Of a stretch of 64,000 nucleotides of DNA, positions 1 through 64,000 are shown in pieces (within the stretch, counting starts at the first letter, position 1; every line of letters begins with the position of its first letter). The notes below the pieces were generated by a model. The model was not told the DNA's origin. It did not search any database and saw nothing but the letters and a program-made list of their open reading frames with translations. The DNA is taken from the NCBI GenBank assembly GCA_019096065.1, contig JAGUCH010000001.1, positions 8,928,001-8,992,000 on the forward strand, given 5' to 3'. The translations under genes were made by a program, and so were the position numbers. This DNA comes from Paracyclopina nana (taxonomy: Eukaryota; Arthropoda; Copepoda; Cyclopoida; Cyclopettidae).

Positions 1-2500
1 ACGACAGCGTTACCCGAGCTATTTTGTTAATGCGCATTCATAATGGCATTTGTTGGGAAAGATTGATAAACAATCAAGAAATTGATTTTGTAACGACAAA
101 TTTGATGCTCTATTTTTAGGCAAGTTATGAGCTGAGACCAGCCATTTTTCTTTTAAAAAAAACCAATAAAATTATGCGATTTGATCGCCTTACTGTCACT
201 ATATTTTTTTTCAACGACAAATTTTTAAATTAAAGTGAATTCCAAGCTCAACTATTTAACGATACCAAGTGCATCTAGATAAAAGAATCTAAGTGCAGCT
301 TCATTTCGATCCATTTTCGCAAAAACTTGAAAAATGGTAACGCCGAGTCACCGAAGACTTAACTTAAAAATAAAAAACAGAAGAGAGGGCTTGGATTTTC
401 GAAAATGGAAATTTAGGTGTCCAGAGCGGAGGAGCGGTGCCACCGCCTCGGGTTATTTGAGAGAAGTGAGCAAATTTAAAGAATATATGAAAGCTCTTTG
501 GAAATAATCGTAAAACACTTGTGGACGATTACAGGCTTACAGTTGTGCTCAACCAAAAACGTAAGTAAGGACATTTCTTCTTTTGATTTGCTTGTGAATT
601 TGACATTTTTCCGGACTTTTAAGAAGATAGGAGCTGTTTGCGTCTTCATTAGATTTTTTCGTTATTCTTAATCATATTTTGGGGAGGGGAACTTCCCGCT
701 ACAATGAGTGCAGCCATCCGCATCTTCAGAAATTGATGCCTCCAATTACCTTGATATTGCCTCTTCTGTGCCTTAACTTGGAGGGAGAGGCCAACAAAAG
801 GCCAGGCATTGTCACGTCAGTTTTCAACATGAGCAGTTTTGAAGAGGATCAAGAACTTTATTAATTGCCACCTTGGTAACAGAATAGTTATCGAACAATG
901 CATCAAGGCTGTATGTACTTCTATTTTAGTGCTCTTATTTCTTGCGATTAACCTGCTTTTTAGCTTCTCCCTAGCAGTGGGAAAAGTGCTTGAGATTTTT
1001 GACAGAACATGGAAGACGAGCATCATCAAAAGCCTACTAAGCATATACTGAAAATTGCAAAAGAAAATGCGCGCCAAGTTTCTATATGCTGAGGCCACCA
1101 CATCAAAGGCCCATCTAGATGAAAAGGCCAATAGAGCCAAGAAGAAACAAAATAGTATCGGGGCCTTTCTTAGTTGAGAGAGCCCTGGCCGAGAAAAAGC
1201 AACTGGTCTGAATTAAGGTTGAACGGCGAAACGGCTTTCACTTTGCGGCTTCAAGTCGGGAAAGCAGCTCTGACCGTCGACGCATTTCGCGCGCCCCATA
1301 TCGTAGAATTCAGGCCTTCCAGTGAGGATTTTCTAGTCTGAGCTGCAAGTTTCTTTCCGAAAACATATCACCATCAGAGAAATTGGGTAAGAATAGCTTT
1401 CTTTCTCTATCTAGGTTTTTTCCTCTTGGTATGTTTTCCTATATGGGTTTGGAACAGAGAAGCATTTCCTTATCAATGATTTCTAAGTATGTTGGATTTG
1501 CATATGCTGCATTCAGATCAAAATTTAATGGATGCTCTTTAAACACCTACATCAGAGCTGTTGGAAGACTTCAAAAGAAAAAAGTCTCTCTATGTATTTA
1601 TTGCATTCATGCAAGCTGAACAGCTTTTTATGAAGCATGTGCCAGGGGGGATGGACATCAGAAAGCAAATTTTTAAAGGATGACATTAAGAACCACTAGA
1701 TTTTTTTGGTAGCAGTAAAAAGATGATGATAAGATTTCGGGTCAGAAATCATCTTGATCCCTTGATCCGTAGATGTAAGAGGATTTTTCCTTTGGAAAAT
1801 TATAAATGCGAGCCAATAGGGCTAGGCTTGAAACTAGCTTGTCCAATTTTTTTAATCTTTTAATAATGCTCTATTTTCTTCAATCAAATGGAACAAGCCC
1901 CAGTAGTTTTAAGTAATTGACATTACCTTAAATATACCTGACGTAGGTGCCACACTGGAAACTGCTTTGCTATATTAGAATACGAAATAGTAGTTTTTGC
2001 TCTAAACTTGTACATATTTTAATTTTACATATGGCTTGAAAAATTATGAAGCCACTAAGTTTCTTTTTCTAAATTGGTCGTAATCTTGTAAGTTGCTGTA
2101 GCATCGCTATGTTCCCAGTGTTTACTATCCTCTAAATAAAAGCTCGTGTTTACCCACCGACATCTCCACCTAAGACGCATCGATTCACAAAAGCCTTGAA
2201 AATTCTCTTTGAAAGGCGAGAAAAATCGTAGCACAACTATTCTACGCCATATTTCAAACTAGCTATCAATGTGAAATGGAAGATGAAAAACACAGAAAGG
2301 TTGATTCTCCTACTTTTGGTGGGAAAATCTCGGTTTTCCTTGCATGAGCTCGATCGCAGAGCAAAAAAAACTAGCAAAGGAAACACGCTATGCGTGGCTT
2401 CAAGTGAATGCTCTTGATCTTGAAAATGTAACGATTTTGCCTTCACGTACTATCGGAGAGAAAAAAGCCACCGAGTAAAGTGTCACCGCTTTTTTCACAG
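1..2500 (+). other. 5' flank and possible leader exon of the channel gene
   Basis: No protein-coding exon is recognisable here. A moderately GC-rich patch near 420-560 ends in a strong splice donor, AAAAAC followed by GTAAGTAAGG, at 560/561. A matching acceptor (polypyrimidine run then CACAG) lies at 2499-2500, just upstream of the first coding exon of the channel gene. I infer that a non-coding leader exon ending at 560 may splice to 2501, but nothing else proves transcription. The rest is AT-rich unique sequence with only short random open frames. Confidence 0.3.
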
Positions 2501-2609
2501 GCCAACATAATATTAAGTTGGAAGTAGTCTATTTATTGGTCCATGCCACCAACAAAAGCATGACATCTCCTCCCTTTCCGAATGAACAACTACTAAAGGA
2601 GTCCTCAAA

Positions 2610-5600
2610 ATGTGCTGCTTTGTGATAGTCTCTCAGCTCCTGTTGATTTCGGCTATCACCTTCGTTGACTGCTGGGTTCAAAGGGGCAAAGGAGGATCTG
2701 CAGGGTTTGACAAGCTCATAGGAGAATTTGATGAGGCGGACTTGAGGTTCAACGATTACGAGAATCGCCTAGAAGACTCTTTCTTCAAATATGTGGCAAG
2801 AACAGACGACTATGACAGAAACGAGGTCCCTTGGGAAGATGGAGGGAAGCCAGTGCAGGTCCAAATGTCGGCATACCTCAGGGAAGTAGATCCAGAAGCC
2901 TCACAACAATTTCTTCTCTGTCGGCAAGGAACCTTCGATTCCAAGTTGATTAGAATGGATGCGATGGATTAATTAGGAGAAAATAATCACAACTTTTGTG
3001 GGAGAGAGGAGGCAGCAAAGGTACACCAAGTAGTGTGCTAGTTTTAGATAGCTGGTGGGTAGAGTCTGGAGCAAGCTTTTGAGGTGTGCGATGATTTAGT
3101 AGCACTGCATTATCAGGCAGCCCTTATTACTCTTGCTCTGTTTTATTATGGAGGCTGTTCATAAAATGAAAAGACAGCATCTCTAGAGCGGAATCATTTC
3201 CTTGGAAAGAAAGGATGTTTGAAGTGGGAAGAGACTGCTTTTTTTGTTTGCCTTATTGCATTTGACATTTTCTCGGGCCCTAGGAAAGGAAAGAATCTCT
3301 TTTGTAATAGCTGCCTGTTTTTATCTCGAGATGCTTGGCTTTGTGGGAACCTTTGAAATATGAATTATTGCAGCTAGGCTATCTAGTCGAGGCCAACGCA
3401 CATGGGCACAAATAGAAAACAGTGTTTCGTCTTTACTTAATATTAAATTAGACATCAAAGTTTTCATGCAGAGTCTCTTTCTCAGAGTTTCCCCCGAGAT
3501 GAAAACAAAGGGAGTTTTTCAGGACGTTTTTACATCATACTTTTATTGCTGAATGAATGGAGTAGTGGGGCGACGACGTACGTTTGATTCGTACCATAAA
3601 AGTAGCACAAATAGGTTTGACCCATTGAATTGTGTGACTCCAGTGTCCATTCTTTTTATGGGATTCATTCGGGCCACCGCCGAATGAGATACACAAACTG
3701 CCATTCTCTCTGAAATTGTTCCAACTATATGGGATGTCTGTAAAATTCATCTTCATGCCACTACTATGCGTATGTTATGCTAAGAATGCAACTAATCTGA
3801 GATGTATCTGCGCACGTATCTGAATCTCTTATTAGGCTTTAAAAGTTGAGATAGGTTGTTGTGTGAAAAGTTTGAGTAAAACTTAGCGCAGCAGTATAAG
3901 AGGACTAATCTCTACCTAGGTTTTTTTTTTATAAAGCAAGCTTACTAAAGTTTACAAAAACCCTTGGAAACTTGGCATTAAATAGGCATTTGCCATTAGC
4001 CTTTACTTAAAGTTTGCCCAGACTCGACTTACTTTTACTTATTGGTTTATGTATGCTCAATTTGAAGGAGGCTTTCTTTGGTATTTCGGTGGTATCTCCA
4101 AGTGCTTAACAATCCTTTTGCAAAACATAACAGCTAATCAATAATGAAACAATTTCGATTTTGCTAGATGGATCACTATTTCCCCGAGGGTCAGAAACAA
4201 GAGCAAACAATCATTTCTCCAAAATTGAGGCTCTGTAGCGTCGTGCCAGAAAATGATCTCATTACACAGGGAAAAACAGAAATAATTTTGGCACCGAGTG
4301 AAGAAATGTCAGTATTGCTTGACGACATTAACACTGGCCGACAAAGAATGCTTTTGTAGCATGTCTGATATGCAAAAGGACATTGCTCTTCGTAATGTTG
4401 CTACTATGCGCTACTGAGTAGCTATCGATACAAGTCACTACTGGAATCAGTGGCACTTAATAGATAGCTTATCAAAAGCTAGATATACGTCAAAACTTCT
4501 TATTTTCATTTCCGCAAGACTTCTATCTCGGGATTAGCGACTTAGAAAACCATTACCCTTATAATTCTTGGTCGAGCACTTTAAACGAATTTTGCAGCAG
4601 CAGTGCAATCTTTCCCAAGACATAAAAATAATGTCTTACCTTTTGAGGCCCAACCAAGCTGAAAATTATTTCCAGAAAAGGGGCAACTGCTAAAATAACA
4701 CGTGAACTGTGCTGCACAAAAATCGTTGTTTGCGTGATCTCATTTAATGGGTTTTTGGCTCGGGCATGAAGTAGCAAGCGTGGGTTTTAGCTTAGCAGTG
4801 CTGTGATATTGTGCCAGTATTGACCCTCGCTGCAATTAGTTATTGCTTGCCAGATACTTCTAGGGTGATGCAAGTCAAATAAACCTCTGAGCAAGATTTA
4901 CTAACGAAAAGAATCTTTTTAACGGCCAGACGTTTGGCTCAAGGTGTCGGGGGGCTTAGCCGAGAAAGCCATTTGCCCTTCCTTTTCAAGAAAAGATAAA
5001 TGTTGGAATAATGCAAAAAAAGTAATGTGGACGAAACTATTGCACCTTAAAAAAGAAAGCCGATTGCTTTTGATGGGAAGGTTGGTTTCATCGAAGGCTG
5101 GTGGTTTAGGTACATAAGTGACCTCCCAATCTAACCTTCAAAGTGCTTTAGAAAAATGCTTCTTGCTCTTTGCAGTAAGTAGCTTGCAATAGTGGGATTC
5201 GTGTGGTGCCAAGCTAAGAAAAGCACCTGGCTTCCTTTGTAATTGTTTTTTCTTGTACCAATTCCAACAGAAGGGGCTCATTAAAACTAGCCACAAATTA
5301 TACTGTTGTTGTGAGGCTTCAAAGTAACCCGAAATGACTCACTAGAAATGTGTTAAATGTCGACGAACCAGCCCAATTGATCACTGTGGAAACCTCTCTG
5401 CGAATGACTTGGCGAGATCCGAGGCTCACGGTGCGAGTACCCGACTATAGCCCTACAGATTACGTATTTTTCCGATCGGACGTCACCCGTCACATATGGT
5501 TTCCGGATGTTTACATCGACGGCATTCAAGATTTACGCTTCCCTGCGTACAAAGTGAAACCTGCTTACTTGCGCGTGTACAATGACAGCACGCTGAAATA

Positions 5601-8600
5601 CTCGGCTCGCGTCAATTACGACGTGGCCTGCCCTATGCACTTTGAAAAGTACCCCGTGGACATTCAGAGGTGCAACATCAGCTTCGAGTCATGGGGCCAC
5701 ACGAACCACTACATAATGCTCAGTTGGCTGAGGGAGAAGCGAAAATTCAGCTCAAGCATCGCCCTAGCTCAGTTTGACTTGGATCTGCACTTTATAGAAG
5801 AGCCACCGTCAGCGTTTGGAGCCTTGGGTAAGCCTTTTTTTGTTTTCCTTTTCGCTTGGATCGTTTATTGTGGCGGGGATAAAATGGTCGTCGAGACTCT
5901 GATTTTCTCTGCAAAATTATTCATAGCGAACCGTCATTCTATATGGCTCGATGGGGTATTGTAAAACGCGCTCATCTCAAAATATTCGCTTATGTACTAA
6001 TATTAGGCAGATGCGGCGAAGCATACCTAAGCCTGTTAGTTTATTTACTCAATATCACCTAGCTTGGCCTTGGCTCAATGTTGTATCTGCATCCGCATTT
6101 TTGCCACACTGCATCGCATTTGTTGCTCTCTTGGGTAGCTCGCGGGGAACACCTCACAGTGAAATAGCCTCGGTACGTGCAACCTCAGATGACGATCAAG
6201 TAACAAAGGCTTCTGGGCCCATAATATGCAAATATGACCGAGTAAGAACAGATTACGTTGGGCAGATATAATGCTGAAGCTAGGGTATCTTTGGGTCTTG
6301 TGAGCTGGTCAGGCTTATTTCTGCCGGAAAAGAAACTAGGAATATGTGCCTCAATGCGGTAGTAATGGTATGTAGCCAGAGCCACAACAAGGACATTATG
6401 CAAGATATACCCTGTATCGGCTGCGAGTATTTTACGTGACCGGTCTTGCAGTCACATCATTTGCGCGGATACAAAGATAGATAAACACACCTTCATAGTT
6501 CGGGCCCAAGAAATGAATCGAACAGCGATCTGCTCTGGGGATTGTCTTTGACAGCCTTCCTGGGATTTTTTCGCTTAGTGTTTATGTCATATTTTCCCCC
6601 CAACTCACAGAAGGGTCACTTCTAACAAAAAAGTCGCATCGTTTTCATTGAAAATTGTGCGAAAAAGGCCATCACTAATTCGGCTCTAGATTGATGCTAA
6701 TACTTCAAAATTGACTTCCTTGATGTTTTTGGGCTGCTAAAATGTTATCTTCAGAGATTTTATTTTATCAAACTCAGATTTTGTCAATGAAACTCTATGC
6801 CAAAAGGCTGCAAGAAAATCAGAAAAAAATCATTTGTGCCTATAGATCCCTTGGACTTCAGCATTCCTCAAAGATGCTTTCCAAAAAACTTCAGTAGGAC
6901 ACCTTGGAATAATTTAGTACCCCTGTTGTGTTCATATATCCACATACTTATGAGATTTGGAGGAGTTTTTACAAACCAAACTTGTGGCTATTTCTATTAA
7001 AATTGGGGTGTTTTTGATTAATTTAGGCAATTGGATGCCTAAAAACCTAATTTCTTTACATTTTTCTAGCTTTAGAATAACTTTCCTATGATTTAGATTG
7101 GGATTTATCTAAGTAATGCCAATTTTTGGCATTCTTGAAGTTACGGTGCATTTTCACATACTTCTCAATGATGCGACTTTTTTATTAGGAGTGACCCTAC
7201 TGTGCAACTGTCAGATATTTCATAGCAGCCATTAGATATATGTTGCTGTCCGTGATTGACCGAAAAGGTTCTTGTTTGCATTTGCCCGCCGCTTTGATTC
7301 TTGCCTCTTTTTGCTCCCATTATAGAGGAAAAGATCCTGGGCCCTTAGGCACGGATCGACGGCTTCTCAAGGAAAATGTGTATAGCACAAAATGAGTGGA
7401 ATGGGAATGTGAAAAATGGCGACGACTGAAGCTGAGGAGAGAATTATATAGTTCAGTTCTCTAAGAGTCAATTAAAAGTGCCTCGAGGGGAGAAGATCGA
7501 TCGATCTTGAGCTCCAATACAGGAATTTTTCACAGTCTAAAACGATGTCAGCTTTAAAAAGTCGTGTTTCATCAACGTGATGCAAGCTAGAATTTCTTGT
7601 TAAAAGAAACTGATCGATGTTTGTCGAGTTCTCTTGGCTACCTTAAAGTTGCCTTGTTTGCTGTGCTATCCACCACCTACACCTTCTTGAGCATTTTAGG
7701 CAAATTGTGTTTACAGACTAGCTAGCAAAACAAATGGATGTCATTCAAGTTAATCAGAGGATAATGCATTTCAACTACATTCTTACGGCATCGCCATTAA
7801 TGGTCTTATTTTCGCTGAGCTAAGTATTCAAAAAAGAGCTTCTGAGGCCGTAAAAAGGGACCATAATGATATAGTACCTCCACCCAGAGTAGTTAGCCCC
7901 TCGCACATTCTTAGCCTAGGCTGGTGCGGTTTCATGCAACAGCGGAGATTTGCCGAGGTACTTCGTCTCCTTTCCGCTGAAAAATGGTCATTGCAAATTG
8001 TTTTTTAATTGCCGCTCTAAGCGGCTTTAACTGCGTCAATTCCGAGGTTTATCTGCATAATTGAACAATTCCAGGCCTCTCGAGTCCATTCAAATGGAAA
8101 CCATTTTTTCGAGCATATTTTTAATTATGAAAAAAGGAGTCTGGGGAGGAGAAATGATTAAAGATCTTCTCCTACTCGCAGGCTCTTTTCTTCTTGCCAT
8201 GCCTACGATGCACATTTGCAAAAGGGTGTATTATACACTATGTCCATCGCTTCTGATAAATTGCTCGTTCTGGAAAGCTTTTGGCGAGTGTATTCTTGGG
8301 CGTAGTGGAAGTGATGAATGGGAAGGCGAGAGGCCTCATAATTCACGAGTCAAATATTATTACCGGAAAATTTCAGGCCCCTGTACAGAGGAGAAAGCTC
8401 ATCTGGCTAATACAGAAAGCACAACTTTTGGATGAGCCACAATGATAATGCAGAGATTGTTGAGCGTAAACTAAGTAAAAGCATGTGTTTGCCATGTCGT
8501 TGCCAGTTAGTCTTACTGTTAAAGTTGTTGGTGGGTCCGCGCAAATGGATGCACATCGAGGCCGAATGTATAGCATAACATGAGCCACGAACTGCAACTG

Positions 8601-11600
8601 AACTAATTAATGCATTTTACCCTCTCATCCCTTTTACAAATCAAAGCACTGTTTCTGCTCGTGGCTGGTAAAGAACGATTGGCATGGCTACTACAAAGGG
8701 AGGCCCATTATTACCTAATCTTCTCTGGGTCTTTAGGAATGGATCTGACAGGAGACGAAATGGAGTAATCAAAAGTAGTCATTGAACATCTCATCCCTTG
8801 ATCTGGTATCTCTTCTTCGTCAGTAGAGCCTCTCCCTTTTTTGGCAGACTGTCCCTAACTCTGACTGCTTTCTATCAGGATTGAGTAAAAATGCAGTTGA
8901 ATCAAGGATATGAGGGATATCCTCGCTCCCGTGGAGGCCAGTTTAGCCTTGAAGTACAAGGAAAGAGAAGGCTTTCTTTTTATATTACTTAAAAAAAACT
9001 ACCGAGTAAATGGTAGGTTAATCAGGTTGGCCGTGGAGGTCGACAGGCCCCTGATGAAAGTCTTTTGTATTTTCTCAATCTGAACTATAATACAGCAGTG
9101 CGCAGCTTGGAGATTATCAATGCAGTAACTTTTCTTTGGATAGCGGAGAGCGTATTCATTTGCCAGCCATCACAACCAGTTGAAAAGTTGATCCAAAAGT
9201 TCGCCGTTTGAAATAACTCATCGTGATTGGTAGATTTATGCCAATAAGTGGTACATACGTGAGATGGGTAAAGCTGGACTATTCATTTCCAATTTTTACG
9301 AGCAGAAGGGCAGCCAAGAAATCCAAATTACGCCTTGGGGGATTAAAGAGAACAGACAGAAGCAACAAGGTCCAACAAGGAGAGGCAATCTTCATAGCAA
9401 CCTTATGCACAACAACGAGTGCATGCAGTAGACAATGCTTTCTTTCTTGCTACCATCACCATTAATTGGCTTCCTACTTCTTCACCATTTTCGAAGCCTC
9501 TGATCAAGAGATATACCTTTCTTGCATACGCACGCGCACGCTAGACACCCCTATATCCTACCACCAGCAAATTCTCAAATTGCCTGACTTTTAATTCATT
9601 TTTTCTGCAGCAAACTTAACGAGGTAGAAAACGAAATCTGATGAGACTTCTTCTTAACTTCTTTTGAGCTTGATGAGAGAGACCTTTCCAACATGAATTT
9701 ACCGAGGCGTAAGGCTATTTACATCTGTTGATGGGAGATCGTCAGTTTGTATTCATACTTTGTAATCCACTTTGAATCGGCTCCAATTTAAAGACCAAAT
9801 GGAATTGAAAGTAGAATTTCAAGCGTTCCCTTTTGTGCAGCAAAATTTGATTTGTGAGAAAAACTGCCTGCTGTACAAATGCAAATGGACTCGGTTTTTT
9901 CTTTTGTTACAATGCAAGCATAATTAATAAATGTTGCTAACGTCGCCTACGAAGCATTATTGGTAAGTAAGATAAGTAGCAGTTCTGGGGATCAGCTTTT
10001 CATTTATTGCGTACTGATGGCATGAAGTCACGTACATTGGCATATGCACTGCTGGATTTATCTGGAATTATTGAGGTCACAAAATTTTTAAGCCAAGAGA
10101 TGTGTTTTTCACGACCGAGCCAGTCTGATCAACAAAGAAGCTGGCATAATCCCTTTTCTGAATGAATGGTTGTAATAGGTTTCAGTGGTGCACGTGGAAA
10201 AAGGTCCTCCCCGATGTGGTATAGTAGTGTGCTACTTGCCTTTTGTACTGTGTACACTACCAGCATGACTCAAGACAAATAATATGACAGACGGGTGTAA
10301 TTGCACTGATAGATGCGAGGAGCCCGCAACGACTGGAAAGGTTCCTAAATCACGCGCGTATTTTTGTAACTAGCAATATTCCCATTAGCTATGGAAACGA
10401 ATGACCTGCTGGGGAAGTGCCACAACCTTAATCACACACAGAAAGGGAAAAGGGACATGGGATGTATCTTTGCAAAAATAATTACTTCTTTCTTGTACCT
10501 ACCAACGGTATTCTCCGTTTGTTGGTTTTTGTGAGGGAGAATTATGCCAATTGCATGAAAAAGAAAGTTCTCCACTTAGCTACCAAAGCTTTCTCTCAAA
10601 ATCCCAGGTCTGGGGACGTTTTCGCTCGACTTCCTAGGCTCTTGACAAACATCGATCGTAGGACTTGGCTTTGCCATAGTATAAGTGCGCCTCTGTGATA
10701 TAGCCTTTTTTGCACAGGAGAGTCTCGCAGCCACCCTCTGTTGACCATCATGGCTGCTTTAACTCGGATTCGTTTATTTCCCTCATTGGGCACAGCTATG
10801 CATTATTTCGCCTAGCGTTGCCAAAATAGCATCTACTAATTCCAGGGAGCTACTCTCGGGTGACAATGCAACTGGTGCTAACCCGAAAGATCACGTACCA
10901 CCTCTTCCGCACTTATCTTCCCTCCGGCCTGTTCGTCATAATCGGCTGGTTCAGCCTGTTTATCCCGCTGGACCACGTGCCAGGCCGCGTAACCATGGGC
11001 ATGACCACGCTACTCACCCTGGCAGCCATGTTCAGCGCCATCGCAACCACCACCCCGAGAGTGTCCTACTCGTCCAAGCTGGACATCTGGATGGTCTTTT
11101 GTGTCATTTTCGTCTTTGGCACCCTCATGGAGTTCAGCCTGCTCATCTTCCTGCAGAAGCAGGTCTTTTCGCCCAAGGTGATCCTGCCATCCTGGAAAAA
11201 GCTCTTGTGTCGGCCGAAAAACATGTCAGTGTCCCTGGGGAGTGTTTATCGGAAAAGGAGGCACAGCCTCAGCAACATGGCGGACGAGGCTCAGACGAGG
11301 CCCAACTCCATGCCCAATAATGCGAATGGAGGCTCGCAGGTACATTTCCAAAAAGTTAGTGAACTCATTTACTTTACAGTTGTGTGATGCGCGTTGTGGT
11401 TGCCTTGACATTCAACGCCGCTGTGCGACAGATTAAGCGGTATATTTGCTAAAAAGCATAATTTGCTGCTTGGTAGTATAGCGCGTTGTGAATTATGACA
11501 ACGAAGCTTTGAGTGAAGTAGCTTTCGTAAGTGCACTATATGTGAATTAATAATGGAGATCAAAATCCCTAAATCTTGTAGTAGATTTATTGCTCAGTAT

Positions 11601-12164
11601 AGCGACATCAGATCCTTTCTACATCGAATGGAAACATGCTGCAAGATCGCCGAAATAAAACTCTTTTCACGAGAGACCCTAGCCTTTTTAAGTGTAGCCG
11701 TAAAGAGACTTTTCACTTTAAGCCATTCGATCTGCGCGTATGAGTTGTTGTCCCAACTCTTTGAGCGTAGCAAATTTCGCCAATTATGCCTGAAAGTAGT
11801 GTACTGGCTAGGGCCAAAATGCTTTCCTTTTCAGGTGATGGTGACTGTCAGCGACATCACGGCCAACAACGTGACATTGCGCAAAGTACAAAGCAGTGGG
11901 CTGATGCACAGCTTGGAGGAAATGGAGCCGATGCCCCTGACTCCGCCGGTGGTGAACGCGTTGGACGAGCCCATCACCCTCACCTCTGACCCCCTCGAGG
12001 CGGAAGCACTCGAGAAACGCAAGCACAAGGAGGAGCTCCGCCACAAGGAGATTCTCTTCAAGATTGAACGCTACGCCATCAGCCTTTTCGCCCTATTTTT
12101 CCTGGTCTTCAACGCTGTCTATTGGGTGGACTTGTTGTACAGTGCCAAGTTCAGCGAGAGGTAG
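2610..12164 (+). CDS. Cys-loop ligand-gated ion channel subunit (GABA/glycine-receptor-like, anion-channel type)
   Basis: A pentameric receptor-channel subunit of the plasma membrane. Coding exons are about 2610-2885 (signal peptide starting MCCFVIVSQLLLISA, then the N-terminal helix region), about 5346-5827 (ligand-binding beta-sandwich), 10846-11339 (M1-M3) and 11835-12164 (intracellular loop and M4); total near 525 residues, normal for the family. The Cys-loop is C-x13-C with the core FEKYPVD. Exon 2/3 joins as GCC TTG G + GG AGC in phase 1 and exon 3/4 in phase 0. M2 follows IPLDHVPGRV, close to the PAR motif of anion channels. M4 is IERYAISLFALFFLVFNAVY. There is no second disulfide pair of the glycine/GluCl type, which favours a GABA- or arthropod pHCl-like class; the ligand is unknown. 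The exon 1/2 junction does not resolve cleanly (see findings). Intron 2 is 5 kb and holds a transposon. Confidence 0.88.
2886..5345 (+). other. Intron 1 of the channel gene
   Basis: About 2.5 kb of AT-rich sequence between the signal-peptide exon and the ligand-binding exon. The short open frames at 3535-3756 (-), 4168-4359 (+) and 4559-4777 (-) show no family resemblance and no flanking splice sites that would use them. I see no repeat or mobile element. Confidence 0.6.
6606..7204. mobile_element. Non-autonomous DNA transposon (Transib-like MITE) with RSS-like inverted ends
   Basis: Perfectly bounded 599-bp element inside intron 2 of the channel gene. The two ends are inverted repeats of 35 bp (6606-6640 and the complement of 7170-7204) that differ at only three positions. 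Each end reads CACAG(A/T)A, then a 12-bp spacer GGGTCACT(T/C)CTA, then A(C/T)AAAAAAG. A direct repeat CAACT lies at 6601-6605 and again at 7205-7209, a 5-bp target duplication. Five-base duplications with CACAG-type ends are known for the Transib superfamily, relatives of the RAG1 recombinase. The interior has no transposase; it holds a hairpin-forming palindrome near 7115-7133. The few differences between the ends suggest a fairly recent insertion. Superfamily is inference from ends and duplication only. Confidence 0.72.
7210..10845 (+). other. Remainder of channel-gene intron 2
   Basis: AT-rich intronic sequence. The longest open frame (8061-8435, +, 124 codons) has no recognisable domain and no coding-like composition. 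Nothing else supportable is seen; the acceptor CCAG at 10842-10845 opens the M1-M3 exon. Confidence 0.6.
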
Positions 12165-14896
12165 CACCACTAGCCAGCTGCCTAAATTCAGTTGTCTGTA
12201 CCACCTCACTCTAATGTGCTGTTGTTGCAATCTCTGCATGCAGACTACTTCTACTACTACGATATTGTGATAATTTATTGACCCACTACTCTTCTCATCT
12301 CTTCTGTGTATTTGGAGTCTTCTTCAGCGGTCAACATAGGTTCGTTACCATAAAGTGTAGCCTTCTTTTTCAGCATTCAATATTGTTTTCTACGCTGCTC
12401 TGGGAGTGTCTTTCAAAGGAAGGATTTCCAATTTTGTTGGCAAGATGTGAATCTCTTGGAATTTTGGCCAAAGCTTTGGCGACATACTTCATGCGCGAGG
12501 CAACTTCGATTCGTTGAACGAAAAAAGGCAAAAGTATTACATTTCCCAACAAAATGAAACCACTATTGAGCAGCGTCCTTTGGCATTTTTGCTCAGTGCT
12601 TTGATGTCCTATGACATTCCCAATTTTGAAAGACCACTCTCACTGCCGCGTTGCATTATTAATCAGAAAGGCATTTTGCCTTTTTTTCCTTTCAGACCTG
12701 CCGGCTGATAAAAGAAGACTCGTAGTATCTATAAATAGTATCTTTACTGCTGTCGCACATATACGCAGTGCTTACTTTTCTCCTAAGCTCAATTATTTTT
12801 TTCATGCCAGCACTGTTCGGGGCCAACTTTTGTTACTCCTCTTATTTATATACGTATTTCTAACTATAAAATCGTCCCAGCGCTTTCTCCCACTTTTTTT
12901 ACGTGGTGGTAAAGCTACTTTTTTCAGCGCTTTGGTGGCAAGTTTGCAGATCTGTCCGATCAAAAGCTTTTAATCTGCTTGTTCATTTTGGCAATCTGGA
13001 ATTTTTTATCGGATTAGATTGCGCTCTGTGTTTTCCTCTATCGTAGCTGTAATATGGTGTAACCCTGGAAAGAAACAATCGTGCTTATGATTAGTTCTGT
13101 TCTGTTGTTGGCGTGACGAGCTATTATTAAAGCTCTTTCGGCTACTAATACTAGGCTACGAAACAGCAGAGATTGACATTGAGGAAATGCCGAATTTTAC
13201 GTAATAGCTGGTGCCTTTAAAAGACCAACTTTCCTGCATTTGCTTTACAGAACATGCGGCCGCGAGAACTGTATCGCGATGCACACTATTGACAGGCTGA
13301 GCGCTGCGTCGCCTCTAAGTAAAAGAACTGCAATTCCACGACGGAAGATAAGCAATCTTAAAAGCTGAAATAGAGTGAGCGTTTCGTTAAAAGCCTTCAA
13401 GGAAATTAGCCAATGTTTTCTGACAAGGCCTCTTTTGATGTGCCATAATTGCTAGGGACAATGTGGCTATGCTTTGTCGTCACTTTTTTCTCTTGGCAAT
13501 AATGCTACATACTATTTTTGCCATAAAAGCACATCTGTAGCTCTTGGGCTCCCGTATTAGTACTTAGAAGTGTGTACATATGAAATGGCCATTCTGCACT
13601 GAGCATTCATCACATTTCTGGCTTGAGCACGAGTGAAAATCGAGCAAACCTGACTGATTGTAGTAGCTAACGTGTAATGCTGTAAGTAGGCAGCACTCTT
13701 TGTACTGCAACCCGCATTCTAAGGCTGCAATATGACTTAGAAAAAGGAGCATACACTACTAATGTTTCAACTGTATACAATAGTCTGTGTCGCGAATTCC
13801 TGCAGCAATTACCGCCCGTGCTGCTATTCCTCCAGGAGCAAATGACATCCGAATTATTCATCAGCGTCTATGATTGAGCACATTTTAGAGAGCAGATTGT
13901 GATTTGCCTTTTTTACTTGCTTTTTAGCATCTACTGAAGAAAGCTATCTCAGACTTCTTAGCTCTATTGTGCCAATGACCAAAAGACGATCAGACCTTGG
14001 AAGAATGATGAGCGTGGAGATGTGACCAAATGATACAATACAATGTGCTCTCATCCTTTTCGTATTGAGTGAACAACGCGGGTCATCGATGCTGGTCAAC
14101 CTTAACGCATCCGGCTAGCCAGCTACAAGACCAATATTGTGCAACTTCATTCGACGCAAGAGCAAGCGAGTCCCTTTTAAAAGCCATGTGATCATCTATT
14201 ATGTAAAACTGTAATGCTGTCTGTATCCGCTTACATTTAAAAACAGAAGAAGAAGAAGATTGGCAGTTTTGACGATCGATCCCAATTTCTGCATATCATC
14301 AGTATTAATTTACTATCTATGCAAACAACCATTTCCCTGAGCGAGATGCTTGAACAAAGCCAAGTCCAATCATTAACTGTACAATAATAGCGTTAGTTTC
14401 AATAAACGCATGATCATACATACTCCTGCAATGTGCAAAGTTCAGTGAAATGCAAACAACATTCGCTGAAGGCAAAGAGGGAGAGATTGCGGTCAAGCGA
14501 GATTTGTAACCTTAGCAGAGCACTTACATACTTATATGTACGTGGCTAGATTGTTTGTAGGCAGGTGGCGGAAGCCTCCAAGTCCAGCTTTTGCAATCAG
14601 GCCAAATGGCAGTTGAACGATGTCCGCTATGTGTTGACATTCTAGCTGGCAGCCTACACAATCTAAGGCCGACTAGTCTTACCTTTTCAGTCAAAATGTT
14701 CTCGAGAGCTTTCTTCAACTGACGATAAAATACAGCATGTTATTTAACGGTTTAGATTTTTCTCTAATTTACTATTCAGCATAGAGAATTAAAGGAATTA
14801 GTTGACTAGCTCAGTTTTGGAAAATCGGCCGACTTGGTTTTTCGATCCTTCACTGGACGCGAAAATAAACGTCAGAGGATCGCGAAAGAAAAAAAA
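12165..14896. other. Intergenic region between the channel gene and atlastin
   Basis: It should contain the 3' untranslated region of the channel gene and the promoter and leader of atlastin, but no polyadenylation signal can be assigned with confidence; an AATAAA at 14401-14406 is far from the stop codon. A short GAA microsatellite lies at about 14246-14259. No coding exon is recognised. Confidence 0.5.
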
Positions 14897-16925
14897 ATGA
14901 CAATGGACGACCACGGTGAGGCAGTTGTGAGCACCACAACCCATGAAAAAAGCTCGGCTCAATGCGGTGAGCCCATCCAAATCGTGAAGATTGACGATGA
15001 AGGCGACCACAGCTTCTACCTGGACGAAAAGGCCCTCACCGAGATCATGGAGGATGAGCGAATTCGGGACAAACCCCTCTGCATTGTCTCCGTGGCGGGT
15101 GAGCGAACAAAGGGCAACAACAAGGGCATTTTAGTATCAACTCAATTTTAGGAGCTTTCCGGAGAGGCAAGTCCTTCATGCTCGACTTTTTGCTCCGATT
15201 TCTCAATAACGGAGGTCGAGACAATTGGCTCGGCGATGAGGACGAGGATGATCCCTTGACCGGCTTTCATTGGCGGGGTGGAGCCGACCGGGACACCACT
15301 GGCATCCTGATGTGGTCCAAGGTGTTTGAGGTCAAGCTACCTAGTGGCAAAGATGTGGCCGTTGTACTTATGGACACTCAAGGAGCTTTTGATAGCAATA
15401 GGTTATTTGAGTTTTATTTTGTTTTATTTTTGAGCAGCTCAAAAATCCTCCCTTTTATTCCAGTACTGTTCGAGATTGTGCTACGATCTTCGCATTGTCA
15501 GCCATGCTTAGCTCCGTTCTTGTTTACAATCTGACTTCCAACATTCAAGAAGATGATCTTCAGCACCTGCAACTTTTCACCGAATATGGACGCTTAGCCC
15601 TCGAAGATTCTGGAGAGACTCCATTTCAAAAGCTCATGTTTCTGGTGCGAGACTGGAGCTATCCATACGAAAATGATTTCGGCCTGGAGGGCGGAAAGTC
15701 CATCTTGGAGAAGAGACTAAAAGTCTCCGACAAGCAACATCCGGAGCTCCAGGCCTTGCGTAAACACATAGCAGCCTGCTTTGGGAAAATTGATTGCTAC
15801 TTGATGCCTCATCCGGGGTTGCGAGTGGCAACCGATCCTAGATTCGATGGGAAGCTAAAAGATATTGAGGACTCTTTCAAAACTCACCTGAAGGCTTTCG
15901 TTCCATTACTCCTTTCTCCGTCCAAAATTGAAGTAAAAAAGATTAGTGGAAACGAGGTCAAATGCAAAGAGTTGGTTGGATTCTTCAAGGCATATCTAGA
16001 AATTTTCAAGGTAACCCGTTATGTTGTATCTATATTAGCATGCTTGATTGCCATCTGAAAAGGCATTAGGAGCTTAATGCTTTAATGCACCCTCCAAGTG
16101 CCAAAATGGTCTGGAAGTTGAAGAAAGCCTTGGTCTTTCCTTATTATGAAAAGTGCCCTGGCTGCTTTAAGATTAACTTTTTCTTATCTATCCTGAGTGG
16201 CTGTTAGAAAAGTTTGCCCAAAGTTTGCTGCCGATTTTAAAATTTATTATCCCATTTTGCAGGGTGATGAAATGCCCGAGCCCAAGTCTATGTTGGAGGC
16301 AACTTCCGAGGCGAACAACCTTGCCTCTTTGTCCGAGGCCAAGGAAACGTATCATCGGGGCATGGAGGAGGTTTGCGGCCCGGAGAGGCCCTTCATCAAT
16401 GAGCACATTCTTGAAATTGAACACTTGAGAATCCGCGACAGCGCCATGGAAGTCTTTAACGGCCGAAGGAAGATGGGAGGCGAGGAGTTTTCGCTCAAGT
16501 ACCGCGACAAACTAGAGTCAGAAATCGCGGAGACATTTGAAAATTACCGTCTCGTCAACGACAACAAGAACATTTTCAAGGCAGCAAACACACCAATCAC
16601 GTTGGCAACGATCTCCATGGTTTGCTACGTTGCCAGCCAAATTCTAGGCTTGATAGGGTTGTACCCATTTGCCAACGTCCTCAACTTGGCAATGATGGCG
16701 ACTTTCATTCTTCTTGCCACCTGGTCGTACGTGAAGTACTCGGGTAACTTTAGTGAGGTCGGTGCCACTATCGATCAAATGGCTGTTACTGTGTGGGATA
16801 GTGCGATTCAGCCCACGTTTTCCAAGGTGGCTGAGGAGAGCGCCAATTATGCAGCTCGGCAGGCTGTTCAGCGACTGAATTCCACGGCGTCAAATGCACC
16901 CATGTCCGTGAAAAAGAGACAATGA
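14897..16925 (+). CDS. atl: Atlastin, dynamin-like GTPase of the endoplasmic reticulum
   Basis: Atlastin fuses ER tubules: GTP-driven dimerisation in trans of the cytosolic GTPase domain, followed by membrane fusion. Four coding exons, 14897-15098, 15152-15401, 15464-16010 and 16263-16925, give 553 residues, near the 541 of the fly protein. The P-loop GAFRRGKS (about residues 68-75) is assembled across the first intron in phase 1. RDTTGI carries the switch threonine, MDTQG is the DxxG motif and LVRDW gives the RD guanine-recognition motif. The middle helical domain contains [13 protein letters not shown], very close to insect atlastin. The two-helix membrane hairpin is at about residues 444-488, followed by an amphipathic C-terminal tail. 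The start ATG sits after a purine-rich leader; an in-frame non-ATG extension upstream was not used. Confidence 0.97.
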
Positions 16926-17240
16926 TAGCCTTATTCCTCCATTGAACAATCATGCAGATGAACCTGAATTGAAGAAACCGAAAGACAAAGGACCAGAACG
17001 TATACAAAATGGAGCTCACGGTGAGATGCTTTGGGCCCATCATCGCATTCACTGACGGTCCAAGCAACACGTAGATATTTTGTGCCATTTTCACGACCAA
17101 GATTTATCGCGCATGTCGTTACAATTTTCAACTTGTTATTTCCTTTCATTTTACGCGCGCGAGCACGGTGTCGCCGATCCATCGATTTTTCTTACAGTAT
17201 CATCAATGTGATATGCTAAATTATCCCCATCACTTTTAGT

Positions 17241-17246
17241 AATAAA
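17241..17246 (+). terminator. Polyadenylation signal for atlastin
   Basis: A canonical AATAAA hexamer 316 bases downstream of the atlastin stop codon, on the same strand. It is the first such hexamer after the gene. Confidence 0.55.
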
Positions 17247-17539
17247 GATGCGTATTGGCCGATCGCTGACCTCCCTCGCTTTCGTTGCACTTGAAACGAG
17301 GTTAATGTCATGGCGGTAGTGCCACATGACCTCGTCCTTATATCGCGTCTCCATCTCTATGTCGCAAGGCCGGGGAGTGAAAAATGGCAAAAAATCCCGA
17401 TCTACTTTCTATCAGAAAAGATGGCGCTCGCCTTACTGAAACGCTGAGCTGACATTGACCGAGGACGGAGAAAAGTGATTTCCCTGGCGAAAATGCGTAA
17501 CTTTCAAAAACTTTCGTGCGCATCTCGGCATTCATGAAG

Positions 17540-19260
17540 GTGGTGGCGTCATCGCTCTGTGGTATGTGGTAATTGCTTCCAAAAAAATTGGAAACCTTTC
17601 CACCATTGGTATCGCGCACGCCATGCGTTTGTACGAGAGGAGCAAAATCGACTCGTCGAAAAACGCGTAAGCTAGACCCTCTTGGATATATGCTTTGCTA
17701 TAGCATATCCTGCACTTTTCCTCGTGAGCGCAGCAAAGAAATCCTGGAAATACCGCGTGTCCACGCAAACGTGCTTAGCAAGCCGTGGGAGAAAGTTTCG
17801 GTGTTCCCGGTATTCGGCGCGCATTGCGCCACTCGGATAGGCAGCCGAAAGGCAGCGGGCTTGTCCCTGGCGCGCATTCGTGACCCACTTTGGCCTCGTC
17901 CTGACCCACATAGCGGGACTCGCTTCCGGCTTCCTTCCGACGCGCTGACGCTCGGGCGTCAATCGCGCACTACCTTCGCGCACGGGTCAGTCCCGACGCA
18001 CAACTGACCACTCTGACGCCACGTACGCGACGTACGCGGCTCATTTGCATAGTACGCCGTCGAAATGCGTCAGTGACGTCACCGGGGCGAGGTCTCCGCG
18101 TCAAAATGCGTCGGGAATCGACCGAACGCAAAGCCCCGGGCGTAAGATGCGTCAAAAAGCGTCGGAGACCGGGCGCGGTGCGCTGGAAAGGTATCCTTAA
18201 ACAAGGCATCGCGCGTCCCGATGCGTTTCGATGCTATGCTGGAGGAGTCGATCCTGAAGAGTCCTGAAAGCGAAAGTGAACTCGTCCAAGGGGCCTGACG
18301 AGCGCGTGTCGAGTCCCTGCCAGCGAAAGTGACTTCGTCCGCGTCCATGGCTCCTCCACCTGAGCATGAAAAACTTACCAGCCATACCAGGCTAAGATAT
18401 TGACTAAGACGTAAGTATTACTCCTTAGGTAGACATTTTCAACCCTTGAAAATTATGATGAATATGCGTATCTATTATCTATTTTTGCGTCGCCTTAAAT
18501 TAGATCTCCGGAGAGCAACAAAATGGATGAGTTGAGAACAGGATCCGTTTCATGAAACCGAAAGTTGGCTTGCATTCCATGATCCTGCGGCGTGCCAAGA
18601 AGCTCCACTTTTAAAAAGTGAAAGTGACAGCGGCGTTCACCTAAAGCGCGGTGCACACTATCCGGCTAACATATGCGAGTAGATGAACGAAACCAACTGC
18701 GAAGCGCACGCTCTGGCACCATAGCATAGTCATTGGTGCCCTCCGTTGGAGGATCTTAAATCCCGCCTCTCGTTCGTGAAGGATGTCAAGGCAGTCGGTT
18801 TCAACGTCCTCGCTCGCGGCCAGGGTCGAGGTGCGTGCGCTGCCTCGAACTTGCGCGTTCAAGTCACCTCGCTCCTGACATTCCCTAGGTCGCGCGCGTT
18901 ACTGCGCGAACCAAGCACTTCCGCGCTTTGCTCGCTTCCTTGCGGGCTTTAAATGCCCGGACCAGTCCACTTTTTTCGTCTATAGAAACTTGAACTCGTC
19001 CAGGACAAGGCGCAAAGGACCTTAACTTTCCGCCGTTTCAAGAGTGAGGTCACATCGCGCGCGTCCACTCGGAAAAAAGTTGCACGGTCCAATTTTTTTG
19101 GCGTTCCAATGACGCAACCCTCGCGTAGGCGTCAGGTGAGGTCATGTCACGTGACCGAGGTCACTCGTTTGGTGTTGCCACGCTTGACCTTTCACTCCCG
19201 AAGGTTTTCCGCCCGTTGCATCACAAAGCGCGGCAACAAGGTTACGATCTTGAGATGGCG
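17540..19260. promoter_or_regulatory. CpG-rich gene-free block with clustered CRE-like and AGGTCA motifs
   Basis: This stretch is far richer in C+G and CpG than its surroundings and contains no convincing protein. It carries a perfect CRE palindrome TGACGTCA (18074-18081), several GCGTCA/TGACGC copies between about 17946 and 18160, an octamer ATTTGCAT (18043-18050), a 19-bp direct repeat starting AGCGAAAGTGA (18269 and 18322), and four AGGTCA half-sites within 145 bp (19047, 19139, 19158, and reversed at 19185). A strong donor AAGAC|GTAAGTATT at 18410/18411 would suit a non-coding first exon on the + strand. I infer a promoter or enhancer, target unknown. Confidence 0.45.
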
Positions 19261-20810
19261 CTAAGCAACGTTGCCGCATCACCTTGCTCAGCAAGGTTCT
19301 CAGGACAGCTCTCAATGGCATAGCCTCGATCTTTGAGGCAAGAATCTACGATACCCTCTTTTGGTGTCAAGGATTTATTCACCTTTGTGCATGGGTAGCC
19401 AGTCAGATAACTGCTTAAACACAACCCAAGAAGATTTTGGAACAGCTCCAGTGAGCATATCTGTACAAATGAATTCAAAAGTTCGAATTTTTTTTTTTGC
19501 CTAGTTGGTTACATCCAAAACAGTGTTTCACCAAGGAGTAATTCAATATTAGCTAAAAAAGCTAAAAATAATCCTCCCTCTTTTGCTTTCAAGCTAATTA
19601 ACCCCTTTTAAATATCCCAAACATGTGCAAAGTTGCTTTTCGGAAAGTAAAAATTGTCATAAGGCTAAGGAGCTTTGCTATCAAACCACTTAAAAGGGGC
19701 TTCTCAACTAGTTTAACCAGGAATCGAGTTAACAAATTTAGGGCAAAATTCAGAAAAACTTTGATTATTTCAGCTGTATCTTAGATGTAATAACTCTGCA
19801 ATTTTTGAGTTGATTCAAAATGAATTTGTGTGATACATATTGATTCAGGAGAAAACTCTTTGGCGCTGAAATTGAACAAAAACTTTGAGTGTTTACTTTT
19901 CAATAGTCTTAAAATTGACCCGTTTTTTCCTAAGAATTAGCATCAGCAGAAGTTTACTTTTGTGATTGTCATTAGACAGTTTTCTTCTTTCCATAAGGCG
20001 ATCGGCGTGCATTATCGTTGGGACACGGGGCACATGAAACTGCATTTCAGTGCTTAGTTTGTACTTAACTAATTTATACAAGTTTCGCAAAGGTATGAAT
20101 TCGCACCTCAGGGCCAATTGAGGTCAAGTTTGAATATTTGTAGATTTTCAAGGTAGGTAGATTAGCACCATTCATGTAATGGCATCATATTATGTAATGC
20201 AGTAACATTTCCTAAATTATTTTTTAAAAAGATGTCGTCGCTCTATGTGCACTCATCTACAAAATACAAAACAAGTCCATACACACATGCGTAGCCTGGT
20301 TGAAACCGAGATATTTTATGAGCTCAAGGCTGATAAAACGCACGATTTTTAGTTATTTATATTTAGATAATAAAAACCGGTTGGGTTAATGTGGTGCTCA
20401 TCTATATAGGAAATGACAATCCTGATCCAAAACGCCTTTATTCAATCACGAATATCTCAAGTACAGAGAGCCTGAACTAATCACAAGGAGTTAGTGCTGA
20501 TTCTTACTTGTTGATTTTTCATTTCCTATTAGTTTTAAAGTCAAGTTAAATTCCCAAGTACGAAAAAAACGGAGTCTTGAAGTCATAAGTTCCTTGCGAT
20601 GACACAGATGACGAAGAACACCACATTAAAGTACTATGTTGCCACGATACTATTAAATATTATTTTCCGTCATAAGCATAGCTTCACCTCTAGGGCACCA
20701 AAAATGTTTTTAGGATTTAAGAGATGGAAAGTAATTTTCGCATGCATAATTCAATTTACTTTCCACCATATAAAATAGTGTATATATGCGTAAATATATA
20801 TTTATTTTGG

Positions 20811-20816
20811 TGTGCT
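20811..20816 (-). terminator. Polyadenylation signal for the orphan 7TM receptor
   Basis: TTTATT on the + strand, AATAAA on the minus strand, 57 bases beyond the stop codon of the intronless receptor. Confidence 0.45.
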
Positions 20817-20872
20817 TTTTTAATATGGCAGAGGAGTAAAATCAAAGATTATGGCTACCTTTGGCTATCAAT

Positions 20873-21784
20873 CTATTCGTGAAATTGCAGGTTTGGGGGA
20901 GGAGTTAAAGTTACAATTGATTTCTTCTTATCTTGTGACTTTACTGTGAAGCGCAAGGTAAGAATCATGTGAAAGCTAGTGCGAACCAGAGCAAGAGCAG
21001 CAACTCCTTGATTGAGTCCATATTCGTCCGTGGGATCAAGGTACGCGATCACCACCACCGCCACATTGACAAAAACCAGAGCCAAGGTGCTGAGTATGGT
21101 AGATTTGATTGGCACCGAGTCACTTAGGACATCATCTGACGAGGAGCTTCTTTGGGGAATGGTGGACCAGACTGCCAATTGCACTGGCTGTATACGGGAT
21201 CGGTTGCGTAAGAACTTGGCCAAAGAGAGGTCATAGAATGAGCCGACCACAAGGAACACGTTGAGCAGAGTGAAGTTCATCAAGCCCAGAGTGCTCTGGC
21301 TCCCCCCATAGCACAGATTAACTTCGGGAGCGAATCCAACCTTGAGGAAAGCAGAGGCCAATGCAACACCAGATTGGTAAATGGTTATGATGGCCACCGA
21401 AATCCAGAGGCTTCTTCTGCGATTTGGGTTGTCGAACACTTCTCCATGCGAAGCTTTAAATGCCATGTTGTATCTTACGTAAGACAAGCAGCAAGTCATG
21501 AACGATGAGCAAGTGAAAGCATTCACCAAAGGTAGCATGAATACCGTGCAAGTGAGTGCATTTCGAATATTCATAGCTACTACCAAAATGTGCCCAATCG
21601 AGATGCTCACGAGGCAGAGGGTGTTGATGACTGTGTCAATCAGCAGGATTTTTCTTATAGTGGAATTCAATCGCAACAACAGCAGAATGTAGAGGATGCA
21701 CAGAAAGTTTGCCACTAGCCCTATCGGCAACTGCACCGACAAGAAGATCTTAAAAAGCTTAAAATAGTATGTCAATGCTGCCAT
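20873..21784 (-). CDS. Intronless orphan seven-transmembrane receptor (divergent class A-like)
   Basis: A single open frame of 303 residues, ATG at 21784. Seven hydrophobic segments are visible: near residues 13-40, 45-70, 78-105, 126-148, 163-187, 225-247 and 258-280. The end of TM3 reads CLSYVRYN, so the usual DRY is replaced by YVRY, and TM7 has no NPxxY motif. The third intracellular loop is Ser-rich (QRSSSSDDVLSDS). The short termini, lack of introns and loss of the class A signature motifs resemble lineage-specific arthropod orphan receptors, for example chemosensory or peptide receptors made by retroposition and expansion. Ligand unknown; I do not recognise a named family. The frame is open throughout with a nearby polyadenylation signal, which argues for a working gene. 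Confidence 0.7.
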   Translation of the reverse strand: MAALTYYFKLFKIFLSVQLPIGLVANFLCILYILLLLRLNSTIRKILLIDTVINTLCLVSISIGHILVVAMNIRNALTCTVFMLPLVNAFTCSSFMTCCLSYVRYNMAFKASHGEVFDNPNRRRSLWISVAIITIYQSGVALASAFLKVGFAPEVNLCYGGSQSTLGLMNFTLLNVFLVVGSFYDLSLAKFLRNRSRIQPVQLAVWSTIPQRSSSSDDVLSDSVPIKSTILSTLALVFVNVAVVVIAYLDPTDEYGLNQGVAALALVRTSFHMILTLRFTVKSQDKKKSIVTLTPPPNLQFHE

Positions 21785-22162
21785 ATCGCGAGCAGGTTAT
21801 GAAATGAGGGTATGTCCTCATTTCGTTTGCTCTGCGTGACCATGGCTACTTGCGCTTTATGTGAGTAGAGCGTTTTAGTTGAGTTTGCCCATTCGATCTT
21901 ACGTAGGTAATAACAGTTCTCTTAATACAGGATGATTTATGCCTGTCATTGATTTTACTTAGATGGCTTGGCAGAAATTGTTACATTATGACATAAACTC
22001 TCCGCTAATAAAACGTTAAAGTTAACGAGGGATATTCATTTCGAGGCCTCAGATTTTCTGGTTGAGTTTGTAATATGAATGAGGATGACATTCAAACCGA
22101 GCATATCTGGTTTTGTATTTATGTACTAGCTTATTCGACATATTCAAAAATAATCAGGGTGA

Positions 22163-22578
22163 TTATTTCCCGTTGTTGGCCAGACTCGCACCGATGAATC
22201 CTCCAGCAAATGCAGCTCCTCCAATAATCACTCCTTTTGTTATCAAGCCCCCAATGTTTCGACCTCGTCCTCGCGTATGACCGCGTCTTCCGTATCCACG
22301 ATGACCCCTGCCTCCACCATATCTACTGTACCTCTCAAATCCACCAAAAATGGGATCTGCGGCCCTTTTTGCCCTTTTTCGTTAATAATAAAAAATACAA
22401 AAAGCAATATTTTACACTGATTATAAAAGCACATGCGCTTTTCAAGGCTTGCCTTTCAAGGTATGAATAGGGGAAACCAGCAACAGCACTTATCTCAGCG
22501 CAGATAAGGATAACTATTACCTAAAAGAATCAGCATGATCAAAAGTATGCTTATTATGCCACTGTATGAATGATACAT
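22163..22578 (-). CDS. Small secreted glycine/arginine-rich peptide
   Basis: Two-exon gene found by hand: exon 1 at 22578-22521 starts ATG and encodes a hydrophobic signal peptide (MYHSYSGIISILLIMLILL), ending at a GTAATAG donor; exon 2 runs 22356-22163 and ends in TAA. The phases match (one base left, completed by AT to give Asp), for an 83-residue precursor. The mature part is first Gly/Arg-rich and very basic (RYGGGRGHRGYGRRGHTRGR), then a hydrophobic Gly/Ala/Ile-rich tail (ITKGVIIGGAAFAGGFIGAS). This pattern of signal peptide, cationic Gly-rich stretch and amphipathic tail fits antimicrobial or cuticular peptides, but no homologue is recognised. It lies about 400 bp upstream of the orphan receptor on the same strand. 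Confidence 0.58.
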
Positions 22579-23287
22579 ACTAAGACTGTTAGCTTCATTA
22601 TTTTATGAGTTGCACATAACCTCTTACTTTGAAGGTACACGTACAGCTACTGACTAGCCCACTAGGCTACATAACAATCCACTGCATATCTACATTTACA
22701 AAAATCTTTTATACGGGATTGGCCTCTTGGTTGAAAAGAAGGAATTCCTTAAAAATTGCCTCTTTGCTAGGTTAGCATGTGATTTACATAACATCAAAAA
22801 AAATTTGATTTGCCTTTGGCCATAATGCGCCTTACATAAAACTCTATCACATTAAGGTAGTCTAATGCAATTGTTTTTGGACTATGTAAGTGCTGTAAAT
22901 GTCTTTCATAATTTCTTATTTGTTCACCAAGTTTTGTAACTGTCACACGAAAGAACTTCATTGCAATTCTGGCAGAAAAATGGTATTCTAAAATTGCCCA
23001 AAAATTGCTTAGTAAGCAAGGTTTGCGTGATATAATACCATCTTGTAAATCGTATATATATCTCTGTACAATTTCGGACGTCTTTTTTGGGCTTCTAGTC
23101 ATTATTCTCAATTTAAATTAAGGCTCATTGGGTGTAGTTGATCATTAGATCTGGACAGAAATAGCGCATCTAGAGTGCTTGTTGTGCTTTGCGAAGATCT
23201 GTTTCATGACATGGATGGAAGATCTCTTTTTTAAGTGGTCAATTTGGTAGAGAGCAAATCTGAGTGAAATCAGAAAAATAATTCCTA
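22579..23287. other. Gene-poor spacer between peptide gene and afadin 3' end
   Basis: One open frame on the minus strand (22794-23111, 105 codons) is present, but its composition is that of AT-rich spacer, it resembles no family and it has no supporting signals. I see nothing else here. Confidence 0.4.
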
Positions 23288-23314
23288 TTTATTCCTGAAG
23301 ACATTACTATTTAT
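23288..23314 (-). terminator. Polyadenylation signals for afadin
   Basis: Two TTTATT hexamers on the + strand (23288-23293 and 23309-23314), hence AATAAA on the minus strand, about 190-215 bases beyond the afadin stop codon. Either could end the transcript. Confidence 0.5.
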
Positions 23315-23501
23315 TTTGTGACATTTTCATTTTGAGACAGAAAGGTGAAGTCATTTTACTTGATAAAGTAGCGTTAAGCCATTTTTTGCACATACCGTAC
23401 AATATTTAATGAATAAAGACAAAGAGTAGTCATATCAAGAAAAGGCAAAGAGACGCAGCATATAAAATGATCACATTTCAAAGTATTAAGTTTGCATGCC
23501 T

Positions 23502-26500
23502 TCATTCCGATGAAGTCGCATTTTCTTCGTAGTCCCTCATCGCGTTTTCACCGTCAATTTCTCTCTGAGCTTTAGAGATCTTTGCTTTTTCCCGAAGGTT
23601 GTCGCCGTTTTGAGCAGCAAATAGCTCCATTTTTTCCTTGAATGATAATTTGGCGCCATCACGCTTCGATGACACTTTTTCCTCCTCGGCTTTTTGCTGC
23701 ATCCTTTTCATGCGAGGATCTCTGAAAAGAATGCCAAGATTAGGATAATTGCTGGTAAATTACGTCCATCATGGGTTAACCGTACCTGTAAACCTCTTGA
23801 GCTCCAATAACACTCGGTGTATATCCAGTGCTTTTATTCAAGTCAAACTTTTCCAAAGTTGACGAATTAAGCAAGTTTTCAGCTTCGCTAATGAAGGCCT
23901 AAAAATAAAGTCATAAAAGTGAATGGAACATAGCTTTCATAGGCTAAAACGCTTACATTAGGGTCTTTTTCGTAACGTTCTAATCTAGATATTTTCTCAT
24001 CATTGTCGGGGCTTGAAAGAACGTCCTCAACAGAGGAGTTGAGGTCAGGCTCAGAGGCTGCAAAGCTCACTTTTTTGGAGCCATGGATTCCGTTCGTTTT
24101 GGGAGGAGGCGCAGCACCAATGAGGGCGTCAAGCCTCTGAGCCCCCGAGGGCGTGGCATCCGGGGGTGGAACTGGGGGAAGTGGTGGAGGAGGGGTTTCA
24201 GACGAATTCGGAGATATTCGTTTCCTTGTAGCTGCACCCATGAGAATTTTCTCCTCCGCCATTTCCAGTTCGTTTTTCTTGGCCTCCAGCCTTCGCAGGT
24301 TGTCGAGCTTGCCATTAACAAGGCTGCGAACGACTTCTCCATCTCCATCCTGAAAAACAGATGCATCAGTTTTTGAGCTTGCTAATGGCTGTTTGCGACA
24401 GAAAAGAGACAGTATTAGTGCTTTTGAGAAATCAGTCATGCTTACCGAGCCAGATTCTCCGCCTTCGCTACGTTTGTATTCTGCAATGCGTTTACGAAAC
24501 TCCCGTTCAACAGAGGATAGCCTCAATTGCTCCAAGTGCGAACTCGCATCATTCACCTAAAGATGTGCAGAAGAAGAAAAGTGAGGCTTGAAGAAAGCCC
24601 TTTTGCCCCAGAGTGCAAAATTAAGTGCGCCGTACCTTGTGGCTCTCAGAGGACTCTTTGGGATCCTGGAATCGAACCCCTCGAGGCTGATTTCCTTGAC
24701 TAAGTGATCGTGCTTTATCCTCATACTGGTGCTGTCTTTGTGGTTTTTCCGGCCCGATTGGTGACATCGGGATCAATCTCGCACCATTGTTGCCCGCTGA
24801 GCTTTGCGGAGTTCCAACGATCCGGGGACTCGCGTGATGCACCGAAGAATCAAACCTTTGCTGCTGCAATGATGTTTGCGAGCCAAAACGCTGATTTTGC
24901 TGTTGCATCATTGTCGGAGTAGGCTGCTGGTTATACCTAAATATTGTAACAAAAAAAATTAGAAAGCTGAATTTTTTTAAAGATATTTTTGGTGCTGTAC
25001 CTTAATGGCATAGGCTGTTGCAAATTTGTGGTGCTAATATTCTGATAGTAGCCTTGCTCAGGGTCGGGTCCATTGTTCATCATGGGCATCCTGGGGATGG
25101 TACCCCCATTCATAAGGGCAGGATGAGATGCTTGTCTTTGCCCAAGCATGTTGGGCTCCGGGTGGTGGTTCAGGTTTTGTATCGATGCTGATCGCATGTT
25201 AGGAGGCCTGGGCATGGGGCTTATCATGGGTGGTCGATGGTTCTGATACAAATGCTGATCCCAGTTTCCTGGAGGTGGAGGTGGAGGCTGGGCTCCGGGC
25301 AGAGTTGAGCCTGGCCTCACCTGCTGCCCCCTCGGGCTCAACACCGGACTTGGCTGAGACAACAAAGTGGCGAGCCCGTGGAATATCGCTCCTTGTTTGG
25401 CCACCTCAAGCTCCACAATTTGTCCAGTGTGCATCATGATTTCAGCAGCTCGCTCCTGGGTGATTCCTACCAAGCTGGTCCCATCTACTTTGAGCAACTG
25501 GTCTCCTGGCTGCAACCTGCCATCATGAAAGGCTGCTCCATTTTCAACCACTGCCTTGATGTAGATGCCCAATTTGTCCTTTCCAACGCCTTTCGCTGCC
25601 ACAATGCTCAGTCCCATGCCTCCATTGGCTTTTATCAGCTTGATGTTCATGATTTCCGGCTCTTGGCCGCCATTTAAATGCCTCTGATGCTGCATCTGTT
25701 GCAAATGCTGGATTTGCGCCGGATGCTGGTCGAAGGATATCTCCGAAGGACTTCTCTGACTTCCACTTCCCATGGGAGGTCCGGACAAAATGTCCATGTA
25801 GATCGTCCAGAAGCCAAGAGAGGTGGGCTGAGGAGTCATTATGCAGAGGCCAGCCCTTTGAAGGGGTGCAATAAATTCAGAGAGGCCACCGGGAACGCCT
25901 CTAACCACTTCGCAGCTGTAACCATCCTCGGGAAGCAAAAATGGAAGCATGAGGACGAAATCCTCCTCCAGCATGACCTCGCGGCCTTCTGAGTTGGTCA
26001 CCTCGTCCACCGTGTTCTCAGCCACGCGGACAATTGTCTCAATCATTTCTCTGCTGATTGGATTTTCGTCAGGAGATGGCTCGTATCGGTTGAGTAGGGT
26101 CCTCAGTTGGAGGCTATTTAACTTGAAGCAAATGGAGGACACAGATGCTATGTCCTCGGCCGTGTTCTTCCTAGCCATCAAGAGGTGAGCAGCCTGCACG
26201 ACGCGAGCAAGATGACAATCTGCAGCAAGTTCAAGGCCTTGCTTTTCCGCCCATTGCTCCACCTTACCCATTCGTTTCTTGATCTTTAGGCCCCACCTGG
26301 AAACGGAGTACACATTGTAATGAGAACCTTGCTTGTTGCCTACTAATGAAAAAATTACCTATGGGTGCAATAATTCCTATCCTCGGCGGTGACAATCCTA
26401 TTAAACGTCCATCTGTTGATGAAGTGGAACAACTGCGAGAACAATTGTATGGTCAAGGCCGCGTTCACTCTGCACTTGCGGAGTAACCCCATAGCCGAGG

Positions 26501-29500
26501 TTAAGACCTTCATTATTCCCAAGGTTGCCAATTCGTCGTCCTCAGACTCGGTCAGCAGTCCGGGCATGCTCATCTCCAGCTCATCTTGAAGGCAAGCGAC
26601 CAGGAATTTAAAAGCATTATGCACTGCCTCCGCCAGAATGTCTTGGGCTTGGAGGCTGAAGGCAGTGATGTGCCTGTCAGACTTGAGGAAGTGGAGCAAT
26701 TCAGAGCTATTTGCCATCCAAAAAGCCAACATGGATGGATCTTGTTGGCCTGACTCTATGGTTCCAAAGATGCAGTCGGCGACCACATTCAGCATGTCAG
26801 TGAGCCGGACAGCCCTTTCTTCTGGAATGAGTTCGGGCCTGTAGTGAGTTGAGGCCCGGAATCTGGTGGCCATGTAGATCGTATAGGTAGGAGCTAGCTT
26901 GAACTGGACAGCATTGACGTCGAGTCCGACGGTGATGGCATTGAAAAAACCGTCTTCAGTTTCTTCCCTGAACTCTAGGACAGCTGGCAGGATATTGTCT
27001 CGCCCCTGGGGCTGTTGCGGATTACGCGGGGGATAGTGGGCATAATTTCCGAAAGTTTCGCTGCCATTCGAGGCCGCAGGCAACGTTACGCTCGACGCTG
27101 TGCTTCGGAGCTCCATGGTGGGATCAAGGAATCGGAAGACTTGATTGCGGCCAAAGCGAACAGTGCAACCATGAGACAGGATTGTCGTCTCAAAGATTCG
27201 TTGCCCGTTCACATAGGTTTCTGCCTCTGGATGGCTGGGCGTCACAGTCACTATTCCGGGCTCTGTGTGGGCCACAACGCAATGCCTGAAAAAATGAATG
27301 AAAATAAAAAGTTCGATAGAGGACCAAAAGATTCCAAAAGAAGCTTACCTTGGATGGACATAAGGAGAAGGAGGGAGGACAAGGGCATGTCCTCCAGAAT
27401 GGGCTCCAAGGTTGGGGTCGCATCCAACTTCAGTCACATTTCGACTCAGTCGGAATCTCTGGGGCAATCGCGAATGAATGTCAGATCCATCGATATTCAA
27501 CTCGATCAGAATGGGAAGGTCAGTCAACAGAGCTGATTCGGAGTTGAATTGTCCCATCACTGGCTTCTTCTTACGTTTTCGTGGATAAAAATCAGCAGGT
27601 TTCCTGCGCACGTGGAATGTTATGGTGCCTAAATGAAATTAGAGAGGATATAAGCAAAACAATACGAGCAAAAACGGGTCTTGAAGGCCGCTTTTGACAT
27701 TTTAATTAAGGCTACTTTTTTCAGCAAGATGCATGAAGATGGGTAGGATTCCTGAGAATGGGCAAAAAGTGCAGCCAAGAATTTACAATTGCTTTCACTT
27801 ACCTCGGGATGGGGGATGGTTCATTAAAATGGCCAATGGACACTCGTCGTCCTCTAGATAATATTCACGGCCTCCCATGTCCTTATCATGTCCATTCGTC
27901 TCTGAAGGTCCGGAGATGACTTCAATGAGGCAAAATGCAGGGGCTTCCTTGCGATCGAAGCCATACTTCTCGAGCATCTCTTCAACTACGTAAGCAGCCG
28001 GGTCGTTGACTGACAAAAGCAAGGTCTTGTAAGGAACATCTTTGCACAGAGACTCTCCATAGATTTTCAGAGTTCCACCCGTGTCGGGGCCTCCGTCGCG
28101 TGAGCGGAATTGTTGCAATTTTTTCTCCAATTTTTGCTGACGTCGTCTCCTCATCACTGCTTCAGGATTTGAGATGGACCGTGTGAAGCTGGTGTCAGGT
28201 AGCTCTAAATGTGTGCAAGAACAGCAGTTAAGCAGGGTTTAAAATAACGCAAGCTTACTATAAAAGATTTCAAAACAGGAGGCAGTCTCAAGGTTGCTTC
28301 CACTAATCGAAGCTAGCTAAAGGTTTTTAGTGGCCTTACTCGTTGTGTGTAAGCACGACACACTGCAGCAGAATTGTTACACTCAATCCTGCAGAACGTT
28401 GCAGACTGAAGAGGGCTATAATGCTAACTCTATAAAATGTTCATAAAAGCATAGAATTAGTAAGCATATTTACAAGCTTAGTGGCGTTTTTAAGCATTTC
28501 TATTAGTATAAGCGAGGAAGAATAAGCATAAAGTATGTCAAGCAAATGATCAGCCAATTCTACTTACTGGCTACCAAAGCCTGGCACCAAGAGGACAATT
28601 TTTCTGCAAGCATGTTTCGAATTTGCATCAAAGGTTTCACAGCAATTCTCCTCAAAAAAGGAATGGAAACACTCCTGTTGTAGCAGTACTGTATCGCTTC
28701 TCTCTGCAATTGCGCGCACTAATGCCATATATCCTGCTTTTGGGCAACAAATAGTACCACACTTTTTCTTTACCTCTTTAAGCGCGCTACGAATCAGTCG
28801 AGCATCCTTTGTTGCTCCAGGATGATACGAGCCCGTCCATAAGAAACTAACACAAACAAATGTCTCTGAGAGAATCTTAATACCCAAATTCATTAGAAGA
28901 TGTGGAGATAAATTAGGCTTAGCAAATATGTAATGGCATCAAGAAACCATGTGTCATTCAGTTGGCCATCAATCTGAGCGTTTCGCCTCTCGCACTGGAT
29001 TCCAAATTAGCACTACTATAGCCTTCGTGCTTCTCACAGCGGCCATAATCTGTAACATTCAGGTAAACCTTACTCCCAAGAGATGGGCTCAAAATATTCG
29101 CCGCATCACCACTGTTGCAGGTATTGGTGATGGAAAAACGCTCCAATAAAGCCAATCACAAAACTCGACCTGAAAACCCCAGCATAGTTACTAATAACGG
29201 TAATTCGGATCTAGTGGCCACTACGCAATTGATGATGTCTGGCGAGCCACAAGCAAAAGGCAAAAGCCACATTCTAATTTGGACGGATGATGACTCGAAG
29301 GGCCATTTTAGCCTGGTGCTCAAGAAAAGGCTGGTCTACTTAAAAGACAACTCCTGCCCGATGTTAAGCGAATGCATCTTTCACTATGACAAAAAGCGAC
29401 ACATTGAAGAGTCAGAAGCAATTGTGATAGCAGCCAAACGACATTTTCCCTATGGTGGCAAGGCAACGGACAAGATTTGGACCCTTCTTCTGCCGGATCC

Positions 29501-32500
29501 AGATTACCACCAAGCCTGGATCGAGCACGCAGAGAACAGGCATCTGGACGTCAAGTTGCTCATATCCTACATATCTGGAGCGAACGAGCCGCTCGTCAAG
29601 GCAAAATTCAGGAAATCAACTCGGCCTTCTCGCGGGTTAGGCAACATAAATGAGTCCAACTCACGAAATGCTAAATATCATTAGCAAGCGGCTTTATAAA
29701 AACTGGCTGCGCTAAAATTAGCAATCACCTAGACTTCGATATAAATTCTTGCATGGGAAATTCGTGAGGAGTGACACATTTATGTTGCCCTACGCTCAAC
29801 ACGTTGAAGCTTGTAAAAGCTGACAGTTCACCTCGGTTGGCAGCAGCCATAATTGACGAGTGTCAAACCGACGGCAACAGAGAGGAATATTTGAAGGCCC
29901 TCCAGGAGCACGCTACAGTCCACATCTACGGCCGCTGCGGCGCTCCTTGCCCCGGAGAGGTCACAGAAGACTGTCTCAGATATCTGGATAAGCACTACAA
30001 AGTGAGCCTTTTAGCCATGCGTAGGCTCAATTTTCAACTTTTCCATTGTTGTTCCAGTTTTTCCTTATCTTCGAGTCGCACATTTGCCAGGACTTTTTGT
30101 CTCCAGATCTGTGGAGGTTTTTGTCGACAGCCACCAACATGATTCCAGTCGTGTTTGGGGGTGTCAACTACTCTGACTTTTTGCCGCCCGAGGTGAGCTA
30201 CATCGATGCACTGAATCATAGCCCAGAAGTGCTGGGACTCACGCTCAACTACCTGATGGCTAACGAGACGGCATTTGACAAATACAGAGGATGGCGAGAG
30301 AACTTTGATCTCAGCCTCACAGAATGGCCATGCACCCTATGCGAACGGCTGAGGTCAGAGCAAGAGTTCTTCCACGAAAACATCACCACTCAAGCTACTT
30401 CTCATGGCCTCTGTACAAGCTGGCCAGCGCTAGACTTTGCACAGCAGCCCCAAAACTAAAGAAAGTACAAATGTGCCGAGTTCTTGCCAAGCAACACCTC
30501 CCTGAAAGCATTTTACTCCGGAGTGGTAGTTTTAGCGTTATACCTGTGTAAAGCTTTTCGGCCACGCCTTCCTCTTTCCCGTTGTTGTCTCTTTCGCCGT
30601 TCGGCTTACTCTTCCCTTCATAAGCTTTAGCCGCCTTTTCAGCCTTTTTCAGCTCCTTCTTTTCCCTCTTGGACAGCTTCCGCTTGAAGCTTGGATCCTC
30701 AGCAATGTTCTTGGAGGGATTGGTCATTTGACTGGTGGTAGGCTCGTCAATTCGCCGCAAAAGGAATCGGCCTTCTCGATCATCTTTATGCCAATTTAGT
30801 TGGACTAACAGCGGCTTTTCCTCAGAGCCCAGTTTTCGCTCACCGGACTCGTGAATCTCGTAAAGAGCATATTCAGGCACCTCGAGCATTTTCATATCCG
30901 GACGGAACTTTTCGATCAGCGTCTCGATGATTTCGCGAGTGGTGGCTGTGGATGCCACGCGGATGCACTTTGTCGCCACTTTTTGCCCCGATCCCATGTC
31001 AGCGGATTGGTAGTAAAATCGCATCACGCCATGGAACTCCAAATGCTGGAATAGGAAGAAAATTAGGGTAGCTGTTCAAACGGAAAATACTATAGTCAAA
31101 AAACTTTCACTGACACATCAAATCAGTATGGCTGCGAGCGCAACGACAGTTACTTTTGGACATTGAACAGGCTTGAAAATTCAGGCCTAGATTTGCTAGC
31201 ACCGGTGACAACTACAATGAAGTACTTAAGGGCTGAGCTGAGAAATTTTAATGTTTACACAAAGGAAGTGAAACAAGTTTGCCTTTAACCTATTTGGACA
31301 TGCCAGCAGTAGTTTTCACATCGTTTAAGAATTCTTGCAATAGTTGCAAAAACAGTAATTGACTTTGGTGAATGGGCTAGAAGCTGGCAAGTGAAAGAAA
31401 GGAATTTCCTCAATTTTTGATGCATTCCCAAGCCAGCTTTCGCGAAACTAAAGCCACAAAGATAGAGTAGTTTCACACGCAAAAATGTTGCATCCTGATA
31501 AAAAAGGCTTGAGCCAATCCTCTGATCATCTGAGAATTAATAAGGTGTGGGAAAAGTCATTTTTTGAGCGTCCATGTTTAGTGAGTCTGTGGCTATTTCA
31601 CGCGATCAGCGAGCCCCAAATCCAGGTAGAATTTTTGGACAGGGTGGTGCTGAAAACGAGTTTTTAGTAGGTAACCCAAAATTAGTTAAGCATCAACCGA
31701 TTTCCAAAGAGCTCGAATCCATTGCTCAGCACGCATCTCAATAATAGTTTGATGATAAGTGAAAAGAGGTCAATAGGCCAAAAGAAATACGAGGACAGAG
31801 CTGCGGATTGACGGTAACAAAAGAAATTGTCTAAATCGTTTTCTTCTCTCAAAAGAGACATTTCTAAAAAATGACTCGTTTTGTACATAATGACTGCATT
31901 TGTGAAATAATTTATGGCCCCTTCTCGACGATGACGATGCTTTTACTATGTACTACATAGCTCGACTGCCAAACAATGTGGTGACGCAAAGTTGGGGTCA
32001 AACGCTGCAGCAGTAGCATAAGACCCACCCTGTAACCTTATTTTTGGTACCCAACAAAAATTCTGAACAACACGATGAGACGTGGGAACAAAGTGACGCC
32101 ATCTTCGGCTGCTGTACTCAAACTAATGATACCTTCATAGTGCAAGAAATTATCTACATATCTGCAGGAGGATGCATTTATTAGAATGCATTTTTCTCTC
32201 ACTCGGATGTGTCAAAACGCGTCGATCGAGCTGAAAGATTTATTGTGGAGCAAGTCACCACCACCACCACCCCTCGATATCAGCACCCTAATATCACCGA
32301 TAGCATAAACGGGATGGATTGGACGAAGCGTGTGTAATGACTAAGTATTTCGGCTAACTGACAAAGAAGGTGTCATGACAAATGAAGCTCCGAAAAAACA
32401 CTTTCATGGCATGTCATAAACTACAGCTATGCACACGTTAAATTTTGATTGCCAAGGCATATTATGAAGTCAATACACCGCAAAAATATGAATCTTTACT

Positions 32501-35500
32501 GTCTACTGACTGTCGTCGTTCTTCTTGGTTGACTTCAAGCTGAAGATCATGATCTAACAAAATTAATTCTCTTTAAAATAAAGACGTGCCCACTTCCTTA
32601 CCAACTATTATTATCGCTTAGTTACCATATAACCTCCTTCACCCGCTTTAGTACCATCATAAAGTGGCTGTAAAGTTTCACGAATTTCAAGAAACAATTA
32701 ATTAGCAGATGTGGCAAGCTGCGCAACACCAATCACGGGGCAAAGCCAGAGTCTACCAAATTATTAGCTTCCATGAGTACTACCGCAATGATGCTGGTGT
32801 GGCTACTCCAAATTTCAAGAGAAAATTATTGTTTTTTAAACGTGATGTTTCTGAAGCATCGAGTCATGCGGAAAGCCTACAATTTCCGCTGGCATTTCAC
32901 AAAAAATCATCTCTATCTGGTAGCAGGTTGGCGCAGGATCGAATTGACGACGCACTACGTAGTAGTAGGGTTGTATTCAAAAATCGTTGAGAAATTCCAG
33001 AAATTGTAGGAAGCTCATAATTTGCATGCCCTAAAAACGTGCACGGTACAAAATGGCGCCTTTTAAGGTGAGAGTAGTGCAGTCCTTTGCGAGTTTCCCT
33101 TATCGAACTTGTAGGGTTTCTTCCAATCAATATATTTTTGAGAAATGATAAGGCAGAGACATGGCAAAGAGCAAATAAATGAATTATTGGTTCGCAAGAG
33201 GGCCAGCCTACATCAAATTTCCAAGCTTAACGAACCAAGTCCAAAGTTCATACCCTTTCAAAGTTCGTTGAAAATTGTTTAGTCTACGCTGCTCTGCTGC
33301 AGGCTGCTGCGGCTGTAAATTGATCTGCTTAATCACAATAAGCTGAACGAAACATTAAGCACATCGGCCGCTTTCATGCGCAATAAACTTATCTACAACT
33401 AGCTAAAGAAATAATCGGCTATTTGCACTTTTTTCCTCTCAGGAAAATGTTTGGCATTCTGCCGCTGACACCTCATACACAGAAAAAGGGTGTAGGGAAA
33501 AAACCCCATACTTGTTCAACGTAGGTAATAGAGAAAAAACCACACAGTCACTTACTAAGTTGGCTAAAACTTTTCTCCCAATGGAGGTAAATATTTTTCT
33601 ATGAAATTGTATGCAAATTGTTGCATTATCTTTTTTCGTGGCTCCGGGGAATAAAGTACATTTTAAGTCGACAATAAATAGCTACAGAGACAAATGACGA
33701 AAGCAAGCCAATTTATTTGCAGAGATTTATCGGCTAATAAGTGGACAGTAAAAGATTCCCATTTCTGCTTAGCTTCACAGTCGACTGCAAAAAAGTGAAA
33801 CAAAATGCCAAGTCTCAAAAAAAGATTGCACGGAAGAGGAAAAACGTAACATTCTGTTCTACCTCGCCAAAAAAACAAAGCAAAAGATAAGAACTACGGC
33901 ATCTTTTATTAATCCCTAAACTATGATAAGAATCTCCAGGGTGTGTGGCTCTGCAGTAAGCAAAGAAAAATAAACCAAGTGCCCAGATTATGAAGAAGTT
34001 TTACCTCATACAGAATTCAGAGTGCTTTTGGCTACTTTCACTGCTTTGGCCGACATTCATTACAGGAAATTAGTGTCCAAACTTTTTTTGCATTCTTTCC
34101 CATTGAAGGGGGGGTTTGTTTTCATGCGGGTAATTAAAAGATATGCACGATTCGGTTAGATTGATGAAACAGAATGCTAGCAGAATTACGGTACGTGTAC
34201 ACGTGCTTTGTGTTGAGTTAGTAGTCGACATGTGTGCTATGGTCTGTCTAATGGATCATCACAAAATGGAGCGCCAAGAAGCTTCAAAAAATTCCATTTT
34301 TAAAAGGTTTCATTTAGCTGAGATGCATTTGCTATCAGTTACGACTGAAAGAAGAGAGCTGGCTTCTAACAGCATGAAAAGCAAATCTTGTATGAAAAAG
34401 TGCAGAAGATAAGTTTGAATGACTGAAATGCAAATAATATGTATCCATTAGGAGGAATATGTTTTTGCAAGAAAATTAATATGTCAGCTCTTAGCAACGC
34501 TTTAACGTGGTTAAAGATGTACAACAAGCGTTTTGTAGTTAACACTCACGCATATATGTCTTGTTTTTCCACAAACTACATGCAGAAAGGTAATTTACGC
34601 GGAAATTGGATCCTCAGCGGCAGCAGCTAGGCAAAAAGTCAACAAGCCTTCCTCGGATTTTCATTTCACAAAGGACAGTGGGACAAATGAGGTTGCTTGG
34701 AATTTACGAGCACCACGTGCGAATTTTGCGGGGGAGCGAGTGACAAATGACCAATACTTCAGATTTAAGGGCATTACTGCTGCAACTATGCACACACTAA
34801 CAAGGCAAGGCCTTTTGAAAGTGAATCGAGGAGTCCTCGAATTTCAATTAATCACATCCGGACCGACTTTGATGAAGGAAGGGGAGTGCACACAAAGATT
34901 CAAGGGTAATCTTAATGTGTCGATAAAATAAAAGCATCAGTGTAGGAAACAACTCAAGAAACATTGAATTGGATAATTACGCTTTTAAAAGAGCCATGTT
35001 CATGCTTTAATGGCAATTGCAAGATGTAGCTGAAGGACAATGTCAACAAGGTAACAAAAAAGCGAAGGCCCTTTGAGATATTTTAATTAACTTTCCCTAA
35101 ACGCGACTAAGCTAACAATAAGAGGGGGTTCAAATTGATTGTGTAATGGATAGAATGAATAAGTTCGAAACAGGGCGTTGAATTTTGGCACGAAATCGAA
35201 ATTTCACCTCAACAGACCATAACTTTACACTCCAATTGTGTCAGTTGCAGCCACACTAACTCCTCCAAAATGACTAAACTTGTCACAATTTGTCAAGATT
35301 TCGTTTGCACAGTTCAAACCACATTAACATCAATTCATGGTGGAATAATTTCCGTCAATCGAACCAATGCAATATCCAACAAGTTTTCATATAGACCTGA
35401 TATAGCACACACTGGACGATCAACCTGTCACCTACATGTTTCTCATTACCAAATGAAGTCTAGGCAAGTGGATTTGGGGAGAGAAGGAGCAAAAACCATT

Positions 35501-36076
35501 CTCTTATCCGTCAAAACCAAATACGTATGCTGTTATTTCAAAAAACTTGCTCACGCCTCATTAGTTCTTCAGTTGGAGAGAGACACAGTTCCCAAATATG
35601 ACTACATTAGCTAAACTCGATGGAAAGTTTTCATAAGCGATAGATGGAAGCAGGCGCATATTTTCATTCTGGGAAACCCACACATGTCACAATTCAGGAT
35701 GCTACTTGTCGAGCCTGGGTAACAACCAAAAAATGATCCGCCCCTAATGATGCACTTTTTTGCCAGCAACTGTAAATAAATCGACATTGATTCCTACCTC
35801 ATTAGGGAGGCTGAGGGCGAACAAATCCAGCCGGTTGGCATTCCACTGGTTAATAATGTGGCACAGAGTCTCGTAGTCTTTGCGTTTCTGGGCTATTTCC
35901 ACGTCATCCGACATTTGTTGGGGCACGTAGCCCATCCCGTTGGGCGGTGGCATCATGGGTTGATGCGGGTAGCCATGCTGCCCCTGGGGTGGCGGGTATC
36001 CCATCCCATAGGGGTAGTGGCCCCCGTTAGAGGGCGGAGGGCCAAATTGGCCCATTGGCGGTCCAAGCACTGGCAT
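23502..36076 (-). CDS. cno: Afadin/canoe, actin-binding adherens-junction scaffold
   Basis: Canoe/afadin links nectin/cadherin junctions to actin and binds Ras/Rap. Eleven coding exons on the minus strand: 36076-35798, 31045-30544, 28204-27803, 27628-27349, 27285-26359, 26296-25001, 24936-24636, 24556-24446, 24349-23957, 23898-23786, 23721-23502; 4824 nt, 1607 residues, all phases consistent. Domains in order: a proline-rich start unusual in length, first Ras-association domain (from NANRLDLFALSLPNE, split by the 4.8-kb first intron, to LLRRI), second RA domain in exon 3, FHA domain (VNGQRIFETTILSHG), DIL/cargo-binding domain (about 620-890), PDZ domain (about 1010-1100, loop GMGLSIVAAKG), proline-rich region, and the conserved C-terminal helix DPRMKRMQQKAEEEKVSSKR. 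Start ATG at 36076 follows in-frame stops; a leader acceptor lies at 36116-36117. Intron 2 hosts two other genes. Confidence 0.98.
28564..28893 (-). CDS. Possible small Cys-rich secreted protein nested in afadin intron 2
   Basis: A 109-codon frame on the same strand as afadin, ATG at 28893. The start (MNLGIKILSETFVCVSFLW) is a weak signal-peptide candidate; the rest has regularly placed cysteines (CGTICC, then C, then CC, then C) separated by helical, charged sequence. It cannot be an afadin exon: its phase does not fit exon 2 or 3. Its stop codon overlaps a strong donor (CCA|GTAAGT at about 28567), so the real gene may splice on; an acceptor near 28412 would add a short hydrophobic tail ending in HNE and a stop, like a lipid-anchor signal. 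No family recognised. Could be a chance frame. Confidence 0.35.
   Translation of the reverse strand: MNLGIKILSETFVCVSFLWTGSYHPGATKDARLIRSALKEVKKKCGTICCPKAGYMALVRAIAERSDTVLLQQECFHSFFEENCCETFDANSKHACRKIVLLVPGFGSQ
28949..30459 (+). CDS. Alpha-1,3-fucosyltransferase-like type II Golgi protein, nested antisense in afadin intron 2
   Basis: Glycosyltransferase family 10 protein. Best exon model, all in phase 0: 28949-29062 (short tail and membrane anchor TTIAFVLLTAAIICNIQ), 29121-29594 (stem and N-terminal fucosyltransferase domain, HILIWTDDDSKGHF), 29810-30001 (acceptor/donor half, containing IYGRCGAPCPGEV and DKHYK) and 30058-30459 (FFLIFESHICQDFLSPDLW, then MIPVVFGGVNYSDFLPP and a C-terminal WPCTLCERL); 393 residues, usual size. 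The junction at 29594 uses a weak donor (GTCAAG) but is the only one that keeps frame. The family's FEN..C.DY.TEK signature reads FES..CQDFLSPD here, so the catalytic Asn and Lys positions are changed and activity is uncertain. The gene lies wholly inside an intron of afadin, opposite strand. Confidence 0.85.
31046..35797 (-). other. Afadin intron 1
   Basis: A 4.75-kb intron splitting the first RA domain. Short open frames (for example 34143-34412 and 35270-35614, both +) show no domain and no coding-like composition. A CACCACCAC run sits near 32261-32273. No transposon ends or RNA genes were recognised. Confidence 0.55.
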
Positions 36077-36115
36077 GTTAATGGAGTCTTCTCAAATGTC
36101 ACTCAGTAGCACATT

Positions 36116-36900
36116 CTGGAAGGGAAATAAAAATGCCACTGTTAGTACTGAAGTAGGGAAACTTGAAGGACTTCCTGCACTTTGACGCGATTGAGTGTCC
36201 TGAATGTTGTTTTTGATCCTCTTTAGCACACACTCCGCATAGTAAAACTATGGTGATGATAGGTCGTAGATAATTAGCTTAACGTTTGACATATCCGGCG
36301 CAAGAGACTTCGCTTACCTTGTAGTTGCGAAAAAGTGACTCATGATTATTGCTTAATGCTCATGCGGTCTGCTCCAAATGAGTCATGTGACTTTAAAAAC
36401 GCCAAATCCTTGTTGTGCTGAGCAAAAACATCAAAAAGAGAAGCAGTTATTCGAGCAACCACCTAGTTGACATTGAAGGCTAGGCCTGGTGCCGAGGCGA
36501 GAAGACGACGTGAGTTGGCCATAAGGAGGCTGAACTCGAGCAAATCTTACCTCAAAAGCAAAACTGGATGGTCTTGGAGCGAAAAGGCACTGAGAAATCA
36601 CTGTATTTTTGGGTGTATAGCGCCACAGGGGCGTCGGCTTCACTGGGCTTTTTATGGCCAACTTCGTCGTCGTTGCTCAAGTTGAACTTGATCAACTACT
36701 CGCGCTCTGGGAGCACCTGTCTCGTTTCGGCCAACTCGCTAACTTGCTGACTTCCCAGCTCCACGGTTAGCACTCGTTTCGAGCTAACGCACCAGACGCG
36801 CCGGTCACTACTAAGGTGAGCGGGCGCGCGTAGAGGCCGCCAGGTAATTCGTTGGTGAGCTGCTTGATGACGATCTGAGCTGACACCTGAACAAACAACA
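36116..36900 (-). promoter_or_regulatory. Probable afadin leader exon(s) and promoter
   Basis: GC-richer than its surroundings, especially 36440-36890. Two strong minus-strand donors are present, GAG|GTAAGA with the exon ending at 36551 and AAG|GTAAGC at about 36319, either of which could join the acceptor before 36115 where the afadin leader begins. This suggests alternative non-coding first exons. A minus-strand frame at 36774-36890 with an acceptor before it is discussed in the findings. Confidence 0.45.
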
Positions 36901-37623
36901 CAACAACGAAGTTGCGTGATTGCTCATTTTTAAGTTCCGTCGGAATATTATGACAATTATCATCATGCACGAGGTTCGGTTCACATTGTACATAAGTTAC
37001 GAAGGATATTTTAAAACGTTCAGTATCTGCAAAATCTCAAGAGAGGATTAACAAAAGGGACTTTTTTGGTACCAGTTCTTCAGTTATATTCCACTCAATC
37101 ATAATATTCATACAGTTTTCATTGGTTACAAGCCATATTTATCATCACAAGTATCGTTCAAAAATAGGTGTGTAGTATTCATCATTCATCAAGATTTTTA
37201 TAGACTTTTTTAAATAGTTTTCTTTCAAGGTTATACATCATCATTTTCAGGGAAGAAAAAGGGCGGGAATAAGCCAAGAAAGTTTCATCGGTTTCATTTA
37301 TCTTCTTTCAGTTTTTAAAATCGTTTTGGTTCAAAGGTTTTCTGTTCTGCTCACCATCCATGATTCAACCAGGTTAGTTTTCACTACCGTTACTTCTTCT
37401 TGTTCCAGATTTTTTAATAGTTGCATTGCTCTTTCGAAAAAAAAAAAATGATTCCTTAACACACACAAGAAAATGGTGGAAAATTAATTGCTGTTTACCC
37501 GTCGACAACGCTATTTTTATGATTTTACATTCAGAAGAGGAGGAAATTTTTTTGTTGGTTTTCTTCAGCAGAGATTTCTTAAGCCGGCAGATTTTTGGCG
37601 AAAAGAAGATTGCCATCTTCTTT

Positions 37624-39239
37624 TTACCAGTAACCTTCCTTGACTAAGCCACCATCTCCCTCAGAAACAAAGCGTTTTCGGCCTCGAGATGGCATCTTAC
37701 GGACAAGCTCATCCGTGAGCATGCCAGCTGATTTGCAGCGGATGACAAACCTCTCCAAGATAGTGTAAGCGGCTGGAACATCAATTACAATCTCGGGCAT
37801 TACGTCATAGACGCGCTCAAAACCCTGAAAGAAAAAGGCTTAAAAGCATGGGAAAGAAACCAGGGCGATGCCAACTTACATTTTTCATTTGATCAATCGA
37901 GATGATGAAGCTCCTGAAAAGGGCTTGCAAAAGCTTGCACATCGCTTCCTCGGTCTTTTCATGCATGGATTCGATTACCATGACCACAGCCTACCAAGGA
38001 AAAATGCACTTGATCGCGACTTGGATTAATCACACAATGCAATTTACCTCATACACCAACTCGTGGTGGAAATGGGGCACCTCGAGGTCTCGTAGGCACC
38101 TGGATGCCTCCTCGACGTCCCCTGAGCAGAGGAACTCTTTAAGCAAGAGCACAATCTGCTTAATCAGGTACTTGACAGGTCTGAGGCCACCACCCACGCC
38201 CCACACGTTGTCCAGCCTCACGAGGCCGTGCTTCATGTTGAGCAAGGTATGGGCCCTGCATAGGGCCTTGCCGGCCAACTCAGTACCAACATTGCCCTTG
38301 TAGGACATAAGGAATTTAGGTGGGATGCAATCATCCGCAATAGCGCGGGATATAAAGTTGCCCAGGATCGTAGGCGCATCGGGGGTATCAAGGACCAAAT
38401 CCTCGATGTTCTTCAGCAAGTAGTCGAATGCTTTGCCAATGTCCCGTTGAGAAATAACCTTTTGGTACAGGTCTGAGATGAGGACCGAGGCCAGCTCACG
38501 ATGGGAAGGCTTATGATCCATGGCCAACTCGATGGTGATCGAGACGACCATCCAGCGACGAGAGCCCAAATTGGGCAGCATCTCTTGAAGGCTGAACAAG
38601 ACCTCGGTGCTGTCACTGTTTTCAAAGTACTCCAAAATCAGCGGCTCCACAGTCTTCCTCACGTCCTCCTCGGCCATTTCGGGCACGAGTGCCTTCAAGT
38701 CGATGTTGGACTTGCCGTTCAATGCTTTGGGCGAGTCGGCCTTTTCAGAGTCGGACTCGTAGTTGGGATCGTTAGGGTCGATCCAGGGAAGCTCTAGCTC
38801 GCAACCAAGTTTGCCCCACGTGCCTTTTCCGCCGCCGCCACCTGAATTAGAAATAATTATTGAATCCTCCAAGGTCCACTACTTAAATGACAGTACCCTT
38901 TTTGGGCAAGCCCCGGCCGAATCCGGTGCGCGATTTCCTCGAGTTTTTGGCCACTTTAACAGTGGCTGAGGGAGCCGCAGGAAAGTTGCTGCCCTCGCTG
39001 GTGGAATATGCCCTATCACGCCCGACCCCAGCTCGCTTGGCACGGCGGATGATCCGCAAGGCCGCGGCCTTTCGCTCCTCGTCCTTTAGAGGATCATCGC
39101 CGGCAGCTCCGTTTTCGCCCAGCTCGAGGTCAAGATCGTCCTCGTCGACCTCGGCGATGGCGTCACAGCTATTGCTTCGCCCATTCTTGACCGCAAAGTC
39201 AATCTCGTCAGGGAGATCGTTCAAATGCAAGCTTGCCAT
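37624..39239 (-). CDS. Pdcd4: PDCD4, inhibitor of eIF4A-dependent translation
   Basis: PDCD4 binds the helicase eIF4A through two MA3 domains and represses translation. Four coding exons, 39239-38897, 38841-38048, 37990-37880 and 37824-37624, give 482 residues (human 469), all phases consistent. The N-terminal part is acidic then basic, with [19 protein letters not shown], the conserved junction before MA3. The first MA3 domain ([18 protein letters not shown] ...) and second MA3 domain ([34 protein letters not shown]) are complete. The C terminus keeps [14 protein letters not shown], the conserved Akt/S6K-type phosphorylation site. The DSGxxS degron that recruits beta-TrCP in vertebrates is not seen. 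The start ATG is the first of a GC-rich exon and opens [15 protein letters not shown]. Confidence 0.97.
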
Positions 39240-40781
39240 TCTTCGCAGGAGTACAAACCTTTCTTGGTGTCAGTCAGAACTTGGTAACTATTACAGATGA
39301 GTCTAAAAGATGCAATGTCAGCAAAATTGAATATAAAAAGTAACATGGCGGAAAGTTGCCATACCTTTTGGATGATTGTACAGTTGGTCAAGAAGACCAA
39401 AAATATTGAGTACGCAATATGGCAGGCAATGGGGAGGCTCCTCCGAAAACAGAGAATTGTGGCAGGTTTGCAAGAAAGGAGTAGTGGAATTTCGACCAAA
39501 TGGCAATTGGTCTAGATGCAGACTAGTGCGATGACAACCAGTCTGGACGAATGGGCGTGGCCTCTCGAGCGGCGGGGGTGGCTATCAACCCAAAATACCG
39601 GGGTTAACCGAGATTTAAAGTGGAATATACACCAGAGTCGTCTGCAGCACGAAGTTGAACAAGTCGAATATGCGGAAGATGAGAATTGAGTGATCGTTCT
39701 CGCCTCTGCTTCTGCATCATGTGTTACTATTTTCAATTCAATTACGATTTCAAGCTTCATAAACAATAAGTTTTGAGTATATATTTGATTTTTCATTCCA
39801 ATCAATGCAGTCATGTTCTCATGGAGCCTTAAATTAGCTTTTATTTTTCTTAAATGAAAAAACAAAGTTGCCCAAAAAGTGAGAGTCGCTTCATCAGTGT
39901 AAATAAGACGCAGAACAAAGCGGCCTCAACCAGGGAAAAGTAAGCTCGCTGCAAAAGAGAAAGGAGTACAAAGTAATAAATGAAAAAAAGATGTGTATTT
40001 CAGGCAATCCAAACGAGCACTCTTATTTCTCTCAGCCTTATTATCAAAAAGGTACAGCTGCCATTGCTGAAATCTGAAGTCATAAGTGGAGTCCATTTCA
40101 CTTTTCAGACAAGAACATCAGGCTGCATTTCCTCTGGTGAGCTAGAATTGCGTCGAAATTTCGGGATTGTTGCCAAGCAAAGAATCCATGCAGCTTCGTG
40201 AGTAAACAAGCCTAAAGATGCCGTAAATTTTCCGAAGGCGCCACAATACCACCATAAGGTTTTGAAAAGCTACATTCTGGAAATTACTGAGGCGCGTTAA
40301 GTTGAAAAAAGAGCGGCTAAGATAGATGATGTATCTGTAGCTTGCGAGCCAAAGTTGCGTATGTTACGGTCAGGGTCGGCCTCAGTCTGCTTTGCGCGGC
40401 CTCAAACCAGCTGAGACGTAAATAGAGGAAGCTCGAGTAAATAAAGCCGAAAACTGCTGAATGTTTCTCAAACTAGGTTTCATCAAATCGGCTTATTTAG
40501 CGTCAAGTGAAATATTTAGCTCATTAATGTTGTACTGAAAATGTTTGATGTTTGGTTGCAAATTATTTTCAAAAAATGTCCTGTAATATTCAAAAATATT
40601 TTTTTGCTTTTCTAGTTGAAATTATTATTAAGATCATTTTCATAAATATTTCATTTTGCCGAGATGTTTATTAGTAAATATCAAAGTAAATTTTTGTTTA
40701 CCAAGTTTCTTGCCTTTCATCGTTGTTGAGCTTCAATAGTCGAAATTATCCCAGTTGATCGTGATTTGCCTCGCATGAAAA
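39240..40781. promoter_or_regulatory. Divergent intergenic region between PDCD4 and bS18m
   Basis: The two genes are transcribed away from each other, so this 1.5 kb should contain both promoters. No coding exon, repeat or clear core promoter motif is recognised; the part from 40500 to 40740 is strongly AT-rich. Confidence 0.4.
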
Positions 40782-41799
40782 ATGGCATGCCAAATTAAGG
40801 GAAGGGCTCTTTTGGAGCTCAAGCCTCTACTTCAAATATCTTCGGCTTCCATGTGTGAGTAAAATAGAGAAGTATTCGGTACATGATAGTACAATTTTTG
40901 TGTTTTAGGCCAATTTTATGGAAGGGTCGACATTCCTAACGCTGAGTATAAGAAAAAGAGGGGAGCTAGGCGGCCTAGAAAAGCAACAGAAATCAGTCCG
41001 CAAAAAATCGCCTTTCTTAAAGGAATAGGAGAAAATACACCATTTTGGCATCAGGGTACCATTACACCAATTTCACCCCTCGGGCGAACGCCTCACCCAA
41101 AGAGTGAGTGGCTTGATCAGCAAGAAGAAATTAAAGCTCAAGTCAAGGCTAAATCCGCAGAAGATGCGCCTGTCTGTGAAATCGTAAGTTTTAACGTTCG
41201 GTTAAGGCACTAATTATTATTCTTCAATGAATACATTATCTCTAGAGTTTTTTGTTGGATGCTTAAGATAACTTAGCTATGTTAAAAGGTAGGTAATCGG
41301 TTTAGTTCAAGATAGAGATTATGACGCCATCAAAATGATTCCCTCAATATTCGATGCAGCTTTTAATCTATCTTAATCTCTTATTTGGATTTACTGCGGT
41401 CTCGTACTTCGGAACATGAAATATTCTTCGTCCATTTCAGGATGATCCCTATCAAGATGAGCCTTCATCATGCATCCTTTGTCCGAGGAGATATGCTGCC
41501 GCGATAAGACCATCATGGAAGAACCCTAAGCTTTTGGCTCAATTCGTTTCTCCACACACAGGTCTGGTGTACAAGAAGCACTTCACTGGGCTGTGTCAGT
41601 TTATGCAGGATGAAGTAGAGCGTGAGGTCAAAAGAGCTCAAGCTTTCGGTAAATATTGCTTTTTCCTTGTACCCTCTAATGCATTCGCGTTTCATCTCGC
41701 TATTTAGGGTACATGTCGACGAAAATGAAAGACGTGATTTACTTGAAAGATCCTCCTCTTTTCGACCCAACAAGGCCCTCAAGGAAAAATCCTTACTAG
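40782..41799 (+). CDS. mRpS18C: Mitochondrial small-subunit ribosomal protein bS18m (S18C-like)
   Basis: Component of the 28S mitoribosomal subunit. Four exons, 40782-40854, 40909-41183, 41441-41648 and 41708-41799, 215 residues, phases consistent. The short first exon (MACQIKGRALLELKPLLQ) looks like a mitochondrial presequence. The bS18 core is in exon 3: CILCPRRYAA (Zn-binding CxxC), then NPKLLAQFVSPHTGLVYKKH, FTGLC, and VKRAQAFGYM; the end YLKDPPLFDPTRPSRKNPY matches the S18C class, which has YLKDP, rather than S18A or S18B. The exon 2 extension of about 90 residues (FYGRVDIPNAEYKKKRGARR) is longer than in human S18C and is of unknown role. Confidence 0.88.
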
Positions 41800-42863
41800 T
41801 TTTAAGTAAGTTAATGCAATAATTTATAGACTAGAGCCATCCATAAATACACAACGTTTCTACTATTAATGAGTATTGCACTTCTAATATCATCAAGATG
41901 GTCAATGCAGTCTTGGGAGCCGGGCGTTCTTTCCATTTATTGTTCATCGTCACATTTTGTTTAGGCATCTGAAAATTGAAAAAATTAAAGATGACTCTGC
42001 TTTGCAAGCTTAGGCAGAGGGGCCGACTTAAGAGGATTTACTACAATGCTCACTGAAAAGGTCTACTTGAAATGTTATGAAAGAACACAATTTTAAACTT
42101 TCACTAGCCAATAATTAAAATCGATTGCTCTCACTGCCTGTTAGCCTTTTGATTACAGCATCATCATTCAATTTTAATTTCTTTCCCATGGTCCTGTCAA
42201 GATTCCAATATCGGCTCTTCGTGAGCAAAGGCTTTTTTGATTGATCGATTTCATTTGTGATTCTTGAAACTGATGGCCATTTTTTATATTATTAGCTCAT
42301 AATTTTCTGGAACGTTTCCATCAGCCATTATTGAAGCCATAAGTGGCCCTTCAAAATACATGGAGTGGTTTCCGCACATATGCTCGTTTTTTTAATGAAC
42401 CCTAGAATAGTTTTGTGAACTGCTGCTTGCGTATTTAATTATCTGGTATGCTACACTCTACGTGTTGACGCTACGAAAGTATTAGAAAATAGGAAAGATG
42501 GTTAGGATTTAGGTCAAGGATTGGAGCTACTTCTACTATAAAGTGTGTTCTGAGCCTGTTTACCATATTTAGTTGAATTGCCAACATCTGAGACATAATG
42601 TGATAATGTAGTTGGAGTAGATACATCAAGAAAGTTGAATCATCGTTGCTAAATGCCCCCAGGCCTCACAAGGCAAAGAAGAAAAGAACTATCTACACGT
42701 GCGTTACTACTTTCACCATTCGTACCGTATTGAACCCACATGCTATAAAGATGCTTAAGTATGCCTTTTTCGAGACTGCTCAGTGGCCATTTCATGATAT
42801 GAAAAAATGTTTTCGGAGTTGTTTATGTTGGAAGAGGGAAAGGAGCAAGGGCAAGGTTGGGGC
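41800..42863. other. Convergent intergenic region
   Basis: The bS18m gene (+) and the chitin-binding gene (-) end towards each other here. AT-rich; no coding frame, no repeat and no canonical polyadenylation hexamer that I could assign. Confidence 0.5.
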
Positions 42864-45800
42864 TTAGTCGTCGATGCAGAAGAGGGATTGGCAATTTTTA
42901 CCATCTTCTTGGTCTTGGTAGATGAATTCGTTCAATGGGTAAAAATTGGGAGAAGCTGCGCAATCTACGTTATACCACCAATCGCAAATGAAATATTGCT
43001 GGTTGAAGATGGTGCCATTAGGGCACAAAAAGGAGTCGTAATTGCCGTTTGGTTGGCACATGTGGAACACCTAAAGAAAGCAAATTTGAATTTTATGATG
43101 GAATTCTCCCATAGACGTCACCTTCAAGGTGATACAAATAGATGGACAAGATAAGATAGCTCTTACCTGGCAATCTGCTCCGGTGTCGCCATAAATTCCT
43201 GGAAATTGCTGAGCCCCACAGTCGAATCCTGTATCGGGTACAGAAGCCAAAACCGGAAAGTCCACGCCAGCTTGTCCTAAATATATAACTTTATATCCCC
43301 AATTCTTCATTAGCTTTAAGTGCACATTAAAAATATACCTGGGATTGGATTCATGATAAATTCTCCGTTGGCTCCTGTCAAAAAAGAAAAGATATAAACG
43401 ACAAACTTAAGCGATAAGACAACTGCATCTATGTACCCTTGACCGCTGAAGCAAGGGCAATTTTGACCCCCTCAGGCACTCCGTTTGGTAATCCGTTAGG
43501 AAATCCTGGCACTACCACCTTGTCAGGCACTTGTCGACCTGCGCGAAAAGCAAGATTCTGGTTAGTTTTTCCATTCAAGAAAGTCAGGCTGGGGCCAATG
43601 GCATTTTTCCCCTGTCTCCGCAGCTCATTCACTAGTCCTTCAGCATTGGTGGAAACTAGTTCAACGTCCACGTTTTCCTCTTGTTTCTCTTGCTTTTTCT
43701 TCTTCTTGTTCTTCCTCTTCATAGCCTTCTTGGAAGGCATTTGTTGCTGCTGCTGCTCAACTGGCCCTGAACTAGTCTTCAGTTTCCCCAATTTCTGCTG
43801 CTCCACTACGTGGATAATGAGCTTTTCGGGGTTGGGTGCGAGGCCGGCCGAGCCAAAGTTTCCGCCGAAATCTTCCACCAAGTTATCGTCAAAATCGTTG
43901 TTAGCTTCATGCAAGCTTGCAGTAGAAGTGGGAAATGTGATAGGAAAATTGTTATTTGTAGTAGAAAAACTAGGGGTGGATTGGGTGGGAAAGCCCGAGA
44001 TGTGTGTGGGCGGAGGTAAGGACTGCGATTGGAAGAAAGATGTCTGTTGATGCACCTTCCGATCGAAGGGGAAACTGGAAGGCTGTGAAGGAGTGAAAAA
44101 GGTTCGCTCGGTTGTGTCTACTGCAAAATCTGGAGGCGGAGGAGGGTGTGGCGAGGAGATGCCAAGGAGCTGCTGCCCGGGTCGACGAAACACCGCCACC
44201 CCTTGCCTCTGTCCGTTATGCATTATGGTCACTAAATCACTGAACATTGTGGGCGAAGCCGTCAGCCCGCCGGGTCTGGGTGTGCTGCCACCAAAGAAGA
44301 GGCCTTGTCGTTTGTCAGCTCCCGTCACCACTTTGGCCACGTCGAATCCCATCATTTTGCGTCGACCTCGCATTTGCTTACTTGTACGGGAGTGGCCTTC
44401 GTCCTCGAACGGGGCTGAGCCCATCACTGCGCGTCCCATGTCTGAAATAGCGCTGAAGATGCTACTGAAGGACCCAGAGTTGTCATCGACACTGTTGGCC
44501 CTGTCTGAAATGGAGAAGATTGCACTACGTACTGCTCTAACATGGCAGCTCCATTTTCCAACTCAAAATTAGTTATAAGGCAAATGGTCATTTTCCTCGC
44601 GGCTGTATTGCTAGTGGCTTTTCGCTCGCGACCATACACACCGTTCGAACGTGGCCTTCTATCAGATTTCTTCTGAAATTGTGTCGTCTCACTGCGTTCA
44701 TTTAGTCAAGCATCGAAATGATATGACGAGACGTAACATAAGCAACGTATTCCCTAAAGTGCTACTCTGATTGCATCTTACACAAATTGGGAGTGATAGG
44801 AAGCTACTGCGTACCAAGCGCATTTCCAGCTTGTGTGCTTTGTTGCCTTTAAAATAATATGGTAATACAGGACATTACATCTGAGCTACTTAAGTCATTA
44901 AAGCTGCATTGTAAAAAGTAGGGGTTTTGTGTTGTTACGAAAATTGAACAGTCGACTACAATCTCATGCAGTTGTCACGTCGCGGCTGCCAATTGTGCTC
45001 AGTCGATTGCTAAAACGTTAGGGTTTTTTGTTCAACGCTGGATGCACCAGAAAAATTTTGCGACAGAATTTTTGTGGTTGTAAAAGTTCTGCGGTTTGTC
45101 AATATTCATTTTCCGGGATTTGTTGTCACCTCAGCGTATTTGTTGCGTTCCGTTTCACTTACTTTTTGGAAAAACTTGCGACGAATGTCGGAGGTCAAAC
45201 GACCATCGAGGTCAAACGCTAGTGTTGTCCTTCAATCTAGCAAAACTAGGCTAAAAATATGCAATTGGGATGCGCATGCTCATAAAAGACCGTTTTTGCA
45301 ATAATTTTGCTTATTTTGATGTACTGCATTCTCGCAGAAGCTGTTTTTAGGCTATTTTGTGTGAAACCTTAAGAGTACTGAAAAGGAGCACACTTTCTCG
45401 AGCAAGTAACTCAATACTTGCCACATCATGTTATATACATTGATTAAATGTAGTACCTGGAGCCGCTGACGTAGTGATAAAACACGAGCTCATAAGAACA
45501 CCTGCAAGAAAACAAGAAAACAAGGTTAATTCTGTGCTGAGGCAGCAATGACCATGATCTTAACTTCTCTGTAAAACACCATATGTGCCGTAGAGGGCAT
45601 CTAACCGTTTTACAAATAATTGGCATGAAACTGGGCGCAATTTAGCGAGCCAGGCGGCAAATTCGTCATTGAAATTCATATCTTTTGTTATCTCGGAAAA
45701 CGACTGCTTCTGGCATTTAAATTGGGGATTGTAGGGTGCTTCAAGTCATGGCCATAATTTTTTTCAATGACCATCCCAGAATAGTTTATGAATGATTCGA

Positions 45801-46205
45801 GTAGTTATGAATGAAATTGGCTCCGAAATTGGCTTGTGTAGCAAGCTTGAGTGATCATGAGCAGAAGAGCTCAACCATCCACAAGACACAAACTCTTGTT
45901 TCGTAATTGAAGATGATTGGAATGGAGTCAAGCTATAACACAAATGATGTCGAATCAACGATTATTATAAAGTCTACAGCGATCTTTGACAAGTTTCATC
46001 GAAAGTCATTATAATTCAAAATGTCGAAATTTTTTCGCACATGTCTGGAATTCCTTAAAATTGACAAAGGCGTTGCATAATAATATCTTGAAATTTTTCC
46101 TTATTTCCTAAAAGAGATATTTCAAGTAAAGGCTGGTGCATTCTGACGACAAGACCCAAATTCGTAAAGTTTACCTACAAATCGAAAGAGAAGCCATAGC
46201 AACAT
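42864..46205 (-). CDS. Secreted chitin-binding protein with one C-terminal CBM14 domain (CPAP1-like)
   Basis: Cuticle or matrix protein. Six coding exons: 46205-46175 (a 31-nt first exon), 45501-45457 (45 nt), 44504-43437, 43374-43339 (36 nt), 43276-43167, 43070-42864; 498 residues, phases consistent. The first two exons together make a signal peptide (MLLWLLFRFVGVLMSSCF, cleavage likely near TTSAAP). A long low-complexity middle follows, rich in Ser, Thr, Pro, Phe, with a Gln run and a lysine block (KRKNKKKKKQEKQEE, residues about 265-290). The CBM14/peritrophin-A domain is at about 413-467: six cysteines (FDC, ADC, HMC, FLC, FIC, VDC) with the aromatic core CDWWYNVDC. Two further cysteines end the protein. 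A single domain plus long linker is typical of the arthropod CPAP1 group, but no exact orthologue is named. Confidence 0.87.
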
Positions 46206-49082
46206 CAAGGAAGGTGTACATACGTACATTCAAAAATAGGCCTTTCGTTCGGGAGGTTTTTTCCATGACAGTAAATAAATCTTGTACTTTTCCTTGTACT
46301 ATTTTTTAGTGCTCGGAGGAGAAACCTTAAAGAAATCATTGAAAACACATCGATCCTTTGAAAGGAGCAATGCATTCAATTTGCAAGTACACATATAAGG
46401 TTGCAGGACAGTCTTGATTTCTCTTTCTTACACAGTATTTTTGCTGTAAATGTCGCAACTGTGTATAAACGATCCAAAATGCTACTACTACTTCATTCAC
46501 TCACGAGCTAGGAGGAATACAAAAACTTGCGAGGTTAATAACGTATAAAAGGTGTACTGAATTCGGACCTAATTTGCGGACCAGATGGTCTCAAAGTGCA
46601 AAGAAACAACAAAAGGTTTTGAAGGCCCTTTCCAAGAAAATTGGTAATTGGAACAGATGCTGACATTGAACATTGCATCTCAATGTCAAGGAGGGGCTTT
46701 ATCTAAAAAATACTATCTTGCTCATTTAACGTCCGTAAACGACTTAATTTGAGGGCACTCTCAAGTACTACCGTGAAATGCATATGTGGTTTTATCGACA
46801 AAAGTCGTACTGCACATTGACGGGGCCTTCAAAAGCTGCTTATTTGCATCGAAACTAATCTGGAGCATGTATTATTTGTGCGTTGGCTTCTGTTTTGCAT
46901 CAGCGCAACAAAAGTGTCGCCGCGCGCTGCCAAAGAGAACTAGTTCTTCCTCCTTTGAATGTATCTTCTTTAGCGGAGCATGGATGCGTGTCATGATTTG
47001 GCGGTCAACGTAATGACCATGAAAGAATTCCAAGCCAGATCGTATATTCCTCTTCATTTTTCATTAGCGTTTCGTGAGAATTTGTATTGATTCCACCTCT
47101 GATTGCGGTTAACGCTGCTTGCGTTGACAATGGGACGAAAATTCATCCTTATTCTAATCTACTGACGTGACTGCTACGTATCGAGGAACTTCCAGATGAG
47201 GACTAAAGCCTTGCATGTTTTGAAGATGGAGCATCCGCGTTGAAACAATGGAGCCTGTTCAACTCTAGAAAGCCCTTCTGGGACTCGAAAAAGTTGAGGT
47301 AACAGACAACTTTTAGTTTTTGTTCTCATGGTTTGAGTTTCATGCATTTTCTCCCCCCAATTGTATTTTCTACGCTTTTTGCTACAACATCGCAAATGGC
47401 GTGAGATTGGCTAAAACTAACGTCACTAATAGCGAGCCTCTCAATCATTCATCACCTCTTCGATTTGGCTCATTTTTCCTCTATGTCTATCAAGTATGCT
47501 ACAGTATTCTCTGATGGGAAAGTTATTTGCTGGCTTCCTATTTTTGAAAAAAAAAACCTCCGTCTCCTGCTAGACATAGGTAAAAAAGCCGCCAAAGAAG
47601 ACTTACCCACGACGGAAAGGATGAATTTTGAATGGTGACGTCTTTTGTGGCGGATGATGGCAACCCTAAAATGAAAAAAGGCTTGAATCCCGGCCGATGC
47701 TTCGTACATGTACCCTAACACGTTACTCACATGTTGAAGAGATCTTGGTTTGGCAGTTGCTAGATTTGATTTGATATTCTTCACTCGGCTACTGATGGTC
47801 AACTGACTCGAATGGAAACAGTTTCGGCGATCTTAGCCTAATTTTGGAGGACTCCGAACACTGCAAACAATGTTTCGCCAAGGTTGGCGGGGCTTTTCAA
47901 GAGTCAATCAAGAGGCCACGGAAAAAATAATCCCCCTTGACCAAGGGCCTTTCCAAAAAGAAGTAACGCAATAAGGGAGAGTACAGCTAAAATAAATTAT
48001 TTGCAGTGTGTCAGGGGCTCGCGTCAATAATTACTCGGGCCAAAAAATTCGGCTGGTTGCGACGGCGAGGATTTATTTCCCGCGCACGAACGTCGGTCCG
48101 ACCGCGTGTCGTTGCAGCAAATGCGTCAACTCCATAAAACGCGTCACCGAGCGTCAGAAGGCACACATATCAAATAGCCATGCATTTAGCTGTATGCTAC
48201 TGATGCCAAAGTAAACCAATTGCTTCGATGATTAACACGCATCCAGCTCACACATGGTGGTCATTGATCTTGAAATTGCTCTAACCTTCGGATGTCAACT
48301 ATGCCAGCATGTGGGAACTGTTGCGATGCCATTTTTTGAGAGAGGCACTAATCAAACTGTTAATAGTTTGTAACATCGCTTTGTTGCAGCAGTAGTCATT
48401 TAAAGATCATCCAAAATAGTTAACTGAATCACCGTGGAAACCGATCAATCCAAAGCCTATTAGGCATAATTGGCCAAGCAAACTAGGCTTTGCACTTTTC
48501 ATTGGTTGCCATGAGGGTGCTCCCATATTCGAATTTTCAGTCAAATAACCTTGCTAAAAGAGCAATTTTACTCGATTAGCTTAATTGAACTCGGTCGAGC
48601 CAAGTTCAGTTGGGTTTAGCTAAGTAATGTGGCTGCCGTGCTGACGAGTCAACGCGTTTGATGTCAGTAGCTGATGAGCAATGCTAGCTTTTTCTGAATT
48701 GAGCAAGCTTCAGTTGCTTCGCACCTGAGAACACTTTTTATAGCTAAGTTCAGTTGGTCAACTTTACTTAGCAAGCAAGCTAGTACTCTACAATAAATTA
48801 AGCGAAGCTAGGATGTTCCCTACATAATCATATCTGAGAACGCAACTGAGCAAAGCTCTTTTTAGTTTTTTAGTTAATATGGGATAATAACGTTGGTATT
48901 GCGCATTATTCATATGCTCAGGTTGGACTGGTTCGCCTGCTTACAAAGGCTGATATTTTGTCACAAACTCTATTGGGTTAAATCCCGGGAAAATGGCTTT
49001 TGTAACGAGCGATAAGAGCAATTTTGAAAAAATAATAATTTAAAAGTACCTGGAATAATACTTTATCAACATAATATCGCAG
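46206..49082. promoter_or_regulatory. Divergent intergenic region between the chitin-binding and NPF-receptor genes
   Basis: 2.9 kb between two genes transcribed away from each other. Mostly AT-rich with no coding exon recognised. A GC-rich patch at about 48008-48160 contains repeated GCGTC/GCGTCA words like those in the block near 18 kb. An intron acceptor (ATATCGCAG) ending at 49082 shows the receptor transcript begins further upstream, so a leader exon probably lies in this region. Confidence 0.4.
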
Positions 49083-49264
49083 GTGAATCAGGCCTCGATC
49101 TGCTGCTCTGCTGCGGCCATCATCTGTCCAAGAATGTTGCTCTCGCTTGCATCAAGGCCTCGAGGAGAGCCTCCATTCGGCCGTCAGTCAAGAGCGCTGC
49201 AGCCTCTTTTTGGAGGCCAGAGCTTCACAGCAGTCATTGTCACTCAGTGGCTTTGGTCGTGAAA

Positions 49265-52129
49265 ATGGCCCTAATGACGAACTTAAGCCACGCCGCTCAT
49301 GCGACCCGTGCCCCCGAACCAGCGTTGGACTCCCACCAGCTCAAAAGGGCCGAGGAGCTGAAGATTTTGCTTTGGCAATACGAGAACAATAGATCGATTA
49401 CGACCCCGTTGCACTACGTGTTTCTCGTGAGCTATGTTCTCATCGGGATCATAGCAGTCTTCGCCAACGGGCTCGTAGTGTTGGCAGTCTTTCGAAACAA
49501 AAAGGTAGGACAGTATTCTAACTGTAAAGTGGCGAAAGCAAGGCCGAAACGTGAATTCATGCAATTTTCAAGCTGTGTATTGCTCGATGGAAGGGAAATG
49601 TAGAATAATCCGCGCTAAAATGGCACGCGCTAAAAAACCCCGCTTAAATATTGGATGAAACTCTAGAGCATTTCTTTGTAATGGCGAGATGCAGGAAATT
49701 AGAGCAAAGTTTGCAAAGTGGCGACTTGAGAGCTTCGCACCAGCAAAATGTTGCTTTTCCCCGCCGAACTTTCGGTTGTTTGCAGCAAAAAGACTGAGAA
49801 AATGAGACAGTGAGGGTTATAAAAGCAAGCAAGCTGGCGTTTGTAGTAGCATAAATAATTGGATTATGTCCTCCTAGGTTCGGACGCCCCGCAACTTGCT
49901 CATCTTTAATTTGGCCGTCACCGATTTAGCTTTGGCAGCAACAATCCCTTTATCGGCCGCAGAAGCTCTCAGCAAATATTGGCCCTGGGGAAATCGGTCG
50001 GACTGGTTGTGCAAGATTTCGCGTTCTGCGCCGACAACGCTCGTTTTTATGGTATCCGTCATCATCATCGTGATAGCGGCCGACAGGTACCGATGCATAG
50101 TGCTGAGGACACATGCGCAGATGACCAGAACATTTGCACTCATCATACTGCCCGTTTCCCTCGTGGTGGCCTCAGCAGCGTCAACGCCGCTCTTGTTTCA
50201 CACTCAGGTAACAATCAAGAGCCTCAAATAATTTGTCAACTGCAGGAAGCACCTTCATATAAAGATTTAATTAGCCATACGTAGGCAAGACGATTTGAAG
50301 GAAATAACTAGTATCATTAATTGATAACTATAGCATATGTTCCAGGAATCCAATTAGGGCTTTCAAGTTTATAATTCGGTTAGCTAAATAAGGCCACTAT
50401 GGCAAGAAAAACCGTGCAGCACTTAGCAAATGGATTTTTTCAATCTAGACAAACGACTGAAAAGAAAGGCATATGTTGTCACTTTGAGCTGGATTACCCA
50501 AGGCAAAGAAAATATGATGACGGTTATAGGCCATGTTTTGGCTTAATGCAGTTGTAATCTTTCGCAAGGACAGAGATTGCTTTTTTACGATGTCTCGTGG
50601 AAAATCTTCCCCGCAAACTTGGAGCAGCGAAACGCTGGTTTTTAATCAGGAGGAAAGGTGGACTTCTTTTTCAAAGAAAAGTGCATGAGCTTTCCAGGCT
50701 TTTCACAAGAACTACGAGGTTTTCCAGCATCAAAGCGGAAGCTTAAGAGACCACAAAAAGATCCACTTTTTTCAATGCGTAGTGTGTCAATATCAGCGCC
50801 CAATGCCTTCTCAAATGCTCACCTTTCTGATATGCTTTTTAGCTAGTCATGCCCGAGGTGATTGTGCCAAAACTGGACCACGTTGTATTTTGCATGGAGA
50901 GATGGTCGCACAGCCAAGACGTGGATGGCCAAGACTTAACCCATCGTGCAGTTTACTCCATCGTGGTCGCCGTTTTGCAGTATTTGCTACCCCTCCTGAT
51001 TGTCTTGTTCATTTACTTTCTCATCTACAAATTCCTGAGAGACCAGCAATATCCGAGGCATTTGAGGCAGAACAAAACCAACACCTTGCTGGCTTCCATT
51101 TCCATCACCCATTGTCTCATATGGCTGCCTTTTTCGCTGTTCAACATTATTGCCGACCTGTGGCCTGGCAAGGTGAGAGGAACTGACGAAGCGCAATTTA
51201 GCCGGGCAACAATATTGCCCATACATGGCTCATAATGAAAGCGCTGACGACTTGCATTTTTTATGATGCGCCACCAGATGTTGGAGGCAAAAGTAGGCAC
51301 AAACCGCATTAGCAATAGGGCGATCGCATCTACTATTAGAATAGTTAGTCAAGTTACCTTGCTGAAGAAGTAACCTTACTTGATAGCTAGCTCCAGCCAA
51401 CTTCTGTTCGTTTTAGCTAGCTGTTGATGCGCCCTTTTTTATATCGGTAGCTGTTCAGCTTTTCTCAAACCAGGCTGGGAAAAAGGCTGCTAACCATTCG
51501 CTAGTTACCATCATGATTATGCCGTTTCGTATGCCGCACGCGCACGTGATAGGTTTTCATTTTTGTCATGTCATTGACCCATCTCGTCGATAATTATGCG
51601 AGGCACGATCGCGTAGAACAAGCTAGCGGCCTATTCTAAAAAATCTCTATATTTTCCCTCCCAGGTCTTCGCCGACGACCCCGAGCTGGTGATCACTGTC
51701 TACTGCATCGTCCACCTGATCGGGTTGACGTCGACCTGCACGAACCCGGTTCTGTACGCGTTCTTCAACGAGAACCTGAGGAAGGAGTTCGAGTTCCTGG
51801 TGGACTGCATCATGCCCGTGCTGCTCGTGAGGTCGCAAAATGGGTCGCAGCGCTCGCAAAACAGCCTCGCGACCGGACTCAACCACGCCCAAGGGGTCGC
51901 CAAGAGGCTGAGGCCGCGAAGGGATCTGAGCGTGCACGAGGCCGGTCGTGACAACGCCGTTTGCGACGTGGACAATGACATGGAACCCACCGTGGACAAG
52001 GAAAATGGCATGATGATGCTCATTCAGCACCGAAACGAGAGCTCCTCATGCGATTGCTTAAAGGCACCCATTCATTCCAGCTTGGGCAGCAGCGAAGAAG
52101 ACAACGCGCTCGAAATGACCCCCATTTAA
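49265..52129 (+). CDS. Neuropeptide F/Y-like G protein-coupled receptor
   Basis: Rhodopsin-class peptide receptor of neurons or gut. Four coding exons, 49265-49504, 49878-50207, 50843-51172 and 51665-52129, all joined in phase 0, giving 454 residues. TM1 is at about 52-76; exon 2 opens VRTPRNLLIFNLAVTDLAL, the intracellular-loop-1/TM2 motif typical of insect NPF receptors (their RTPRNLLILNLAISDLTL), followed by EALSKYWPWG before the TM3 cysteine. The G-protein motif is DRYRC (about residue 149). TM6 has CLIWLPFSLF and TM7 has TNPVLYAFFNENLRKEFEFL. The long Ser- and Asn-rich tail ends EMTPI. A leader exon segment starts at 49083. Short NPF or other NPY-like receptors are alternatives. Confidence 0.86.
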
Positions 52130-53990
52130 AGGAGAAATATGCCCGTTATCCATGTCAATACGTGTCGATTCGATAAATGTATTCGTTGTACGCTCATTTT
52201 CGTTTTATGCATGGATAGCAATAGCCGGCTCTCTCTAATGATCGAGGTAATCTGGCAAAGCGAGATTTGAAGCGGAATCAAGATGAACGATACGCCTTGA
52301 ATGTCACCAATGTGTAGGCCTCGCAGACGATTAATGTCTCCTGCTCGCATTCGCGTGGCATACTAACCGAGCGATATGGGCATAAAGTGAATTAGAGTTT
52401 GACGTTTTTCGTGAGCCAGGCTCAACGCTGGAAAGGAGCTGCTAATGGACGAAACGGCTTGTATTAATGACCACAGCGGAGCTTCATGAACGAATCAACG
52501 AGGCAGCGGAAAGCAACAACTAATCATTGACCATTAGGTCAAATTACGCAGCAGCCATGTTGAGGCCCATCCAAGCGGAAGTTCATTCTTGATCGCGCGT
52601 GACGTGCTGACGTCGTAAATATAACCATAGCTCTTTTGGAAGGCAAAGGCATCGACGCCATAAGCTCAAAAGCTCTCAAAGTGCTGCTACAAGGCTTAGA
52701 AACTACAAACTAAATACCACACACACCGCACGCGACGAGCACTTCTAACAACCGCACACTGAATTTATCACTTTATGCGTCTAAAGTAAATAGTTAACTC
52801 GCAGCGTTAAGCACTAAGTGAAAACAAATTGTCTGAATTATGAGTGTATTAATAATTGTCTGTTCAATATTCTTAACTGCATTTGCATTTTTTTGATGTG
52901 TGCGGCATTTAGTATTGTGCGGTATTTAGCAGAATGGTTTGCGTTTGTGTGCGGTATTTAGTAAATACGCTTAAAAACAAACATATATTGCCACTGCATC
53001 TCACGCTTAATACCTTCAGGGACACGTGCAGAGTCAAAGCGAAAACTTTGTGGGTGTGTTTTCAACTCCACGGAGCCACTGAATAACTTCAAAGCGCTTT
53101 TCGGCGGCTCTTTTTTAACAGAAGGCCTCTCGGGTATGCTAGAGCACTGAATTTTGATGAGAGTATCTCGTTCTCAACAACAGCTGAACTTTTTTAGGTA
53201 CAGCTCAAACTACAGCTCCGATCGGAACGAAATTTTGAGGGGTTTTTGCGAAAAGCTTGTCTTGAGCTTAGATTAATGCTACAAAGTCGGTTCAGATGGC
53301 GCTAGTTGCATTCTGAAATAACTCTGTTTGTGGGCTTTTTTCGGAATCAAACGGCCCATTGCGGAATCTGTCATCCGTTAACACACACAATGTGCGAGGT
53401 TGAAACGCCGGCCCGCGTTGATGAAATCATGCACCCACTTTTATTCGCGCCCAAATTATGACGTCATTTTGATCTGAAGTGCCATCTGTGTACGAGTGCA
53501 GCGCGCCATGACGCTTTGATGGAAAAGTGGAAAAAAATTGTTTTTGGGCTAAATACTAAAAGCTGTGAAAAGTTGCTAGTTTTTGCTTAAAACAGCCCAT
53601 AAGTCAATAGTTACCTGATGACAAAAGTTTTTATCAGGTAGCACCATAAAAGCCAACATTTTTTAACTCTGCTGAGATTGGTCTACAAAAAGGCGGAAAA
53701 ATTAGGTTGCAATTGAAGAACTTTAGAATTTTCAGGCTTTTTTCAGCTGATTGGCCTGATTTTTTTTCGCTAAGTCGCATGAGACGTAATATGGCTCCGA
53801 TATTATTTTTCGAATTTTTGATAAATCATAAGGGAAGGCCAATTTTTTGGCAAAATTGGGCAGATGTCGTGCTACCGTAGGCCGGTCGGCCACCTTTAGG
53901 CTGTTTATTGGAACAGAGTCTTCAGAACAATCTTCTCATCAAAATCTAGAGCTCTAGGGTAAGCAACTATCCATTCACGTACCCTAAGAA
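52130..53990. other. Intergenic region with a small inverted/direct repeat
   Basis: Expected to hold the receptor 3' end. At 52709-52962 an inverted pair (ACTAAATACC then CACACA) encloses about 250 bp, and three direct copies of GTGCGG(C/T)ATTTAG occur at about 52900, 52917 and 52949. The remainder is AT-rich and carries no coding frame I can support. Confidence 0.45.
52709..52962. repeat. Short inverted repeat with three internal direct copies
   Basis: The left arm ACTAAATACCACACACA (52709-52725) is the reverse complement, with few differences, of the sequence ending at 52962. Two more copies of the right-arm core lie inside at about 52898-52912 and 52917-52929. No flanking target duplication is evident, so a transposon is possible but not shown. 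Confidence 0.4.
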
Positions 53991-54720
53991 GAAAGCTTGC
54001 AGAAATGCGCGTAAGGTGGCGCTGAAAGCTGAGAGCTCACCTCGGCTGTGGCGCACTCTATATCTACATAAAAAGAGAGCACTTCGTGAAGATGACTGTT
54101 GGACCGTTGATAGCAAGGCAGGCTTCGTTTTGTTCACTTTGTGCGCCAATGAAAGTGAGCGCGCTCGCTGGCCGATCCGCCGACGCGCGCCAGGCAGGAA
54201 AGCCAGCCCCGGCGCGCCTCTCCTGCCGTCCGCGCTTGGTGGCAGGCTTTTGCAGCCCTGGGGCGGCCTCGCGCCTGCCACACAGCCAATCCTGCCTTCC
54301 CAGGGCCAGAAGTGAGAATGAGCCTGGCGTTTTCAGCCGCACACGCCTGCCCCCGCCATCCGAAACGCCAACAAACTATCAACATATAGCGCCATGATTA
54401 TTTCGCTCGCTTCATAGGCGCAACTCAGCTTAGCTGAGCGCTTTATTCCGCCGTGATAGGGCTCGTGAATGAAGGCCGTTTATTGAGCCGTGATCGAGAA
54501 TGGACACTAATTGACGCTGGTGTGCACTTGCGCCATGCCATGGTGACGCTCTGCCATTTCGCGAGTTTTCCAATTTATTTTCATGTGCCTTACCTCGTGG
54601 CGATGCTTTGACAGTTTTGAAGACGCTCCATGGCCCACTGCCATTTGTGGATAGTGTAATTTTTTGAAAGAGTGGAGTTTATTTTGGCAAAACTATGTTT
54701 GCCAATGAAGCAGTGAAGAG
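53990..54720 (+). promoter_or_regulatory. CpG-island promoter and leader exon of the zinc-finger gene
   Basis: 54050-54400 is strongly C+G and CpG-rich, with a CCAAT box near 54288, typical of a housekeeping promoter. A leader exon ends at the strong donor GAAGAG|GTAAGCAATG (54720/54721) and joins an acceptor TCGCAG at 55006, 17 bases before the coding start. The exon contains ATG codons upstream of the main start. Confidence 0.55.
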
Positions 54721-55023
54721 GTAAGCAATGCACCTACTCAGGGTGGCCCGTGAACCAACTGCGCTTTTCCTTGACTTCTCAGCGTTTCTCAGTTTGCCAG
54801 CGTTGTTTGAAAAATTCACCGTCGAATTTTGTGAAAAAAGTGTTCAGAATATTGGAAAGGTTAGGAACTCATCTCGCGATCGTCTATGAAAATGACGAAT
54901 TCTTCCGCTGTTTCATTTTCTCCTGGCAGTGAGTGCTCGCTCCGACCCACTAGTGTGCCAGAATGAGTCATATTTAATCAAAATCTTATCTATTTTTCCA
55001 TCGCAGATCACCTTAGCCACAAA

Positions 55024-56939
55024 ATGCATCAGTTTGCGTCAGGTTCGTCCATTGTCACGCTAACTCGTCACCCGAGCGGTGGAAACTCGTCTGGAAATGG
55101 CGGGGGCAACACGACCACCACCCTGGCGTTTGCGGACGCAGACGGAAACATAGTGACATCTGTCGTTGACGGGGTCGTGACTTCTTCAACTGACGGCTCG
55201 GGAGTGACCATCGTCACCACTGACAGCCTCGGAGTGGGCTCACATTTTCTGTCAGGAGCGGACGCGGTCACCAAAATCGAAATCGACGATGATGTCAGCG
55301 AGCAGATGGACATCATGGCGGCCTCGTCGTCGAAACATGGCAAAAAGGGATTGGGCGGCGTGATTCCCGAGGGCGAGAAAAAAGTGTGCCTTTGGCCCAC
55401 AGGCAACGGGACGACTTGCGGAAAGACTTTCACCAAATTCGACTCCCTCAAACGACATTTGGCTGAGAACCATAAGGGAGTGAGGCCGTTTGCATGCTCT
55501 TTGTGTGACAAGACCTACGGCCGACGAGATTACCTGCAAAGACACTTGAAGTCGCACAACGCCAATTATGCTGTAAATTTGCAGAGCGCCTCCAACATTA
55601 GCGCCTCTCAGATTGTGCAAAAGGTCCATCATAGTCCGAAAAACACCATCATACTTCAACAAGGGCACGGTGGCACTCTGCAGGTCGTTTCCACGGGAGG
55701 CTCCACCGCCAACTCCAACAATTCGCCCATTTCGCATAGTGCCACTCCAAGTTTGCCTTTTTTGAGCCTGACCAATGCCCTGCCGCAAGCTCACAAGCCA
55801 CTCGGGTCGAAGATTTGCAGGTGGGTGAACAACGATGGCACCGTTTGTGGCAAGGCCTTTTCCAAACTGGATAGCCTGAGGAGACATGTTAACGAGTTGC
55901 ACAAAGGTGTGCGACCTTTTGGATGCCATTTGTGCGACAAAAACTACGGGAGGAGGGACTATTTGGATAGGCATATAAAAACTCACGATCCCGATAACCA
56001 AAAGAAGAAGCTAGGTGAAGTAGACTGGACGAACTCCGGCTTGCTCGTTTCAGAAGACGGTGAGTGATTTTGATTTGCATTCTCATCATTTATCATCCAA
56101 TGTATACTTTATAGGCCAAGAGTTGAAAAAAGTGGTGAAGAAGAAGCGAAAAGACATTCCAGCTGAGGAGAAAAAGATTTGTCTCTGGGTCCTCGACGAC
56201 GGAACTGCTTGCGGGAAAACATTCACGAAGTTTGACAGCCTCAAAAGGCACGTTTCCGAGGCTCACAAAGGCGTACGGCCATTTTCGTGCACGTTGTGTG
56301 GGAAAAATTACGGGCGTAGGGACTATTTGTTGCGGCACCTGCGGTCGCACAACGAGGCAGAGGTTGCTAGTATCTCAACCACGAGGATTGTTGGCTCAAA
56401 CAATCAAGTTGTAAGTAGATTTTCTGGCCAAACTGCAATGCATTATTTTCTTTCTCTCTTGAAACAAGGTCGGACACGTGGTTGGCACTTCAGGCGCAAG
56501 TAGCATCGCCCTCAGCTCTCCAACTACACTGGTGGCGACAACCTCAGCAGGAAGCCAAGCGTTGCGACTGCATTCGGCCAAAAAGAGGCTGAGTGACAAG
56601 AAAACGTGCAGATGGGTGCTCGATAACGGCACCATTTGCGGTCGCACCTTCTCAAAGTTTGACAGCCTTCGTCGCCACGTTCAAGAGCTGCACAAAGGAG
56701 TTCGTCCCTACATTTGTCAACTCTGTGAAAAGAGTTATGGGCGACGAGATTATTTAGATCGACACATGAAAAGCCACGTGGCTGGAGCCAACATGAACGA
56801 CACATCGAACAACAGCGGCGAGGATCCGGATGACCCTCCGGACGAGGATGTGAAAATGGCCATTTCAGGCAACGATGATGCCACCTTGAATGAGGTCGTC
56901 ACAGTCGTCTCGACCGAAGATGACGACCTCACCGTTTAA
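55024..56939 (+). CDS. Zinc-finger protein with four copies of a paired C2H2 module
   Basis: Probable nuclear DNA-binding protein. Three coding exons, 55024-56059, 56115-56410 and 56469-56939, give 600 residues. Four modules lie at about 122-178, 264-321, 368-424 and 491-547. Each has a first finger with an extended spacing, C-x9-C-x12-H-x4-H (CRWVNNDGTVCGKAFSKLDS...), a linker HKGVRPF in place of TGEKPF, and a normal second finger C-x2-C-x12-H-x3-H with an invariant YGRRDYL. The N-terminus is Gly/Thr/Ser-rich and acidic, and the C-terminal tail is acidic (DDPPDEDVK), possibly transactivating. The first finger resembles the GLI/ZIC wide-loop type. I do not recognise a named orthologue. Confidence 0.9.
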
Positions 56940-57625
56940 AAGACTGTGTGTCACAGCTATAAGTGCGCTCCTAAATCGCATTTTCGAGCTTACTATATAG
57001 CCAGGAGCAGGACAGTGGCGGCCAATCATGGCGAGCTAGTTTTCAGTCACAGGACCCCCTTTTCTCACCCTTTTGCCTCGCCTGTTTGACAGCCGCTCTG
57101 TCCAAGCCCAACTCGGGGTACAAAGAACGAATGTAAAGGAATTATAGCTGCAGCCAACAAAGTTTCTATATATATTAATTACATTATGATGGAAGGTTCC
57201 TCTCATGCCTGATGTACTGTACCTTGGAAAAAGATTTGATTTTTCGTAGTTGCTACAAATACAGTTGAAATTAAATCATCTCACTAATAAGAAATTTTAA
57301 AGACTGATTGCCTGTAAGTGCCACTCTCAGCCCTTATTTGTGAGTGACTCTGTGCAACAGGATATCACAGATTGCATTTATTTGACACTTGTCCTAAACG
57401 CCTGTCAGCGCAGCACTTCAAGTGTATCAGAAATTGAGGCTCTTTTTGACAGGAAGACGGCGATGAAGAGTTGCATTGGTCGATATAAAATCCATCTCAT
57501 GAGCAATGCATTTTTGCATCAGAATGCATTGCTGCTTTAAGACTCCATCTTTAAAATACCCAGAAAAATTCGAATCGATTCAAAAGGAAAAATCATTCAC
57601 TTTGAGACACATTCATGATTGATTG

Positions 57626-57631
57626 AATAAA
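57626..57631 (+). terminator. Candidate polyadenylation signal of the zinc-finger gene
   Basis: AATAAA on the + strand, 687 bases past the stop codon; the first canonical hexamer found downstream. An earlier non-canonical signal would be possible. Confidence 0.35.
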
Positions 57632-58646
57632 CTGCAGGCCTGTTTACGTGGCAAATTGTAGGCAATTACGTAGTTACCCATGTCACGCGCGTAGTAAAAA
57701 TAACCCGAGGCCTTCATTAGCCTTCTTGGAATCGGAAGGCCACGTGATCTCGTAACCTCTTTTAAAAATAATTATCCTCCCTTTAGTTTCCAACCCTATG
57801 CCATCATAATGGGATACAATTTTTGCTAATATACACGCTTTCGTACACGAACTTTGACCTTGTCAGATCCAAAGCTATCTGGTAAGTCCATAGCATGAAA
57901 ATTGGCCTTTAGGCTCGCTATTAAAGTTAGTGAGCAAATATAAGAGGGCAGGGCTGCATTGAGTGCAAATCATCGTCACAAAAGCCGGGTTTCCAGTTGA
58001 CTGCAAGAAAGAAAGGTCGAGTCGCAGCAGTGACTTTATCATCGCTCAACTGACATTCCTTTGTGAGTGTCGCATTCGTCTGATAGATGGCGTTGCTCCA
58101 CTGAAAAAAAACCGCTTCGGCGTTCACCTGTATTTACCTTCAAGACTGGAGCGAACGAACGCGGCGTCCAAAGACGGTGAACCGGCCGTGCCAGGCCTCG
58201 GGGCAAACGAGCGAGGCACCCACCAAGTGCACACCCTCTCACCAGCACGCCAGAAGTGCACTTTTTCATCTAACAAAACAGCCAAAAGTTCAGTATAGTT
58301 CCATATAGCATTGAATCATGCTATGCAAAAACCAGATAATATGAGCAATTTTTAAACCAAGTTTATTCTCAAGCAAGCCAAATTAAGGACAGCATTTTTA
58401 CTTAAAAATGCTAGTAAGGGCTCTGCATAAGTTATTAATGTAAAAAAATCTACTCTTCTTTCGAAGAAATGAGGAAATGGATGTGAAACAGCAATGGGAC
58501 TATTTTTGCTCTAATTGCCTCATGGATAATGTTTTAAAAGTTTTTAAGCAATAGTGAGGTTGGAGGTTTTCTTGCGCGAGTGTCTGGTTGCGCTGCGCAC
58601 AAGTTCTTGGTGTAGTCTAGCAGGTGTGTAACGAAAGCGCGCACTC

Positions 58647-58958
58647 CTCTCTCTCTCTCTCACCGTGCATTTCGTTTAGTGGACCGAGTAGTGAGCGAGT
58701 AGTGTCGGGCATTTCACCAACTTTTCACTTTAACAGTTCTTTCCAACTCAGCATTGGATCCCAGTGCTGAGACAGCCACAAAACTTGAGCGACTCAACCT
58801 GCTTGCAACAGCTGACAACACCAACTTGCAATTGTGTGATTCAGTTTCAAGTTCAAGATTAAGTGATCCCATAAAATTTTTATTGTGACGCCTTGCGAAG
58901 AACAGCCGACCTCCACATTGCTGAAATCATGTTCATCGGATAAGTTTCAATGTTAGAG
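58647..58958 (+). promoter_or_regulatory. Promoter-proximal CT repeat and leader exon of warts/LATS
   Basis: A (CT)n run at 58647-58661 (GAGA-factor-type sequence) is followed by a roughly 300-base stretch ending in the strong donor TTAGAG|GTAAGCC at 58958/58959. It is positioned to join the acceptor TTTTCAG at 60085, immediately upstream of the warts start codon. Inferred non-coding first exon; start site not known. Confidence 0.5.
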
Positions 58959-60103
58959 GTAAGCCAAACTATGCCAGGAATGCCAGACCTTTAATGCCTG
59001 AGCGTATATTTTAAACAACAGGCCAGCTATCTAACAACCTAGGAAATTTAAAGCTAATGGTCGTTTTTTCGAGTGACATTTTAGTGCATAAGACAAATGC
59101 GTTTTGAACGACGTTCGAACTGCTAAATTGATGTTCACTGGTGTAGTCATGTTGCTGCTATTTTCAAGCATGTAAACCAAAGAGTAATATATGAGAGCCG
59201 CTTCTGATTTATTGCCGAGGACTGGCCTCAATTTTTAGAGCCCCCCTGCGACCTCCCATTGCTGCGGTGTCGTTAAGCCCTTTTTTCAGCAGGCTACTTA
59301 CGCTTTCACTTTATTAGCTGGTGTCTCTTGGCTTACCCCTAGCTAAGAGGGCAATTCTGAAAGCTGGCCCCCTTTTTTATGGTTTCAAAGAAATTGCAGC
59401 CTAGCTAATAATAGGAAAGCCCACAAAAAGTGAAACGAGTTTGATGAACGACCGATTAGCCATGATTGATTGCTTTCAGCCCCTTGGGAAACCAGTCACA
59501 TGACTAGCAAGCCGCTTTTAATGAAGTATCCAAGCTTGACCTTTCAGACTTACGAGAAAAAGGAATTTAGTATTTTTGACGTCAAGGAATTCTTGTAGAG
59601 TACTATGTTTACATTTCCGAGCAATGCATCGGGATTTTCCCAGACTTGACTTACGTCCGGACAAGCGAGGCAGCACAGTGGGATCAAAGCTTTGAAAAGC
59701 ACTCTAGAATACCAGGCCAGCAGGCAAACCTAGCTCGCTGAACCACCACGTGCTTCTAGTTCTCAGACGAAGAAAGTAGAAATTAGAAAGCAGTTTCGAA
59801 AAATGCTCCGAAGGATTTCCAGAATTGCCCTAAATGTTTATGAACTTGACAAAATGTATTGATCTTTGGCGCATTCCAAGAAAGCTCAAACAATTTTTCT
59901 CATCACGTTGGCCAATATTGAGCGAGGTTACTTCAGATTAACAGAGATTTGAGTGTGCATTTATTTATGCTTTACAATGTATATGCGCGTTCATAGCTGG
60001 CATGAAAATAGCCCAGACAAGTCAGCACTTTTCTGACTTTCCTATTTTAATCAATGCAAATGTTTGATACACTTTTCATTTTCAGTCCGGGGTCGTACGC
60101 TAA

Positions 60104-60595
60104 ATGCCTTGTCGGTCTCCCCAAGTTGTGTCAGTGGCTCAGCCAACCACGTATCTCAGCATGTCTCAGCAGCAGCACCCTCAGCTGGCTCAACAGCTGA
60201 TGTCAGCTGGGGCAGCAGCTGCCATGATGCCGAACGGCGTCATAACCAGTCAACAACACCAGCAACAGCAAATGTTGCTTCAGCAGCAATCGCAGCAACA
60301 TCAGATGCACCAGATGCTTTTGCAGCAGCAATCGCAGCAGATGTTGCATCATCAACAACAGCAACAACAACAACAATCCCAGCAGCAGCAGCAGCAGCCT
60401 AAAAAGCCAGCCGGCCTTGTGGCAGCCCGCAACGGCTACAATGAAAAGGCGATGGCTGAAATCAGGAACTCTCTCCGTCCTTTTGAGCAGGCTGACCAGC
60501 CTCTGAGGCCGGTCAGCTCGATGTCAACTGGATCGTCGACAAATAGTGTTTACAGTGATTGCATACAGTCCTTGATGAGTCTGGGCTTTGATGAG
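60104..60595 (+). CDS. wts: Warts/LATS kinase, first coding exon (partial gene)
   Basis: Hippo-pathway NDR/LATS kinase that phosphorylates Yorkie/YAP. Only the N-terminal 164 residues are in the window; the kinase domain and the remaining exons lie beyond 64000. The exon starts with ATG directly after an in-frame TAA and ends phase 0 at a GTAAGA donor. It contains a long Gln tract with CAG/CAA mixture (about residues 45-100), then NGYNEKAMAEIRNSLRPFEQ, which matches the LATS conserved stretch KALQEIRNSLLPF, and the first half of the UBA domain (CIQSLMSLGFDE, compare LQDLQAAGFDE). The match is strong to LATS and not to other UBA proteins. Confidence 0.87.
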
Positions 60596-63500
60596 GTAAG
60601 ACACGTTCCTGGCTTTCTAAATTGCAAGAATGAAGGAATTCCTCGTCGTATGTGGGTCGTTAAGAGTGACTGAAATTGTTCTAGCTTGCTACATTCTTTT
60701 GCAAAGACGGCGCGGGGCCCTTTTTCTCAGAAGTTGCTTTTCTCCGCAAATAGTACGACTGCTTTCCTTTTTTCTTCTTCGCCAACACAACGGTACAACA
60801 GAGCTGGAAATTGGAATTTGAGGCATTCGCCGAGCTGGCTAACATGTTGACAAGGAAAAAAAGACTTCTCGCTCCCATTGATAGGGGTTGAAATGTATTG
60901 CGATAATCAAGCAGGATTTCGTGCACACCCGGATCTTTGAGTGTTTGTTACGGAAGCATTTTAGTCAAAAGTAATAGCCTGAACATCATCAGCGATTTTT
61001 TTGTCGACTAGCTCACATGGCCGCAGAAAGGAATTTGACACCTCAGGAATGTGTAGAAGCAAATAACATGTTATTTTCGGGGACATTTTTTCCCCGCTTG
61101 CCGCGCCTCGTGTGCGAAATCAGAGCTTTATAAATCAATTTGCAGCAGACGCCTATTTGCCCACCGCACACACCAACGGGGAAAAGCAATGCTAAGATTT
61201 ATTGCTCTTTGATGGATTTACACCTGAATTTTTCATGCAAAATTCCTCAACTAATGGGCGGTTTATCTAATTAGGACAAAAAAGAGGGGCACAGCAGAAA
61301 CTGCTCACCTTCGACTGCCATGTAGCACTTTGAAGTTCAAAGCTATTTCCATCGCGGGGAAATTTGATAGTGAGTCTCAAAAGCAAACGAAAAACGATTG
61401 ACTATGCTCGCTTTTCTGGGTAGAAAGTGCCAAATCGTTGTGAAATAGCGATTTTGGATTCTTGAGGAAATTGAGCTAGGAATTTCTACTAGGAGGAGCC
61501 AAATTCATCTTTGGGAATGCATTTTGGCATTGTGCCTAAAGCCAGAGAAATCTGAGGAAAAGTTCAGTTAGCAGCTAAGCAAATTTGCACATTGATTGAC
61601 AGATTAGGCTTGCAGTTATTTATGACACATGCCAAAAAATATCGCATTCTATCGGCGTGCTTCTGCGAGATTTTCTGGTGGTTGTGGCATCATTGTCCGG
61701 CTAAGTCCAAGAAATGCGCAATTTTTTCTAGTTGGCCAAAACAAACATGCATGGCAGCTCGATCCTGAGACGCTGCTGAAATACCTTTGCATTCCACTGT
61801 GTTCCAAGGACATTGAGTAATTTCAAACATTCCGCGCGATCTTGGGAATTGGGACACATTTCTGAAACGATTAGAATTAACTACTGCAGTTCGAGCCGAC
61901 TTTTTAGTGTGGGCGCGCCTGGAATTCCCAAACATCATTTTTCAAATTGATCAGCCCTCTTAGGTGAACAGGTGATACGTAAAAACTGCACAAATATTGA
62001 CCTTGCTAGCACTACTTGTAGTAGAAGTAGTATGTGGCTCAGTAAGGAATTTTTTGTTCCTGATGATGATGGTTGTGAGATGAGTTTGAAGGATTTCAAA
62101 ACTCGACGTGAAGGAATGTTCGACCCACGCCATCTTGGCTCAATAATAAAATAAGGCCTTAGACATTCCATACCTGCAGAATCACCACCACCTGCTATGA
62201 AACAACGGTTTTCACGAGTTTCCTGGATATTTTCGAGCGTTCAAACCATTAGCTCCTGATAGATTTCACTCTGTGTGTCTAGACAACAAATGCTGGTTAT
62301 TAATACAAAAAAGAGATTCCATCTTTCTTCTTTCACATTTTTTGCTCCTCGGAATGCAGAGTCCGTTGGTAATTCCTTGTCCGAGTTTTTCTCACTTTTT
62401 ACCTTTTGTTCACACACACACACGCTCAGTGGTTTGGCATGCGCTAAAAATTCATTGGAATTCCTGTGGATCCAACATGTTGCTTTACCTTGGTATACCT
62501 GGGGGAGCCTAAGAGAAAAAAACGGTTACATTCCAATCCAAAGTATTTGGCAGGAAGCAACTGTAAAGACCCGCGATGCAGAGATGCGTTAAATTGTTAT
62601 TCAACAAAATGCTGCCATGCTGAAGCATGATAACCCTAGATATTGGTGTATCTTCGGAACTGGTTGTTGGGTAGGTACTTAGTGGCTAATGCAGCATGCC
62701 TGTCGCAGCAGAGAATCTCTACGCATACCAGGTCCCTACTCTACTTTTCTCCCATTTTTCAAACTAGCTGCCATGCATTGTAGTCGCACCAAACTTATCT
62801 TAACTTTCGGTTAAATCTCAACTGAAAAATTCTTGCCTGCCTGGATAGCTAACAGGAATGTGTGATTAGTCAAAATTTTTACACAGGTGGGTGGCATAGA
62901 AGAACGTTTTTGTCATTGATCGGAATTCTTGGCATTCCATTGAGGTGCTAAATAAACGCCTCTTTTGAGCAACTGCCACGGCTGTAAATTAAAGCGTGTG
63001 TTTATGGATTCCTTCCAGGGCATCGTCAACTGTCATGCTTCAAACGCCTCTCTCAGATGCGAATCTAATCAATATTAGCCTGAATTCCTATCGCTTGAAC
63101 TTGTTTCGGCGAGAGCAGTAATTTTTCCGGTTCTCTTGCTTGCAATTTAAAACGACTAGTTTTCTTTCGCAACTGAGAGAGCAAATGCGCTATCGAAAAA
63201 TACAGCTGATATGCACTTTTAGCCTCAAATTCTTGGCAAAGCATAAAAATAACTTTTATATAAATTCTCCCTCAGTTGAGTGCTAAGTTTGAGTATGCCT
63301 GGAATGTGTCCTAAGTTGGCAACTCTAGTTGAATCCCTAGTTCACATTAATTTCACGCGGCGGCGGCGGCAACTGCATTACAAGCAGTAATGTTAAAACA
63401 TTTTTGGAGATGATATTTTGGAACAAGCATGTTTAGTTAAGGATCGGGGGGGCGAGAGGAAAAATACACAGTTTTTTCTTGTTGGACAAAAACCACTTCT

Positions 63501-64000
63501 TTGTGTCAGCATCCACGCTGAATATTAACTTTGGACATGCCTGGAATGAAACCAGTCTTTGTTTTATGTATTTGTTCAACATGTTCGAGGCAGTTTTTGA
63601 CGTTTCGAGAAAATAGCCTCACCGCAATGGATATGATTTTTGTCGGGAAATCATCGAACCATCTCCATAAAAAGGTGGCACTTGGCCAATTTTCTAGCAG
63701 CAGATGAAAGAAACTAGCGAACCTGAAACATTGGCTTTTCCTGGAAGGCCATTAAATTATTACACCGGTTTCGAGGAACGATCGTTTTGCGCGTGCTACT
63801 TTTGACTCTCGATGCATCGCTGCTCCATTTCTTATCATCATCGCGAAAAATGCGGGCTACTTTTCATGGTGCAGCTCTGGATAAAGCCAACTTTTAATGA
63901 GGAGGGTGAACGAACCAAACCCCATAAAACATGCTAGCAGTTTTTTATATCAATGAATCTGAAATCTGCACAGGTAAAGTGGTGTGTGCACAAAATGATC
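60596..64000 (+). other. Intron of warts/LATS
   Basis: No exon with LATS similarity is found in the remaining 3.4 kb, so this is treated as one intron running out of the window. Short simple repeats: CA at 62411-62423 and CGG at 63358-63370. The open frames at 61629-61820, 61690-61938 and 62275-62592 lack any domain. Confidence 0.5.

Follow-up and report, generated by a model that had tools for sequence, protein, structure and literature searches.

Miniature Transib-type transposons with ends resembling the V(D)J 12-signal in the genome of the copepod Paracyclopina nana

Can a short DNA element whose two ends both resemble the 12-bp-spacer signal of V(D)J recombination be placed within the Transib superfamily, and, if so, what moves it and how much does the resemblance mean? 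The question is raised by a locus in a 64,000-nucleotide stretch of the genome of the copepod Paracyclopina nana, referred to here as the window. Transib transposases are relatives of RAG1, and their transposons are characterized by 5-bp duplications and CAC-type ends. Read from the letters and placed through a copy search and a copy alignment, the element is 599 bp long (6606–7204, forward strand, subfamily A of the family described below) and is framed, as a first-pass annotation had claimed, by the 5-bp direct repeat CAACT at 6601–6605 and 7205–7209. Its two 35-bp terminal inverted repeats (left, 6606–6640, forward strand; right, 7170–7204, reverse strand), which were also followed by a genome end-pattern search and a duplication check, differ from each other at 3 positions. 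A heptamer-like block occupies positions 1–7 of each end and a nonamer-like block positions 20–28, leaving a gap of exactly 12 bp. Scored against the V(D)J signal (RSS) blocks CACAGTG and ACAAAAACC, the left end carries CACAGAA (6606–6612, forward strand, 5 of 7) and ACAAAAAAG (6625–6633, forward strand, 7 of 9). The right end, read inward on the reverse strand, carries CACAGTA (7198–7204, 6 of 7) and ATAAAAAAG (7177–7185, 6 of 9), which bears out the RSS-like ends proposed for this locus. The window also contains a PDCD4-like gene, with 74% identity to Tigriopus californicus and 68% to Lepeophtheirus (the best named organisms, both copepods, among 120 of 1227 matches listed) and up to 98% to unnamed proteins. 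A nematode host, suggested by the look of a receptor-like frame that has no Pfam match, is overturned by these copepod matches.

Searches for copies and transposases were made in the element's own genome (92 Mb in 10 contigs). Far from being unique, an outcome the first-pass annotation had allowed for, the ends are found 128 times with a 35-bp pattern allowing up to 3 mismatches, compared with 0 for a reversed control pattern. Near-full-length elements occupy at least 41 places including the window's, 40 of them 595–599 bp long, a count that is a lower bound as 40 of 91 candidates were scored. The 40 aligned copies can be divided into subfamily A (9 copies including the window's, mean pairwise identity 98.2%) and subfamily B (31 copies, 96.8%), with 91.7% identity between subfamilies, and the nine subfamily A copies show a mean divergence of only 1% from their own consensus. 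Copies at about 70–75% identity to the window copy coexist with copies at 97–98%. The 35-bp ends of the old copies are kept at 87–93%, and the adjoining 40 bp are down to 64% (ungapped counts over 20 ends of 11 copies). The first bases of the CAC end are mutated in a few old copies; element ends otherwise start 5'-CAC.

Longer copies of 744–1472 bp were considered as parental elements and rejected. Their eight inserts share no common sequence and four of them (L048, L053, L054 and L061) have inverted ends of their own, so these are element copies holding other sequence. The insert of L048 is a 145-bp near-palindrome, a small element with inverted ends, and that of L061 spans 800 bp and has TGGTTAACGGCTAATCGG-like ends. 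Three partnerless ends (L058, L063 and L064) were assigned to truncated copies. At L058 (G000:C7:5683393-5690393) the copy breaks off at 224 bp, and the frames beyond it resemble by eye an LTR retroelement (integrase-like and envelope-like). At L063 and L064 (G000:C3:6.51-6.54 Mb), roughly half of an element recurs next to very long, mucin-like frames rich in Ser/Thr, which form a tandem cluster. A search with a variant-end pattern gave three places, one a known copy and two (L073 and L074) without any end pair. At L030 (G000:C4:4570909-4572106) two element copies adjoin, the second having inserted precisely at the first one's CAATG duplication, and CAATG is thus present three times.

An exact 5-bp duplication is found in 38 of 40 bounded pairs (39 genomic regions), with repeats of 2 and 3 bp once each and of 4 and 6–11 bp never; in the two exceptions, L017 and L035, one of the ends is damaged. 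Together with the 128 ends against 0 and the 41 near-full-length places, these duplications put the transposon status of the element beyond chance. In a wider set, the duplication is exact in 46 of 53 distinct bounded copies besides the window's (54 pairs with 47 positives were counted, one pair having been fetched twice). The seven others comprise L017, L035 and L055 with a damaged end, L052 and L057 with a one-base difference and the same flanks, L054 with one extra base, and L061, where the end is mutated and the duplication unrecognisable. Duplication length had been singled out in advance as informative, with 2, 3 or 8 bp pointing away from Transib; the prevailing length is 5 bp in both sets, and 8 bp never occurs among the 40 pairs. 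The target consensus is CANTG within a longer palindrome, roughly TYACAC-CANTG-GTGTRA (47 sites, one counted twice). G/C is found mostly at the outer positions only of these duplications, which does not clearly fit the GC-biased duplications reported for Transib and RAG in the available text of PMC8289069, a point that speaks against the Transib assignment.

Empty sites are available for five copies: their flanks, once joined, align without a break to paralogous repeats that hold the duplication just once, where the two flanks meet. The flanks of L034 match L091 (289 bp, 96.5%) and L054 (137 bp, 96.4%), and those of L022 match an interspersed repeat in the window itself (53572–53857, 82% identity). 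Further empty sites are L066 for L048 (87%), L002 for L009 (79%) and, in the case of L053, its own tandem repeats (78%); a sixth copy, L018, gave no spanning alignment. Where the first-pass annotation had looked to an empty allele elsewhere as support, the empty sites seen here are paralogous repeats.

The same genome also encodes Transib transposases. A Transib motif matched residues 408–462 of the solved HzTransib, and this piece, used as a genome query, found 12 places, the last two at E 0.1 and 0.7. With the frame of L079 as query, 16 matches were obtained at 13 loci, including those two places, now at E below 1e-80. The frames of L079, L084 and L093 align over most of the length of HzTransib, with E values of 4e-52, 2e-43 and 2e-59, respectively. 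Single frames match RAG1 only weakly (E 0.009 or worse). With L093 and 13 database proteins combined into a profile of 14 relatives, the match to RAG1 is at E 5e-14 and that to RAG1L (6b40) at E 1e-19. Motifs aligned to the catalytic residues D126, D225 and E436 of HzTransib (numbering from the available text of PMC6941560) are present at 12 of 12 loci examined. The first-pass annotation had pointed to full-length relatives with a RAG1-like core as a check, and the 13 loci, their HzTransib matches and the profile provide them. The Pfam RAG1 model has no match over the genome; it is also silent in 14 of 14 control genomes and hence uninformative. Its cut-off was not exceeded by the frames tested, and the L093 frame has no Pfam match. 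According to the available text of PMC7878743, the repeats of the copepod Caligus rogercresseyi include Transib.

In eight elements scanned, the gene takes the form of two frames, of about 250 and 450–530 codons, which we infer to be two exons. L093 (G000:C1:2177400-2181400) represents a Transib lineage whose protein is 36% identical to that of T79, has CACAGTG ends with a T-run replacing the A-run, and carries a single uninterrupted frame of 703 codons, about 180 residues of which lie upstream of the HzTransib-aligned part. Most of the resident transposase frames are uninterrupted; L095 (C9:774695) is a Transib fragment with an internal stop and a tentative right end only. An open-frame scan of the eight elements revealed no RAG2-sized frame, the longest frame besides the exon frames being 135 aa on the same strand, with one of 172 aa on the opposite strand of T82.

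Nine of the transposase-carrying elements are bounded on both sides, with lengths of 2.9–3.4 kb (T77, 3109 bp; T78, 3136; T79, 3357; T80, 3163; T81, 3180; T82, 3181; T83, 2942; T84, 3345; L093, 3020) and an exact 5-bp duplication in 9 of 9. The termini of T77–T79 are CACAGAAGGTTAAAA, and CACAGTGG starts most ends of T80–T84, L075, L076, L093 and L094; the right end of T80 is CACAGAG, and that of T83 is damaged and reads CATTGGG. Most Transib ends and the element have a common layout, consisting of CACAG, GG at positions 8–9, an A-run near positions 22–27, and then TCGCAT. Over 11 families the best conserved end columns are CACAG, the GG, the A-run and the TCGC that follows it, the last in 7–8 of 11 families per position. 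The flank at the right end of T78 (L078) reads CACACTAGGGTAATTTGGGACTT directly before the T78 end and resembles the end of an old element subfamily; judging from these letters, T78 may have landed in or beside an element relic.

Comparing the ends position by position links the element to these Transibs. Its ends are identical to those of T79 at 25–26 of 35 positions (differing at 9–10), to those of T78 and T77 at 21–23 and to those of T81 and T84 at 20–23, while the best of 1656 other CAC-starting 35-mers of the window reaches 20 of 35 when four ends are compared in this way. Several more Transib ends do no better than these controls (T80 right, 15–16; L075, 16; T83, 17–18; L093, 11–14; L095, 15–18). 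None of the 13 loci yielded a coding element with AGGGTCACT ends like those of the element itself, and the element interior has no match longer than 25 bp to the surroundings of Transib genes, the best (E 0.003) lying outside T84. Since no coding element has the exact ends and the interior is unrelated, the element is filed as a non-autonomous Transib, with its mover left unassigned among the resident transposases. We consider it highly probable (about 0.9) that the element is a Transib lacking a transposase, likely cut and pasted in trans by the Transib transposase of longer elements of the same genome with a like end layout. This is in line with the earlier proposal of a non-autonomous Transib, which is favored by the many copies, the 5-bp duplications, the empty sites and the resident Transibs with like ends and a RAG1-like core. 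In such a process the transposase would pair two like ends (12/12, without 12/23 asymmetry), cut at CAC to leave flank hairpins as HzTransib and RAG do, and insert the element with a 5-bp stagger into CANTG-like palindromic targets. The cutting, hairpin and insertion steps are carried over from HzTransib and RAG as described in the available portions of PMC6941560 and PMC8355894.

Alternative explanations differ in which part of this reading they dispute. One accepts a Transib MITE but supposes that its parent with AGGGTCACT ends has died out or is absent from the assembled sequence, that none of the 13 resident transposases moves it and that the family is silent now. This is possible, if somewhat doubtful: no coding element with such ends was found and the family is old, as copies at about 70–75% to the window copy stand beside those at 97–98%, but the nine subfamily A copies at about 1% from their consensus indicate moves that are recent relative to the old subfamilies, and the majority of resident transposase frames are uninterrupted. 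The remaining ends in the end-pattern search leave some room for a partner, as 100 of the 128 ends are listed and one with 1–3 end mismatches and a transposase too decayed for the L079-frame search could hide among the other 28. Another alternative disputes the superfamily and places the element in the hAT5 group as a MITE of hAT transposons that make 5-bp duplications, which we regard as highly improbable. In its favor, CACAG has A in second and G in fifth place, which fits the hAT end pattern. Duplications of 5 bp are likewise known for hAT5 in the available text of PMC12730594, but the end layout here matches that of Transib elements in the same genome.

What the likeness to the RSS means is a separate matter. 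Each end of the element scores 12 of 16 against the 12-RSS and other Transib ends score 8–13 of 16, but 6 of the 1656 control 35-mers also reach 12 of 16, the best (15 of 16) scoring above any Transib end. At about 1 in 276, the RSS likeness of a single end is thus just moderately unlikely and does not form the strong part of the case. The 20 ends counted, from 12 elements with the damaged right end of T83 excluded, can be considered together: the exact heptamer CACAGTG starts 13 of 20 and CACAG starts 20 of 20. Their RSS nonamer match peaks at a spacer of 12–13 bp (4.9 and 5.4 of 9 on average, a shoulder reaching 15 bp and controls at 2.4) and shows no peak at 20–23 bp, although these ends do not count as independent, T81/T82 and T84/L094 being close pairs, and those of L075, L076 and L094 were found through patterns requiring CAC and an A-run, a slight bias towards the nonamer peak. 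Between Transib families, most of positions 10–23 vary far more than the flanking blocks, like a bipartite signal. Inside the element family, conservation is 93% in the spacer, 89% in the heptamer and 87% in the nonamer, so the family does not behave as a loose bipartite signal. The first-pass statement that the ends keep the 12-RSS layout stands for the layout, which is found with its 12-bp spacer at both ends, but not for the word "keep", which implies common descent with the RSS, a step beyond the likeness seen here; the spacer, moreover, is conserved like the blocks within the family. The likeness could be convergence in an element that is nonetheless a Transib, its inner block being AAAAACTCGCAT and not ACAAAAACC and its A-tract having arisen independently at such a distance, and we place this a little short of even odds. 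The conserved TCGC has no RSS counterpart, the most divergent lineage, L093, combines CACAGTG with a T-run, and chance 35-mers equal the element's score or surpass it; the nonamer peak at 12–13 bp with none at 20–23 bp and the frequent exact CACAGTG pull the other way.

A more far-reaching proposal concerns the protein that reads these ends. An N-terminal motif, for instance KKKPRTSFRSLSASQQ in T78, stands at the place of RAG1 GGRPRQHLLSLTRRAQK, the start of the RAG1 nonamer-binding domain. Comparing a profile built from 21 Transib N-terminal parts with one built from 15 RAG1 sequences (selected among 120 matches listed) gave a probability of 15.5% and E 0.0017, compared with 0.3% for a reversed control, and an earlier such comparison gave 1.2% and E 0.045. 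At the sequence level this is weakly suggestive of the Transib N-terminal part being the counterpart of the nonamer-binding domain. The full proposal, which we hold to be rather unlikely, is that of a crustacean Transib lineage with symmetric RSS-type ends (CACAGTG and an A-rich block 12–13 bp inside) that are recognised by an N-terminal (K/R)PR-hook domain corresponding to the nonamer-binding domain of RAG1. If true, a transposon lacking RAG2 would have had the bipartite 12-signal, together with the domain that reads it, before any 12/23 rule existed.

Comparison with known systems shows where the elements differ. Like HzTransib and insect Transibs, they have CAC ends, 5-bp duplications and a homologous transposase with the same DDE residues; unlike them, the A-block lies at 12–13 bp at both ends of most elements and CACAGTG is frequent (13 of 20 ends). 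The L093 frame is also about 180 residues longer N-terminally than HzTransib, and in other elements about 250 codons lie in an upstream frame of their own. In the available text of PMC8355894, symmetric Transib ends are shown with 20–22-bp spacers and a few families have 12/23 ends, and in that of PMC8289069 the ends of most families are symmetric, with ends of the HzTransib type resembling the nonamer little or not at all, both in agreement with the earlier claim that most described Transib ends have no nonamer at 12 bp. Drosophila Transib5 and Anopheles Transib2 and N1–N3 (PMC8355894, as far as available) share, at one end, a heptamer and nonamer of RSS type separated by 12 bp, but they are asymmetric (12/23), whereas the elements here have like ends (12/12 or 13/13). 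Among the literature matches listed, as far as their text is available and the founding paper (PMC1131882) aside, none describes a Transib whose two ends both carry 12-bp spacers. ProtoRAG and the protostome RAG-like transposons resemble the elements in their CAC ends and 5-bp duplications, but they carry RAG1L and RAG2L, whereas the elements here show one transposase gene; Arthropoda are among the groups without RAG-like sequences in the available part of PMC7204232. With the V(D)J RSS and RAG1/RAG2, the elements share CACAGTG (in several of them), an A-rich block at 12–13 bp and 5-bp duplications on transposition. They differ in having no 23-bp partner and no RAG2-sized second frame, and in their extra TCGCAT and family-conserved spacer. 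RAG1 alone has no preference for 12/23 over 12/12 in the accessible portion of PMC8355894, which fits a symmetric system without RAG2. The novelty would lie in the layout of the ends within Transib, and the RAG signals may descend from such ends or may only resemble them. Because known Transib ends mostly resemble the heptamer only, the rise of the heptamer–spacer–nonamer signal calls for an explanation. A Transib set with largely uninterrupted genes, both blocks at 12–13 bp on both sides and no RAG2 offers natural substrates together with their enzymes, with which one could test directly how a symmetric transposon may turn into a 12/23 system.
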